Below, piece by piece: positions 1 through 64,000 of a stretch of 64,000 bases of DNA. A model generated the notes under the pieces. That model was not told where the DNA came from and did not search any database. It saw nothing but the letters and a program-made list of their open reading frames with translations. The position numbers and the translations under genes were made by a program. Each line of letters begins with the position of its first letter. The stretch's first letter is position 1. Source of the stretch: Candidatus Poribacteria bacterium (GTDB lineage Bacteria > Poribacteria > WGA-4E > WGA-3G); the NCBI GenBank assembly GCA_022827185.1, contig JAJDTM010000055.1, positions 1-64,000 of the forward strand, read 5' to 3'.

Positions 1-140
1 GAGAACCTCCAGCACGAGTTCCGTCTTAAATTCGGAGGTGAATTTCCTTCGTTTGGCCATTTAGATAACTCCTTTCAGTGAGATTGTATTATAGCACAAT
101 CTTGTTTTAGGGAGTGGCCTAAAAAACCGTGGGCAGTACA
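1..140 (-). mobile_element. Partial IS3-family element (end only, runs off the left edge)
   Basis: Positions 1-140 nearly match 2581-2719 of the complete copy, including the start of orfA (ATG complement at 58-60) and the terminal ...GTGGCCTAAAAAACCGTgGGCAGTACA. Confidence 0.85.
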
Positions 141-400
141 AAGTAAATACTATTTGGGCTCAGGTCAAACAAGACGAAGCAAAGGAAAAATATTATAGTT
201 TGAATCCAGATACTGCTAAAAAGACTGGTAACTTTCCGGAGGGCGCACTCGTTCATAATTGTGTAACTTGGATTATTGAAACCGAGCGGGCATCGGTAAA
301 CAATCCACTTTTGCCCCGTGTAGATGATGGTAACATTTCTCAATTCGCGAATGAATTGCGTAAAATGGGAGACACCCATGAAACAGGCAAACCTGATTAA
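141..400 (+). pseudogene. 3' remnant of a CDS cut by the IS end (..VNTIWAQVKQDEAKEKYYSLNPDTAKKTGNFPEGALVHNCVTWIIE..)
   Basis: The open frame continues upstream of the annotated ATG at 200 right up to the IS boundary at 140. Confidence 0.5.
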
Positions 401-1064
401 AATCAGCGAGTTTCAGATAAATGATTATGGGTTTTTGTTGATTTCCGAGACAGATGGCCTGCCATTCTTGGCAGTTGATGAAAAAGGGGTAGCCTTTGAT
501 GCCGGGCCCTTCACAGGGGCCTTTTGTTCTCTGGAAGATTTAGCCAAATTTTTTATCAGAAAAGATGAAAGCGGCGATACATTCTCCTTGCAACTCATGT
601 TTGCAGAGGGAGATGTCTACCCAATGGGTAAAGCGAAATTCAATAAGCGATACAATGATGCATTATGTTGGGCAATCGCAGCGAACAAGCAAATTGCCGA
701 GAAAAAGGGAGATAAACCAGAATATTCCACTTCTTTCGCTAAGGAAGTTGTAAGTAAAATTATAGAGTGTTTGGGAAACGAGGGAGAACTTCTTACCGTC
801 AACCCTCTTATTGAGAAAATTATAGATTCTCCCGATTTCCCTATTGAGAAAATTGTACCTTCTAAGGATAGAGAAAATTTGATCAAGACGGCCAAAGAGC
901 GTTTCTCAATCTTTGTTCCTGATGATTCTGCGCTACTGATCAAAACAATTGCGGGTGTGATTCGTTTGGTGAATGCACAAGTTAAAGATGAAAAAGATTT
1001 TCGGAACAGACCGCGTCACCAAGTTATAAGCGAACGCAACAAAAATCAGGTCTACACATCGTAA
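378..1064 (+). CDS. Hypothetical protein
   Basis: ORF 324..1064; the Met at 378 (MKQANLIKISEFQ) is the likelier start and overlaps the end of the upstream frame. Confidence 0.55.
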   Translation: MKQANLIKISEFQINDYGFLLISETDGLPFLAVDEKGVAFDAGPFTGAFCSLEDLAKFFIRKDESGDTFSLQLMFAEGDVYPMGKAKFNKRYNDALCWAIAANKQIAEKKGDKPEYSTSFAKEVVSKIIECLGNEGELLTVNPLIEKIIDSPDFPIEKIVPSKDRENLIKTAKERFSIFVPDDSALLIKTIAGVIRLVNAQVKDEKDFRNRPRHQVISERNKNQVYTS

Positions 1065-1070
1065 GGACTA

Positions 1071-1480
1071 TTACAACAGAATCTGCTCAACTCTCTCTTT
1101 CGCCTCCTCCACAACAGCATCGGCTTCTTGTTGCAGCTGTTTAACCCGATGACGGGTTTTGATGATATAATCAGCGATTTCAGTCTGCTTTTCAATTGGC
1201 GGCTTTGGAATGATTAACTCCTTAAAGAATTCACTTGAGACCCTTTGCTGTCCAGCGGAACCCGTGAAATGCAACGCAGCATGTTTCCGTAAAGACTTCA
1301 TGTGCAACAAAGCATGGATATAGTGAATATTTATCCCTTCTAACGCCCGGAAAACATGAAACTCCGTTGAACCGCATCCGATACCTTCTTTCAAGTTATC
1401 AACAACAGCAGATTTGCCGTTCTCCATACACGGTGTAATTTTTGCCCAAATCAGGTCGTTGTCTTTGAACCTTGTATATC
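1071..1480 (-). pseudogene. hsdS: C-terminal fragment of a type I-like DNA specificity subunit (HsdS)
   Basis: RYTRFKDNDLIWAKITPCMENGKSAVV...IPKPPIEKQTEIADYIIKTRHRVKQLQQEA is typical HsdS TRD2 plus conserved helix; the first residues of the annotated ORF are IS sequence. Confidence 0.8.
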
Positions 1481-1519
1481 TGAAGTGCATACGCTTATTT
1501 AGGCCACAATTTCGCAAAG

Positions 1520-2368
1520 TTAAGACAAGTTTTGTCGTTGAAATTCGATAGGTGTCAAATATCCTAACGCCGAATGGGGGCGTTTGAAATTATAGACGTT
1601 TGTGATAAAATCTCCGATGCGATCTCTCGCCTCGGTGATGCTTTCATAGTCATTGAGGTGAACTTCTTCTTCCTTGAGCGTGCGGATGAGTCTCTCAGCA
1701 TATCCGTTCTCCCAAGGGCGTCCGCGACGGGCGACGGAAATCTCAACGCCATGTGCTTTGAGCGTCGCCACATAGACTTTTGAAAGATACTGCACGCCTT
1801 GATCGGAATGATGGATCTCACAGACGCTGTGGCATAATGCCTCTTTGAGAGGCGTGAGCGTCAGAGATTGGTTCAAGTGCTGACTCAGATGCCACCCTCT
1901 GATCATCCGGGTGAAAACATCCATGAGCAGGCAGAGATAGATGAAACGTCCTTTGAGACGAATATAGGTAATATCTGCCACCCAGACCTGATCTTGACGA
2001 GAGACTTCAAGGGTTTCGAGACGATTGCTCCACGGTTTATCCCCTTGAAGCGATCTTGTTGTTTGACACGCACGCTTGACAGAGACCAAGAGATTGTTAG
2101 CTTTCATCAAGCGGGCGACGCGTCGGGTGCCAACGGTGTATCCCTGACGCTGTAGCAACTGCGTGATACGCCTATACCCATATCTCGGATACCGTCGGGC
2201 AAGTTTCTCTATTTCCGAGCGTAGCAGGGCTTCGGACGGATCCTCTTGGGGGTGATAATAGAAACTGCCCCGGTTGACACCGAGAATGCCACAAATATCT
2301 CGCACGGAATGCTCCTTTTGCAATGCGGAAATAAAGCATCGCTTGTCAGCTAATGTTAGTCCAACCAA
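1520..2368 (-). CDS. IS3-family transposase OrfB (rve integrase core)
   Basis: WVADITY, HHSDQGVQY and RPWENGYAERLIRTLKEEEV motifs; HTH_21-like N-terminus. Confidence 0.93.
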   Translation of the reverse strand: MVGLTLADKRCFISALQKEHSVRDICGILGVNRGSFYYHPQEDPSEALLRSEIEKLARRYPRYGYRRITQLLQRQGYTVGTRRVARLMKANNLLVSVKRACQTTRSLQGDKPWSNRLETLEVSRQDQVWVADITYIRLKGRFIYLCLLMDVFTRMIRGWHLSQHLNQSLTLTPLKEALCHSVCEIHHSDQGVQYLSKVYVATLKAHGVEISVARRGRPWENGYAERLIRTLKEEEVHLNDYESITEARDRIGDFITNVYNFKRPHSALGYLTPIEFQRQNLS

Positions 2369-2640
2369 GTCAATAGTTTTTTTTGGATGTCTAACGCGAC
2401 AGCCATTCTCCCAACGAGTTGCTCAAGGTGGTCAACACGCTTCTGCATTTCGCTCGACGGCTTATCAGTAGAATCAAACAGCGAAGGTGCTTTTTCAAGA
2501 AACTGCTGCTTCCATTTCGAGAGTTGGTCTTCGTTGAGATTGTGACGCCGGCACACTTCTGCTTGCGAACTCGCACCGCTGATAACCTCCAGCACGAGTT
2601 CCGTCTTAAACTCGGAGGTGAATTGCCTGCGTTTGGCCAT
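2356..2640 (-). CDS. IS3-family transposase OrfA (HTH, leucine-zipper-like)
   Basis: MAKRRQFTSEFKTELVLEVISGASSQAEVCRRHNLNEDQLSKWKQQF; overlaps orfB at an A8 run (complement of 2377-2384), a likely -1 frameshift site. Confidence 0.9.
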   Translation of the reverse strand: MAKRRQFTSEFKTELVLEVISGASSQAEVCRRHNLNEDQLSKWKQQFLEKAPSLFDSTDKPSSEMQKRVDHLEQLVGRMAVALDIQKKLLTWLD

Positions 2641-2719
2641 TAGATAACTCCTTTCAGTGAGATTGCATTATAGCACAATCTTGTTTTAGGGAGTGGCCTA
2701 AAAAACCGTAGGCAGTACA

Positions 2720-3232
2720 ACCCGTTATCTCTCTTTGTATCTGTAGCTTACCAAAGGAAGAGTTTAGGTAGTGAAGCAAGTAAATAGGGTTCACATCAGC
2801 TTTGGCCCTCAGTAAAAATAGATGCTCATTTATATTCTGTTCAATATGTTCTGTACTGTTGACAATCCCAATTTTTCCTGTAGTCGCGCCATCTTTTACT
2901 AAAAGTAGATCGTTGATTCGGGTTTCTGTTTTGTTGTGTAAACTATGGAACTCCTCGGAGATGTATCTCGGTGTACTAACTTCTATTTCACATTGATCAT
3001 TTATATGTTCACCGCCGAGACTTAATACACCAGCCTGTATATTAGCAACCCCGCCTTCCGGCCGCTTTCCACTGTCTATTAACTGTAACAAATCAGCAAG
3101 CCTTTTTACGTTATTCGAGTTACTTAACCGATTTTGAAAAACCTTATAGTGATTTTGATAGTAGAAAGGATCAATACGTCTTTTCGCTGTTTCGCCCCAA
3201 TAGGTGAGAAAAATTTGATTTTCCCTATCAGG
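2720..3232 (-). pseudogene. hsdS: N-terminal fragment of a type I-like DNA specificity subunit (HsdS)
   Basis: Open frame ..TYWGETAKRRIDPFYYQNHYKVFQNRL..SGKRPEGGVANIQAGVLSLGGEHI...NSSFGKLQIQREITG| then IS sequence; start codon not resolved. Confidence 0.75.
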
Positions 3233-3234
3233 GC

Positions 3235-5502
3235 TTACGCGAAAAAATCTGGATTCTCTATAAACTTTCGATATTCTTCACAGATCGTATTAAGATCGTT
3301 AATCTCGTCTTTACGTCCCGTTGCGTCATAGCCAATACGCTCAGCGATCGCCATGAAAATTGGGTGATTGGCGTTTTCGCGAACCCACTCGCGGATGTCC
3401 TCTGCGTTCTGATCTTCCCATTCTTCCTTAACAATGTCAATCTGTTCCTTGTATTTTGCTTTGATTTCGCTTTCCCACTCCGGATCAACTGCTGCTTTGA
3501 ATACTGCTTTGTATTCCTTCTCCAGCGCGTTCAACTTGCTCATCTGTGCCTTAAGTTCCGCGAGCGCGGTTTGTGCGTTGAATAATTCAAATTCTGTGGT
3601 AGGTGTGGACTCAATTTCTGGGAAGAAAAAGGTACTGAGTCTTTGAACAGTTTTCGTTGGCGTTTTGTTAAGTTTCTGATTTAAGGCATCAATACTGTCC
3701 AAAATAGCGATGAATTGCTGCCTATAGGTTTCTGTTACATCAACTTGTGCTGGAGAGCCTTTTGCGATAATAGACCGTCGATCATCTTCAAGTGCTTCAA
3801 TCTTAGGTACATAGATCGCCTCGTTCTTTACAGTAATTTGATTGATGGCCGCTTGATAGCGTTCATATTCCTGTTTTGATAACTTTCGGAGAAACAGGAT
3901 GGACGTTTTAACACCGGCACCGTAATGTGAAAAAGCGATCTGTGGTAGCGAAACAACTGCAAGGATTTGGAAGTGCCGTTCAACATAATCGCGGACATCT
4001 TGCAGCGAAGAGTTGGTCAAAATACCGTCCGGTAGGATAATCGCGAGTTTTCCAGTTTCCCATTTGAGGAAGTCGAAACAGCGTTCAAGAAACAGAATTT
4101 CAGTCTTTCGAGAAGTTTTTCCTTTACCAAGTTCGTAATTTTCAAGATAAGGCAGTTCTGCCTGTTTAATGTCTGCTCCGAAAGGTGGATTTGTAAGGAT
4201 TACATCAAATTTCTCTTTTTCAAAACTGCTGTGTTGGTTGCGGAGCGTATCAAAACCGACAAGTGCATCATTGCTGATAACGTTGCTATGCCCATCATCG
4301 TGAATAATCATATTCATCTTTGCAACGCGGGCAATAGAGTCGTTAACTTCAATGCCGAAGAGTCGCTTTTCAGCGAAATCGTGCCAATGGAGATAATGTT
4401 CTCGGCTTTCTTTATCATGGTAGTCGGATGCCTGTTTACGAATGTAATCCATGGCGTGTAGCAGGAACCCTCCTGAACCGCAGGCAGGATCGAGGACGAG
4501 TTCTTCGTGGTGTGGTGTAACCATATCCACCATAAACTCAACCACCTCGCGAGGCGTAAAGAATTGTCCGATTTCCCCTTTGAAAAAATTCCCTAAGAAC
4601 CGCTCAAAAGCAATGCCTTTTACGTCTAAATCAGTTTGGTTGAGGCTAATTCCCTGCAAGTGATTGACGACAGAAAACAGCCTGTTTTCATCAACTTCAA
4701 TATTCTCCGTAAACACCTCTGGGTCTTGTACCTTTGCTTCCTGATAGAGTGCATTAATTCGATTTGCAACAGATTCTGGTTTTTCATGCGTCTTAATCTG
4801 AAAATCGTAAGGTTCCCCGTCTCGTCTCGCCTTCTTTTCATCTCGGATTTTGATAAAAAGAATCTTGGCAAGTTCATCAAATGCTTGTGTAGGCGCAAAT
4901 TTGCCACCTTGCCAGAGCGTTTGGTGACATTTTTCGAGGACGCGAATAAGGTCGCCCCTTTCAATGACGGAAGGTTCCGAACAAGGGATACCTTTTAGAT
5001 ATCGCCATTCTTGGACTTTGTTGTATCCTATCGGCGGATCGGCGATAATGTTTTCTGTGCGTTCACCCGGCTTATAATTTTTAACATCATGAGAAATACG
5101 CGTATGCCCAGCAACGACAACGGTGTAATACGCCCCCAGTGAGTTACAGTTCCCGAAAGCTTGTTCAACCGCTTGTTTGAATTCTGCATCGGAAATTCCT
5201 TCCTTTTTGCACTCAACCACAATGAAAGGATCTTTCTTATCATCGTCTTGGAAAACAACAATATCGGCACTGTCAGAAGGTGTCCTGCGTGGAACAGTTA
5301 CCTCCAAATCTATTCGGTTTTGGGAGTATTGAAAATGCTCGATTAACTCGACGTAAAACTTTGCACGGACCTGCTCTTCTGGATCGGTAAATCTATATTT
5401 TTTGTTGGGAGCGATGTAGCGAATTGTTGTCCCTTCATTGAGGAATTCAATATAGCCTTTTTGCGCTCCGATCTGAAGGAAATCGGTTTGGTTGCTTCTC
5501 AC
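3235..5502 (-). CDS. Type I-like restriction-modification protein: N-terminal HSDR_N-like nuclease domain fused to N6-adenine methyltransferase
   Basis: SADIVVFQDDD..DPFIVVECKKEG (PD-(D/E)XK/HSDR_N-like), then DPACGSGGFLLHAMDYI and DVILTNPPFGA (HsdM motifs I and IV). Confidence 0.88.
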   Translation of the reverse strand: MRSNQTDFLQIGAQKGYIEFLNEGTTIRYIAPNKKYRFTDPEEQVRAKFYVELIEHFQYSQNRIDLEVTVPRRTPSDSADIVVFQDDDKKDPFIVVECKKEGISDAEFKQAVEQAFGNCNSLGAYYTVVVAGHTRISHDVKNYKPGERTENIIADPPIGYNKVQEWRYLKGIPCSEPSVIERGDLIRVLEKCHQTLWQGGKFAPTQAFDELAKILFIKIRDEKKARRDGEPYDFQIKTHEKPESVANRINALYQEAKVQDPEVFTENIEVDENRLFSVVNHLQGISLNQTDLDVKGIAFERFLGNFFKGEIGQFFTPREVVEFMVDMVTPHHEELVLDPACGSGGFLLHAMDYIRKQASDYHDKESREHYLHWHDFAEKRLFGIEVNDSIARVAKMNMIIHDDGHSNVISNDALVGFDTLRNQHSSFEKEKFDVILTNPPFGADIKQAELPYLENYELGKGKTSRKTEILFLERCFDFLKWETGKLAIILPDGILTNSSLQDVRDYVERHFQILAVVSLPQIAFSHYGAGVKTSILFLRKLSKQEYERYQAAINQITVKNEAIYVPKIEALEDDRRSIIAKGSPAQVDVTETYRQQFIAILDSIDALNQKLNKTPTKTVQRLSTFFFPEIESTPTTEFELFNAQTALAELKAQMSKLNALEKEYKAVFKAAVDPEWESEIKAKYKEQIDIVKEEWEDQNAEDIREWVRENANHPIFMAIAERIGYDATGRKDEINDLNTICEEYRKFIENPDFFA

Positions 5503-5534
5503 TTGTGCCTACCTGCTACTTGAATAAAATTGAT

Positions 5535-5633
5535 AGGACTTACGCATTTCCTCTTAAAGTCCCCCTGATAAGGCGGATTTAGGGGGTTTAAACTAAAAAA
5601 TCTACCATCGCGTTCTAAATTCGCGTGAGTCCT
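5535..5633. repeat. MITE-like repeat family A, copy 1
   Basis: AGGACTTACGCA...CGCGTGAGTCCT ends; core TCTTAAAGTCCCCCTGATAAGGCGGATTTAGGGGGTTTAAA shared with 27067 and 50612. Confidence 0.75.
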
Positions 5634-6084
5634 GATTGATATGATTATAGGTGTTCTGGGACTGTTTGTCAAATCAAAAATTCGTTGATATGTTGCAGGA
5701 CGGACGCAGCAAACCTCTGTTCCCCGAGGTCCCCGTGCCTCGGTACAGGATTCAAAGCGTCCAATTTTTCCCAAATAGCGTTTGCGTCCATCGTAAATAA
5801 AAAATAAATTTGCCTTTCTACATTATATATGTTATTATATAAATAATAATTGGATTATATTAAGCATTCTAAAACACGAAAATAACCCTCAGTCGGACAA
5901 AAGGAGTATAGAACGGAGGTCGAGTTAAAACCAAACGACTTTTTTCTTAACGACTCATAGTTGCCGCTAACGCAAATGTTACACTTTTCGCCAAATTATT
6001 TTTTTTTTGAAATAGGCACCCATAACACAATCGCCTCTGAACCCTTACAACAACTAAGTTTATCCCGATAGTCCATCCATGCCC

Positions 6085-6106
6085 AATGTTACACAAGTGT
6101 AACATT
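6085..6106. promoter_or_regulatory. 22-bp near-perfect palindrome AATGTTACAC-AA-GTGTAACATT (possible operator)
   Basis: Perfect 10-bp arms; a half-site AATGTTACAC recurs about 110 bp upstream (~5975-5984). Confidence 0.5.
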
Positions 6107-6109
6107 TTA

Positions 6110-6155
6110 AGGACTTACGCACTGCCTCTTAACGTCCGCTGATAAGACGGATTAC
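6110..6155. repeat. Partial family A repeat
   Basis: AGGACTTACGCACTGCCTCTTAACGTCCGCTGATAAGACGGATTA. Confidence 0.5.
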
Positions 6156-6231
6156 GGATAACTGACAGCTCACGATCCAAATAGAGGAGAAAAGCCTTAT
6201 TAAAAAAACGCAAAGTCACGTCACATTCCCC

Positions 6232-6390
6232 GTCACACGTGGGTTCTGCACGTCACATGTGACGTGCAAAACCTCACATTAACGTCACACAGAGTCGTCT
6301 ATTGAAGTCTCGGTTGGATTCATCTACAACTTATTATCCTATTGTCACGTGGGTTCTGCACATCACAGTGACATGCAAAACCTCACATTA
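6232..6390. repeat. Pair of direct repeats centred on palindromes
   Basis: GTCACACGTGGGTTCTGCACGTCACATGTGACGTGCAAAACCTCACATTA and GTCACGTGGGTTCTGCACATCACAGTGACATGCAAAACCTCACATTA; 6247-6268 is a perfect palindrome. Confidence 0.7.
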
Positions 6391-6432
6391 TATAGTGAAT
6401 TCTAAAAATATCTATACATGGACAATGTTCCA

Positions 6433-6466
6433 AGTTCCCCCCGGATAAGGGGGTTAGGGGGGTTAG
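6433..6466. repeat. Isolated family A core
   Basis: AGTTCCCCCCGGATAAGGGGGTTAGGGGGGTTAG, nearly the same as the segment inside purH at ~30896. Confidence 0.6.
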
Positions 6467-6619
6467 TTCGCGACAAAGAATGTATAAGTAATTACAGGAT
6501 CTGCTATAAAACATCACATACAATCGAAGCAGTCACAATTCGGAGAGTGCTTCTACCGGGGTGTGTCGGGATTCGGAAATCCCTCCTACAAGAGAATTGA
6601 ATGGCTCTGATTTGGATAC

Positions 6620-6761
6620 CAGGACTATTTAGTTTTCGGTTCCAATCTTAGTTTTGGTTGACAGATGTTAACGTTTGGACGCAAGCTCGCGAGCACAGCT
6701 CGCTCCTACAGGGAGATTATATTCACATATCTAAAGCAAATATGTAAAACTAAATGCCCTG
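6620..6761. mobile_element. MITE-like family B, copy 1
   Basis: TIRs CAGGACTATTTAGTTTT / AAAACTAAATGCCCTG; flanked by direct repeat ATTTGGATAC (6610-6619, 6762-6771). Confidence 0.75.
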
Positions 6762-7070
6762 ATTTGGATACCTTTTCTACTTGATTACGCCAAGAAAACA
6801 CTGTACAATAGAAGTAAGGATATTCATTGACAGAAACCGGTTGCTGATGGCTAACTGCCGACTGCTAATTATCCTGAAAATCCTAAAATCCTGTGAATCC
6901 TGATTCTGACACCTATACACAAAATTTCATAGCAAATTTCATAGCAACTTTTATAAAAACCGCCTAAAACCCAGTCAGTATCTATATTTACAACGTTTTT
7001 GAAATTTACCAATTTTTGAATTTTGCTATGAAAACTGTGAAATTAGCTTCATTTCTTTAAGGTATCTTAG

Positions 7071-8951
7071 ATGAAAACGACACATCTATGCCGCATCACC
7101 CTATTTTTAACGCTTGCGTTATTATTGCCGAATGCACCCGCTCAAGATTACAACACATGGGGTTTACCTGACGGTGCGACATTGCGCCTTGGTAAAAGTA
7201 GAAGAACAGGAAATATCGCTTTCTCACCGGATGGCACCCGGCTCGCAGTCGGCAGTGCTATCGGGATTTGGATTTACGATGTGCGTCCCGGCAAAGAAAA
7301 AGAACTTGACTTGCTCAGAACCGATACTGGGTCAATCCAATCTATCGTATATTCTCCAGACGCCATCATCATCATCGCCAGTAGCGGCGACGATGAAACA
7401 GCGCAACTCTGGAACATCGTCACAGGGGAGCAGAAAATAACGCTTGAAGGACATACGGACGTTATCTATGCTTTCGCGCATTCTCCCGATGGCAAGATGC
7501 TTGCGACGGGCAGTGGAGACGAGACAGCACGCTTATGGGACGCACAGACAGGTGAACACAAAACAACACTTGAAGGGCATACAGAGCGTCTCTCTTCTGT
7601 GACGTTTTCTCCCGATGGAAATACTGTAGCAACCGGCAGTTTCGACAATACAGTGTCGTTATGGGATGTGCACACAGGCGCACACAAAACGACATTAAAA
7701 GGACACACGGCGCTTGTCAATTCTGTGGTGTATTCGCCGGATGGGAAAACCCTCGCGACTGGGAGTCGTGATAGCACAGTGCGGTTATGGGATGCCAGCA
7801 CGGGACAGCACAAAAAGACAATGAGACGACCCACGGATGGTGTCCGTACCGTAGTGTATTCTCCCGATGGAAAAACGATCGCGACTGGGAATTCGGACAG
7901 CACAGTGCAGTTGTGGAGTGCTTATGGACGGCATAAAACCACACTGAGAGGACACACGGGACTTGTCTATTCCGTGGTATATTCTCCAGATGGGAAAGTG
8001 CTTGCGACCGCAAGCGGAGACGATACAGTACGATTATGGGACGCAACCACAGGAAAACATATTAAGACGCTCTCAGGACATACCAGGTCAATATCCGCCG
8101 TCACGTACGCTCCGGACGGAGGCACTATCGCCAGTGGCGGTTTCACTGAAGGCAGAGGGATATTACAACTCTGGGACGCACACACAGGCGCGCACAAAAC
8201 CACGCTTTCAGAGCATGTGAGTGATGTCTTTGCTGTAGCGTATTCGCCAGATGGCAAAATGATCGCGACGGCTGGTAGGGATGCGACGGTGCGATTGTCG
8301 AACGCACAAACTTGGGAACACATTACTAAACTTACAAGACATAGGAGCTTTATCTATGCCATATCATTTTCTCCGATTGAGCGCACGCTTGCAACCGCCA
8401 GCCGGGACAAGACCGCGCGCCTGTGGAACGCACAATCTGGAAAACAGATCGCTACACTGGAGCATGCCAGTGCGGTCCTTTCTATAGCGCATGCGCCCGA
8501 TGGCACAACACTCGCGACCGCGGCAGACGATACAGTACGCTTGTGGGACCCACAAACAGGAAAACACATGACGACGCTCCCCAAATATCAGGGTTTAGTC
8601 CTGTCAATCGCTTATGCCCCGGATGCAGAAACGATCGCTATTGGAGGAGGAGTTTTCAGCGACAACACCGCCGTAGTGGAGCTACAGGATGTGAGCACCG
8701 GGAAACAGATCGCTACACTCTCAGGACATACAGGTATTATCAAGTCCATCGCATACTCTCGGGATGGCACCCAAATAGCGACTGGCAGTGATGACAAGAC
8801 AGTGCGGTTGTGGGACGCGAAAACAGGAACGCACCTTGCCACACTTACAGGACATACGGCAGGCGTTACGTCTGTAGCATTCTCTCCAGATCGAAGCACT
8901 CTCGCCAGTGGCAGCAACGACGGCACGATTCTGCTATGGAAGATACGTTAG
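7071..8951 (+). CDS. Exported WD40-repeat protein
   Basis: Signal peptide (MKTTHLCRITLFLTLALLLPNAPAQ) then many SPDGxxxATGSxDxTVRLWDxxTGxHxxTLxGHT blades. Confidence 0.93.
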   Translation: MKTTHLCRITLFLTLALLLPNAPAQDYNTWGLPDGATLRLGKSRRTGNIAFSPDGTRLAVGSAIGIWIYDVRPGKEKELDLLRTDTGSIQSIVYSPDAIIIIASSGDDETAQLWNIVTGEQKITLEGHTDVIYAFAHSPDGKMLATGSGDETARLWDAQTGEHKTTLEGHTERLSSVTFSPDGNTVATGSFDNTVSLWDVHTGAHKTTLKGHTALVNSVVYSPDGKTLATGSRDSTVRLWDASTGQHKKTMRRPTDGVRTVVYSPDGKTIATGNSDSTVQLWSAYGRHKTTLRGHTGLVYSVVYSPDGKVLATASGDDTVRLWDATTGKHIKTLSGHTRSISAVTYAPDGGTIASGGFTEGRGILQLWDAHTGAHKTTLSEHVSDVFAVAYSPDGKMIATAGRDATVRLSNAQTWEHITKLTRHRSFIYAISFSPIERTLATASRDKTARLWNAQSGKQIATLEHASAVLSIAHAPDGTTLATAADDTVRLWDPQTGKHMTTLPKYQGLVLSIAYAPDAETIAIGGGVFSDNTAVVELQDVSTGKQIATLSGHTGIIKSIAYSRDGTQIATGSDDKTVRLWDAKTGTHLATLTGHTAGVTSVAFSPDRSTLASGSNDGTILLWKIR

Positions 8952-9084
8952 TTGCCTCACGAAATTGCCCACTACTTTTCTTTCTTCTCCTTATTCTGCA
9001 AACCGCTTCTCGCCAACTTAACCACCAACCTTAACATATCGGGACAGACGCAACTTTTGCTGGCAAGTTATAGTAAAATCCGAA

Positions 9085-9147
9085 AATAATTTTTTCTGAA
9101 TTATGCCACCATTTTGTCCTAACCCGCGTCACTATATATTGAGACGA
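9085..9147 (+). promoter_or_regulatory. Conserved upstream block, copy 1
   Basis: AATAATTTTTTCTGAATTATGCCACCATTTTGTCCTAACCCGCGTCACTATATATTGAGACG, nearly the same as 12467-12528. Confidence 0.6.
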
Positions 9148-9176
9148 CAATGATCAACTAACTTGGTCCTCAAATC

Positions 9177-9217
9177 ATGCACCTTTCTTCACATAACTCG
9201 CGTCTTTATATACAAGC
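9177..9217 (+). promoter_or_regulatory. Degenerate third copy of the conserved upstream block
   Basis: ATGCACCTTTCTTCACATAACTCGCGTCTTTATATACAAGC aligns to ATGCCACCATTTTGTCCTAACCCGCGTCACTATATATTGAG. Confidence 0.4.
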
Positions 9218-9267
9218 GAACAAAAATACGCTTTCTGGAATCTTTTGGTGAAAGAGGAATCGTTACG

Positions 9268-10770
9268 ATGTTTTTAGTGCTACTGAGGCGTGAGATTCTC
9301 GCGCATCTGATAACATTTCGTTTTGCAATTACGGTGATCGTCTGCCTGCTTCTCGTTGTCATAACCACGCTCATCAGAATCGACGATTACGAGCAACGAT
9401 TGGCAAGTTACAATACCGCCAGAAATGTCCACCGTGAAGCACTTTTAGCCACCCGAACCTATTCTGATTTGAGACCAAAGATTGATCGTTCACCCAATCC
9501 ATTAAGCATTTTTAACGCCGGTATGGATGACCGGCTTGGCAATACATTGCGGATTTATTATACGAACATCCCACTCCTTTGGGATGCTGAGTCCCACGGC
9601 TCTGGTAACCTTTTTATTGATTATTTTTATCGAATTGACTTAGTCTTTATTTTTCAATTTGTCCTTTCTCTACTCGCGCTGCTGTTCGCCTACGATGCGA
9701 TTGCTGGGGAACGCGAAGCTGGCACATTGCGGCTCACAATGAGCCACCCAATAAGTCGAAGTGCTATCTTGGCAGCGAAATACTTTGGCGCGATGATCTG
9801 TTTGGTGCTTCCCCTCATCATCAGTTTCGCTATTGCCTTAATATGGATCGTCCTATCAGGATCAATCTTTTTCAGTGGAGACGATTTTTTGAGAATCGCA
9901 GGCATCTTGCTAACGTCGATCATCTACCTCTCTGCTATCTACTTGATCGGGCTGCTGATTTCCGCCGCGGTGCACCGGACTGCCACAGCACTCATGCTCT
10001 CTCTATTCATCTGGGTAGTACTGATATTGGTCTATCCCTCCGTTAGTGTGTTCGCGGTCAACCAGTTAACCCGTGAACGAGATAATAAAATAAACTCCAG
10101 TTTCGGCGCAATTTGGCAAATACAAGAGACAGTTAACAAGAAGGAGAGTGAATATCTTAAGAACGATGGAGTCAACGGAGAAAGTGACCGCTTCTTAAGG
10201 GACAATTATTTGGTACACATTGGTGTAAGTGCCCCAGAGATAGCAAATCATATAGAGTTCAAATCTTATGATTGGCGGGACATTGCCCCGGAATCCGAAA
10301 AATTTATGCCTCACGCCATCCGCTACCATCAATTCTTGACGCCGCTACGCATTCGTGCTGCAGAGAAAATGGGATTGGTGCGCATGCCGGTATTCAAGCA
10401 GACCCGGTTTTGGCGAGCAAAAATAGCTCGAAACCTGCTTCGGCTCTCCCCCGCCGCGATGTATGACCTCGCAACACAAGCGTGGGCAGGAACGGATCTT
10501 TATGGGGTTACCGATTTCTTTGAGGACGCGAGGCAGTATCGACGGACGCTGATTGATTACCTGTATGACAAAGATGCCTTCTCAAGCCGACAGTGGTTCG
10601 CCAGCGATAAAGGAACCATCAATTTGGACGATCTACCGAGATTTGTATATCAGCGTGCCAGTCTCCAGACAAACGCTTCACGTGCACTCCCCGATCTTCA
10701 GTTCCTGCTATTACTCAATATTCTACTGTTCCTTGCAACCTTTTCCATTTTCGTCACGCAAGAGATTTAA
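9268..10770 (+). CDS. ABC-2-type transporter permease
   Basis: MFLVLLRREILAHLITFRFAITVIVCLLLVV...LLFAYDAIAGEREAGTLRLTMSHPISRSAILAAKYFGA...; start moved to 9268 from ORF 9163. Confidence 0.82.
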   Translation: MFLVLLRREILAHLITFRFAITVIVCLLLVVITTLIRIDDYEQRLASYNTARNVHREALLATRTYSDLRPKIDRSPNPLSIFNAGMDDRLGNTLRIYYTNIPLLWDAESHGSGNLFIDYFYRIDLVFIFQFVLSLLALLFAYDAIAGEREAGTLRLTMSHPISRSAILAAKYFGAMICLVLPLIISFAIALIWIVLSGSIFFSGDDFLRIAGILLTSIIYLSAIYLIGLLISAAVHRTATALMLSLFIWVVLILVYPSVSVFAVNQLTRERDNKINSSFGAIWQIQETVNKKESEYLKNDGVNGESDRFLRDNYLVHIGVSAPEIANHIEFKSYDWRDIAPESEKFMPHAIRYHQFLTPLRIRAAEKMGLVRMPVFKQTRFWRAKIARNLLRLSPAAMYDLATQAWAGTDLYGVTDFFEDARQYRRTLIDYLYDKDAFSSRQWFASDKGTINLDDLPRFVYQRASLQTNASRALPDLQFLLLLNILLFLATFSIFVTQEI

Positions 10771-10911
10771 GCTTTAAACTTTAACTTCTAATCCAAAAAT
10801 GGTAGGTATACTGCGTTGTGCCCCACACCTATTACATCAGAAAGCTCTGACGAGATTTCTATAGCAATTACAACGACAGAACACATCACATAAACTGCGC
10901 AGAAATAAAAA

Positions 10912-12387
10912 ATGATTTTTCATATTGTCAAACGTGAACTCTACGATCACCTGAGTAGCCTCCGTTTCGCACTGACAACGCTATTGATTCTGATATTGAT
11001 GATTATCAATGCTGTTGCGTATCTCGGAGAATACAATCAGCAAATGAAGATATATCAGAAAAACGTTGCAGCGACGCACAACCGGCTGAAACGGCATTCT
11101 GACACACTCTATCACTTGGTGTTAAAGGGGCCGGGCGACCTCCATAAAAAACCGAGCTCTTTAGCATTTTGTGCAGATGGTGGAAAAGCTCTTTTGTTTA
11201 CGCATGTGCGCGGCGGCACCGCTAGTCGAACTCGCCGTTGGGAAGGGAAAGACACCTCATACCAATTCATAGAAATCTGGCGATTAGTCTATCCACAAGC
11301 CAGCCCCGATCTCATATTCATTTCGCCACCCAGATCAAACACATGGAGCATCATGCCAGATTTTATCAAAATCGATTGGGCATTCGTAACGGCTATTGTG
11401 TTGAGTTTCATGGGCATCCTATTTACGTTCGATGCGATCTCTGGTGAGCAAGAACACGGCACGCTGCGGTTGATGTTGGCAAACAGTGTTTCACGGAACG
11501 CCGTGATTTGTGGTAAGTTTCTCGGCGCATTTTTTAGCATCGCCATTCCCTTTTTGATTGGAACAATTGTGAGTCTCTCCATCATATATCTTTCCGAAGC
11601 TATCCAATTCAAGGGTAGCGATTGGATGAGGATGGCGGGCATCGTCTGTGTCGCACTCGTCTATACCTCAATTTTCATTCTGTTAGGACTCGTCGTTTCG
11701 ACGCTCACCAAACAGTCTTCGACGAGTCTGGTCATCCTCCTATTAATCTGGACAGTCTGGGTGGTGCTGACACCAAACGTGCTTGGCTCCCTTAGTAGCC
11801 GCCTGCACTCCCGTCCATCCCCGAAAGAATTCGTGACGCAGTATCGGAATTCGCGTCAAGATTTACAGACACGCTACTTTGCCCGGATTAAAGAGCCGCC
11901 CCGAAGAGAAATCCCCGCGACAATCGCAACAGCGTTAGGGGCAGAATACGTCAATAAAGACGCAGAATTACGCGATCGTTTGCATGCAGATTACCTTTCC
12001 ACCGAACTCCGTCAAATCCAAACTGCCCGGTACCTGACCCGTATTTCACCCGCAGCGGTTGTGCAGTACGCTTTTGAAGCACTTGCGGGTACCGGCTTGC
12101 CCCGCCATTTAGACTTCATCTCCCAAACACGCCAATACGCGAAACAGTTTCGGCAGTTCCTTATTGATACTGACCGCACAGACCCAGAAAGCCCACACGC
12201 GATCGGTATCCCAGAAGGCACATCACAGAAACCGGTGAACTTAGATGCCATCCCCAAATTTGAAGATCGACACCGCTTTAGTGAGGATTTTAATGCCGCA
12301 ATCGTTGACCTACTGCTTTTGATGCTGTTTCTATTGGTGTTATTCATTGGTACTTTTCTCTCTTTCCTGCGTAGAGAAATTGAGTGA
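10912..12387 (+). CDS. ABC-2-type transporter permease (paralog of the preceding gene)
   Basis: MIFHIVKRELYDHLSSLRFALTTLLILILM...LFTFDAISGEQEHGTLRLMLANSVSRNAVICGKFLGAFF. Confidence 0.82.
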   Translation: MIFHIVKRELYDHLSSLRFALTTLLILILMIINAVAYLGEYNQQMKIYQKNVAATHNRLKRHSDTLYHLVLKGPGDLHKKPSSLAFCADGGKALLFTHVRGGTASRTRRWEGKDTSYQFIEIWRLVYPQASPDLIFISPPRSNTWSIMPDFIKIDWAFVTAIVLSFMGILFTFDAISGEQEHGTLRLMLANSVSRNAVICGKFLGAFFSIAIPFLIGTIVSLSIIYLSEAIQFKGSDWMRMAGIVCVALVYTSIFILLGLVVSTLTKQSSTSLVILLLIWTVWVVLTPNVLGSLSSRLHSRPSPKEFVTQYRNSRQDLQTRYFARIKEPPRREIPATIATALGAEYVNKDAELRDRLHADYLSTELRQIQTARYLTRISPAAVVQYAFEALAGTGLPRHLDFISQTRQYAKQFRQFLIDTDRTDPESPHAIGIPEGTSQKPVNLDAIPKFEDRHRFSEDFNAAIVDLLLLMLFLLVLFIGTFLSFLRREIE

Positions 12388-12466
12388 TTTTTGGGCTTTA
12401 TAACACTAATTGCTGACCTGTGAGCTGACAGACTAAAGCATGCGGATTGACGGAAAGGCGTTAAAA

Positions 12467-12528
12467 AATAATTTTTTCTCAATTATGCCACCATTTGTCC
12501 GAACCCGCGTCACTATATATTGAAGACG
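12467..12528 (+). promoter_or_regulatory. Conserved upstream block, copy 2
   Basis: AATAATTTTTTCTCAATTATGCCACCATTTGTCCGAACCCGCGTCACTATATATTGAAGACG. Confidence 0.6.
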
Positions 12529-12560
12529 TTAATCCATCTATCCCTTTTTATAGGAATCCT

Positions 12561-15338
12561 ATGAAAAATAACGATGTTGAACTCATACACAGAATCCTCG
12601 CCGGTGATGATACTGCCTTTGAAAATTTGGTGAAAAAATACCAAAAACAGGTGCACGCACTCGCTTGGCGGAAAATCGGCGATTTCCATATCGCTGAAGA
12701 GATTACGCAGGATACCTTCCTCAAAGTCTATCAAAATCTGTCAACTTTGAAGAATCCGAGTCAGTTTTCTGGATGGCTTTATGTCATCGCCACGCACCAA
12801 TGCCGCGCATGGCTCCGTAAGAGACGCTTAGAAACTGAACCCTTGGAAGATACCGACATTGACAGGATAGAAGGAACTGCGTATTCCAAATATATCGCAG
12901 CGGAACAGGCAAAAGGGTCAATAGAGACACAACGCGAGGTCGTTAAAAAGTTACTCTCTACATTAAAAGAGAGTGACCGAACAGTAATAACACTCTACTA
13001 CTTTGGTGAAATGACGTGTGAAGAAATTAGCCGATTTTTAGGGGTATCGACAAGTGCTATCAAGAGTCGTCTCAGTCGTGCCAGAAGACGGCTAAAAAAG
13101 GAGGAACCGATGATTCGAGAGGCACTCAACAATTTCCAAATTTCCGCGAACTTAATTGAAGGCGTTATGAAACAAGTCGCACACCTTAACCCCGCTGCAC
13201 CTGCAGGGAACAACCCTTTTATGCCGTGGGTCTTGGCTGCATCTGGTGCCATTATAATCGTGTTGATGTTTGGGATGAGCAGTCAGTATTTATCGCGTTT
13301 CCAACAATCCTATAATTTGGAGGGACAATCTGAAATGACAGTGGAACTTATTGATACACCGATCGTCCAGAATATTGACGCAAAACCCGATGTACGGAAT
13401 GTAGTCGGAGACAATTCCGATACACTCGGTAAAGGTGATGGTACTAAACAGGCATCAAATCAGGTTTTATCCGACCCAGGGGACTACACGCACTGGAAAC
13501 TCCCTGAGGGCGCGAAAGCACGTCTCGGGAAAGGCAGTATCACCGGAAATATCGCTTTCTCGCCAGATGGTACACGACTCGCTGTCGGAAGCTCTATTGG
13601 GATTTGGATCTATGATGTACGTCCCGGTGAAGAAAAAGAAATTGACCTGTTCACAGGGGATACGGAAGTCGTCAACGCACTCGCGTTTTCACCCGATGGT
13701 ACTATGCTCGCGAGCGGAGGTTCGGACAAAACTGTACGCCTATGGGATGTAAACACAGGTCAGCAGATAGGTACATTCATAGGACATACATGGACGATCA
13801 CAGCAATAGCGTTTTCACCCGATGGAAACACCCTCGCGACCGGCAGTGGCTTCTGGGATCCAGATAGAATAGAAATGGAACCGGAAGTCCGGTTGTGGAA
13901 CGTCCAGACAGGAGAACTCAAATTTACACTCACAGGACATACAGAGATTGTCACTTGCGTCACGTTTTCACCAGATGGCAACACACTCGCAAGCAGCAGT
14001 AATGATCAGACGGTACAGTTGTGGGATACACGAACAGGAGAACACAAGTCTACGTATGAAGAAAACTGGGGCGGGATCTCTTATGTATCGTATTCCCCGG
14101 ATGGGAACATACTCGCTTTTGCACATCGTAATACAGTGCAGTTGTTGGACAAACGGACAGAGACACATAATATTACAGTCCAAGGCGATAGAAGAGATGT
14201 TAATACTATAGCGTTTTCTCCTGATAGCGCGACGCTCGCTACTGGACACCATGACGCCGTACACTTATGGGATGCGCGAACAGGTGAACATAAAACGACC
14301 TTCAAAGTGAATAAGCAAAGTGTTCGTTCTATTGCATATTCACCTACGCCTTCTATCGCATTTTCTCCAGATGGAAAGACGCTCGCTACCACCGGTACAG
14401 ACCATATCGTACAGTTGTGGGACGTTCAAACGGAGAAACGTAGAAAAACATTTAGAGGACATACGGGGACCTTCGCTTCTCTCGCCTATGCTCCTGATGG
14501 AAAAACACTCGCTGCTGGAACTCGACGGGGTGTAGGTTTTTTATGGGACGCTCGGACAAGACAACCCATCGCCAAACTCATAGGGCATACGAGTCATATC
14601 TCCGCGCTTTCATATACCTCAGATGCGAATACGATCGCTACTATCGGTAGGGATGGAACAGTACGCTTGTGGAGTGCTGACAAAAATTCATCACAGGCGC
14701 GCACGCGAGTGCATAAAACTATGTTTATAAGCCATCCCGACGAATTTAGAGCAATGGCATACGCACCCGATGGAAATACAATCGCTACTGGCGGAACCCA
14801 AAAAACAATATGTCTGTGGAATGCACAAACAGGTGAAAAAGTAGCAATACTCGAAGGACATACAGATGTGCTTAACGCCCTTACATTCTCCCCAGACAGC
14901 ACAACACTCGCAAGTACGAGTAATGACGAAACAATCCGATTGTGGGACATTCAAACAAGGCAAATTATAACAACGCTTGAAGGACATACACAAGGTCCCA
15001 ATTCCATCGCCTTCTCCCCAGATGGCACAACTTTGGCAAGCGCGAGTGATGACAAATCAGTGCGATTGTGGGACGTTCGTACAGGCGCGCAGAAAACTGT
15101 AATTAAAACACCACCGCAATTACGGTACATCAGTGTCGTGTTCTCACCGAATGGGGATAAAGTACTTACTGGCAGCAGGGACAAACCGGTGCAGTTCTGG
15201 GACACACAGACAGGGGAACACATAGCCACACTCACAGGACATACGGGCGGTGTTAACAACGTAGTATTTTCTCCAGATGGAAATACCATCGCAAGCGGAA
15301 GTCACGACGGCACAATCCTGCTGTGGGAGTTGCGTTAG
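12561..15338 (+). CDS. ECF RNA polymerase sigma factor fused to a transmembrane helix and a C-terminal WD40 domain
   Basis: Sigma70 region 2 (DTAFENLVKKYQKQVHALAWRKIGDFHIAEEITQDTFLKVYQNL) and region 4 (LLSTLKESDRTVITLYYFGEMTCEEISRFLGVSTSAIKSRLSRARRRLKKEE), TM (MPWVLAASGAIIIVLMFGM), then WD40 blades; start at ATG 12561. Confidence 0.93.
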   Translation: MKNNDVELIHRILAGDDTAFENLVKKYQKQVHALAWRKIGDFHIAEEITQDTFLKVYQNLSTLKNPSQFSGWLYVIATHQCRAWLRKRRLETEPLEDTDIDRIEGTAYSKYIAAEQAKGSIETQREVVKKLLSTLKESDRTVITLYYFGEMTCEEISRFLGVSTSAIKSRLSRARRRLKKEEPMIREALNNFQISANLIEGVMKQVAHLNPAAPAGNNPFMPWVLAASGAIIIVLMFGMSSQYLSRFQQSYNLEGQSEMTVELIDTPIVQNIDAKPDVRNVVGDNSDTLGKGDGTKQASNQVLSDPGDYTHWKLPEGAKARLGKGSITGNIAFSPDGTRLAVGSSIGIWIYDVRPGEEKEIDLFTGDTEVVNALAFSPDGTMLASGGSDKTVRLWDVNTGQQIGTFIGHTWTITAIAFSPDGNTLATGSGFWDPDRIEMEPEVRLWNVQTGELKFTLTGHTEIVTCVTFSPDGNTLASSSNDQTVQLWDTRTGEHKSTYEENWGGISYVSYSPDGNILAFAHRNTVQLLDKRTETHNITVQGDRRDVNTIAFSPDSATLATGHHDAVHLWDARTGEHKTTFKVNKQSVRSIAYSPTPSIAFSPDGKTLATTGTDHIVQLWDVQTEKRRKTFRGHTGTFASLAYAPDGKTLAAGTRRGVGFLWDARTRQPIAKLIGHTSHISALSYTSDANTIATIGRDGTVRLWSADKNSSQARTRVHKTMFISHPDEFRAMAYAPDGNTIATGGTQKTICLWNAQTGEKVAILEGHTDVLNALTFSPDSTTLASTSNDETIRLWDIQTRQIITTLEGHTQGPNSIAFSPDGTTLASASDDKSVRLWDVRTGAQKTVIKTPPQLRYISVVFSPNGDKVLTGSRDKPVQFWDTQTGEHIATLTGHTGGVNNVVFSPDGNTIASGSHDGTILLWELR

Positions 15339-15359
15339 TTACTTCATAAGTGCCGAATC

Positions 15360-15408
15360 TGCACAAATTTTGTGCAAAAAAAATGGGTGGATTTTCACAT
15401 CCACCCAT
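15360..15408. terminator. Two stem-loops between convergent genes (likely bidirectional terminator)
   Basis: TGCACAAATTTTGTGCA and ATGGGTGGAT-TTTCAC-ATCCACCCAT with a flanking A run. Confidence 0.6.
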
Positions 15409-15428
15409 ACAAAGCAAAAAAGAAAAGA

Positions 15429-17312
15429 CTACAAAACCCACACCGCCATCTTACCCGTGCCACGATTACACCACGCATAATACGGAATCGCGGTAACATC
15501 TATCGGCTTCGGGTTCGGTCCCGTGTGATAGAGATTGTCGCCCCACTCAGCGTCATCCAACACGCTACCCGTACCACGAATAAGCGTCACACCGCCCAAT
15601 GAATCGCTATCAAACGTGGTTTCCAGTGTGCCATCGTTAGCAAGAGCCAGCGTCTGGAACGCTCCATCGGGGTTGTCAGCATCTTCAAAACAGTAGACGA
15701 GCGGACCGCGCTGTAAAGCAGACCGTCCAAGGTTTTCTCTCACGAGTGGATGCGCGTGGACGCGTGTAACAGGCATCGCGAGGTGAAGTTCCACACGATC
15801 ACCCACACGCCATTCTCGCGTAATCGAGAGATAACCATCCGAATTCACGTGCGCATTGTAAACTTCACCGTTGACACGGGCTTCGAACTGCTCACACCAT
15901 CCCGGAATCCGTAGATTCAAACTGAAGCGTGCCGGTGCTTGCGGCGCGATCGTCAAGGCTACATCGCCTGTCCACGGAAAATCAGTTTCTTGGGTGAGTC
16001 TCACGGGGACATTCCCCGCAACAATCGCATCGGCAGTGCCACCGACATACAGGTTCACCCAGAGGCCTTCCGCCGATTCGGCGTAGATATACTGTCCGAC
16101 AGAGGCGAGAAGTCGAGCGATATTCGGTGGGCAACACGCGCACCCAAACCATTCATGCCGATGCCGATCGCCGTGGCTTGCCAACGGGTTCTGATAGAAG
16201 AAGCCGGTACCATCGAGCGAGATACCAGACAGCGCACCGTTATAAAGAGCCGTCTCCAAAACATCAATAAAGCGAGACTCGCCACGCAACAGAAACATCC
16301 GATGTGCCCAAAATATCAGTCCGATAGAGGCACACGTTTCAGCATAAGCAGAGAAATTCGGTAGCTCATAATCTCTTGTGAAACCTTCGTTGTGTCCAGA
16401 GGGACCCACACCACCGGTGATATATAAACGTTTGCCTACATTCTGCCAAAGGGCTTCCAGCGCGTTTGTAATAGCAGTATCACCCGTTTCATAAGCGATC
16501 TCGGCAGCACCACTGTAGAGATACATCGCTCGCACAGCGTGTCCGACACACTCTGTCTGTTCCTGTATCGGGAGGTGTGCTTGCGCGTAATGCCCCTCAT
16601 ATTTTCCGTCGCGCGTGAAATGATGCTGATACGCGCCGAGTCCACCCGGAAGGTCAGGATTCTCTAACTCTTTCTCAAAAACCGATGGAGAATGTCCGCG
16701 CCGTGTGACGAAGTATTCTGCAAGGGACATGTAGCGTACTTCGCCTGTCACACGCGCCAGTTTCACGAGCGCGAGTTCTATGCCTTGGTGTCCGGGCAGT
16801 CCATCCCGTTTGCCGGGGCCAAAGGTATTATCAATCAGATCCGCGAACCGGCATGCAACATCTAACAGGTTCTGTTTTCCAGTAGCTTGATAATGCGCGA
16901 CACCCGCTTCAAAGAGGTGTCCGGCGCAATACAGTTCGTGCATCATACCGAGGTTCTGCCACCGCTTTGTCGGTTCAACCAACGTGAAATAGGAGTTCAG
17001 ATAACCATCAGGCTGTTGGCTCGCTGCGATCTTTGAAATAACCTCGTCCAGCTCCGCTTCCCATGCTGGGTTCGGATGCGTCCAGAGTGTATACGATGCC
17101 GCCTCTACCCATTTATGGACATCGGAATCGTTGAAGAAAATACCTTCAAAGTCCCCAGACATCAAGCCAGCAGCTTTCGCGAAATTATCAATCCTACCGG
17201 TTGTTCGGCACTGCGTGAGTTCATGTGGGATCGTCGCTTCGGAATTCGTTTGCTGACGTGGTGCCCAAAACTCGTCGTTAATCGTGACAGCCGTAAACGG
17301 AAGTGCTCTCAA
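15429..17312 (-). CDS. GH127-type (DUF1680) beta-L-arabinofuranosidase-like glycoside hydrolase
   Basis: PFTAVTINDEFWAPRQQTN, SQQPDGYLNSYF, GMMHELYCAGHLFEA and GCACCPPNIARLLAS motifs. Confidence 0.88.
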   Translation of the reverse strand: MRALPFTAVTINDEFWAPRQQTNSEATIPHELTQCRTTGRIDNFAKAAGLMSGDFEGIFFNDSDVHKWVEAASYTLWTHPNPAWEAELDEVISKIAASQQPDGYLNSYFTLVEPTKRWQNLGMMHELYCAGHLFEAGVAHYQATGKQNLLDVACRFADLIDNTFGPGKRDGLPGHQGIELALVKLARVTGEVRYMSLAEYFVTRRGHSPSVFEKELENPDLPGGLGAYQHHFTRDGKYEGHYAQAHLPIQEQTECVGHAVRAMYLYSGAAEIAYETGDTAITNALEALWQNVGKRLYITGGVGPSGHNEGFTRDYELPNFSAYAETCASIGLIFWAHRMFLLRGESRFIDVLETALYNGALSGISLDGTGFFYQNPLASHGDRHRHEWFGCACCPPNIARLLASVGQYIYAESAEGLWVNLYVGGTADAIVAGNVPVRLTQETDFPWTGDVALTIAPQAPARFSLNLRIPGWCEQFEARVNGEVYNAHVNSDGYLSITREWRVGDRVELHLAMPVTRVHAHPLVRENLGRSALQRGPLVYCFEDADNPDGAFQTLALANDGTLETTFDSDSLGGVTLIRGTGSVLDDAEWGDNLYHTGPNPKPIDVTAIPYYAWCNRGTGKMAVWVL

Positions 17313-17411
17313 AATTTTTTCCTTCAGATATTCCTTGGGAATACGTTAGTCGTCAGTAAAGAGATGACCCGTTTGTCCAACTCGCTCTTAACTGATAACT
17401 GATAACTAATA

Positions 17412-18098
17412 TCAACGACTCAACACGCTAATCTCTTGGAACGCTTCTCTGGGCAAGTATTTGCCTAACACATTCCGAATATCTGTTTCCGCGAGTTGTT
17501 GCGGTGTGATTAAAACACATTTGTTCCGAGAACTCTTGCTCCAAGATGCCTCAAAATCTTTGTAACGCATTCGGCGCTTGGTGGAACCGGCGGGATGTTG
17601 AAGATGAACCTCGCTTAATTGGTCGTTGTAATCCGATATCGGCAAGATTTCTGGAGAGCGTCCTTCAAATTGAATCATCACAATAGGCGCCCAACCTTTC
17701 GCAACAAATGCCTTTAAAACATCAAGCGAACAGTTGGAAATGATGGCACTGTGCTGCACTGCCCCACGCGTCCTTGCGTGAAAGTCAGCAAGTCCGGTTT
17801 TGCTGCGAGTGCGCTGTGGTTCTTTGAAGGCATTTCTGATATATGCCATCTTTTGCAAATGGATAGTAGCCGATTTCGGTAAACTCGCATCACTTTGCAT
17901 CGATTGCGGGGTTGTTGTCTTTTCAGCAGCAGCGATCGCTGATTCAGGCACATGGTATTGGCCTTGAGGCGGCGGCCCACAACTTATTGCTATAAACACA
18001 AAAACAAACGATGCGACACAAGCACAAACCGTCGAATATGAAGCACCACTCAGTAACGATTGACGGACTTCTCTGAGAAAAAACGGATGTCGTTTCAT
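17412..18098 (-). CDS. Putative lipoprotein with weak peptidase C39-like features
   Basis: Membrane-targeting segment ending FIAISC; LDVLKAFVAKGWAPIVMIQF...MRYKDFEASW resembles C39_2-like folds, catalytic residues not verified. Confidence 0.4.
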   Translation of the reverse strand: MKRHPFFLREVRQSLLSGASYSTVCACVASFVFVFIAISCGPPPQGQYHVPESAIAAAEKTTTPQSMQSDASLPKSATIHLQKMAYIRNAFKEPQRTRSKTGLADFHARTRGAVQHSAIISNCSLDVLKAFVAKGWAPIVMIQFEGRSPEILPISDYNDQLSEVHLQHPAGSTKRRMRYKDFEASWSKSSRNKCVLITPQQLAETDIRNVLGKYLPREAFQEISVLSR

Positions 18099-18167
18099 AA
18101 TTTCATTCCTCCTTGCATATAAAGAACGATTTGCGTGCGGAACAGTTTACATACTTTGATTTCAATG

Positions 18168-19187
18168 TTAATCGAGTTTAACCGCGACTTCCCGTTTTTC
18201 CTGCCACGATTCCACAATAGCTTCAGTAATGCGTAACGCCTGCAAACCGTCTCTACCTGTCGGGGCGGGGGACCGGTCGACGAGTAAATCATCGACGAGT
18301 GCCGCCATCCGTAGCGCGAATGTCCCGTTAAAAGCGAGTTGTTCGTCTCTGAAAATGGAGGGGCGGTACTCTTCAACGACCTGATTATCGCGTTTCATCA
18401 AGGTCGCACGTGTAAGGACGTTATCAACAACGATTTCGCCATCGGAGCCACAGATTTCGAGATGTTCAATCGGATGAATAAAATCGCTATCCCAACTCGC
18501 AAGCAGGGTCGCGACGACTTCCGTTTCATAACGGAACGAGATCGCCATACTCGTATAGCAGGTGTCCTCACCTTCGCGGGCTTCATGTTTCCGCGGTTTC
18601 GCCATCTGTGAACAGACAGCAACAATTTCGCCACCAAACCACCGGAGCAGATCAATCGCATGCGTCTCCAGTTCGTAGAGCAGATAATATTCGCCCTTCC
18701 ATGTCGAAGCGGGACCCCCTTGAGATAATTTCATGTCTAAATAATAAGTCTGCCCGATCGCACCCGCATCGAACCATTTCCGGGCTTGGACATAGCCAGG
18801 CGCGAAACGACGATTATAGTCAATAGCGAGGTGAACACCCTTCTCTTCTGCTTTCGCTACCATCTGTTCTGCTTCGTTGATGTAAAGGGATAGCGGTTTC
18901 TCGGAGATGACATGTTTCCCGGCTTCCAAACATTCCATCACAGGCTCAAAGTGCAGATAGTCGGCGGTTACGACATCTACTAAATCGCATTCCTCGTGCG
19001 CGAGCATCTCTTTGATGGAAGGATACCACTTGGCGATACCGAGTTCTTCGGCACGCGCTTGCGCTTTCGCAGTATCTATATCACACACTGCTACCAATTC
19101 CGCCCCCGGATGCTGGAGATAGCCGAGTTGATGTCGAAGCCCTATGCCGCCGCACCCAACTGCTGCAACTTTCAGTTTCCCTGCCAT
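18168..19187 (-). CDS. Gfo/Idh/MocA-family oxidoreductase
   Basis: KVAAVGCGGIGLRHQLGYL, GKHVISEKPLSLYINEAEQMV. Confidence 0.9.
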   Translation of the reverse strand: MAGKLKVAAVGCGGIGLRHQLGYLQHPGAELVAVCDIDTAKAQARAEELGIAKWYPSIKEMLAHEECDLVDVVTADYLHFEPVMECLEAGKHVISEKPLSLYINEAEQMVAKAEEKGVHLAIDYNRRFAPGYVQARKWFDAGAIGQTYYLDMKLSQGGPASTWKGEYYLLYELETHAIDLLRWFGGEIVAVCSQMAKPRKHEAREGEDTCYTSMAISFRYETEVVATLLASWDSDFIHPIEHLEICGSDGEIVVDNVLTRATLMKRDNQVVEEYRPSIFRDEQLAFNGTFALRMAALVDDLLVDRSPAPTGRDGLQALRITEAIVESWQEKREVAVKLD

Positions 19188-19423
19188 AATCGTAGTCTCC
19201 TTTTTACGCGCTGGGCGCGTCACGAGCACAATATACCATTCCGTAAGTTCTAATCAGACCTTCAGCTATAAATCTGTCTTCGACTTACAAATTCCCATCT
19301 ACAACATATAATACATTATGCATAAAAAAATTAGCAAGTGAAAATTTTTCGGAGCATTGCGTTCACTTATAGGCGAGAACTCCGAGTCCCGACCTTCCAC
19401 CTAAAATAACCCTACACCCAAAG

Positions 19424-19534
19424 TAGGGGTATTTGATTTGCAATAAAAGCGAACGCCGAATCGTATCAGTCTTCTGTAAGAGCGAGCTGTGCTCGCGATC
19501 TTCTGACCAAAAAGGCTAAACCTAAATAGCCCTG
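19424..19534. mobile_element. MITE-like family B, copy 2
   Basis: Ends TAGGGGTATTTGATTT / AACCTAAATAGCCCTG; flanking repeat ACACCCAAAG / ACACCCAAAA (19414-19423, 19535-19544). Confidence 0.65.
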
Positions 19535-19553
19535 ACACCCAAAACGGAAGTTA

Positions 19554-19582
19554 TTGCGTCCCCGATGCTTTTGTGTTATACT
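19554..19582 (+). promoter_or_regulatory. Sigma70-like promoter TTGCGT-N17-TATACT
   Basis: Spacer of exactly 17; about 35 bp upstream of ATG 19617. Confidence 0.55.
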
Positions 19583-19616
19583 GCTCCCATCAAATCTTAA
19601 AAAAAGAGGTGTCGAA

Positions 19617-20033
19617 ATGAACTGTCCACGCTGTAAACGCGAAGATGCTGTCAAAAATGGGAAAGCCAGAGGGAATCAACGGTACAAGTGTAACGCTTGT
19701 GGCTTTCAGTTCACACGTCAGACGACTCGCGGAAGACCACCGTGGCAGCGAGCCTTAGCCGTTTTCTTATACTGCCGTGGTGTCTCTATAAGTGATATAG
19801 CGCGGACGTTCTCAGTGGCACCGAGCACCATCTTCAAATGGATCCGAAAATTCGGTTCCGAGCGGATACCCTTGCCTGAATCCACAGCCGATGGCGCGAT
19901 GCTCCTTGACGAAAATGAGATAACAGAATATCTAAAAAAACAGAGCGAAGGCTCCGAATCCGGAAAGATTTTTGTTGTGATACCAGCGGATATATCATCT
20001 GAAAATGTAGTCGTCGGGATTAAACGCGATTAA
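19617..20033 (+). CDS. IS1 InsA-like zinc-ribbon/HTH DNA-binding protein without a transposase partner
   Basis: MNCPRCKREDAVKNGKARGNQRYKCNACGFQFTRQTTRGRPPWQRALAVFLYCRGVSISDIARTFSVAPSTIFKWIRKFG plus an unrelated C-terminus. Confidence 0.75.
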   Translation: MNCPRCKREDAVKNGKARGNQRYKCNACGFQFTRQTTRGRPPWQRALAVFLYCRGVSISDIARTFSVAPSTIFKWIRKFGSERIPLPESTADGAMLLDENEITEYLKKQSEGSESGKIFVVIPADISSENVVVGIKRD

Positions 20034-20209
20034 TCACAAACCACATCACGGGCGTACGGTTCAAAACCATTCAATTCATTTTTTGGTGCAAATCTATTTC
20101 TGGTAGAAGCGAGTGTTTTTGCTTGGGTATTTCTTGTTGCTCGCGATCCGTCCGCGAAAATGTCTTAAAAACCGAAAACTGAATGGCTCTGCACACAATC
20201 TGATTTACC

Positions 20210-20250
20210 TTGACAATCCCAGAAATCTGTTTTAAAATTAGAAAAGGAGG
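20210..20250 (+). promoter_or_regulatory. Sigma70-like promoter TTGACA-N17-TAAAAT and RBS AAAGGAGG
   Basis: -35 at 20210-20215, -10 at 20233-20238, RBS at 20243-20250, upstream of ATG 20266. Confidence 0.65.
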
Positions 20251-20265
20251 TAATAAAACTAACTT

Positions 20266-21054
20266 ATGAAAACACGACTTTTAGCAACAAATTTTGGCTT
20301 CCAAACGCTGCCAAAATTTGGAAGAATTATCACGTATAGCGCGAGTATATGCCTGATCATGCTCCTTTTCGGGAGCGTCGCAAACGCAGCAGATTCGTTT
20401 GGCGACCCGTTTGAAGGTGACGATTTGAAGAATCCCAATTGGAAATGGCAGAACGAACCCCCGAAATGGGATGTCGGCAAAACACGGGAAAATTACCTAT
20501 ATATTGACAGTGAACCCAACCGAAATCTCTGGGCAAATGATATGTCGCATTTCCTGTATCAGGAAACCGATACGGATATGTTTGATGTCGAAACCCGCTT
20601 CTTCGCCAAATGGGATACCAGCTCTGGCGTTAATGGACTGGTCGTGAAAAGTCCGAGCGACGATAATTGGGTAACCATCAAATTCTGGTCGCGGGATGCA
20701 GGAGCGAAAGGTCATATCCAGTATCAAACGAAGCAAGCCGGAATGGGACCGCCGGATATCCAATGGAGATTTGGGGATTGGGGGGACATCGAAATGGCAC
20801 TCCGACTCAAAAAAGATGGCGATACATATACCGCTTGGTATAAAGCATCGGAAGATAAGGACTGGATGGATATTGGAGAAGCGGACTTTGAACTCACACC
20901 GCCTTTGTGGCTCGGAATTTATGCCGGTGTTGCCGCAGGCGCAGGCAATCTCGAAGTCGAATACGAATACTTCAGAGACAACCTAAACCCGTTCCCAGTT
21001 GAACCCGGTGGAAAAGCGACGACAACTTGGGCAGCGGTAAAATCCCAATACTAA
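20266..21054 (+). CDS. Exported concanavalin A-like/DUF1349-like protein with C-terminal TTTWAAVK motif
   Basis: N-terminal hydrophobic signal; DSFGDPFEGDDLKNPNWKWQNEPPKWDVG...; ends VEPGGKATTTWAAVKSQY. Confidence 0.65.
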   Translation: MKTRLLATNFGFQTLPKFGRIITYSASICLIMLLFGSVANAADSFGDPFEGDDLKNPNWKWQNEPPKWDVGKTRENYLYIDSEPNRNLWANDMSHFLYQETDTDMFDVETRFFAKWDTSSGVNGLVVKSPSDDNWVTIKFWSRDAGAKGHIQYQTKQAGMGPPDIQWRFGDWGDIEMALRLKKDGDTYTAWYKASEDKDWMDIGEADFELTPPLWLGIYAGVAAGAGNLEVEYEYFRDNLNPFPVEPGGKATTTWAAVKSQY

Positions 21055-21069
21055 GGATGGAGAAAACGT

Positions 21070-22929
21070 ATGCGGTATTATCTGATTCTTTTTTTGATTT
21101 TCTTTGGGGTTTCCGCACTCGCGGCATCCACTTTCAAGGATATCAGCCTCGCCGCAAACGTCTATCAGCGTGAAACACCCGTCGATGCGGAATCCGGGGC
21201 CTGGTGGGGTCCCGGTACCGCCGCCGTAGATTATGATAACGACGGCTGCTGGATGGACATCTTCGTCGTCGGCGATGGCGGTTTACCGAACGCACTTTAC
21301 CGCAATAACGGCGACGGAACGTTCACAGACGTAGCAGATGACGCAGGCATCGCAAATACGCCAAACGGACGCGGCTGCGTCTGGTTTGACTATAACAACG
21401 ACGGATGGCGCGACCTCTATGTAACCTGTGCCGGCCCGAATTTTCTCTTTGAGAACAACGGAGATGGTACCTTCACAGACGTAAGCACGCACGCAGGTGT
21501 CGCCGACGAAAAACACGGCACCGGTCCCGTTATCGCTGATTACGATCACGATGGATGGCTCGACATCTACATCGCTAATTGGGGAAAAGCACCATCCCTC
21601 CTGAACCCGATTCCCCCGCCAAAAACCAACGTCCTCTACCGAAACCGTGGCGACAGCACCTTTGAAGAAGTCACAGGAATCGCCGGTGTCGACGATGACG
21701 GAATCGCTTGGGGCGCGATCTTCTTTGATTACGATGGCGATACGTGGGCAGACCTATTCGTTGCAAACGACCACGGACCTGACAAACTCTATCGCAACAG
21801 AGGCGACGGCACCTTTGCAGATGTCTCGGAGCAGTCCGGCATCGTAACCGAAATCAACGGAAAACCGACAGGCGCGATGGGACTCTGCGTCGGCGACTAC
21901 GATAACGACACGGATCTCGACTTTTTTATTACTAACTATGATGCGGATCTCCTCTGGCGAAATAACGGCGATGGCACGTTCACGAATGTCGCTGAAGATG
22001 TTGGGGTCGCAAACGAAGGGGTCGGTTGGTACGCCAGTTTCGTTGATTATGACAACGACGGTTGGCGCGATCTCTACGTCGTCAACGGCGATGTCGATGG
22101 CTCACAGAAAACCAATCGTAACCGTCTCTATCACAACCAAAACGGACAATTTGTTGACCGAGCCGATGCACTCAACGTCACTGTTGATGCCGTCGCACGC
22201 GGCGCAACCGCGGGCGATTTTGATAACGATGATGATGTCGATTTCTATGTCGTCAATAATACCGGCAATACGCTCCTTCAAAACAATCTTGATTCTGGCT
22301 CTCCGCGACATCGCGTCAACCCTAAGCATCGACGCATCAAAATTAGGTTGATCGGTACGGAAAGCAACCGCGACGGCATCGGCACGCGAGTCACAGTGAA
22401 AGTCGGGAACCACGTTCAGACCCAAGAATTAATCTGCGGCACCGGTTTTCTGGGCAGTGACAGTTTAGAACTCGAATTTGGTTTTGGTGCTGGTTTTCAA
22501 CCCGGTTCCATCACTTTGGCATGGCCCTCCGGAATTGTCGAAACCTATCAATTCGGTTATGGTGGGGATGTCTATATCTTTACGGAAGCGGATGATGTCG
22601 TGACATCGGTTGAAGCAACGGGAAAACTCAGCACAACATGGGGCAAGGTCAAAGCTACCGAGGTCTTCCAAAACTATCCCAATCCGTTCAATCCTGAGAC
22701 TTGGATTCCGTACCGACTCTCTGAACCCAGCGATGTCCAAATCTCTATCTATTCCCAAACGGGTGAACTGATTCGCGACTTCAACCTCGGACATCAGGCG
22801 CACGGCGAAAAAACACTCCATTGGGATGGCAAAAACCGAGATGGAGAAACCGTCGCCAGTGGTATCTATTTCTATCAGTTCAAGGCAGGCGATACCGAGA
22901 GTATTCGGAAAATGTGGTTGATGAAGTAA
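21070..22929 (+). CDS. FG-GAP/VCBS repeat protein with ASPIC/UnbV domain and C-terminal FlgD-like sorting domain
   Basis: Repeated DYDNDGWxDLYVxN...LYRNNGDGTFxDV; GIGTRVTVKVGNHVQTQEL; YPNPFNPETWIPYRLSEPSDVQISIYSQTGELIRDF. Confidence 0.9.
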   Translation: MRYYLILFLIFFGVSALAASTFKDISLAANVYQRETPVDAESGAWWGPGTAAVDYDNDGCWMDIFVVGDGGLPNALYRNNGDGTFTDVADDAGIANTPNGRGCVWFDYNNDGWRDLYVTCAGPNFLFENNGDGTFTDVSTHAGVADEKHGTGPVIADYDHDGWLDIYIANWGKAPSLLNPIPPPKTNVLYRNRGDSTFEEVTGIAGVDDDGIAWGAIFFDYDGDTWADLFVANDHGPDKLYRNRGDGTFADVSEQSGIVTEINGKPTGAMGLCVGDYDNDTDLDFFITNYDADLLWRNNGDGTFTNVAEDVGVANEGVGWYASFVDYDNDGWRDLYVVNGDVDGSQKTNRNRLYHNQNGQFVDRADALNVTVDAVARGATAGDFDNDDDVDFYVVNNTGNTLLQNNLDSGSPRHRVNPKHRRIKIRLIGTESNRDGIGTRVTVKVGNHVQTQELICGTGFLGSDSLELEFGFGAGFQPGSITLAWPSGIVETYQFGYGGDVYIFTEADDVVTSVEATGKLSTTWGKVKATEVFQNYPNPFNPETWIPYRLSEPSDVQISIYSQTGELIRDFNLGHQAHGEKTLHWDGKNRDGETVASGIYFYQFKAGDTESIRKMWLMK

Positions 22930-22971
22930 ACACGATTCTCCAACAGCCGATAACTGACAACCGATAGCCAA

Positions 22972-23862
22972 ATGAAAAATATATTTCTTAGATGGTGGGG
23001 ATGCGGCGCATTTGACGCTCGCTTCGGCGACATCAATATCGCCTTTGATCCCTATCTCTTCAATCAGAATTTAGCAGATGCCGAACCAATATACGACTAT
23101 ATCTTTATCTCCCACGAACATTTCGACCACTGCCATCCCGTAACCTTGCAGAAATTATGTCGCGGTGAGCGTTTTAAGAAGTTGTTCGTCAACCCCGGAT
23201 GCATGACACCCGCACAACCGATCGCTGAAAAATATGGCGATGCCGCATTTGAGCGCGACCTCCCCATCACCAAGCATGTCCCTGCCGATAAAGTGCAGGT
23301 TCTCTATCCCAAATACCTTAACGAAAACCAAGGGACATCACGCACTTTTCAAGGTTCAGGCACACTTGACCTCGGCGATATTCAAGTTGAAACGATTGAA
23401 AGCGGCGAAAACCAGACCCCAGATTTACCCACAAACGGTTATCTCATAACACACACACAAAAGAATGTCTCCATTTTACACACCGGCGACCTGCACGAAC
23501 CCTATCCAGCGTTGGCAAACCTCCGAGGCAAAGTAGATTTCTTGATTCACATGAAACTTGGGCTTGGTGGTGGACTTGCACCTCGCCTCGTTGAGTTATT
23601 GGAACGCATCCAACCCCAATTCGTGATACCGACGCATTATCGAACCGACCGAAAATCCGATCCAATACCCGCAGGGCATTGGCCCCCCAACGTTACCGAT
23701 GAAATGGCGTTCATTGAGTCAATGCGTGAAATCGTCGGAGAGAGAACACGTCTCCTCCCTTTTACTGCAGGTATAGAGTATGAAGTGGAAATGCCAGAGA
23801 AACAGGTCATCTGGAAATGGGAATGGTTTAACACGTGGGACGTTCCACCGTGGCGCGAATAA
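22972..23862 (+). CDS. Metallo-beta-lactamase-fold hydrolase (UlaG-like)
   Basis: FISHEHFDHCHPVTL, ILHTGDLHEP, VIPTHYRTD. Confidence 0.82.
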   Translation: MKNIFLRWWGCGAFDARFGDINIAFDPYLFNQNLADAEPIYDYIFISHEHFDHCHPVTLQKLCRGERFKKLFVNPGCMTPAQPIAEKYGDAAFERDLPITKHVPADKVQVLYPKYLNENQGTSRTFQGSGTLDLGDIQVETIESGENQTPDLPTNGYLITHTQKNVSILHTGDLHEPYPALANLRGKVDFLIHMKLGLGGGLAPRLVELLERIQPQFVIPTHYRTDRKSDPIPAGHWPPNVTDEMAFIESMREIVGERTRLLPFTAGIEYEVEMPEKQVIWKWEWFNTWDVPPWRE

Positions 23863-23927
23863 AATACCGTGGCGTGTTTTTTTAGCTGCCATCCCAGAAA
23901 TATGCCTATAAGCGAGGAGGTACACTG

Positions 23928-25985
23928 ATGACGTTGACACGTTTTCCGATTTTGACGATACTTTTCGTTTCAATGGTGTTTCACGCCAACGTCTCTGCCC
24001 AAGATTATACCCAGTGGCATTTACCCGAGGGTGCCAAAGCACGTCTCGGAAAAGGGACAATCACCGGAGATATCCAGTATTCTCCAGATGGCAGTCTACT
24101 GGCGGTTCCCAGTGCTGTCGGTGTCTGGGTTTACGATGCCGAAACGCATCAAGAAATTAACTTGCTCGTCGGGCATACGGATCTAATCTCAGCCGTTGCG
24201 TTTTCTCCAGATGGTGAAATACTTGCCAGTGGAAGTCAGGACGGAACAATCTGGTTGTGGAACCCACATACTGGAGAAAACACAGCAAGGCTCAGAGGAC
24301 ACAGAAACGGGCGGATTACTTCCATCGCGTTTTCGCCCTTATTCTCACAGTTCAACTTCCTTGCGAGTGGCAGTTCAGACAAAACGGTGCGGTTGTGGAG
24401 TGCGACTACGGGGAACTATATAACGACCTTACACGGGCATACAGGAGCAGTCACTTCTGTTGCCTTCAGTCCAAACGGGCTAATACTTGCCAGCGGTGGT
24501 GGGCACAAGGACAACACCGTCCGCTTATGGAAGGCAAAAGATAATTTCCGCATCACTACCACTACCCTCATAGGACACGAACAGGGTGTCGAGTCCGTTG
24601 CGTTCAGTCCGGATGGACAGACGCTTGCAAGTGGCAGTCAGGATGACACGGTTCAATTGTGGAATCCATATACCGGTGACCACAAAGCAACCCTCACAGA
24701 GCACACGAGTGGTGTAACTTCTGTCGCGTTTTCTCTCGACGGACAGGTGCTTGCGAGTGCTGGCAGCGACGAAACCGTCCGATTGTGGGATCCTGTCACT
24801 GAAACCCTCAAGATAACCTTTGCTGGACACACCGGTTTTAACGCGGTTGTTGCTTTTCGTTCAGATGGACGAACCCTTGCCAGTGCCGGTGATGACCAGA
24901 TGATCCAATTTTGGGATTATACCACTTTCCAACACAAGTCTACTATCACTGGACATGCTTTTCCGATTAATGATATTGCGTTCGCTCCCGATGGACAGAT
25001 TTTCGCGAGTGTAGACGATGGCAAGGCGATTCATTTGTGGACCGCCGACACAGGGCACCTCCAAGATACACTTAAGGGACATGGTGGACGTGTCTTTTCC
25101 GTTGCATTTAGTCCAGATGGCGCGACACTCGCCAGTGGAGGTGGGTGGGGGGATAACGCAATTCGGTTATGGGACGTACACGCTGGGCAGCCCAAGGAGT
25201 CTATCAAAAGCCATAAATATGGTGTGGAGTCCATCATGTTTAGTCCAGACGGTAAAACACTTGCCAGTGGAAGTTGGGACAGCACCGCTCGATTATGGGA
25301 TGCTGGCACAGGTGAACACAAAGCAACTCTCAAAGCCGGTACCACTGTCTATACTGTCGCATTCAGCCCAGATAGCCGTACGCTTGCCAGTAGCGGTCAA
25401 GACAACACAATTCGATTATGGGATGTAGAAAGTGGTGAGTACCGAGAGCTGATAGCACATACACGTCATGTTGATTCTGTGGTGTTCAGTCCGGATGGGC
25501 GTACGCTTGCCAGTGGAAGTCGGGATAAAACAGTTCGATTGTGGAATATACAGACAGGACAATCTCATACGACCCTCATAGGGCATACATCTCATATCAG
25601 GTCCATTGTGTTCTTCCCCGATGGTAATACACTTGCCAGCGGAAGTTTGGACGACACAGTGCGATTATGGGATATACAGACAGGACAACTTCAATCTACC
25701 CTCACGGGACATACCGCCGGTGTTAACGCGCTTGCACTCTCTGCCAATGGTGGCACACTTGCCAGCGGGAGTGAAGATGGCACTATTCTCTTGTGGGAGT
25801 TCACACCCATTGAACCGAAGATAAAAGCGGATGTCAACGCCGATGGTATCGTAAATATCCAAGACTTGGTCCTGGTTGCTTCACATTTGGGAGAAACCGG
25901 ACTGAGTCCTGGAGATGCCAACGGTGATGGTGTCGTGAATATCCAGGACTTAGTGCTAATTGCCTCCCAACTCGGGGACAATTAG
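23928..25985 (+). CDS. Exported WD40-repeat protein with C-terminal type I dockerin-like EF-hand pair
   Basis: Signal peptide, WD40 blades, then KADVNADGIVNIQDLVLVASHLGETGLSPGDANGDGVVNIQDLVLIASQLGDN. Confidence 0.92.
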   Translation: MTLTRFPILTILFVSMVFHANVSAQDYTQWHLPEGAKARLGKGTITGDIQYSPDGSLLAVPSAVGVWVYDAETHQEINLLVGHTDLISAVAFSPDGEILASGSQDGTIWLWNPHTGENTARLRGHRNGRITSIAFSPLFSQFNFLASGSSDKTVRLWSATTGNYITTLHGHTGAVTSVAFSPNGLILASGGGHKDNTVRLWKAKDNFRITTTTLIGHEQGVESVAFSPDGQTLASGSQDDTVQLWNPYTGDHKATLTEHTSGVTSVAFSLDGQVLASAGSDETVRLWDPVTETLKITFAGHTGFNAVVAFRSDGRTLASAGDDQMIQFWDYTTFQHKSTITGHAFPINDIAFAPDGQIFASVDDGKAIHLWTADTGHLQDTLKGHGGRVFSVAFSPDGATLASGGGWGDNAIRLWDVHAGQPKESIKSHKYGVESIMFSPDGKTLASGSWDSTARLWDAGTGEHKATLKAGTTVYTVAFSPDSRTLASSGQDNTIRLWDVESGEYRELIAHTRHVDSVVFSPDGRTLASGSRDKTVRLWNIQTGQSHTTLIGHTSHIRSIVFFPDGNTLASGSLDDTVRLWDIQTGQLQSTLTGHTAGVNALALSANGGTLASGSEDGTILLWEFTPIEPKIKADVNADGIVNIQDLVLVASHLGETGLSPGDANGDGVVNIQDLVLIASQLGDN

Positions 25986-26031
25986 CAGCACAATAAACGC
26001 CGAAAAAACGAAAATTTGGAGAACAGTGAAC

Positions 26032-27054
26032 GTGTCAACAGACCAACGCCTCCGCGTCGCTATCTACGGCTGCGGTAACTTCGCGAAACAGACGCGCATT
26101 CCAAACCTATTACAGACAGATACAGTCGATATTGTCGCTGTGTGCGATAGCAATTTACAAGCAGCACAGGAAATCGCAGCCGACTTCAAGGTACCACACG
26201 TCTACCACACCGAAAATGGTGGCGCGTATAAGATGCTTGACGCCGAAGCCATCGATGTGTTATACTCTATCGTACCAGCGTACGTACGAACCGATGTTGA
26301 AGTGACCGCAGTGGAAAAAGGTATCCATCTCTTCAGTGAGAAGCCACAAGCGATCACGATGCAAGTTGCCCGCCAAATAGACAATGCTGTTGAGCAAGCA
26401 GGCGTTATCAGTACCGTCGGATTTCGTGAGCGGTATCGTCCGCTCTTTCAAGAGGCACGTCGATTCTTGGTGGACAAACAGGTTGTGCATGTCCGTTTCC
26501 AGAGTTTCGGTGGATTGCCGCCTTCGATAGAGGCGGGGGTTAAAACGTGGTGGGCTGACATGGACAAATCCGGGGGGCGTGCCCTCGATTGGGGGGTCCA
26601 CGCAACCGATTATAGCCGGTTTATGACAGGTTTGAATGTCGCACGCGCACAAGCCTTCTACTGTGAACGTCCTGCTTATGCAACCGCTTTGTCATCGAGT
26701 TTCAATTACTGTTTTGACAACGGTGCTACGATGACACTCAGTTTCGTCTCATCGGGTCCCAGTCCAAGAAACGAGCCGTGGTTTACGGTCTTCTATGAAG
26801 GCGGATGCCTTGAAATTTACCAGTACGATAGGATCGAGGTCAATGGCGAAGTCTTTTATCAAGCCGACGAATTCGACCCGTGGTTAGAACAAGATAAAAC
26901 CTTTATCCGTGCTGTACAGACAGCAGATGCGAGCATATTACGCAGTGATTACCACGACGGTCTCTTCTCTTTAGCACCCGTTTTGGCTGGCTGGGAGTCC
27001 GCCCGTCGCAACGGTGAATGCATTGATATCGCATCATTCATGAATGACGTATAG
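26032..27054 (+). CDS. Gfo/Idh/MocA-family oxidoreductase
   Basis: RLRVAIYGCGNFAKQTRIPNL..GIHLFSEKPQAITMQVARQID; GTG start at 26032 after GGAG. Confidence 0.88.
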   Translation: MSTDQRLRVAIYGCGNFAKQTRIPNLLQTDTVDIVAVCDSNLQAAQEIAADFKVPHVYHTENGGAYKMLDAEAIDVLYSIVPAYVRTDVEVTAVEKGIHLFSEKPQAITMQVARQIDNAVEQAGVISTVGFRERYRPLFQEARRFLVDKQVVHVRFQSFGGLPPSIEAGVKTWWADMDKSGGRALDWGVHATDYSRFMTGLNVARAQAFYCERPAYATALSSSFNYCFDNGATMTLSFVSSGPSPRNEPWFTVFYEGGCLEIYQYDRIEVNGEVFYQADEFDPWLEQDKTFIRAVQTADASILRSDYHDGLFSLAPVLAGWESARRNGECIDIASFMNDV

Positions 27055-27066
27055 TTAAAAATCAAC

Positions 27067-27156
27067 AGGACTTACGCAGTTCCGTCTTAAAGTCCCCCTG
27101 ATAAGGGGGATTTAGGGGGTTAAAATACCGAAATTACTATTTTTTGCATAAGTCCT
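27067..27156. repeat. MITE-like repeat family A, copy 2
   Basis: AGGACTTACGCA...TGCATAAGTCCT; flanked by AATCAA-like direct repeats. Confidence 0.75.
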
Positions 27157-27175
27157 AATCAAGAAAGGAAAAATT

Positions 27176-27391
27176 ATGGATGCAAGATTAAAAAAAATTC
27201 AGATTACACCTATGAAATTCGACAAAGAGGGCGCGATGCAGCGTGAAGAATTCGCTACGCTTACCATTGAAGTACCCATGGATAGCACAGCACAACGCGC
27301 CGCTATTATAGAATTGTGTGAACTCCTCGACCAAGAATGGGTTGTTGTTAACGTTGAAGGCAAAACAGTCGTGGCTGTTAACACCGCTTAA
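27176..27391 (+). CDS. Small hypothetical protein (71 aa)
   Basis: RBS-like AGGAAA upstream; no family recognised. Confidence 0.5.
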   Translation: MDARLKKIQITPMKFDKEGAMQREEFATLTIEVPMDSTAQRAAIIELCELLDQEWVVVNVEGKTVVAVNTA

Positions 27392-27502
27392 TGGGAAAAG
27401 TTCATCAAAAAGGTAGTTCCAAGCAACGCGCCGGAACGGATATACGGAAAGAACCGTTTTTCCACATTGGGCCCTGAACGAACCGCAAGGAACTTTAAAA
27501 AA

Positions 27503-28642
27503 ATGAAGAAGAAGTGGCTTTTTACACCGGGTCCCACGCCGATTCCGCCCGAAGCACTATTGGCGATGGCGCAGCCGATTGATTACCACCGCAGCGAAGA
27601 TACTGTCGCATTAATTAAAGACGTTCTCGAAAAACTCAAGCACGTTTTCCAAACCGAGAACGATGTCCTTTTCTTAACATCATCCGGAACCGGTGGTATG
27701 GAAGGCGCAGTTGCGAATCTATTGTCTCGCGGAGACAAGGTGATTGTGATCCGGAGCGGGAAATTTGGCGAACGATGGGCTGACATCTGCACCGCCTTCG
27801 GTGTCGAAGTTATACCCATTGATGTAACGTGGGGCAATGCTGTCGAACTACAAGCGGTGGAAACACGCTTAACTGAACACCCTGACGTAAAAGCGGTTTA
27901 CGCAACACTTTGTGAGACCTCAACCGGCGTTCTACACGACATTGAGGCACTCGCGCGCCTGACCCGAGCGCGTCCCACGCTTTTAGTCGTTGACGCTGTC
28001 AGCGGACTCGGTGCTGACGATTTACAGATGGACGAGTGGGGGGTAGATGTCGTTGTTTCCTGTACCCAAAAAGGATTGATGACACCTCCCGGTCTCGCAG
28101 TCGTGGCACTCAACCAACGCGCATGGGACGCGGTTGAACGTTCTGACCTCCCGAAATATTACTTTGATTTCCGCAAGGCGTATGAGAGCGGCTTAGACGG
28201 TTCCGTCCCTTACACACCGGCTGTGACACTACTGACAGCACTTCAATGTGCGCTGAATCGCATCTGTAAAGAGGGTATCCGCAATACGATAGCGCGGCAC
28301 AGTTGCTTAGCTACTGCGACCCGGAGTGCTGTTAAAGCATTGGGACTTTCCCTTTTTGCGACATCGCCAGCGAATACCGTAACCGCAATTCGCTTACCGG
28401 AAGCGGTTGATGGCAAAGCGTTTGTCAATCTGATGCTTGATGAATACGGGATCACCTATGCCGGTGGTCAGAGTCAGTTAAGTGGAAAAATCGTCCGAAT
28501 TGCGCACCTCGGCTGGATGAATGAAAACGACGTGATCGTCGCTATTTCTGCGTTTGAGCGAGGCTTAATGGAAATCGGATGCGATATCCCGATTGGCGCG
28601 GGCGTTACCGCTGCACAAGAAGTTTTCCGTACTTTGATATAA
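27503..28642 (+). CDS. Class V aminotransferase (alanine-glyoxylate/serine-pyruvate aminotransferase-like)
   Basis: KWLFTPGPTPIPPEALLAMAQPIDYHRSEDT, FLTSSGTGGMEGAVANL, VDAVSGLGADDLQMDEWGVDVVVSCTQKGLMTPPGLA. Confidence 0.9.
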   Translation: MKKKWLFTPGPTPIPPEALLAMAQPIDYHRSEDTVALIKDVLEKLKHVFQTENDVLFLTSSGTGGMEGAVANLLSRGDKVIVIRSGKFGERWADICTAFGVEVIPIDVTWGNAVELQAVETRLTEHPDVKAVYATLCETSTGVLHDIEALARLTRARPTLLVVDAVSGLGADDLQMDEWGVDVVVSCTQKGLMTPPGLAVVALNQRAWDAVERSDLPKYYFDFRKAYESGLDGSVPYTPAVTLLTALQCALNRICKEGIRNTIARHSCLATATRSAVKALGLSLFATSPANTVTAIRLPEAVDGKAFVNLMLDEYGITYAGGQSQLSGKIVRIAHLGWMNENDVIVAISAFERGLMEIGCDIPIGAGVTAAQEVFRTLI

Positions 28643-28647
28643 AAAAA

Positions 28648-28904
28648 CCAAAAACGTAGTCCGTAATGTAATGGAGGTGTTTTTGCTTGGGTGTTTCTTC
28701 AGATCTACGGAATGAGAGTTCAAGTGTCAAACCTACCTAATCGAACCGCAAGGAAATATAAAGATCGGGTTTCTGATAAACAGCCAAAAACGTAGTCCGT
28801 AATGTAATGGAGGACGGATCTACGGAATGAGACTTCAAGTATCAAACTCGCCTAACCGAACCGCAAGGAAATATAAAAAACGAACCGCAAGGAAATATAA
28901 AAAA
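28648..28904 (+). repeat. Imperfect tandem duplication of an upstream leader
   Basis: AAAAACGTAGTCCGTAATGTAATGGAGG...GATCTACGGAATGAGA[GC]TTCAAGT...CGAACCGCAAGGAAATATAAA occurs twice, then a third CGAACCGCAAGGAAATATAAAAAA just before ATG 28905. Confidence 0.8.
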
Positions 28905-30179
28905 ATGTCTGAGACGACACTTTTTGATGTCTCGTATGAACAACGGAAAAAACCGCTGCTAACCCAAACATTAGAACGGCTGCATCCCATTTATAGTAAA
29001 TCGGAGCTGGACTTTCTACGTATCGACAGTATGAGCCGTGAAGGGTTAGCACAACGTTCTGGGCGCGGGTTTGTGAATCGGGATATCCTTGAAACTGTAC
29101 TCGGCAATTTGTTGGAATGTGTCGCACCCGGATCACACAATGCACCGCATCTCGAGCACCAAAAACGCGAACTCTCGGAAGCAATCGAAGAGGTAGCAGA
29201 CCAACTCTATGCAATGGTAGCACAATCCTTTTTGGCTGTTAAAGACGAAACACCACTGGATACCGCACTTGAAACCGCTTTCTCACTCCTCTGGGAACTG
29301 CCACGATTTAAAAGTCGCGCACTCTGGAATCGCTTCGCCTCTCTCAAAGACCCGGCTGTCTGGGATGCATACCTGCTCCACACCGGTATCTCACGAGAAA
29401 AACTCGCAGCCATTGATTTCCGATCCCAAATTGACACCGCAATTCAGGAACGCACCTTTGAACCGTATCAAGACTTTCTCGGTACTTTGAATCTTGCCGC
29501 CGTCATGGATTATCAGCTCCAGTTAGTCGGAAGCACATACCCGGGGTGGCGCGTCCTCTTTTACCACGATGTCGCGCACGCACTGACACGCAGCGAACCC
29601 CCTGAAGAGAGTCCTGATATTCATAGAGTTCCTGTCCCTTTGTTACCGCGTGCTATTTCCGAACTCGCTGGACGCTACTATCAAGCCGATTTGCATCCCG
29701 AAACGCAGATTGGAGATGCCAATTTCCTTGAACATCCACATCGCGGCGTAACCACTGGGCAAACAGGGATTATCGGTTCTGGATGCGTCATCTATCCGAG
29801 CACATTCGGCGGATTGAGCGTCAAAGTCAAGCAACGGCACCCCGTCATCGGCGACTTTGTTGAGATCGGCACCGACACCAGTCTCCTCGGTCCGGTTCAA
29901 ATTGCTGACCATACGACTATCGGGACAAACACCGAAATTTACGGATTTGTAGAAATTGATCAAAGTTGTCGCATTGGTTCATCAGTTGTTATTGGAACTA
30001 TTCGGGGGGCTGCAGAGCATCCAGGGAGAATTATGATTGGAGATGAGGTGCGCATTGGTGATGGTACTGTCATTGAAAATACATCTGAAATGGATCTGAT
30101 TATACCGACCCGCGCACAGATTCCCGCTCGAAGCCACGTCGCAAACGACGGGTTCGGGTTCCCACGATACATTACATGA
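28905..30179 (+). CDS. Serine O-acetyltransferase-like (CysE family) with left-handed beta-helix
   Basis: ADLHPETQIGDANFLEHPHRGVTTGQTGIIGSGCVIYPSTFGGLSV..HPVIGDFVEIGTDTSLLGPVQIADHTTIGTNTEI hexapeptide pattern. Confidence 0.82.
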   Translation: MSETTLFDVSYEQRKKPLLTQTLERLHPIYSKSELDFLRIDSMSREGLAQRSGRGFVNRDILETVLGNLLECVAPGSHNAPHLEHQKRELSEAIEEVADQLYAMVAQSFLAVKDETPLDTALETAFSLLWELPRFKSRALWNRFASLKDPAVWDAYLLHTGISREKLAAIDFRSQIDTAIQERTFEPYQDFLGTLNLAAVMDYQLQLVGSTYPGWRVLFYHDVAHALTRSEPPEESPDIHRVPVPLLPRAISELAGRYYQADLHPETQIGDANFLEHPHRGVTTGQTGIIGSGCVIYPSTFGGLSVKVKQRHPVIGDFVEIGTDTSLLGPVQIADHTTIGTNTEIYGFVEIDQSCRIGSSVVIGTIRGAAEHPGRIMIGDEVRIGDGTVIENTSEMDLIIPTRAQIPARSHVANDGFGFPRYIT

Positions 30180-30305
30180 GAAATAGTTAAGAAGTTATCA
30201 GTGATCGGTTGAGAGGGCTATTTGATGCATGAAGTCTTTTTCTTAACTGAAAACTGAAAACTGAAAGATTTTTCGCAGAAAAATCGTACTGAAAACTGCT
30301 AAAAA

Positions 30306-31916
30306 ATGAAAAAAATACAACGCGCGCTTATCAGCGTCTACGACAAAACTGACCTCTTAGATATAGCCAACGTCCTCGCACAACACGGCGTAGAGATCCT
30401 CTCCACCGGCGGGACAGCCCGACACCTCCGAGACGCTGGTATTGACATCATTGATGTCTCCGACTATACCGGCTTTCCTGAAATGCTGGAGGGTCGCGTC
30501 AAAACCCTCCATCCGAAGATCCATGGCGGTCTTCTCGCCGAATGGGATAATACGGAACACAGCGCACAAGCAGAAGCACACGGTATAAATGCCATTGATA
30601 TGGTGATATGCAACCTATATCCGTTTGAAGCAACCGTCGCTAAGCCGGACGTAACGCTCCCTGAAGCGATTGAGAACATCGACATCGGCGGTCCGACGAT
30701 GATTCGTGCTGCCGCGAAAAATTACCGACATGTCGCTGTCCTCACGGATGCAAGCCAATACCCACAAATTATCGCCGACTTGGAGGCTAACGATTGTTGT
30801 CTGTCAGAAGAACAGCGATTTGAATTGGCAAAAGCAGCGTTTGCGCATACCGCACACTACGACACCGCAATCGCTACCTATCTCACCGACGATGATTCCC
30901 CCCTGATAAGGGGGGTTAGGGGGGTTGATAAAGCAGAGGACTCCGAAGCAAACGAATTCGCCAACAACCTAACACTCCATTTCAAGAAAGAGCGGACGCT
31001 CCGCTACGGCGAAAACCCACACCAGCGCGCCGCTTTCTACAGAACTGAAACCACGCCAGGACCCTCCGCAGCGTGGGCAAACCAACGCAGCGGGCAACCG
31101 CTCTCCTTCAATAATCTCCTCGATTTAGAAGCCGCTTTAGAGATCGTCAAGGACTTTCAGACCCCCGCGTGTGCCATCATCAAACACAACAACCCGTGTG
31201 GACTCGCGACAGCTGACAACTTAAAAGATGCCTTCACAAATGCATTGGAATGTGATCGCACCTCTGCCTTCGGCTCGATTGTCGGGTTAAACCGTAAAGT
31301 GACGATCCAGACCGCAAACACGATCCGCGAGGCAGCACAGGCAGGCGTAAAGATTGACGCAATTATCGCACCGAGTTATACCGATAAGGCGTTGCGTGCG
31401 TTGTCCCGTGTCAAACGCCGTCCTATCCTTGAAGCAGGTTCGCTTTCAGATGCAGGACCTGTCTTACAAGTTCGCAACATCACTGGCGGTGTACTCGTCC
31501 AAGACCCAGATGTCCACGAGCTGAATGCCGATGCATTAGAGGTCGCTACGCAGCGGGCACCCACAGACCCAGAGATAGAATCTCTGTTGTTCGCGTGGAA
31601 AGCGTGCAAACACGTCAAATCCAACTGTATCCTGTTGGCGAACGGCACGCAGAGCGTCGGGATCGGTGCAGGGCAGATGAGCCGCGTGGATGCTGCTATT
31701 ATCGCCATACGGAAGGCAGGCGAAAAAGCGAAAGGCGCGGTGTTAGCCTCGGATGCCTATTTCCCGTTCCCCGATGGTGTCGAAATTGCCGGTGAAGCAG
31801 GCATCAGTGCGATTATCCAGCCCGGCGGTTCCGTCAACGACGCACCTGTAATTGAAACAGCAGACGCTTACGGCATAGCAATGGTACTGACAGGCGTACG
31901 CCATTTCCGGCATTAA
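30306..31916 (+). CDS. purH: Bifunctional AICAR formyltransferase/IMP cyclohydrolase
   Basis: RALISVYDKTDLLDIANVLAQHGVEILSTGGTARHL, LRYGENPHQRAAFY, FNNLLDLEAALEIVKDF, KHNNPCGLA. Confidence 0.96.
   Translation: MKKIQRALISVYDKTDLLDIANVLAQHGVEILSTGGTARHLRDAGIDIIDVSDYTGFPEMLEGRVKTLHPKIHGGLLAEWDNTEHSAQAEAHGINAIDMVICNLYPFEATVAKPDVTLPEAIENIDIGGPTMIRAAAKNYRHVAVLTDASQYPQIIADLEANDCCLSEEQRFELAKAAFAHTAHYDTAIATYLTDDDSPLIRGVRGVDKAEDSEANEFANNLTLHFKKERTLRYGENPHQRAAFYRTETTPGPSAAWANQRSGQPLSFNNLLDLEAALEIVKDFQTPACAIIKHNNPCGLATADNLKDAFTNALECDRTSAFGSIVGLNRKVTIQTANTIREAAQAGVKIDAIIAPSYTDKALRALSRVKRRPILEAGSLSDAGPVLQVRNITGGVLVQDPDVHELNADALEVATQRAPTDPEIESLLFAWKACKHVKSNCILLANGTQSVGIGAGQMSRVDAAIIAIRKAGEKAKGAVLASDAYFPFPDGVEIAGEAGISAIIQPGGSVNDAPVIETADAYGIAMVLTGVRHFRH
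30896..30930. repeat. Family A repeat core inserted in frame in purH
   Basis: TTCCCCCCTGATAAGGGGGGTTAGGGGGGTTGATA, translated SPLIRGVRGVDK. Confidence 0.75.
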
Positions 31917-31998
31917 GATCAATTGTTAACAGTTGGAACATTAGGGGCAACGAGAGAACTGTATATGAATATGGATGCCTAACTTGAGGTAAGATATA

Positions 31999-32511
31999 GT
32001 GAATTTAGCAGCAGTTTGGGACCGGGTGTTAAAGGACACCTCTGTTGAGCATTCCTCTATACACGGTCCCGATCATTGGGCACGCGTTGAGAGGAATGGG
32101 CTTTACGTAGCACAGAAAACAGGGGCGAATCAAACGATCGTGCAGCTGTTCGCAGTATTCCATGACTGCATGCGTGAGAACGATCATATTGATCCCGGTC
32201 ATGGACGTAGAGGTGCTGAATATGCCGTTCAAATTAAAGATGAACTCATCAATATTCCCTCGGACGACTTTGATAAATTCTACTATGCATGTGAATGGCA
32301 CACGGATGAGATAACGACGGATGATGTTACGATCGCAGCATGCTGGGATGCCGATCGATTGGATTTGGGTCGAGTCGGATTTATATTGGACCCTCTATAC
32401 ATGAATTCCGAACCCGCCCAAGAAATAGCCAAACGCGATGATATTAGTGTGTTGGATCGCGTTACGGTAAGGAATTGGAAGAAATTAGTTTGCAGGTCAA
32501 ATGTACGCTGA
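31999..32511 (+). CDS. HD-domain phosphohydrolase-like protein
   Basis: SSIHGPDHWARVERNG...FAVFHDCMRENDHIDPGHGRRGAEYA...CWDADRLDLGRVG; GTG start. Confidence 0.65.
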   Translation: MNLAAVWDRVLKDTSVEHSSIHGPDHWARVERNGLYVAQKTGANQTIVQLFAVFHDCMRENDHIDPGHGRRGAEYAVQIKDELINIPSDDFDKFYYACEWHTDEITTDDVTIAACWDADRLDLGRVGFILDPLYMNSEPAQEIAKRDDISVLDRVTVRNWKKLVCRSNVR

Positions 32512-32642
32512 TTCTCACAGACTATAAAAGAGGAGACAGATATTTTCTGTTTCTTTCAATTGACAAACTGGACATTCGACGATTTTTGTGATATTCTGTG
32601 CCAAGAAAAATACGACAATTTATCTCAACTTTTGGGAATAAT

Positions 32643-32888
32643 ATGACTGAAAGTGCAAAGTACATCAAAATCGTTGAATGGTCGGACGAAGACGAATGCT
32701 TCATCGGATATTGCCCCGGGATCATCGGTCCGTGTGCCCATGGTCCTGATGAAGTCAAGGTCTATCGGCAGTTATGTGAGATTGTTGAGGAGTGGATAGA
32801 AATTTTTCATCGCGACAATGAGGCACTTCCACCGCCGACCATCGGTAAAAACCTGACGGAATTTTTGAACGGTACGGGTAATTACTAA
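32643..32888 (+). CDS. HicB-like protein (possible antitoxin-like)
   Basis: KYIKIVEWSDEDECFIGYCPGIIGPCAHGPDEVKVYRQLCEIVEEWIE; start at 32643 more likely than 32598. Confidence 0.6.
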   Translation: MTESAKYIKIVEWSDEDECFIGYCPGIIGPCAHGPDEVKVYRQLCEIVEEWIEIFHRDNEALPPPTIGKNLTEFLNGTGNY

Positions 32889-32898
32889 GGAGCAACAC

Positions 32899-33204
32899 AT
32901 GAAAACGTATACATTTCAGGTTGTCATAGAAGAGGACGAGTGGCTTGACGAGCGAATTAAGGACCCTGTTTGGCGGGCATATATTCCCGAACTGGTGCAT
33001 AAAGGTGCTTCAAGTTGGGGGTATACGCAAAAAGAGGCTCTACAAAGTTTGCAAGACGCGGTGGACCTTCTCTTTGAATACCTCTCAGAGCAGGGAGAAG
33101 AAATCGATCTCGATTCGCTCTTGCGGCATCAGGAAGAAGGTTCTTCTGAATCTTGTTCTCAAATTCAGGTCAGTGATGTACCTTTAATTACTGTAACAAT
33201 CTAA
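32899..33204 (+). CDS. hicB: HicB-family antitoxin-like protein
   Basis: MKTYTFQVVIEEDEW...RAYIPELVHKGASSWGYTQKEALQSLQDAVDLLFEYL; directly upstream of hicA. Confidence 0.65.
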   Translation: MKTYTFQVVIEEDEWLDERIKDPVWRAYIPELVHKGASSWGYTQKEALQSLQDAVDLLFEYLSEQGEEIDLDSLLRHQEEGSSESCSQIQVSDVPLITVTI

Positions 33205-33205
33205 T

Positions 33206-33454
33206 ATGGCTATCAATTACAGTCGGTTACGTTCACTCAGAGCACGAAAATTGATACGCGCTTTAAAACAAGATGGATTTTACGAATTCAGAAGAAAAGG
33301 GGCCCTCCGCTTTTTTGCGCATCCAGATGGACGAACAATAACCATCCATCTCCACAACATGGGACAAACTTTTGCCGTTGGTACACTTAAAGCTATCATT
33401 GAAGAACAAGCAGAGTGGACAGAGACAGATCTTGAACGTCTTGGGATTCTTTAG
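33206..33454 (+). CDS. hicA: HicA-family toxin
   Basis: RARKLIRALKQDGFYEFRRKGALRFFAHPDGRTITIHLHNMGQTFAVGTLKAIIEEQAEWTETDLERL. Confidence 0.82.
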   Translation: MAINYSRLRSLRARKLIRALKQDGFYEFRRKGALRFFAHPDGRTITIHLHNMGQTFAVGTLKAIIEEQAEWTETDLERLGIL

Positions 33455-33508
33455 CCAACTTCCGTTTTAGTTGAACAGTAAACTCTTATAAGTAATTGGA
33501 AATTGTCA

Positions 33509-34663
33509 ATGATATTAACACTCCCACCCACAATAATCACAGGCGCAGGTGCCTCCGAGAACGTCGGTGAGCAGGCGAAACGACTCGGGGCAACAAACGC
33601 ACTCATCGTGACCGATCCGGGTATCGCCAAAATCGGATATGCCGATAAGATTGCACAAAATTTACATGCCGCTGGCATCAGTAGCACCTGCTTCTCTGAT
33701 GTCACACCCGATCCAACTTTACAAAACGTGCAAGACGGACGCAAGCAATACACTGACGAAGCCTGCGATGTCATTGTAAGTATCGGTGGTGGCAGCGCGA
33801 TTGACTGCGGAAAAGGCATCGCCATGAAACTGACAAACAGTGGCGATTTTGCCGATTACATGGGCGTGGATAAAATCCCGAATCCAGGAGCACCCCTTAT
33901 CGCAATACCGACGACAGGCGGCACGGGCAGCGAAGTCTCCAAAGTTACCGTTATTACAGATACCGAGCGGAACGTCAAGATGATGCTCAGTAGTGCCTGT
34001 CTACTGGCACACGTCGCACTGGTAGACCCGCTATTATCTCTAACAACACCGCCACACTTGACGGCAGCTGTCGGCGTTGACGCGTTGACGCACGCAATAG
34101 AGGCATACATCTCCAAACGCGCACAACCGATCACCGATGCTCTTGCACTGAAGGCGATTGAGATGATCTCAGGGTCGCTACGGCAAGCGTGGGCAGATGG
34201 CGAAAACATCACCGCACGCACGGATATGATGATCGGCGCATCTATCGCAGGGATGGCATTCAGCAATTCCTCTGTCGCTTTAGTTCACGGCATGTCCCGT
34301 CCGATCGGTGCGTATTTCCATGTCCATCACGGCCTCTCAAATTCCGTATTGTTGCGCGATGTGATGGCATTTAGCGTCGTCGGCGCGCCTGACCGCTTCG
34401 CAGATATTGCACGTGCGATGGGCGAACCGATTGATGGATTATCCCCGATGCACCAAGCGGACGCAGCCGTTTCTGCCGTAGAACGACTTGTCACCGATAT
34501 TCAGATGCCGCGACTCGGCGAAATTGATAAAATTAACAAAGAAAAATTCGAGAACGTGATTGAACAGATGGCAGCCGATGCTATTGCGAGCGGAAGTCCG
34601 GCGAACAACCCGCGGCAAGCGACTGCTAAAGAGATCGTCGCGTTGTATCGTCAGTGTTTTTAA
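33509..34663 (+). CDS. Iron-containing alcohol dehydrogenase
   Basis: SIGGGSAIDCGKGIAM, PTTGGTGSEVSKVTVITD, VDALTHAIEAYISKRAQPITDALAL. Confidence 0.92.
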   Translation: MILTLPPTIITGAGASENVGEQAKRLGATNALIVTDPGIAKIGYADKIAQNLHAAGISSTCFSDVTPDPTLQNVQDGRKQYTDEACDVIVSIGGGSAIDCGKGIAMKLTNSGDFADYMGVDKIPNPGAPLIAIPTTGGTGSEVSKVTVITDTERNVKMMLSSACLLAHVALVDPLLSLTTPPHLTAAVGVDALTHAIEAYISKRAQPITDALALKAIEMISGSLRQAWADGENITARTDMMIGASIAGMAFSNSSVALVHGMSRPIGAYFHVHHGLSNSVLLRDVMAFSVVGAPDRFADIARAMGEPIDGLSPMHQADAAVSAVERLVTDIQMPRLGEIDKINKEKFENVIEQMAADAIASGSPANNPRQATAKEIVALYRQCF

Positions 34664-34799
34664 AAGTAGTAGGCACGCTCCGTCGTGCCGTCCACGCAAA
34701 GCATGATATGCCTCGCGTAATTCTGTTGTATCGTTTAAAAGTAGTAGGCACGCTCCGTCGTGCCGTCCACGCAAAGCATGATATGCCTCGCGCAATTCT
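34642..34799 (+). repeat. Imperfect tandem duplication, ~75-83 bp unit
   Basis: GTTGTATCGT..TTTAAAAGTAGTAGGCACGCTCCGTCGTGCCGTCCACGCAAAGCATGATATGCCTCGCG[TC]AATTCT twice; contains hairpin GGCACG-CTCCGT-CGTGCC. Confidence 0.88.
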
Positions 34800-35385
34800 A
34801 AGAAAAATAACTTTAGCGTTCCTGCTATATCTGCCGCTTGCAGGATGTGAGACCTTCGATGTTCTTCTCCCTGAGAGCAGCACACCTATCTATTATGGAA
34901 CGATTGATAGCATTGATAACGTCTACGATGGCGACACGATCCAAGATGTGGCGATCCTCATCTATCCGTTTTATTCGCCAACACCCGGAATGAGCGAAGC
35001 GCAATTAACCCTCTGGCCCGGTATTGAGCGTCGCGCCGACGGAATTTATAGTGTCACTGATATCAGAATTGCGGGGATAGACACACCTGAAAAGCGTCCG
35101 ATCCGCGGTGACCGGAGCGAAGCCTCAATACAACGCGAAAAAGAACGTGCTGAAGCCGCAACGGATTTTCTCAAACAACTCCTCCTTGACAACAGCAAGG
35201 ACGACGGCACCCTCGGATTCGTGATTCAGAACCCTGAACCGGATAAATATGCGGGGCGCATCGTCGCGGATGTGATATGTTTCAAAGAAGGTGTATCTAC
35301 TGATGTCGCTGAGGCGTTACTGGAAGCAGGACACGCCGTTGTCTATGACGGCGGCACAAAAACGCACGATTGGGGCGCAGAATAG
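34783..35385 (+). CDS. Thermonuclease (SNase)-like lipoprotein
   Basis: Lipobox LPLAGC; IDNVYDGDTIQDV, IRIAGIDTPEKRP; likely start ATG 34783 lies in the second repeat unit. Confidence 0.72.
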   Translation: MPRAILRKITLAFLLYLPLAGCETFDVLLPESSTPIYYGTIDSIDNVYDGDTIQDVAILIYPFYSPTPGMSEAQLTLWPGIERRADGIYSVTDIRIAGIDTPEKRPIRGDRSEASIQREKERAEAATDFLKQLLLDNSKDDGTLGFVIQNPEPDKYAGRIVADVICFKEGVSTDVAEALLEAGHAVVYDGGTKTHDWGAE

Positions 35386-35402
35386 ACAGAAAGGAATGGC
35401 TT

Positions 35403-36362
35403 GTGAACAGACTCAAAATTGTTGTCCCGGGTGATTTACCACCACAAATTCAAGGCTCACCGCATCTCGAACGCCTGAAACCCTACGGCGATGTTGTACT
35501 CTACACCGACCGACCTGAAACTGCCGAAGAGAAAATCCGCCGTGCCGAAGATGCAGACATCCTCATCAATTCACGCGGGATCGTCAAGTGGCCCGCAGAA
35601 ATCCTACGCCAGTTGCCTAAACTTAAATTAATCTCGCTCTGCTCCATCGGCACCGATATGATTGGACTTGAGGAGGCAAAAAAGCAAGGAATTACTGTTT
35701 GCAATCAATCCGGACGCACCGCACCGGTTGTCGCGGAACACGGGTTCGGACTGATGTTCGCACTCGCCAAACGTGCAGCATTCCTCACAACTGCTATGAA
35801 GGCAGGCGGATGGCCCCGGATGGATAACATCTACCTGCAAGGCAAAACGTTGGGAATTATTGGCACCGGGCATATCGGAGCAGAGATGGCGCGTCTCGGA
35901 CGAGCCATCGGAATGAATGTTATCGCGTGGACGTATCACCCATCAGCGGCGCGTGCAGAGGCACTCGGCGTTCAGTTTGTTGATCTGGATGAACTCCTCC
36001 GTACTGCGGATGTCGTGAGTCTACATGTTAGGCTGACCGAGGAGAGTCAACACCTCATCGGTGAACGTGAACTCGGCTTAATGAAACCGGACGCACTCGT
36101 AATCAACGTTGCCCGCGGCGGTGTGATTGATACAGATGCGCTAATCCATGCATTAAACAGCGGACACCTCGGCGGTGCCGCGATTGATGTCTATGATCAG
36201 GAACCGCTCCCGGCGAACCATCCGCTCTTGGCATGTGAACAGGTGATTCTGACACCGCATTGTGCCGATATGACACCGGAAGGGGTCGAGCTGCTAAACG
36301 AGGGCGCGGTAGATAATATCATCGCTTTTCTGGAAGGGAATCCACAAAATGTTGTTGTTTGA
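35403..36362 (+). CDS. D-isomer-specific 2-hydroxyacid dehydrogenase
   Basis: GKTLGIIGTGHIGAEMARLGRAIGMNVIAW, NVARGGVIDTDALIHALNSGHLGGAAIDVYDQEPLPANHPL; GTG start at 35403. Confidence 0.9.
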   Translation: MNRLKIVVPGDLPPQIQGSPHLERLKPYGDVVLYTDRPETAEEKIRRAEDADILINSRGIVKWPAEILRQLPKLKLISLCSIGTDMIGLEEAKKQGITVCNQSGRTAPVVAEHGFGLMFALAKRAAFLTTAMKAGGWPRMDNIYLQGKTLGIIGTGHIGAEMARLGRAIGMNVIAWTYHPSAARAEALGVQFVDLDELLRTADVVSLHVRLTEESQHLIGERELGLMKPDALVINVARGGVIDTDALIHALNSGHLGGAAIDVYDQEPLPANHPLLACEQVILTPHCADMTPEGVELLNEGAVDNIIAFLEGNPQNVVV

Positions 36363-38449
36363 GGTTTTTGCTGACAATGGGAGATAATCGAACAGAAACT
36401 GCCATAGTTAAGAGTATCGGCGTTGATACCGGGGGCACTTTCACGGACATCGTGATGCGTATTGATAGCGACCTGTTCACACACAAAGTCCTATCTACAC
36501 CGCAAAATCCTGCACACGCCGTGATACAAGGCGTGAGCGAAATCTTGCGTCTGCACAACACCGATACTGTAGGGACTGGGTTACCCAGCCCCTACATCAT
36601 CCACGGATCGACAGTCGCGACGAACGCGCTCCTTGAACGCAGAGGGGCACGCATTGCGCTTGTCACAACGAAAGGTTTTGAAGACGTTTTAGAGATAGGC
36701 AGACAGGCACGTCCGAGTCTCTATGATTTCTTTGTAGAACGTCCCGCACCACTCGTCCCTACCGAAAGACGTTTCGGTATATCAGAACGGACGCTGCACA
36801 CAGGCGAAATCCAGACCGAGATTGAACCCGCCGATTTAAATACACTCGCCTCCAAACTCGCTGCGTTAGAACTTGATGCGATCGCAATCTGTTTCCTTTT
36901 CGCCTACGTCAATCCACAAAACGAACAAATTGTTGCAAAACGTCTCGCACGGATTGGGATACCGGTTTCATGTTCGCACGAGGTCCTGCCCGAATATCGT
37001 GAATACGCGCGTTTTAGTACCACCGTTGCGAATGCTTACATCCGACCTACCTTGGAACGACATCTCTCTACACTGGTAGAATCAAAACAATTCCCGAAAT
37101 CGTTCCGTCTAATGCTTTCCAACGGTGGCAGCGTTTCTGTAAGGAATTTCGAGTCAGCGGGCATCCGTACTGTTCTCTCCGGTCCCGCGGGGGGTGTCCT
37201 CGGCGCGTATCAGATCGCCAAAATTGCTGGCTACGACCAGATCATCACATTTGATATGGGCGGCACCTCAACGGATGTGAGCCTTTGTGATAACGGTATC
37301 TCGCTCACGACGGAGAGCACGATTAGCGGGCTCCCGATCAAAGTGCCACTGATTGACATCCATACTGTCGGTGCAGGCGGCGGTTCTATCGCAACTGTGG
37401 ACACGGGCGGGGCACTACGCGTTGGACCAGAAAGCGCAGGCGCAGATCCAGGCCCAATTTGCTATGGAAACAACGGGGAAGACATCACAGTAACCGACGC
37501 GAACCTCTTCTTAGGACGCATCGCTGCAACTCAGTTTTTAGGGGGTGCGATGTCCCTTGATGCCGATAAGACCAGCACCCACATTGAAAAATTTGCGGCA
37601 CAACTCGGCATCCCACCGCTACAAGCCGCGGACGGTATCCTCAAAGTCGCCAACGCAGCCATGGAACGCGCCATCAAAGTCATCTCTGTGGAACGTGGAT
37701 TTGATACCCGCGATTTCACGCTCGTCTCCTTCGGCGGTGCTGGCGGTTTACACGCCGCATTTATGGCGGAAAACCTCGGTATCGGGACAGTCCTAATTCC
37801 ACCCAACGGCGGTTTACTCTCCGCTTACGGAATGCTTTTTGCAGATGTCGTTAAGGACTATTCGCAGACGGTACTATTGAAGTTTGAAACAGGCAGTGAA
37901 GCACTCGTTGACACGTTAAACGCTGGGTTTGATGAACTCTTAACCCGTGCGGAAAATGAAATGAAGGCGGAAGGATTCACGCCAGAACAACTCAAAATTG
38001 ATCGTTCGCTTGATATGCGGTATGAGGGACAGTCTTATGAACTAAATATCCCCTATCTTACTGGAACGGGCACATCCTCACGGGAGACACAGGCACTTAT
38101 TCAGAAATTTCACGCCACACACGATCAACGGTTCGGTTACGCTCGAACCGACGCACCGGTCGAAGTCGTAAACCTACGACTTACGGCAACAGGAGAAACC
38201 AACAAGCCTGCTATCCGACCCTTGCCGCTTGCGGATGCCGATCCATCTGAAGCGTTTACCGTCCAAAATCCTGTCATCTTTGAGGGTGAAGCACTCCCAA
38301 CCGATTTCTATCGCCGCGAAACGTTGCGTCCGGGCAACCAAATCACTGGTCCCGCGATCCTAACCGAATTCAGCGCAACAACCGTAATACCCCCAAATTT
38401 CTCTGCCGTTGTTGATGCGTATCAGAATCTTATTTTGACCAGAAAATAG
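36359..38449 (+). CDS. Hydantoinase/oxoprolinase family protein (HyuA-like)
   Basis: IGVDTGGTFTDIVM, GSTVATNALLERRGARIALVTTKGFEDVLEIGRQ, TFDMGGTSTDVSL, GAGGGSIATVDTGGALRVGPESAGADPGP. Confidence 0.93.
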   Translation: MRFLLTMGDNRTETAIVKSIGVDTGGTFTDIVMRIDSDLFTHKVLSTPQNPAHAVIQGVSEILRLHNTDTVGTGLPSPYIIHGSTVATNALLERRGARIALVTTKGFEDVLEIGRQARPSLYDFFVERPAPLVPTERRFGISERTLHTGEIQTEIEPADLNTLASKLAALELDAIAICFLFAYVNPQNEQIVAKRLARIGIPVSCSHEVLPEYREYARFSTTVANAYIRPTLERHLSTLVESKQFPKSFRLMLSNGGSVSVRNFESAGIRTVLSGPAGGVLGAYQIAKIAGYDQIITFDMGGTSTDVSLCDNGISLTTESTISGLPIKVPLIDIHTVGAGGGSIATVDTGGALRVGPESAGADPGPICYGNNGEDITVTDANLFLGRIAATQFLGGAMSLDADKTSTHIEKFAAQLGIPPLQAADGILKVANAAMERAIKVISVERGFDTRDFTLVSFGGAGGLHAAFMAENLGIGTVLIPPNGGLLSAYGMLFADVVKDYSQTVLLKFETGSEALVDTLNAGFDELLTRAENEMKAEGFTPEQLKIDRSLDMRYEGQSYELNIPYLTGTGTSSRETQALIQKFHATHDQRFGYARTDAPVEVVNLRLTATGETNKPAIRPLPLADADPSEAFTVQNPVIFEGEALPTDFYRRETLRPGNQITGPAILTEFSATTVIPPNFSAVVDAYQNLILTRK

Positions 38450-38460
38450 TGGTTCCGGAA

Positions 38461-39321
38461 CTATTCAGTTTTAGGAATGGGGCTTAAACACAGGGGCAAT
38501 AACTGATAGTGTGTCGGTTTGATATTCTCCTTTGCCACCTGATAATACTCGGGCGAAATTTCAATGCCAGCGGAATTCCGCCTTAACGTTTGAGCAACCT
38601 GACAAGTTGTACCAGCACCCGCAAAGGGGTCAAGCACCCAATCATTTTCTTCCGTAAACAACCTTATAAACCATTCAGGCAACGATTTAGGAAAAACGGC
38701 ACTGTGTTTGCGATTTCCTGTTTCCGTTGCTAAATGCAAAACGTTCGTCGGATATGCCATCTTTCGGTCCACCCAATTGGAGACGTTTTTCCCAAACCCG
38801 CTCCCTACTTTCGAGGTGTCCCGACGCTGGTCTGTCGTGCTGAGGTTTTTCAATCTTTTCTCTGCCCAATCACCCATCGGCACCATGACAGCCTCTTGAT
38901 ACATATTGAACTTTCTGGTTTTATTAAACTGCAAACATCTCTCCCAAGCATCTCTGAATCGGTTCGGCCATTTGCCCGGATAGCAGTTCTTTTTGTGCCA
39001 GACAAACTCCTCTGTCCACAACCATCCTTGCCTTTTCATCGCAAGTATCAATTCAATAACATAAGTATGCCGTTCTCCGTCAATAGCTTGCTCTTTGATG
39101 TTTAGAATGAAGGTGCCAGACGGCTTGAGTACCCTTAAGAATTCTTCAGCGCGAGGCATAAACCAATTGACGTATGCATCGGGACTGATGCCGCCATACG
39201 TTTTGGATCGACGGTCCGCATACGGTGGAGAAGTCATAATCAGGTCGAATGAATCGTCCCCAAAATCGGCGAGTACATCTAAGCAGTCCCCAAGATAAAG
39301 GTCTGTTTTTATCTGTTTCAT
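38461..39321 (-). CDS. Site-specific DNA methyltransferase, TSPPY type
   Basis: LYLGDCLDVLADFGDDSFDLIMTSPPYADRR...DWVLDPFAGAGTTCQVAQTLRRNSAGIEISPEYYQVA (motif IV before motif I). Confidence 0.88.
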   Translation of the reverse strand: MKQIKTDLYLGDCLDVLADFGDDSFDLIMTSPPYADRRSKTYGGISPDAYVNWFMPRAEEFLRVLKPSGTFILNIKEQAIDGERHTYVIELILAMKRQGWLWTEEFVWHKKNCYPGKWPNRFRDAWERCLQFNKTRKFNMYQEAVMVPMGDWAEKRLKNLSTTDQRRDTSKVGSGFGKNVSNWVDRKMAYPTNVLHLATETGNRKHSAVFPKSLPEWFIRLFTEENDWVLDPFAGAGTTCQVAQTLRRNSAGIEISPEYYQVAKENIKPTHYQLLPLCLSPIPKTE

Positions 39322-39420
39322 CCAATATCTGCCTTTGTTACGAAAGCATTTTACAGCATGATACCACGCTTGCTATAAGGGAGTCAATCAGAAAACTTTA
39401 CACACCCATTCGCGAATTCC

Positions 39421-39449
39421 TTGACACGTCGGGCACGGTTTGGTATACT
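39421..39449 (+). promoter_or_regulatory. Sigma70-like promoter TTGACA-N17-TATACT
   Basis: Exact 17-bp spacer, about 40 bp upstream of the TTG start at 39491. Confidence 0.65.
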
Positions 39450-39490
39450 TTGAGCATTGCAAAATTTGATAGGATAGGAGAACAATCGCC

Positions 39491-40684
39491 TTGGAAATTA
39501 CAGATGTAAAAACGATTCTGACAGCACCCGATGGGATTCGGCTCGTCGTTGTTAAAATTGAGACCAGCGAACCCGGCTTATACGGCATCGGTTGTGCTAC
39601 GTTTACACAACGTCCGCTCGCTGTAGCAACAGCAGTCGATGAATATCTCAAGCCTTTTCTCGTCGGGAAAGACCCCGCAAACATAGAAGATATTTTCCAG
39701 ACTAGTTTTGTCAGTTCCTATTGGCGAAACGGACCCGTGCTGAACAACGCGCTCAGCGGTGTAGACATCGCCTTGTGGGACATCATGGGCAAACGCGCCA
39801 ATATGCCTGTCTACCAACTGCTCGGAGGTAAATGCCGTGAGGCTGCAACGCTTTATGCACACGCAGGCGGCGGCACCTTTGAAGAAGTAGAGGAAAGCAT
39901 CCGCCGTTATATGGAGCAAGGCTATCGTTATGTCCGCGCACAGGTGGCAATACCCGGATATTCGACGTATGGTGCAGGCGATGGGAAGCGAAGTTCACCC
40001 GCCTTTGAACCGACCCCCTATGTCAATACCATCATCAAACTCTTCGATCATCTGCGCACACACTTAGGCGATGAAGTCGAACTCCTCCACGATGTACATG
40101 AACGTATCCCCCCGATACAGGCGATTAATCTCGCTAAAGGACTTGAACCCTATAACCTCTTCTTCCTTGAAGACCCCTTTGCCCCGGAAGACGTTGACTA
40201 TTTCCAACTGATGCGCCAACAGACAAGCATCCCCATCGCAATGGGAGAACTGTTCAACAATCCGAACGAGTACGTCCATCTTATCAAGGACCGGCTCATT
40301 GACTTTATCCGTGTACATATCTCACAGATCGGTGGTATCAGTCCGGCGCGTAAACTCGCCGCATTCTGTGAATTCTTCGGCGTACGTACGGCATGGCACG
40401 GTCCGGGGGATGTCTCGCCTGTTGGGCATGCCGCCAACGTTGCGCTGGATCTGGCGTGCTATAACTTCGGAATCCAGGAGCAGCACGTCTTCGGTGAGAA
40501 TACCAAAGAGGTCTTCCCCGGCTGCCCCGAAATTCGGGACGGCTGTTTTTGGGCAAATGATGAACCCGGACTCGGCATGGATCTAAACGAGGAACTCGCG
40601 GCACGCTTCCCATTCCCAGAACATCCGCTCAACGGTGGTTGGGCACCCGTGCGTCGGATGGATGGCACAGTCATCCGACCTTAG
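39491..40684 (+). CDS. Enolase-superfamily mandelate racemase/mannonate dehydratase-like enzyme
   Basis: LSGVDIALWDIMGKRANMPVYQLLGGKCREAATLYAHAGG, LLHDVHERIPP, FFLEDPFAPEDVDYF; TTG start. Confidence 0.88.
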   Translation: MEITDVKTILTAPDGIRLVVVKIETSEPGLYGIGCATFTQRPLAVATAVDEYLKPFLVGKDPANIEDIFQTSFVSSYWRNGPVLNNALSGVDIALWDIMGKRANMPVYQLLGGKCREAATLYAHAGGGTFEEVEESIRRYMEQGYRYVRAQVAIPGYSTYGAGDGKRSSPAFEPTPYVNTIIKLFDHLRTHLGDEVELLHDVHERIPPIQAINLAKGLEPYNLFFLEDPFAPEDVDYFQLMRQQTSIPIAMGELFNNPNEYVHLIKDRLIDFIRVHISQIGGISPARKLAAFCEFFGVRTAWHGPGDVSPVGHAANVALDLACYNFGIQEQHVFGENTKEVFPGCPEIRDGCFWANDEPGLGMDLNEELAARFPFPEHPLNGGWAPVRRMDGTVIRP

Positions 40685-40724
40685 TTAAGGCTCCTCTCCA
40701 TTGAGCACGAGGAAGTAGGTGGAT

Positions 40725-41633
40725 TTAGTCGAACCCCAACCGTTTGACCTCTGTCTGGAGGGATATACCAGTCTTTTCGCGGACCTGCTGTTGGATATAT
40801 GCAACCAATTTTAACACATCTTCTGCAGTCGCATTGTCAAGGTTAAGAATAAAGTTCCCGTGCACCGTGGATACCTCTGCACCGCCGATACGATAACCTT
40901 TCAATCCGCTGATGTCGATCAACCGTCCCGCAGAATCATCGGGCGGATTTTTGAACATACACCCCGCATTCTCTTCGGCGAAGGGCTGCGTTGCGACTTT
41001 CTGCTTGTAGAAAGTTTGCATCCGATCTGTGATTTCGTCAACATCTCCGGGGTCAAATGCCAGGGTCGCACCTGTAACACAGAAATAGGGCTCCAAACCG
41101 CTGTGTCGGTATTCAAACGCCGCTTCGGCATGTGTTAAATTGGCAAGTTCGCCGCTGTCAGTCATGACCGTGACATCTGTGACGACATCTCCGAAACTGC
41201 TCCCCCATGCACCGGCGTTCATGATGAGCGCACCGCCGACAGAACCCGGTATACCGAGTGCAAATTCCACACCGCTCAAACCGCTTCGCGACATCGTTTT
41301 TGACAGGGCTGGCAATGAAAGTCCCGCACCCACCGAAACGACATTCCCGTCAACCTCCAGTTTCGCTAACTCGCCAACTAACCTGACGCTAATACCTTTG
41401 AAACCGGTATCACTCACCAGCAGGTTAGACCCGCGACCGATAACTGCAATTGGAACATCCCACTCCGTGTGGAAACGCGCCAATGCCGCCAGCTCGGAGA
41501 CCGTGCTGATTTCAATATAAGCCGTCGCTTCACCACCGATACCGAAGTGGGTATGTTTTGCGAGCGGTTCTCCAAACCGGAGCCGTGAGCCGGGCTGCGT
41601 TACAATTTCCGGAAGTGCCTCTTTCCAATCCAT
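40725..41633 (-). CDS. murB: UDP-N-acetylenolpyruvoylglucosamine reductase
   Basis: LAKHTHFGIGGEATAYIE, VIGRGSNLLVSD, GIPGSVGGALIMNAGAWG, AGCMFKNPPDDSAGRLID. Confidence 0.94.
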   Translation of the reverse strand: MDWKEALPEIVTQPGSRLRFGEPLAKHTHFGIGGEATAYIEISTVSELAALARFHTEWDVPIAVIGRGSNLLVSDTGFKGISVRLVGELAKLEVDGNVVSVGAGLSLPALSKTMSRSGLSGVEFALGIPGSVGGALIMNAGAWGSSFGDVVTDVTVMTDSGELANLTHAEAAFEYRHSGLEPYFCVTGATLAFDPGDVDEITDRMQTFYKQKVATQPFAEENAGCMFKNPPDDSAGRLIDISGLKGYRIGGAEVSTVHGNFILNLDNATAEDVLKLVAYIQQQVREKTGISLQTEVKRLGFD

Positions 41634-41652
41634 TCGTCCCCCCTTTCTCTCT

Positions 41653-41681
41653 ATTATAGCATATACAGTGGCGAGTGTCAA
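41653..41681 (-). promoter_or_regulatory. Consensus sigma70-like promoter TTGACA-N17-TATAAT for murB
   Basis: Reverse strand: TTGACACTCGCCACTGTATATGCTATAAT, 20 bp upstream of the murB ATG. Confidence 0.75.
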
Positions 41682-41845
41682 AATCTGTGAGCATAACAAA
41701 AGGCATCAGGTACTATATTTCACGCTTGCGAAAAAATAAAAACGAACCTTTTCTGAACACATCTGACTAAAGAAGCGAAACCAAAATGTGAACGCCTTCG
41801 TAAAAACATAGAGCGTATTCACACAACCAACATCTTATAGGAGAA

Positions 41846-42376
41846 ATGAAAATGAAACAGAAATTTTTCGCAATCAGCGCAATCGCAGTTCTCGCAATCG
41901 TCGGTGTATTTATTTTTCAACATGCAACGTCGGCACAACGTCCAGATAGGAACAATCAGAATCAACGTGGAAATCGTCAGGGCGGTGAACGCGGCAACAG
42001 AGGCGGCATGATGGGAATGATGAACTATGTGTCCCTTGTTGATAACTCTTGGATTGATTTAACGTTCAACGTAAAAGTTGACGATGAGACACTCACCAAG
42101 GCACGTCCTTTCTATCAGACCGGTCGCGACAGTGTTGCATCGAAAATGGAAACACTACGTCAACCGGGCATGCGTGAAACCGCGACACAGGAAATTCAAG
42201 GGATTCTCAAGCAACTTAACACGGATCTCAAAGAGGTTTTGACTGAAGAGCAGATGGCTAAGCTCAACGAATTGACGAAAAAGCGCGTCACAGAGATGTC
42301 GCAACGGATGAACCGCTGGCGCGGTGGTGGTGAACGCGGGCGTCGTGGCGGTGGCGGTGGTGGTGGTAATCAATAG
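41846..42376 (+). CDS. Exported Gly/Arg-rich protein, possibly LTxxQ/CpxP-like
   Basis: Signal peptide; LKEVLTEEQMAKLNEL; C-terminal RWRGGGERGRRGGGGGGGNQ. Confidence 0.5.
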   Translation: MKMKQKFFAISAIAVLAIVGVFIFQHATSAQRPDRNNQNQRGNRQGGERGNRGGMMGMMNYVSLVDNSWIDLTFNVKVDDETLTKARPFYQTGRDSVASKMETLRQPGMRETATQEIQGILKQLNTDLKEVLTEEQMAKLNELTKKRVTEMSQRMNRWRGGGERGRRGGGGGGGNQ

Positions 42377-42411
42377 TCATCGGACAGAAACAGACGTGAG
42401 TCTTATTCGCT

Positions 42412-42447
42412 GGGGTCGGGCATATTTGCCTGACCCCTTTTTCTTTT
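42412..42447 (+). terminator. Rho-independent terminator
   Basis: GGGGTCGGGCA-TATT-TGCCTGACCCC followed by TTTTTCTTTTT. Confidence 0.8.
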
Positions 42448-42503
42448 TAAGGTAGTGTGTAGCTTAGATTGAACGTTCGGGTGAGTTCAACTTATCATGA
42501 GAA

Positions 42504-44879
42504 TCATCTGTTACTACGTTCTTCGACCCAACGAAGAATCATCTCGCGGTTTTCAATGTCACCGTATTGCTGGAACCAGTCAGCAAGGTGTTTACCCGTT
42601 TCAATGAGAAGTGAATCCATCTCTTTGGATTTCGATTTCAATGCGAATTGGTATTTTTCCACTGCCGCATCCGTCTGTTTACGTTTGATCAACGTAATTG
42701 CAAGCGCACATTGAACCTTAGTAAGCGTATCACTTCTCCACCGCCGGAGCAGTTGTGATTCTAACGACAATAGATTCCTGAACGCTGGCATGTTGATTGG
42801 ATCCTTCTGGAGCACAACTTCAAAACCAGCAAGTGCTTTCTCATGTTCCCCCCGCACAAGGTAGAGATAACCGAGGGTATTGTAAATCTCAATATTTCGC
42901 TTGGATTCGGGGATAGACTCGAATTCAGCGATAGCAGCGGCATACTGCCGTTTTCCCATCAGCGCGTTGCCACGTCGGATTCGCAAGTTTATCTGTTCCT
43001 CCTTCGCTTGCGGGTTCTCCGGTTCTTGTGCTAAAACGCGGGACACCTCGATGGCGGCACGTTCGTAGTTCCCCGCACCTTGATAGGCGTTTGCCAAACT
43101 CAAGCGCAAATTCGGGTCGGTCGGCGCGAGTCGAAGTGCCTCTTGGAGCAACTGAATCGCTGTGGTGTACGCATCTTGATCGCTGAGGCTTCGGGCATAA
43201 TGGTGATAGGCAGCAATGAGATTATGTAGCGCATGCTCGGCGTTCGGATCGGTATTATAAACGTGTTGGAATGCAGACAGTGCCTCCGCATAGTCGCCTC
43301 TTTTCAGATATAACTCCCCGAGTAAATTGCGGATCTGCATCTCCTTCGGATGGAGTTTCTGTAATTCGAGGTATGCCTTTATGGCTTCGTCTAATTCACC
43401 TGCTGCGTTATGTGCGTCCGCTTTTCGGGTAAAGGCATCACCGAGATTTGTACGAGCAACATCAAGTGTCGGCATTAACCGCAACGCGTTACGATACGCA
43501 TCAATTGCCACGTCCCATTTTTCGCTATTTCGCAAGGTTACGCCGTAGTTGTTATAGCATTTCGCGAGTTGGTGTTTCGTGAGTGCATCAACGGGATTAA
43601 TATCCATCGCTTTCTGATAATATCCAATCGCTGTTTCAAATTGTCCCGCTTGCGCGTATCCGTTACCCATGAGTTGATAGGTAGGCGCATCAAGCGGGTC
43701 CATCCGAAGCACCCTTTCAAAAATGGAGGTCGCAGTCTCAAAGTCTCTTATGGCTAACGCTTTGAATCCTTTTGCGCGGAGGAGTTGATGTAAATTGCGT
43801 CGCGCAGCCTTATGATACGGCGCGATATGAAGTGCCTTTTCAAACGCCTGTATCGCCTTTTCGACATCTTTTTTATCATGATAGAAGATGCCGAGCGTAT
43901 TGTAATCCGCTGGCGACGGTTTCTGGATGATCCGTTTCTCAAGAAGTCCAATCGCCTCATGTGTTTTGCCTGTTTCGTAGTAGGCTTGGATCAGTTTCTC
44001 TATCGCTGGTTGAAATTTAGTATCTAACTGTCTACAGGTCAGAAAACTCGCAATTGCCGAGGCTGTATCGCCTTTATCAAAATAGACAGTACCAAGCAGA
44101 TAGTGAAGCCGGAGATGTTTTTTCTTCTCTGCGTGAGGTTTCTCTTCAATCTCGGCTTTCAAAACCTTGATAGCGATGTCGTGTTGTGACGTGTTAAGGG
44201 GTGTATTATAAAGCCTACGCAACGTAACGATATCACGTGTAGATGGGTGTTGTGCTGTTGCTGTCGGATAACTGATATCGCCGGGGTGTGGGCTGTGTCC
44301 CCATAACCCGATGGCGTGTCCAAACTCATGGAGACACACCGTCCGCATCTCTTCTTGTGATAATTCACCGATAGTACCGTCGCCTTCCAACATGAGGATA
44401 ACTTCAACAGTAAACGGCGGTGAACCATCAGGAATCGTCTGACCTTCCGCAACCGTCTGTTTGGTGTCCATAAGACGTGTAAGTTCCGCACTGCCAAGTC
44501 TCATGTCCTGAAAGTCACTATGGAGACCGCTGTGTCCCCAACTGACGCGGATGTCTGCGTTCTGAGGGGTCTCAGTCTCTTCAAAGCGGATGTCGTCGTT
44601 ACTGGCGTTTTGCCACGCTTGCATGGCGTGTCGGATTTCAGGGAGATACGCACTCTCTTTCAGAACAGGCGAGATGTACACCTGAATCGGCATCTGCGTG
44701 AAACGCGTGATTCTTCCGTGAGAAAAGAGGGTGATATGGTCAAAGTAATCGGTAGGCGGCGATGGATACGCGACACTATCTAAGACATCCGCTGCCGGAG
44801 TGTGTGCCGGAGCATGTGTTATAAAGGCGAAAGCGATACAGGTAATACTGAAAAAAATCTGTAAAGTTCTCGTTGACAT
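42504..44879 (-). CDS. Exported metzincin-like metalloprotease with TPR repeats
   Basis: Signal peptide; LPEIRHAMQAWQNASNDDIRFEE, TVCLHEFGHAIGLWGHSPHPGDISYP (HExxHxxGxxH); then about 15 TPR-like repeats. Confidence 0.88.
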   Translation of the reverse strand: MSTRTLQIFFSITCIAFAFITHAPAHTPAADVLDSVAYPSPPTDYFDHITLFSHGRITRFTQMPIQVYISPVLKESAYLPEIRHAMQAWQNASNDDIRFEETETPQNADIRVSWGHSGLHSDFQDMRLGSAELTRLMDTKQTVAEGQTIPDGSPPFTVEVILMLEGDGTIGELSQEEMRTVCLHEFGHAIGLWGHSPHPGDISYPTATAQHPSTRDIVTLRRLYNTPLNTSQHDIAIKVLKAEIEEKPHAEKKKHLRLHYLLGTVYFDKGDTASAIASFLTCRQLDTKFQPAIEKLIQAYYETGKTHEAIGLLEKRIIQKPSPADYNTLGIFYHDKKDVEKAIQAFEKALHIAPYHKAARRNLHQLLRAKGFKALAIRDFETATSIFERVLRMDPLDAPTYQLMGNGYAQAGQFETAIGYYQKAMDINPVDALTKHQLAKCYNNYGVTLRNSEKWDVAIDAYRNALRLMPTLDVARTNLGDAFTRKADAHNAAGELDEAIKAYLELQKLHPKEMQIRNLLGELYLKRGDYAEALSAFQHVYNTDPNAEHALHNLIAAYHHYARSLSDQDAYTTAIQLLQEALRLAPTDPNLRLSLANAYQGAGNYERAAIEVSRVLAQEPENPQAKEEQINLRIRRGNALMGKRQYAAAIAEFESIPESKRNIEIYNTLGYLYLVRGEHEKALAGFEVVLQKDPINMPAFRNLLSLESQLLRRWRSDTLTKVQCALAITLIKRKQTDAAVEKYQFALKSKSKEMDSLLIETGKHLADWFQQYGDIENREMILRWVEERSNR

Positions 44880-44907
44880 AGAAAATCCTTTCTCCTTGAT
44901 GTCCGAA

Positions 44908-46065
44908 CTAACTCCGACTCGCTAATTTGTTTGAAAAGATACTGATTAACCCACCTAACATCACATACCCGAAAATCACCTCCAGCGTGATGAAAAAACG
45001 CGCAGAGGCATTGTCGGCTACGACATCGCCAAAACCGAGTGTCGTGAAGGTGACGACACTAAAATAGAAACAACCCCAGAAAGTTAAGGGTTCTCCGCTA
45101 TACATATCTGGGGTTTGAGCAAATTGGGGAGAAAAATCGCGTAACGATGTCGGCATCCAGGTCGGGAGCGGCATATACGCGAAGGCAAACAGAACTGCCA
45201 AGAAAAGGGACCAGAACGCCCAAAGCATTAAACTCCGTCCATAATCGGAACTCCAGCGCCATAAATGTGCCAACACTGGATTCGCTTGGTTGAAGGCGCG
45301 GATGAACTGCTGGTCAGCCACATAGCGTTTAAAGAACGGGTTCGCAACTTCATCCACATGCCGGCTATCCAGATAGAATTCGGTAGGACGATGCGGGTTT
45401 TTCTTAAGTTTCGCGCTGATTTCGCGAAAGAGGGTGTTCGGGATATACTGCACATCGCGGAAGGCTGCGACAGAAAAGAACTGCGCAGCAGTGAAGTTGG
45501 CGGTACCGAGAAATGTGGCGTTATTGAACGTTGTTGTTTCAGGAAACAAGGCACCTGTGCAATCAAGTATACCTTGGAACAATGCCCGCCGAAAATTAAC
45601 TTCATTGTGGAAGTTCGTCTCGTGGAATACGACATTTTCACGGAATTGGACCCCATGAAAATCAGCGACGTTGTAAAATCTCGCTCGCCAAAAACTCGCA
45701 CTCCTGTGGAAGATCGCACTGTGAAAATCAGCGCGCCTCTGGAAAATAGTCTCACGAAACGCACAAGAACTGTGTAAAATGGCTTCATCGAGATCAAGGT
45801 CCCCCTCAAAGAGCGTACGCCGAAAATCTACCTCTCTTTGAAAGACTACCGTTCGGAAATTGACGATGTTTTTAAACGTACACCCGATACAAGAGAGGCT
45901 TTTGTTGAGCAGAATCCGGTCATATTCGTCGCGTTCCAATGCGACAGAAAAGATGTCAACAACCCCTTCAATGATACAGTTCGTGAACGTAATGGAGGTC
46001 GCATCGCTTTGGAGGGCTTCAAGGAAATCTTTTGCTTTAATTGTTTCGCTATGCTTTTCGTACAT
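44908..46065 (-). CDS. Pentapeptide-repeat-like protein fused to a K+ channel pore (Ion_trans_2-like)
   Basis: Repeats FRETIFQRRADFHSAIFHRSASFWRARFYNVADFHG; VTFTTLGFGDVVADN selectivity-filter motif between two TM segments. Confidence 0.85.
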   Translation of the reverse strand: MYEKHSETIKAKDFLEALQSDATSITFTNCIIEGVVDIFSVALERDEYDRILLNKSLSCIGCTFKNIVNFRTVVFQREVDFRRTLFEGDLDLDEAILHSSCAFRETIFQRRADFHSAIFHRSASFWRARFYNVADFHGVQFRENVVFHETNFHNEVNFRRALFQGILDCTGALFPETTTFNNATFLGTANFTAAQFFSVAAFRDVQYIPNTLFREISAKLKKNPHRPTEFYLDSRHVDEVANPFFKRYVADQQFIRAFNQANPVLAHLWRWSSDYGRSLMLWAFWSLFLAVLFAFAYMPLPTWMPTSLRDFSPQFAQTPDMYSGEPLTFWGCFYFSVVTFTTLGFGDVVADNASARFFITLEVIFGYVMLGGLISIFSNKLASRS

Positions 46066-46247
46066 TTCTACCTTAATAGTTTTTAGTTAATAGTTATAAG
46101 TTGTTAGTTAAGAGGGTTCCGATGATTCAAGTTTCTTTGATAACCGTTGGTACTTCAATTGGGTATCAACCTTTACAAAGAACCGTCAAACATCAGAAAC
46201 AAAACTTATAACTTATAACTTATAACTATTCCTTGCTTGGTGCCAAT

Positions 46248-47681
46248 TTAAAATTCTGCCAAAAGATCGGCAAGTGGATTTTCAAGAACGGGTTCCGCTT
46301 CCGGTTGCACAATAGCATAACTTCTACCGTCTCTAAGATGATAAACCTCGACCTCGTCTGGATTTAACCAACATAACTTAGGGGTGAGTGCTTCTATCTC
46401 TGTAGCAGCCTCCGGTTTTTTTTCCGACACTTGTCCAGCCGTTAATAGGTTCTTAAGAACCGCCAAAAGATACGGACTATGGGTTGTCATGACAATCTGA
46501 CTGTCAATGTGATTCCGCATCAAGGCAATAATATGCATGAGGTGTTTTTGTGCTATTGGATGTAGGTGTGCTTCCGGTTCTTCGATGACTCGGAAAATGA
46601 CTTCGTTGTACAGTATATTCATAAACATATCTTGTAAGATGCGTATGATGTTTTGCTGCCCCGTTGATGCCTTCTCCAAGAAAGCCGCGTTCTCGCCAGT
46701 CGGATGCAAAAAGAGTCGTGATTCGGAAATCTCGCCTATAACGCCATATTCAGTGTCTAAGATACGCGAGATTTCTTTAAGTAAGAATTCCATCATCGGT
46801 TTATCAATACTATCTGATTCTGCTTCAGCCTTTTCATCGAAAATGTTGTGAAAATTCTTTGTGCTAAAGGTATCAAGAAATTCCTCATTCTTTTCCAAGA
46901 AGCGAGCAATGAGATGTAGGTTCGCACGTGGACGCGTCGCGGCACGCGTTTGGAGATCGCTTTTTATACCGCCGTAGAAGATCCTTTTAAGCGCATCGGG
47001 ATAGTTGACAGCGATGTTCCTATCCGCAGGAATGAAAAGACTGTCGCGGTAGGTACCAGCCAACTTCTCAGTGATGTCGCCTATCCCAATTGCCATCTTT
47101 AATATAAAAAAGAACCGTTCATTTGTTTTAGATATCTGCTCGTTGTCTTCTGAGGGTGCTTCTGTTTTTGGGGGTGGATCGACATCTGTTGTATCACTAA
47201 GGAGTTGTTTTTTATCAAGTCCTTTCAACTTTTCTTGTAAGGCAGAACAGAGAGTTTCGACTTCATCCATAACGGTGGGCAGCGCAATATTGAGCGTTTT
47301 TTCATCGTCTAATGTCAACGTAATCGCGCTTTCCGCGCTATAGTGGTACGTAATTTCAAACGGTTTTATAGCAGCGTCGTCTTCCGTAGTTGGTGCTAAC
47401 TCGCTAACACTGCCAAAAAACTCCCGAAATTTATGCGCGATTTGTACACTAAATACTGTTGACAGATCCTGTGGTGCGGGTTTCAAATTGTCTGATGGGT
47501 AAGTATTAATTTGTTTGATATATTGACGAAAGTCGCGAATTAACTCGTGAAAAAAATAGAGCAGCTTCGCAAGAACGCTTTTGCCACTGGCGGTCGCGCC
47601 GATGAAGACAATCAAAGTCTTATCCATGTCAATTTCTGCTTCGCGAATATTTATAAAGTTTTTGACAACCAGTTTAGGCAT
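46248..47681 (-). CDS. AAA-family ATPase (SMC/RecF/OLD-like)
   Basis: VFIGATASGKSVLAKLLYFF Walker A; EEPEAHLHPIAQKHLMHIIALM; IVMTTHSPYLLAVLKNLL. Confidence 0.82.
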   Translation of the reverse strand: MPKLVVKNFINIREAEIDMDKTLIVFIGATASGKSVLAKLLYFFHELIRDFRQYIKQINTYPSDNLKPAPQDLSTVFSVQIAHKFREFFGSVSELAPTTEDDAAIKPFEITYHYSAESAITLTLDDEKTLNIALPTVMDEVETLCSALQEKLKGLDKKQLLSDTTDVDPPPKTEAPSEDNEQISKTNERFFFILKMAIGIGDITEKLAGTYRDSLFIPADRNIAVNYPDALKRIFYGGIKSDLQTRAATRPRANLHLIARFLEKNEEFLDTFSTKNFHNIFDEKAEAESDSIDKPMMEFLLKEISRILDTEYGVIGEISESRLFLHPTGENAAFLEKASTGQQNIIRILQDMFMNILYNEVIFRVIEEPEAHLHPIAQKHLMHIIALMRNHIDSQIVMTTHSPYLLAVLKNLLTAGQVSEKKPEAATEIEALTPKLCWLNPDEVEVYHLRDGRSYAIVQPEAEPVLENPLADLLAEF

Positions 47682-47708
47682 AAGGTTTCCATGAGGTGAG
47701 AAGTAGGT

Positions 47709-47790
47709 AGCCGTTTCTTGTAGGAGCGATCTCAGGTCGCGATGCCTATAGCCGTTTCTTGTAAGAGCGATCTCAGGTCGCGATGCCTAT
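47709..47790. repeat. 41-bp tandem duplication carrying a palindromic GAGCGATCTCAGGTCGCGA motif
   Basis: AGCCGTTTCTTGTA[GA]GAGCGATCTCAGGTCGCGATGCCTAT x2. Confidence 0.9.
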
Positions 47791-47795
47791 TTACT

Positions 47796-49010
47796 TTAAC
47801 CGAGAATCTGCGTCCATCCTGTGCTTGCCCGAATCGCATCAATCGCAATTTGGTAACGCCAACCGTCTTGAAATGTTAAGTAGGGTTCGTGAGGACGGTC
47901 CTCAATATCCGCAAGGAAATCTCGAACAAGCGCAACCCATTTGTTTTGGATGTCGTCCCCGATGCGCGGTAGATCATCTGTTAAAGTTTGGGGGACAGAC
48001 AACTCTTCGCTCCCTTCACCAACATGTTTTGTAATAGGTGATAGGATATGTCCGCCGCTGCCAACAAGCGTTCCATGCGTCCCGTAGAAATACCAGCCAC
48101 CTTTTGGGGAATGGGTCGGCACCCCCGGATGCGTGCGCATTGTTACGAGGATGCTATCTGGATCGAAAATATCGACAATAATGTTATTTGACAAAGGCAC
48201 GATATTTTCGGTCCAAAGATCCGAAGGCTCTGAAGACCCCAATTTAAAGAACGCTGAGTAATCCCATTCCGCATCACATACCCGCCACTCAAGTTTGGCT
48301 GCCGCTTCGGTTGTAATCTCTCTGCTCCGCCATACCCGAAAGTCGCGGATCTCCGGCACAACAGGTGCTTTCCTGATAGCGGTTTTAGCTTCACCGACAG
48401 CCGAGACGATTTTCATACCCGTCATCCGTTCCAGCATACCGAGCCGATGTGTCAGCCCGTTGTTCAAGGCACCGCCGCCGTGTGCCAACGAACTCATCCA
48501 ATTCCACGGCTTCACTGTATTTGAAGACGGAGTGTTCCGAATCCGACGGCTGTATCCGATATCGACTGCTGTTAACTCGCCGATAACGTGCTGCTGCGTC
48601 AACAACTCTCGGATATAAGCAACACTTGGATCGTATAGATGTGTTGCGGCGAAAGCATGTTTCAATCCAGTGTCTTTGATGAGACTGTAGATGTGGCCTG
48701 CTTCTGTTGCGGTAAGTGCTAAAGGTTTCTCGCTGATGATATGGCAACCGAGTTCTACCGCTAACTCGATGACCTCTGTTCGCAAGATTGCCGGCGTTGT
48801 AACAGCGACAATATCCGGTTTATGTTTCAGCAGACTCTTTCGCCAATCCGTTGAAGCCTCAGACACACCTAACCCTGACGCAACTTTCTGCACTATATCC
48901 GGTTTTCTGGCACAGATAGCCAACACTTCAACACCGTAATGTTGAAACGCCTTTGTGTGCCCTTCCGCCGACCAACCTGCGCCTACAACAACCGCTTTCA
49001 ATTTTTTCAT
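47796..49010 (-). CDS. Gfo/Idh/MocA-family oxidoreductase
   Basis: LKAVVVGAGWSAEGHTKAFQHYGVEVLAICARKP, GCHIISEKPLALTATEAGHIYSL. Confidence 0.88.
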   Translation of the reverse strand: MKKLKAVVVGAGWSAEGHTKAFQHYGVEVLAICARKPDIVQKVASGLGVSEASTDWRKSLLKHKPDIVAVTTPAILRTEVIELAVELGCHIISEKPLALTATEAGHIYSLIKDTGLKHAFAATHLYDPSVAYIRELLTQQHVIGELTAVDIGYSRRIRNTPSSNTVKPWNWMSSLAHGGGALNNGLTHRLGMLERMTGMKIVSAVGEAKTAIRKAPVVPEIRDFRVWRSREITTEAAAKLEWRVCDAEWDYSAFFKLGSSEPSDLWTENIVPLSNNIIVDIFDPDSILVTMRTHPGVPTHSPKGGWYFYGTHGTLVGSGGHILSPITKHVGEGSEELSVPQTLTDDLPRIGDDIQNKWVALVRDFLADIEDRPHEPYLTFQDGWRYQIAIDAIRASTGWTQILG

Positions 49011-49067
49011 GAGCTTCTTGACAAGTCAGCGCGCTTTTTAAACGCACCGAATAGTAGATGTTTCAGA

Positions 49068-50549
49068 TTATGCTAATATCTCATTGACGACCCGTGCTTT
49101 CTCTTCAACCCCGGTTAATCGGTGATCAAGTCCTTGGAACTTATAGGTCAACCGTTCGTGGTCAACGCCGAGTTGGTTGAGAATCGTAGCGTTTAAGTCA
49201 CGAACAGAGACAGGATCCTTAGTGATATTGTAACTGAAATCATCGGTTTCACCGTGGACGATCCCGCTTTTTATACCCCCACCAGCCATCCACATCGTAA
49301 AGCATTTCGGGTGATGATCGCGTCCGTAGTTATCTTTCTTGAGCGCGCCTTGGCAATACACAGTGCGTCCAAATTCACCGCCCCAAATAACGAGCGTATC
49401 GTCAAGCATACCGCGTTGTTTCAGGTCTTGCACGAGGGCTGTTGAGGGTTGATCAATATCACGGGCTTGGTTACGGATGTCCTTCGGTAGGTTTCCGTGC
49501 TGGTCCCACCCACGATGGAAGATTTGGACGAGGCGGACATCACGTTCCATCATCCGACGCGCAAGGATACAACAGTGTGCAAATGTACCGGGGGTGTTAA
49601 CATCAGGACCGTACATCTCCAAAATGTTGGCAGGTTCCTGCTTCAGGTCTGTCAGTTCGGGGACAGACGACTGCATCCGGAACGCCATCTCATATTGTGA
49701 GATACGCGCGTGCGTTTCGGGGTCGCCGACTTCTTCGTAGAGTTCCTCATTGAGTTTAACCAGCGAATCGAGCATCCGTTTTCGCGCTTTTTCACTCATA
49801 CCTTGCGGATTCGAGAGGAATAGCACCGGATCGCCTTGGCTACGCAGTAGCACACCTTGGTGTTCGGACGGCAGGAATCCGGCACCCCAGAGCCGGTTAT
49901 AAAGGGCTTGTGCCGACTTTCTGCCTGTCCACGTAGCATTCATCACAATAAAAGAGGGGAGGTTATTGTTTTCAGTGCCTAACCCATAACTCAGCCATGC
50001 GCCGAGGCTCGGTTTACCGGGTGTCTCATTACCCGTACAAACATAAGTGATCGCCGGATCGTGGTTAATCGCCTCGGTATGTAACGATTTGATAATCGCT
50101 ATGTCTTTGACCATAGAAGCAGTATGCGGTAGCAACTCACTGAGCCACGCGCCATCGCTGCCGTTGTCGTGCTGCTTGAACGCAAAGATAGAAGGCGCGA
50201 TCGGGAAACGGTTCTGACCGGAAGTCATCGTCGTGAGACGTTGCCCCATCCGCACGGTTTCAGGTAACTCTTTATCAAACCATTCCCCCATCTTCGGTTT
50301 ATAGTCATACAAATCCATCTGCGATGGAGCACCGGACATGAAGAGATAAATCGCACGTTTCGCTTTCGGCGCGAAATGTGGGAGTTCAGGCAACCCACCC
50401 GTCCGTGGCATCGCTTGCTGCTCAAGCGCATCTACAAGCGTGTTCGGCAATAATGAGGCGAGGGCTGCACCACCGAGACCCATCGCACATTTACCGAAAA
50501 ATTGGCGGCGCGTTTCAAGTTTCAGATATTCTTTAATTGGATCCACCAT
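49068..50549 (-). CDS. DUF1501 domain protein
   Basis: [71 protein letters not shown]. Confidence 0.92.
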
Positions 50550-50611
50550 TGATCTCCTTTACGATGTTGCTCCTTAATCCAGGCATTGCAATGCTCACTA
50601 AAGTTTCAAAT

Positions 50612-50701
50612 AGAACCTACGCATTTCCTCTTAAAGTCCCCCTGATAAGGGGGATTTAGGGGGTTTAAAATACCGAAATTACTGCTTTTTGCGTAAGTCC
50701 T
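50612..50701. repeat. MITE-like repeat family A, copy 3
   Basis: AGAACCTACGCATTTCCTCTTAAAGTCCCCCTGATAAGGGGGATTTAGGGGGTTTAAAATACCGAAATTACTGCTTTTTGCGTAAGTCCT. Confidence 0.75.
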
Positions 50702-50708
50702 ATGAATT

Positions 50709-51869
50709 TTAACTCCTGCTAGCAAGTTTATTAGCAAAAATACTGATTAATCCGCCAAGCATTATATATCCGAACATGACTTCAAGGGTAACGAGGATAC
50801 GCGCAAAGGTATTCGCGGCAACTACATCCCCGAATCCAAGTGTCGTAAAGGTTACGATGCTAAAGTAAAAAGATTTCCAAAATGTTAAATGTTCATCTGC
50901 TTCGGTATCAATAGCCTGGTGAAATTGAGGCGTTGTCTCTTGTAGCCATTCTGGATACCATGTTGGTGCCGGCATATACACAAATGAAAACGAGAGCGCG
51001 ATGAGTAGTGACCATAATGCCCAAAGCGCGAGACTACGACCATAATCTGAACTCCATTTCCAAACGAATGCCCAAAACGGGGTTTTCTCTTTGAACGCAC
51101 GGATGAACTGCTGATCTGCCACATAACGTTTGAAAAAAGGATTCAAGACTCCATTAATATCTTCGTTATTCAAATAGAATTCTGTCGGCTGCTCAGATTG
51201 ATGGCGCAACTTGTTGAGCAACGATTGCCATATCGTGTCCGAGATAAAACTCACCTGACGATAAGATACCGCAACAGCGAACCGTGCAGCAGTGAAATCT
51301 GTTTTTCCGAGAAACGTTGCCTCATTAAAGATCACCGTTTCTGAGAATTGGGCTTGTACGAAGTCCAACTCGTTAGAAAAAAATGCGTTTTTGAAATGCA
51401 CAGTATCTTGAAAAATCGCATTTCTGAAAATCCCATTTTCTGAGAATCGGGTCTCATTGAAATCTGCGACCTGCTGAAAATGCGTTTTTGAAAACCGCGC
51501 CATTCCGTGAAAAATTGTGCCACGGAAAAGTACTGAACCTTCAAACACTGACTCCCCGAAGTCACAAGCACTTTGAAACACATTCTTTCGGAGGTGAACG
51601 GCATCTTGGAAAACAGAATTTCCGAAAAACACCTCTTTTTTGAAAAACGTATTCTCGAATTTAATAAGGTTTTTAAACGTGCACCGGATACAAACAATCT
51701 CCTTATCAACCGCGAATTTGCCTTCAACATCCACTTCGGATTCAGGTGAAAAGACGATTGTCCCATCAATTATGCAATCTGTCAGAAACACGCTTTCGTA
51801 ATCCGATTGCAAAAGCGAAAGGAATGTGTCCGCCTCAAGCGTCTGTTCAGTACCATGATAAATCTGCAT
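50709..51869 (-). CDS. Pentapeptide-repeat-like protein fused to a K+ channel pore (paralog of 44908-46065)
   Basis: Same architecture; NPFFKRYVADQQFIRAF, WSSDYGRSLALWALWSL, TFTTLGFGDVVAANTFARI. Confidence 0.85.
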   Translation of the reverse strand: MQIYHGTEQTLEADTFLSLLQSDYESVFLTDCIIDGTIVFSPESEVDVEGKFAVDKEIVCIRCTFKNLIKFENTFFKKEVFFGNSVFQDAVHLRKNVFQSACDFGESVFEGSVLFRGTIFHGMARFSKTHFQQVADFNETRFSENGIFRNAIFQDTVHFKNAFFSNELDFVQAQFSETVIFNEATFLGKTDFTAARFAVAVSYRQVSFISDTIWQSLLNKLRHQSEQPTEFYLNNEDINGVLNPFFKRYVADQQFIRAFKEKTPFWAFVWKWSSDYGRSLALWALWSLLIALSFSFVYMPAPTWYPEWLQETTPQFHQAIDTEADEHLTFWKSFYFSIVTFTTLGFGDVVAANTFARILVTLEVMFGYIMLGGLISIFANKLASRS

Positions 51870-52098
51870 ATTAGCTCCATGCGGCTCGAAAACTGTAGAC
51901 GTGAAAATTTCACGGATAGACAGAGATAAAGGCTACAATTGAGCGTTTTATGAAGATGTGCGCGTGTGAAGCACGCTAACGCTGTGTTATGCCATTTTTA
52001 ATATTATCAGTTTCACCGAAGCATAGGAACCCATCCGTACGAGATCAGACGACAGTTGAATAATACGCGTTATGTCTGCTATCCAAATAGGAGCGGTA

Positions 52099-53577
52099 TC
52101 ATGCTAATATCTCGTTGATGATCCGCGCTTTCTCTTCAACCCCGGTTAACCGGTGATCGAGCCCTTGGAACTTATAGGTCAACCGCTCGTGATTGATGCC
52201 GAGTTGCTTGAGGATCGTGGCGTTTATATCCCGAACGTGTACAGGGTCTTTGACGATGTTATAACTAAAGTCATCGGTTTCGCCGTGGACCACACCGCCT
52301 TTGATACCACCGCCAGCCATCCAACGCGTAAAGCATTTCGGATGATGGTCACGCCCATAGTTATCCGGCGTGAGAGTGCCTTGACAGTAGACAGTTCGTC
52401 CAAATTCGCCGCCCCAGACAACTAAGGTTTCATCGAGCATGCCGCGTTGTTTCAAGTCTTTAATAAGCCCTGCTGAGGGTTGATCGATATCGCGTGCTTG
52501 ATTGCGGATATTCGTCGGCAGTTGTCCGTGCTGGTCCCAACCCCGGTGGAAAATTTGCGCCAGACGCACATCGCGCTCCATCATCCGACGCGCAAGGATA
52601 CAGCAGTTGGCGAACGTACCCGGGGTTTTGACCTCGGGACCATACAACTCTAAGACATGCTCAGGTTCCTGCGACAGATCCGCGAGTTCCGGGACACTCG
52701 TCTGCATACGGAATGCCATCTCATATTGAGAGATACGCGCATGCGTTTCGGGATCGCCTATTTCCTCGTAGAGCTCCTGGTTGAGTTCAACGAGGGTGTT
52801 TAACATCTGTTTCCGTGTTTTCTCGTTGACCCCTTCCGGGTTTGAGAGGAATAACACCGGATCGCCTTGGCTACGGAGTAGCACACCTTGATGCTCCGAT
52901 GGGAGAAAACCGGCACCCCAGAGGCGATTGTAAAGTGCCTGGGCACCCTTTGGACCACTCCAAGTCGCGTTCATCACGATAAACGCAGGCAAGTTCTCGT
53001 TTTCACTACCGAGTCCATAACTTAACCACGCACCAAGGCTCGGTTTGCCTGGGTTTTCATCACCCGTACAGAAGAAGGTAATCGCCGGATCGTGGTTAAT
53101 CGCTTCGGTGTGTACCGACTTGATAATCGCAAGATCTTCCGCCACCGATCCCGTGTGCGGGAGCAGTTCGCTAATCCATACACCATCACCGCCGTTATCG
53201 TACTTCTTGAATTCAAATATAGATGGAGCTATCGGGAACTTATCCTGGCCTGAGGTCATCGTTGTGAGACGTTGACCCATCCGGACGGATTCTGGGAGAT
53301 CCGTATCGAACCATTCCCCCATATTCGGTTTGTAGTCGTACAGATCTAATTGCGATGGCGCACCGGACATGAACAAATAGATCGCACGTTTTGCTTTCGG
53401 TGCGAAGTGTGGGAGCTCTGGTAGACCGCCAAATCTCGGTGCTGCTTGCTCTTCGAGTGCGTTAACAATCGCGTTCGGCAGCAGCGTAGCGAGTGCTGCG
53501 CCACCAAGCCCCGACGCACACTTCCCAAAAAATTGCCGACGCGTCTCAAGTTTCAAATATTCCTTAATTGGGTCCAT
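52099..53577 (-). CDS. DUF1501 domain protein (close paralog of 49068-50549)
   Basis: [48 protein letters not shown]; near colinear with the other copy. Confidence 0.92.
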
Positions 53578-53644
53578 TATATGGTTAACTCCTCGCGCGG
53601 TTACAAACCGCACTTTTGAGTGTAGCGAGCGACCAGTGTGCCTA

Positions 53645-56600
53645 CTACCCCTTGTTCAGGACTTCGTCCAGATTCAGGATTAAATTTGCAATCATCGTCC
53701 ATGCAGCGACTTCGACTGCATCTAAAGTTTCGTCAGGTGTCGATTCGCCGACAGCGATCAATTCTTTGGCGGCTTCCGGGTTTGCTGCCAACTCCTGATG
53801 GTGTGCTTGGAAAGTCTCCAATAGCAGGGCTGCCTCTTTCGGTTTCGGGAGTCGAGCAGTCGCTGCCTCAAAGAGGTAAGCGATACGTTCTTCCTTTGTC
53901 TCACCACCCTCTTTAACCGTACGTTCTGCAAAAGCACGTGCCGCTTCAAAGAACTGCGGATCGTTCATCAGCATTAACGCCTGCATCGGTGTGTTCGTAC
54001 GTTCACGACGGATGGTGCAGGCTTCACGAGATGGTGCGTCCAAAATGTTCATCTGTGGCGGTGGTGCTGTACGCTTCCAGAATGTGTAGAGACTCCGGCG
54101 ATATATTTTATCGGCACCGGTATCTTTAACAAATGTGTCGGTATTAGATCCGGTGAATCCGACGGCTTTCCAGAGTCCATCGGGTTGCGGCGGTTTGACG
54201 CTCGGACCCCCAACTTTGGTATACAACAAGTCGCTGATAGCAAGCGCGTTATCACGCACGGTTTCGGCATCAAGTCGGTACCTTGGCGCACGAGAGAGCA
54301 GCGCGTTATCCGCATCACGTTCCAGTTTTTCGGGCGTAACCTTCGCACTCTGACGATAGGTCGCTGATGTAAGCATCAATTTCAGCATCGCTTGAATATC
54401 CCAACCGGAGGCAATAAATTCGGTTGCCAGCCAGTCGAGGAGTTCCGGATGCACGGGCGGTGTACCTTGTGTACCAAAATCCTCTGCTGTGACGACAATT
54501 CCAGTACCGAAGACATCTTGCCAGAACCTGTTGATCGCGACACGGGCAGTAAGCGGATGTTCCGGTGAAAGCAGCCACTTCGCAAAACCGAGACGATCCG
54601 GTGTCGTATCTTCTGGCAAGGCTGACAGCACTGCCGGCGTTTGCGGATAAACCTGTTCACCGGGGTGTTGGTATTCACCACGTGCCAAAACGTAAGCACC
54701 TCTCGGTTCAGCCCGTTCCTGCATTACAAGCGTCGTCGTTAGCGAACCGTCCAATGTGTTCCGCTTCTGTCGTGTTGCTCCCAAGTCCGCAAAGACCTCT
54801 TTCAAATTCGCAAATGCACGATGTGCGTTTTCATTGACGCTCTTGTCAAGCGTGATGTTGGCCCGGTAGTAATCTCTGATTTGATCCTTCTGTGCGGTCT
54901 CACGTTCGCCGCGAGCGGTGCCAGCAATATCTACAATGTTAGCAGGCAACATCGGTGGCGCACTTTCCATACGGAAGTAGAAACCAGACGGACCTGAGTA
55001 GTTGACGACTTTCAGGAGTAGCGTGTTGTTACCGGGTTTGAGTTGCACCTGCACCTGTTCTTGGTCGGCAGCGGCATCCCGCTGGACGTTTTTAGCAAGG
55101 AGTTCGGTGCCGTTCATCCAGACTTTCAGGGCATCGTTGCTCCCGATATGCAACACGGCTTTCTGCTGGGTAACGGAGGAGATGTTCCTAAAGAGGTAGG
55201 TAGCACTGTTTTCACCGACGATGTCGTTGTGCACCTGTTCGTCAACCCAATGGCTCTGCTGTTCCCATTTGATGGTTTTGTCGTTCACCTTAAACGTGTC
55301 GCCTGTATTCACCGCTTTCGTTTCGGGTTCATAAACCTGATAGAAGGCGAGGTTACCGTGTTCCGCTGTGAAGGGACCCGCAGCATGCCAGTTGCCTAAT
55401 CCTATCTTGGAACCGATCGGATAAATGGTTGCTGCATCTGTGAGGGCGAGTCGGAATCGACCTAATTGCTTCTGACGCAGATCGAACTCGTGCTTAAGCC
55501 GGACTTTCAATCGGTTTCCGCCTTCCATCCCAAACGGTGCAGCGACAAGGAAGACCGCTTGTCGATTTTCGCGCCTTCTGTCAAGTGCCCATCCTGTTTC
55601 CGGTTTATCGTCAATCGCATTTGCAATAACACCACCGAGATTATCTTCACCCATGACCTGTTCATGGTCCGCCCACGCTTGCACAATTTGGACAGGCGTC
55701 CACGGATCTGCTGCATCGGTATTTTCATTTTCATTTTCCGCACTCGCATCAGCATCAGGAGTGTCTTCTGCTCGCGCCTCAGCATCGGCATCATCTGTTG
55801 GTGTACTTTCCGCTTGCGCATCGGCATCAACATCGGGAGTGTCTTCTACTTGCACTTCGGTATCGGCATCAGCAGCAGGTGTGCTTCCGGCTTCTGCATC
55901 AGTGGTTTCGCCTTCCGTTTGCGTCTCAGTGTCAGCATCGCCATCGCTACTTTCCGCTACCGGAGATTCTTCGCTTTCTGCTGCAGGGGGTCCAATGAAA
56001 AGCGCAAAATCGGTCAAAACAACGTTACCGTTACTGCTTCTGCCGAATCCACTCTTCGGCAAGGATTCGTGCGTGATACCTTCTAATCGCACTGCACTCC
56101 ATTTGCCGGGTGGCAGATCTACAATGACCTCGTAGGTCTCCTGTTCGGGATTAGTGCCGCTGGCTAATACGGAGTTATCCTCTAAAACTTCGAGTGTCGC
56201 CCCACCTTTTGAATAAAGCGATGTCGGTTTCAGCGTTGTCCAGCGCGGCATCCTGTTTTCCCACGCGATTTGGGTCGCATCAAGCTCGGGAATAGGTGCT
56301 TTGGTTTGGGCATCTAACTCAGCGATCTGTTCATCAAACGCTGCGAGTTCCGCTTCCTGCTCTGGTGTCGGCAACTTCACAACAGGCGGAGAATCCTTAC
56401 GGTTGCCGTCCATCGCGTTTTCAGTGATATTGTTGAAATAGGCGTAGAGTTGATAGAATTCCTTCTGTGTAATCGGGTCGTATTTGTGGTCGTGGCACTG
56501 CGCGCACCCGACAGTTAATCCCATCCAGACGGTCGAAGTGGTATTGGCTCTGTCGATAGCGTATCGGACATAGTATTCCGCATCAATCGAACCGCCCTCG

Positions 56601-57526
56601 CTCGTCGTAACGTGGCACCGATTGAAACCGGTAGCGACCTGCTGATCCAGTGTCGGTTCCGGCAGGAGATCACCTGCTAACTGCTCAATCGTAAACTGGT
56701 CGAACGGCATATTTTTATTGAACGCATTGATAACCCAATCACGGTAAGGCCACATTTCGCGGTAGTTATCTAAATGGAGTCCATGCGTATCGCCATACCG
56801 TGCGACATCTAACCAGAAGCGACCGAGATGCTCGCCATATTCCGGTTTTGCCATAAAGGTATCAATCAGTTTTTCGTAAGCGTCAGGTGAATCGTCTGCG
56901 ACGAATTGATGAATCTCTTCGCGCGTCGGCGGTAGACCGGTAAGATCGAAACTTATACGTCGGATGAGCGTCCGTTTATCCGCTTCACTCGCAGGCGTGA
57001 GGCCCTCTTTTTCGAGCCGTGAGAGGATGAACGCGTCAATCGGGTTTCGCACCCAGTCTTTGTTCTTGACATCAGGTGTCGTTGGGCGGACAGGTGTGGT
57101 GAATGCCCAATGTTCTTCCCAATTCGCACCTTCGCGAATCCACTGCGTAACGGCTTCAATCTGTTCTTGTGTTAGCGTCTTATTGAAGTCTGCCGGTGGC
57201 ATACGGTAGGTATCGTCATCGGATACAATGCGAAGATGGAGTTCGCTCTCTTCGGGATTACCGGGGACGATTACGGGGTATCCGCTCGGTTCAGAGAACG
57301 CACCTGCTTTCGTGTCGAGTCGGAGGTCAGCCTGTCGGGTCTTGGCATCCGGTCCATGGCAGGCGAAGCAGTTATCCGCAAGGATTGGGCGGATATCGAG
57401 ATTATAATTCAAAGTGGCTTGTGGTGTCTCGTGATGTTCCGCAGATGCCGTGGGAAGTCCAAACACGACGAGGCAGAAACACACCAACGTAGCTAATAGT
57501 GGAATTGAACTTTTAGTGATTTTCAC
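53645..57526 (-). CDS. Planctomycete-type cytochrome c (PSCyt1)/DUF1549/DUF1553 protein with internal acidic low-complexity segment
   Basis: [107 protein letters not shown]. Confidence 0.93.
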
Positions 57527-57726
57527 AGAAATTCTCTCCCTTTTTCAGCGTTGTAGTGGGCAATTTATCAACTCTCTATACCAAAAATCTAAATCGCAAT
57601 TTCCTATACCGGATTTGGCAATTTGTGACGTTTAGCTAATCAAAAGGTTTAGCAATATTGCTATATTTTACGTTACAGTTGGATCCTTGTCAAATATTTT
57701 CTACTTGATTGGACATTCAGTTTTTG

Positions 57727-57755
57727 TTGATACACCATACGCGGTGTGATATAAT
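57727..57755 (+). promoter_or_regulatory. Promoter TTGATA-N17-TATAAT with an inverted repeat in the spacer
   Basis: Spacer contains ACACC-ATACGC-GGTGT; upstream of ATG 57789. Confidence 0.65.
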
Positions 57756-57788
57756 TCTAACAATTACCAATCATCAAGGAGCGACAGA

Positions 57789-58412
57789 ATGGCTTTTAGT
57801 GATTTTAAGAAGATCCCTGACGTTCAGAAAAGATTTGGCATCCGACACATCGAAAATGACTTCATAAAGATTAAGGAAGACGTGTTGCCTTCGGAACAAT
57901 TTCTGCAAGAATTGGAATTTAGCAGACAGTACATTCCTATTTTCGCTTCTGAGGGTGCGCGTTGTGAAGCCGTTATCTACCCTGTTTTGCGGGAAGTGTA
58001 TAAAGCGTACGCTGCTAACTACGCCCTATGGATAAAGGAACCTCTTGCCTACGATGAAACGCTGAGCGGCACGCCTGATTACTTCATCTCAACACGATCT
58101 GAATTGGGCATACTCATTGTAGGCACCCCGTTGATAATACTCGTTGAGGCAAAGAAGAACGACTTTGAGCAAGGTTGGGGTCAATGCCTCGCGGAATTGG
58201 TAGCGGCACAAAAAATAAATGCGAACGCAGATATGCCCGTGTACGGTATAGTCAGCGACGGCACGTTGTGGCAGATTGGGCACCTTATCAACGAAACCTT
58301 CATCCAAAACCGGACAAGTTTTAGTGTGGATCATTTGCCTGTCCTATTTGGTGCTATTGATTCTGTCTTCAAAGCAGCAAACGAGTTTTCTCAGCAGACA
58401 TCCACCGAATAA
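57789..58412 (+). CDS. PD-(D/E)XK nuclease-like protein (HSDR_N-like), standalone
   Basis: LSGTPDYFISTRSELGILIVGTPLIILVEAKKNDFEQGWGQCLAELVAAQ. Confidence 0.65.
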   Translation: MAFSDFKKIPDVQKRFGIRHIENDFIKIKEDVLPSEQFLQELEFSRQYIPIFASEGARCEAVIYPVLREVYKAYAANYALWIKEPLAYDETLSGTPDYFISTRSELGILIVGTPLIILVEAKKNDFEQGWGQCLAELVAAQKINANADMPVYGIVSDGTLWQIGHLINETFIQNRTSFSVDHLPVLFGAIDSVFKAANEFSQQTSTE

Positions 58413-58430
58413 AATACCGGTGTAATTTGT

Positions 58431-59198
58431 TTATTGCCCACCAACCTTTTCAAAAATAATAACGTGCTGCCACGGTAGATCGTCAAGTGTCTCTACCCAA
58501 GAAAGTGGGTGCGGTGTTGCCTCTTTAATCACCTGTAGTTCGCTCATTTTGTGCAGGCGTTTGATGGGTACATTGTCATCTTCCAAACGGTATTCTACAA
58601 AAGCCACCCGACCCCCTGTTTTGAGCCCACGACAGATATTCTGTATCATCTCGTATGGATGTGAAAACTCGTGGTAGACATCTACCATAATCGCCAAATC
58701 CACCGAATTCGGCGGCAATTTCGGATCGGTAATTGTGCCTAATATCCCTTTGATGTTGGTAATACCTTCTTCCGCCATTTTCTCAGCAAGGATATCAAGC
58801 ATCTCCTGCTGAATTTCAACACCGTAGATGGTCCCTGTCTCGCCGATTTTCGGTGAGATCTTCCGAGCGATGTAGCCTGTGCCAATACCGATATCCGCCA
58901 CAACGTCCCCCGCTTTGAGTTTCAGCAGCTCAACAAGGCGATGCGGCATCTCTTCTCGCTCACGTTCAGGACGTTCCAACCATTCTGCACCTTGATGTCC
59001 CATCACGTGAGAGATTTCGCGTCCCATATAAATTTTGCCGATCCCGTCTCGACTCGGTGTGCGCTGTTCGTAGCGTGTACTCGCTGGGCGCGTAGGCGCG
59101 GTTTCTGATTGTGACTCACCGCTTGGCACCATTGTAACATAAGTTAGCAGACAACCCACGCCGACAATGCATATGAAAACATAAAATTTTCTGAGCAT
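58431..59198 (-). CDS. Membrane-anchored or exported class I SAM-dependent methyltransferase
   Basis: N-terminal hydrophobic segment; LLKLKAGDVVADIGIGTGYIARKISPKIGETGTIYGVEIQQEMLDIL. Confidence 0.82.
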   Translation of the reverse strand: MLRKFYVFICIVGVGCLLTYVTMVPSGESQSETAPTRPASTRYEQRTPSRDGIGKIYMGREISHVMGHQGAEWLERPEREREEMPHRLVELLKLKAGDVVADIGIGTGYIARKISPKIGETGTIYGVEIQQEMLDILAEKMAEEGITNIKGILGTITDPKLPPNSVDLAIMVDVYHEFSHPYEMIQNICRGLKTGGRVAFVEYRLEDDNVPIKRLHKMSELQVIKEATPHPLSWVETLDDLPWQHVIIFEKVGGQ

Positions 59199-59268
59199 CG
59201 GTTTTGTACTACCTTCCTTTTATCCTGGCAATCCTAAAATCCTGCAAATCCCGATTCAGATGATAGTT

Positions 59269-60309
59269 TTACCACCTTCCAAGGTAGAGCCCTCGGTTTT
59301 CCATCGGCATCGTCACGCGTTTGCCTTGCTGTCGTTGCGAATCAACGATAGCGAAAACCATCTCAGTGCTTCGGTGCGCGAGATGAATATTACCACAGGT
59401 CTCTGTATCGGTCTCAATCGCATCAACGATGTCTTCAATACAACCGACAGTGCCGCTTTTCCGTTCATAAGGCGGGAATTGCGCTTCCAAAATCTCGTTA
59501 AACTGTCCTTGCCGTTTGCGGAGATGAAAACCGAGTCCGTTATTGAGTGCACGGACTGTGCCTTCGCTACAATGCACCTCGAATTCATAAGCCGTGCCGG
59601 GGATGCTAATGCCGTTAATACCGTTCTCAAAACGGATAAACCCCATCACAATCCCAGGATCAGATTCTGTGCGATTATCCTCAAAATCCGCATCATCAAC
59701 GGCAACGTTGCCTTGCACATATTCTATTGGGGAATCGCTTGCCAAGAAGAGAAGCATATCCGCTGCGTGCGTGTATCCCCAGAGGGCGGAACCACCACTA
59801 TAGGCAATGACCGCGCGTCTATCGCCTAACTCGCCGCTTTCGAGGATTTCACGCATTTTGATGTACCCCGGCGTGTAACGCCGCTGCGTGCCGAGATTGA
59901 ATTTGACATTGTGTTTTTCGCACACCTCTACCATGGCATCCGCTTCTTCCATAGAAGCACAAAGCGGTTTATCGCAATAGATACCCTTCACGCCGTTTTC
60001 CGCAGCGAATGCTGTAATCTCGGCATGGTTTCCTGGACGCGTGGCGATACTGACAATATCGGGTTTCTCTTCAACAATCATCTCACGATAATCTAAGTAG
60101 TACTTCGGGATATCCCATTTGTTGCAGACGTATTGTGCCTTATCTTCAACGACATCTGCGGCAGCAACAAGGTCTGTCCGCTCGAAAGCAGTATATCCTG
60201 CGGCGTGCGAATAGGGTAACGCACCGTGTGGTGACGCACGGACTTCCTCATCAATTGTACCACCCATTCTGCCACAGCCAACGATGCAAGCACGATATTG
60301 CGTTCCCAT
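59269..60309 (-). CDS. Gfo/Idh/MocA-family oxidoreductase
   Basis: YRACIVGCGRMGGTIDEE, GVKGIYCDKPLCASMEEADAMVEVCEKHNVKFNLGTQRRYTPGY. Confidence 0.9.
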   Translation of the reverse strand: MGTQYRACIVGCGRMGGTIDEEVRASPHGALPYSHAAGYTAFERTDLVAAADVVEDKAQYVCNKWDIPKYYLDYREMIVEEKPDIVSIATRPGNHAEITAFAAENGVKGIYCDKPLCASMEEADAMVEVCEKHNVKFNLGTQRRYTPGYIKMREILESGELGDRRAVIAYSGGSALWGYTHAADMLLFLASDSPIEYVQGNVAVDDADFEDNRTESDPGIVMGFIRFENGINGISIPGTAYEFEVHCSEGTVRALNNGLGFHLRKRQGQFNEILEAQFPPYERKSGTVGCIEDIVDAIETDTETCGNIHLAHRSTEMVFAIVDSQRQQGKRVTMPMENRGLYLGRW

Positions 60310-60372
60310 TGGATTCCTCCATTGTGTTTCGCTGTTGAGATCAGGAGATCGCTCCTGCGGTAAGAGGTTTCG

Positions 60373-61212
60373 CTAAACTGTCAACTCTACAACATCCTGT
60401 TTAATAATTTCTTTTGTATGTCCATAAGACGCGGTTTGCACCAATTCCTGAACTTCAGGCGTTAAACGGTTGACGATTTTCTCTGGTAAACTTTGCTTAC
60501 CATCGTATTGCGGACGATAGCGCAAGATGAGGAAGCGTCTATCCCGATCTTTCGGTTTCCACCGCAAAACGCCGTGTGTCAATAGCTCAGAGATAACAAG
60601 AAAATCGCCCGCTTTTGGCGTGAGATTGGTAAAAACGTCGTCCGGTTCCGGATCAATACCGTCAGGTCCTGGTGTCAGAAGATCTTCGGGCCTCTCGAAT
60701 TTGCTCTTATGTGAACCGGGGATAACGATAAGTCCACCATCGCCGGGCTGCACATCTGTCAAATAGAAGAACGCCACAAAATCGTTACAGTAGATCTGGC
60801 TATTCTGTACCTCATACCGAGTTGACCACTGTCGTCCCTCACGTGCGCAGTGCAAACCCGCTGGATTTGTCCCCATCGGTTGTCTGTCTGGGTTATGCTG
60901 TTGAAGCGTGAGCGTACCAGTGACAAATCTCGGCTTATCAAAAGTGAACTCTTTAACAAGAGGCCAGATAGCCGGATGAACCGTCATCGCCTCAAGTGAC
61001 CGGTCAAAAGCAAATCCGTGTTCATACCTACCGCCTTTACCGGGTTCTAAGTCGCGAGGGCGCGTCGTGAATTCTTCAGGACGTTCATCAAGCGGCATGT
61101 GAATATACCGATCCACAGCCGCCTGTGCTTCTTTTAGGGCATCCCCTGTGACTGCACCTTCGATGTGCAAGTAGCCGGTAACGTCAAACAGGTAACGTTG
61201 TTCTGGGGTCAT
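60373..61212 (-). CDS. Phytanoyl-CoA dioxygenase family protein
   Basis: FDVTGYLHIEGAVTGDALKEAQAAVDRY; DVQPGDGGLIVIPGSHKSKFERP; GDFLVISELLTHGVLRWKPKDRDRRFLILRYRPQ. Confidence 0.9.
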   Translation of the reverse strand: MTPEQRYLFDVTGYLHIEGAVTGDALKEAQAAVDRYIHMPLDERPEEFTTRPRDLEPGKGGRYEHGFAFDRSLEAMTVHPAIWPLVKEFTFDKPRFVTGTLTLQQHNPDRQPMGTNPAGLHCAREGRQWSTRYEVQNSQIYCNDFVAFFYLTDVQPGDGGLIVIPGSHKSKFERPEDLLTPGPDGIDPEPDDVFTNLTPKAGDFLVISELLTHGVLRWKPKDRDRRFLILRYRPQYDGKQSLPEKIVNRLTPEVQELVQTASYGHTKEIIKQDVVELTV

Positions 61213-61225
61213 TTTTTGCTCCTTA

Positions 61226-62041
61226 TTAAGTTAACTGGACATGTTCACTTTTGACGATGTCTTTGGTATGCGTATAGAATGCGGGTTGCGCAAGTTCACG
61301 GGTTTCAGGCGAGAGCCGCTCCATCACTTCAGGTGGAAACGGATCCCTGTGTCCCCTGGAATCTTCAAAAAACTGTGTCTTGTAACGCAAGATAAGAAAC
61401 CGCCGATACCGATCCTTCGGTTTCCAGATGAGAACGCCATGCGTCAGTAGCTCGGACATAACAATCGCGTCGCCAGCGCGGGCTGTCACATTAACCAATG
61501 CAGGATGAAGCGCATCGGGTGGATCCTCTGGGTCTGGGAAAAAGAGTCCCTCCGGACGTTCAAAATTCGCTTTGTGCGAACCCGGCAGCACAACTAAACC
61601 GCCATCGCCGGGATAGACATCGGCGAAATAGAAGAAGACGATAAAGTCGTTGCAGTGAATCTGTCCATCCTTGACAGTGTAGCGGCGTGTCTGCCATCCA
61701 CAGTCTTCACGGGCGCAGTGCAACTTACCGATGACCTGATCGTGCTCCGGTCGCTTCGCAACGAGGCTACCTCGATTAAAACGGGGCTTATCGTTGGTGA
61801 GTTCCTTGACAATCGGCCATGTTTTCGGATGAAGCGTGAGTGCCTCAAGCGATTTGTCGAATGAAAAACCGTTGGAATAACCACCACCACCGTAACTAAT
61901 GCCGGGCGGGAGTTCATCCTCCGGTGTTTGGACACACCGTTCAACGGCATCCTGCGCGTTTTTCAATTCTTCTTCGCTAAGAACGTTTTTAAGATGGATA
62001 TACCCCGTTAAATCAAAAAGGTATCGTTGTTTAGGAGTCAT
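61226..62041 (-). CDS. Phytanoyl-CoA dioxygenase family protein (tandem paralog)
   Basis: FDLTGYIHLKNVLSEEELKNAQDAVERC; DVYPGDGGLVVLPGSHKANFERPEGLF; start at 62041. Confidence 0.9.
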   Translation of the reverse strand: MTPKQRYLFDLTGYIHLKNVLSEEELKNAQDAVERCVQTPEDELPPGISYGGGGYSNGFSFDKSLEALTLHPKTWPIVKELTNDKPRFNRGSLVAKRPEHDQVIGKLHCAREDCGWQTRRYTVKDGQIHCNDFIVFFYFADVYPGDGGLVVLPGSHKANFERPEGLFFPDPEDPPDALHPALVNVTARAGDAIVMSELLTHGVLIWKPKDRYRRFLILRYKTQFFEDSRGHRDPFPPEVMERLSPETRELAQPAFYTHTKDIVKSEHVQLT

Positions 62042-62237
62042 TGCGCCTCCTTTCGGGAAGAGGTATGCGCGTGTCTTCGGAACAATCAGATTAAAGCACC
62101 ACAAATTGATGCCTTACAAAAGGATATGTGTGAAACGCACAACTTTAAAGCCGTGCGTTTCCGTAATGCAATCATCAATTATTGTCCTAAATGGCAAGCA
62201 GAGATAGAACCAAGAACGCCTGATGTAGACGGCGAGA

Positions 62238-62930
62238 CTACTGCTTAAGCCGTGCCCACGTTGTGGTGAGTAGCCCTTCAGGATTAACATCTGTAACGCC
62301 AGCTTCAGCATTCTCGTAGTCTGCGTCTGTCGGTTCATAGTCCAAGTCGCTTGACCAGCAGAAAACGTCGTACTGGGTCTGGTTCGAGCTTTGTCGGGTC
62401 CATATCATCATAACGTTTTCGCCGTCTTGTAATGCGTTGACCGTGCCACCATCCTTTCCAAAATCGCCGGTCCGCAACCATGCCCATTCAGCGACGTTTT
62501 CTTCAAGGATAATGTGATCCGGACGGGCAAAGGCGGGTGCCTCCGTCGGAATTGTGTCGCCATCGTCGCCCAAAACCCACAACCAATCCGAATGGTTGCT
62601 CGGATTTATGACGCGCGAGATAAACCGCCAGTCCCCAGCTTTGCCACCAGCAGCACTGATGTCGAATCTATAGAGTAACCAGCCTTGTCCACCAGCATTC
62701 GTGACAATATCACCAAACGCACCGTCCGTCGGATCGAGTGCCCCTTCACCCTTGCCCAATTTATAGACATCCGCAGAATCCCTTTCATCAAAGGCTTCCG
62801 CCTCAAACCAAATCTGTTCGCCATCCCCATACTGAGAGACTTTAAATCCTTCTACAGCAAAGCCCGTAAGCGGTTGGATCAACAGGAAACAGAGAATTAA
62901 TCCAAAAGTTAACTGACATTTTTGAAACAT
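62238..62930 (-). CDS. Exported hypothetical protein with C-terminal TTTWARLKQ motif
   Basis: Signal peptide (LILCFLLIQPLTGFAVEGFKVSQYGDGEQIWFEAEAFDERDS); ends VNPEGLLTTTWARLKQ. Confidence 0.7.
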   Translation of the reverse strand: MFQKCQLTFGLILCFLLIQPLTGFAVEGFKVSQYGDGEQIWFEAEAFDERDSADVYKLGKGEGALDPTDGAFGDIVTNAGGQGWLLYRFDISAAGGKAGDWRFISRVINPSNHSDWLWVLGDDGDTIPTEAPAFARPDHIILEENVAEWAWLRTGDFGKDGGTVNALQDGENVMMIWTRQSSNQTQYDVFCWSSDLDYEPTDADYENAEAGVTDVNPEGLLTTTWARLKQ

Positions 62931-62972
62931 AATTGTTCTCCTTCATCGTATTTTTATGCTATTTTAAGGAAG

Positions 62973-63671
62973 TTACTGCTTAAGCCGACCCCACGTTGTG
63001 GTGAGTAACCCATCCGGTTCTACCGGCAACGTTTTCTCTTTCGCTTTTTCATAGTCGGCATCCGTTGGTTCATATTCCAAATCGCTGGACCAGCAGAAAA
63101 CATCGTACTGGACCTGAAGCGAACTCTGCCGCGTCCAGATCATCATGACGTTTTCACCGTCTTGCAATTCATTAATCGTGCCAGCATCCTTCCCGAAATC
63201 ACCGGTCCGCATCCAAGTCCATGCCGGGACATTTTCTTCAAAAATAATGTGATCCGGACGGACAAACGCAGGTGCTGCATCTGGAATCTTATCGCCATCG
63301 TCGCCTAAAACCCACAACCAATCTGAATGGTTGCTCGGATTTATGAGCCGACCAATGAAACGCCATTCCCCGGCTTTTCCGCCAGCACGACTGATGTCGA
63401 ACCTATAGAGTATCCAGCCTTTTTTGCCAGCACCGGCGTTTGTGATAATATCCCCGAACGCACCGGCTGCGGGATCTACCGCCTTTTCACCTTTACCTAA
63501 TTTATAGACATCCTCGGAATCCCTTTCGTCAAAGGCTTCCGCCTCGAACCAAATCTGTTCGCCCTTCCCGAATTCAGAGACTTTGAACTCTTCCACGGCA
63601 AAGCCTGTAAGCGGTTGTATCAGCAGCAGACAGAGGGCTAAGCTGAGCGTTAATTGACATTTCTGGAGCAT
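62973..63671 (-). CDS. Exported hypothetical protein with C-terminal TTTWGRLKQ motif (tandem paralog)
   Basis: Colinear with the 62238-62930 product; ends VEPDGLLTTTWGRLKQ. Confidence 0.7.
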   Translation of the reverse strand: MLQKCQLTLSLALCLLLIQPLTGFAVEEFKVSEFGKGEQIWFEAEAFDERDSEDVYKLGKGEKAVDPAAGAFGDIITNAGAGKKGWILYRFDISRAGGKAGEWRFIGRLINPSNHSDWLWVLGDDGDKIPDAAPAFVRPDHIIFEENVPAWTWMRTGDFGKDAGTINELQDGENVMMIWTRQSSLQVQYDVFCWSSDLEYEPTDADYEKAKEKTLPVEPDGLLTTTWGRLKQ

Positions 63672-63856
63672 TATGCCTCCTCCTATATTCTGATTATGAA
63701 TCAGTTTTGTCTTTTTCTCATTTTTGCTGACGAGGTTTGTAACCCCGCCAAATGATGAAAATACGAAATCTTGATAATGTTTTAATCTGGATTTCCGAGA
63801 CTGCGTAAAAGCAGTTTCACACCGCTGCTATCTTGTCTGATTAGCCACTAACGACC

Positions 63857-63986
63857 CAGGGCTATTTAGTTTTCCGCTTTTCTACAGCGTTTTGCCCCCC
63901 AGGACCGGTAGGTGCGTGTTTCTAACCGCACCGGGTCCCAAAAGAAGACATAAAACTCGAGGATTTCTTAAAACTAAATGACCCTG
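63857..63986. mobile_element. MITE-like family B, copy 3
   Basis: TIRs CAGGGCTATTTAGTTTT / AAAACTAAATGACCCTG; exact 9-bp flanking repeat CTAACGACC (63848-63856, 63987-63995); internal hairpin GGTGCG..CGCACC. Confidence 0.8.
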
Positions 63987-64000
63987 CTAACGACCTTAAA

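Follow-up and report, generated by a model that had tools for sequence, protein, structure and literature searches.

The open reading frame at 12561–15338 (+) of the window, by which we mean the whole 64,000-nt stretch of Candidatus Poribacteria DNA analysed here, encodes a predicted one-piece transmembrane ECF sigma factor that would transcribe its own gene, be inhibited by its membrane tether and be freed by proteolysis upon an outer signal, a reading to which we assign a probability of roughly 60 %. What we describe below of its architecture, of the family it belongs to, of the promoters and of their covariation with the sigma domain is read from sequence.

Domain architecture of the fused protein

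The reading frame runs through 925 aa without a stop and comprises the following parts.

12561–15338 (+): whole ORF, sigma–linker–transmembrane helix–juxtamembrane–WD40, 925 aa
12627–12827 (+): sigma region 2, aa 23–89 (Pfam PF04542 Sigma70_r2, 54 bits)
12939–13094 (+): sigma region 4, aa 127–178, including recognition-helix residue Ser169 (Pfam PF08281 Sigma70_r4_2, 52 bits)
13104–13217 (+): predicted cytoplasmic linker, aa 182–219, with two predicted helices and neither cysteine nor zinc-finger motif
13218–13274 (+): transmembrane helix, aa 220–238 (hydrophobicity, AlphaFold)
13290–13415 (+): conserved, predicted extracytoplasmic juxtamembrane segment, aa 244–285 (56 % mean pairwise identity among paralogs with the helix)
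13506–15329 (+): putative WD40 ectodomain, aa 316–923, about 14 blades, probably two propellers (profile, AlphaFold, fold matches)

A sequence-only reading of this DNA had described ECF sigma regions 2 and 4, a hydrophobic helix and WD40 blades in one ORF, and Pfam, NCBIfam, hydrophobicity and AlphaFold agree on this composition. Both Sigma70 profiles exceed their Pfam cut-offs, PF07638 likewise passes its own, and the NCBIfam model TIGR02937 (sigma70-ECF) scores 91–96 bits against a cut-off of 42.9. The sigma domains are confined to aa 1–181 in Pfam and NCBIfam, where regions 2 and 4 are found and regions 1.1 and 3 are not, as expected of an ECF sigma factor, and the nearest solved structure by sequence in the PDB is SigW. 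WD40 (PF00400) reaches 362 bits over nine stretches. The helix, whose sequence MPWVLAASGAIIIVLMFGM had been quoted exactly, is the sole hydrophobic helix in the protein and has a mean Kyte-Doolittle value of 2.12.

In the full-length AlphaFold model, aa 316–923 are all-beta with pLDDT mostly between 80 and 95 and about 56 strands, corresponding to about 14 blades, and the sigma part is poor (pLDDT 28–56). A model of aa 1–300 made with 40 relatives folds aa 1–210 well, except for a flexible stretch joining regions 2 and 4, and gives low confidence to the helix and the residues past it. For the linker, two helices are predicted with fair confidence. Among PDB folds, the best match to the WD40 part is 2ymu, a highly repetitive propeller, with double-propeller WD proteins next.

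That two genes were joined near 13200 by a frameshift or misassembly, as the sequence-only reading had considered, has nothing in its favour and next to no probability, and is ruled out by recurrence of the fusion: the ortholog in OX639973.1 (L137), a 6.66-Mb single-contig genome, is fused identically, paralogous fusions are plentiful in further single-contig genomes, and hundreds of loci share the fused order.

An apparently lineage-specific module with exchanged outer parts

Searching the window's own genome with aa 1–300 returned about 80 strong matches, from which 82 ORF sequences were extracted that represent 81 distinct genes, one gene having been extracted twice from two overlapping stretches. 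The helix at aa 218–248 is present in 62 of the 82 sequences, or 61 of the 81 distinct genes, and absent in the other 20. WD40 repeats occur in 17 family members of this genome. Among the members sampled with Pfam, the outer parts otherwise consist of BNR/sortilin-like propellers, LRR with GHL15, M16 peptidase, AhpC/TSA redoxin, transglutaminase, a carboxypeptidase-regulatory domain or PD40, and sampled members without the helix carry M61 or S9 peptidase, redoxin, HTH or DnaN clamp domains.

Mean pairwise identity among the helix-bearing paralogs is 66 % for region 2 and 67 % for region 4; the linker stands at 51 %, the helix at 44 % and the juxtamembrane segment (aa 244–285) at 56 %, and past this segment the value falls to 21–23 % (23 % at the start of the ectodomain). 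The conserved module therefore spans the membrane and ends just outside. From these alignments, the sigma part, helix and juxtamembrane segment are kept as a unit while the C-terminal part is exchanged.

Named relatives all belong to Candidatus Poribacteria, and homologs with the same three-part order, which the sequence-only reading had suggested looking for, were found as paralogs and orthologs across this phylum. When the linker–helix–juxtamembrane piece was searched across 85 Poribacteria genomes, the module turned up in 59 of 59 genomes of the window's family, with copy numbers per genome ranging from 1 to at least 53. Two sister families of the order hold it at low numbers, 1–3 weak copies per genome, with the fused order unchanged; elsewhere among the 85 genomes the module was not found.

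The copies lacking the helix count against an explanation by tethering. An ortholog of the window gene in VYCT01000017 (L209, from 1267) has lost the helix by in-frame deletion and has kept both the promoter and the GH127 neighbour. Since this gene and the 20 helix-less paralogs share the same promoters as the others, the sigma part, whatever its role, does not require a tether for it; either the sigma factor can also be regulated in solution, or these are altered copies.

Some of the helix-less genes deserve a description of their own. At L062:4623-6359 (G000:C60), a sigma factor of the family continues in frame into a DnaN sliding clamp with all three domains, and the same kind of fusion with two detected DnaN domains lies at L036:2837-4225 (G000:C44); besides these two, the genome holds three more DnaN ORFs. 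Fusions to S9 peptidase, M61 peptidase and redoxin-like domains were found at L071:7763-10648, L047:4229-7210, L079, L040 and L041. Several junctions in the helix-less fusions show a stretch resembling a ribosome binding site ahead of a Met (KGEIS-M).

Promoters and their covariation with the sigma domain

A two-box motif, ATTATGCAACCT - 12 or 13 nt - tcGCGTCACTAT, lies upstream of 65 of the 81 paralogs with scores above 18 bits. It was learned from the 220 nt 5' of the paralog starts, where scores are bimodally distributed and the shuffled maximum is 12 bits. Outside the training set, 66 of 76 loci from other genomes score above 15 bits (99 % of the null at 10.8 bits); the loci being homologous, this tests conservation rather than independence. 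A simple genome-wide pattern produced 30 matches compared to a single one in the reversed control, and sites away from the paralogs precede another ECF sigma factor, STAS proteins, an ABC ATPase, a MoxR ATPase and exported proteins. Judged by these sites, a sample of targets and not a complete list, the regulon would be wider than the paralogs themselves.

Individual examples of the family promoter ahead of STAS, ABC ATPase and MoxR ATPase genes and of another ECF sigma gene are L078:7342, L109, L122, L127 and L105. Upstream of L055:8523-11588 and of L142 4001 the usual promoter is replaced by a shared element, TTTrTGCTACAAAAGAGCnGCATGCGTAAGTCCTAAT.

In the window, promoters of this type and the genes near them are arranged as follows.

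7071–8951 (+): WD40 protein with signal-peptide-like N-terminus, collinear with the ectodomain of the window protein (48 % identity over 625 aa)
9100–9135 (+): second promoter copy, 5' of the ABC-2 permease genes (27.3 bits; alignment)
9174–9209 (+): further promoter of the same type, 5' of the ABC-2 genes (31.7 bits)
9268–10770 (+): ABC-2 type permease, probable target (PF12679, 105 bits)
10912–12387 (+): second ABC-2 type permease, probable target (PF12679, 110 bits)
12482–12516 (+): ECF-type promoter of the sigma gene, ATTATGCCACCA-N11-CCGCGTCACTAT (23.8 bits with the paralog PWM; 99 % of the null at 9.6)

The promoter of the sigma gene ends 44 nt 5' of the ATG at 12561, which we took as the start because the alternative TTG at 12495 sits inside the promoter and was rejected. 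Its 11-nt gap, compared to the usual 12–13 nt, counts against our preferred explanation. The sites at 9100 and 12482 are near-identical across about 60 nt, which makes the two ABC-2 permeases probable targets. A conserved operon with these permeases was considered and rejected, as the two genes are not adjacent to the closest orthologs, whereas the downstream GH127 gene is kept there (L137, L209, L153, L148 and L161). The window further contains type I restriction-modification genes at 1071–5502 (−), an IS3-type transposase at 1520–2368 between two short ORFs, one of which matches a specificity subunit, and at 19554–20033 an ORF with an InsA-like zinc ribbon and HTH, probably an IS remnant.

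Covariation between sigma domain and promoter was assessed over about 4,900 residue–base pairs, using the 130 genes that have a promoter (effective number 57). The top pair, at 18 standard deviations, joins residue 169 in the recognition helix of region 4.2 with base 7 of the −35 element, in the combinations S-C (83), N-A (16), L-T (12) and T-T (8). Residue 169 predicts this base in 94 % of cases, the next-best residue in 78 %, at a baseline of 65 %. On a tree built from aa 1–148, that is, without region 4, there are 18 changes of residue 169, 13 of base 7 and 20 of the pair; about 11 of the 13 base changes thus coincide with a change of the residue. Residues 166 and 168 covary with other −35 bases and residue 86 in region 2.4 with −10 bases; some high-scoring pairs fall outside the expected contact positions. 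The window follows the main pattern, with Ser169 in the protein and C at base 7 of its −35 element.

These data indicate that each sigma factor would read its own promoter. The sigma domains look functional and autoregulatory, for which the covariation is the best evidence, and autoregulation from an ECF-type promoter, typical of ECF sigma factors, is found here at the sequence level through the promoter at 12482 together with the covariation.

Activation, competing explanations and known systems

In the model we favour, a short linker and a single helix would anchor the ECF sigma factor to the inner side of the cytoplasmic membrane, this tether would keep it inactive, and two outer WD40 propellers would act as the sensor. 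A signal at the ectodomain would trigger cleavage in the juxtamembrane segment and then, by a site-2 protease, in the helix, setting the sigma factor free to transcribe its own gene and probably also the adjacent ABC-2 permease genes via TGCcACC/CGTC promoters. The protein is one member of a family, apparently lineage-specific to Poribacteria, in which the fixed sigma–linker–helix–juxtamembrane module is joined to varied outer parts.

The outside location of the propellers, inhibition by the tether and cleavage are steps that we infer. The propellers are most likely outside the cell because of the charges flanking the helix (net +5.6 over 54 aa on the N-side, −1.5 on the C-side), because the sigma part is needed inside and because the neighbouring WD40 homologue is apparently exported, and the flanking charges and this homologue lend support to the membrane-tethered sigma factor with extracytoplasmic propeller suggested by the sequence-only reading. 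For the activation step we favour regulated proteolysis, in analogy to IutY and SCO4117 (PMC8999054). The conserved juxtamembrane segment and an M50 site-2 protease gene in the window's genome fit proteolytic release, site-2 proteases being near-universal (14 of 14 control genomes likewise carry the gene). The linker helices might cover the sigma domain.

An anchored sigma factor that recruits RNA polymerase near the membrane, with the propellers governing folding or dimerisation instead of cleavage, is an unlikely alternative for which ToxR and CadC offer precedents of membrane-anchored action. It would account for a linker without any known sequestration device, as the zinc-finger anti-sigma motif HxxxCxxC occurs in none of the 82 sequences, the linker of every helix-bearing paralog is free of cysteine, and Pfam finds no match, including no FecR-like domain, in aa 184–313 of the window protein; the promoter match moreover indicates a functional sigma factor. 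However, sigma factors contact RNA polymerase extensively, which is awkward while tethered, and conservation in the juxtamembrane segment equals or exceeds that in the linker despite differing outer parts, as would fit a site of cleavage or of contact with a partner. The enzyme-like look of certain outer parts counts against our preferred explanation. In a further alternative, the sigma module would serve as an expression device and drive its own C-terminal cargo, be it an enzyme, an adhesin or a host-interaction propeller, by positive feedback. Cargo as varied as redoxin, transglutaminase, peptidases and DnaN and a matching promoter of its own in most genes speak for such a device; the linker and juxtamembrane conservation in 61 of 81 genes and the identical promoter type ahead of other envelope-type genes such as ABC, MoxR and STAS speak against it, and we consider it improbable.

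Compatible with release by proteolysis, the ORF may yield a second product from the following site.

13098–13112 (+): internal Shine-Dalgarno AAGGAGG, 5-nt spacer and ATG of Met184 (from sequence), candidate start for the helix and WD40 part without sigma domain

A start at Met184 would add a helix-propeller protein lacking the sigma part, so that the gene would amount to a fused operon of sigma factor and membrane sensor in which the product ratio matters. A perfect AAGGAGG 5 nt before ATG184 occurs in 69 of 106 genes, compared to 8.7 expected from codon usage, and of the 2,148 other internal Mets hardly any has this 7-mer. Lys180 is AAG in 94 % and Glu181 GAG in 93 % of genes, the highest values among the conserved columns (18 for Lys, 20 for Glu), and a sigma-less paralog (L044:5332-7719) can start at the matching point with GGAGGAACCCATGATTCGG. 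Synonymous conservation is, however, strong elsewhere too, Glu181 ranking 12 of 145 columns, AGGAGG is kept in only 10 of 20 members of the subset below 70 % identity, and Met184 is lost in deeper paralogs. As the codon-conservation control weakened the claim, we treat the two-product reading as a rival and not as the main one: a real possibility with the odds against it, and not a finding.

Several known ECF groups share parts of this design. In ECF57, a group of the Planctomycetes, the C-terminal extension contains WD40 repeats (PMC8999054), and ECF-WD40 proteins are expanded in Gemmataceae (PMC8567305, PMC11032199). The sequence-only reading had supposed such proteins in Planctomycetes, correctly so in the case of ECF57, whereas the organism of the window belongs to Poribacteria. 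The window protein likewise has a WD40 extension on an ECF sigma domain, with a transmembrane helix and juxtamembrane segment between the two, and differs in phylum and in its exchangeable outer part. At candidate positions for the cysteine pair proposed to join sigma2 and sigma4 in ECF57, we find Cys81 in 137 of 138 sequences and a Cys at residue 153 in only 42 of 138, which would tend to speak against this group. The actinobacterial groups ECF52 (SCO4117 of Streptomyces), ECF48 and ECF53 combine sigma, transmembrane and extracytoplasmic domains in one chain, with proteolytic activation proposed (PMC8999054, PMC5826349). Their C-terminal helix and extracytoplasmic domain are also predicted in the window protein, whereas the zinc-finger anti-sigma domain in their linker is absent (HxxxCxxC in 0 of 82), and the outer domain of ECF52 is carbohydrate-binding instead of WD40. 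IutY (ECF243) of Pseudomonas putida, a sigma factor fused to a membrane anti-sigma factor and released by Prc and RseP, is according to PMC8999054 the only experimentally characterised case; the window protein differs in having no FecR-like domain by Pfam and WD40 outside. By sequence, the Poribacteria family combines an extension of the ECF57 type with a predicted transmembrane segment of the ECF52/48/53 type, minus the zinc finger. We found no report joining ECF sigma factor, WD40 and Poribacteria in the open-access literature, and a single-cell study of Poribacteria describes abundant WD40 proteins and reports no sigma factor (PMC3909097).

What stands out is the scale of the family, its modular outer parts and the visible co-evolution of sigma factor and promoter. 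The sequence-only reading had placed the novelty mainly in mechanism and locus; we see it less in this single locus than in the roughly 80 paralogs of the genome, with their exchanged C-termini and co-evolving promoters. The natural sigma/promoter pairs of the family, about 80 within a single genome and with shifts in specificity that can be seen at single residues, would provide a data set on the evolution of promoter specificity and a source of orthogonal switches. We tentatively extend this to Poribacteria signalling at the scale of two-component systems, with tens of one-piece sigma receptors per genome, each with its own co-evolved promoter and in part an internal start for a sigma-less receptor, a view we hold to be doubtful as yet. 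If true, this would be a bacterium that senses its surroundings with dozens of sigma factors acting as its receptors, and, as it is a sponge symbiont, the outer propellers may read signals of the host or the matrix.
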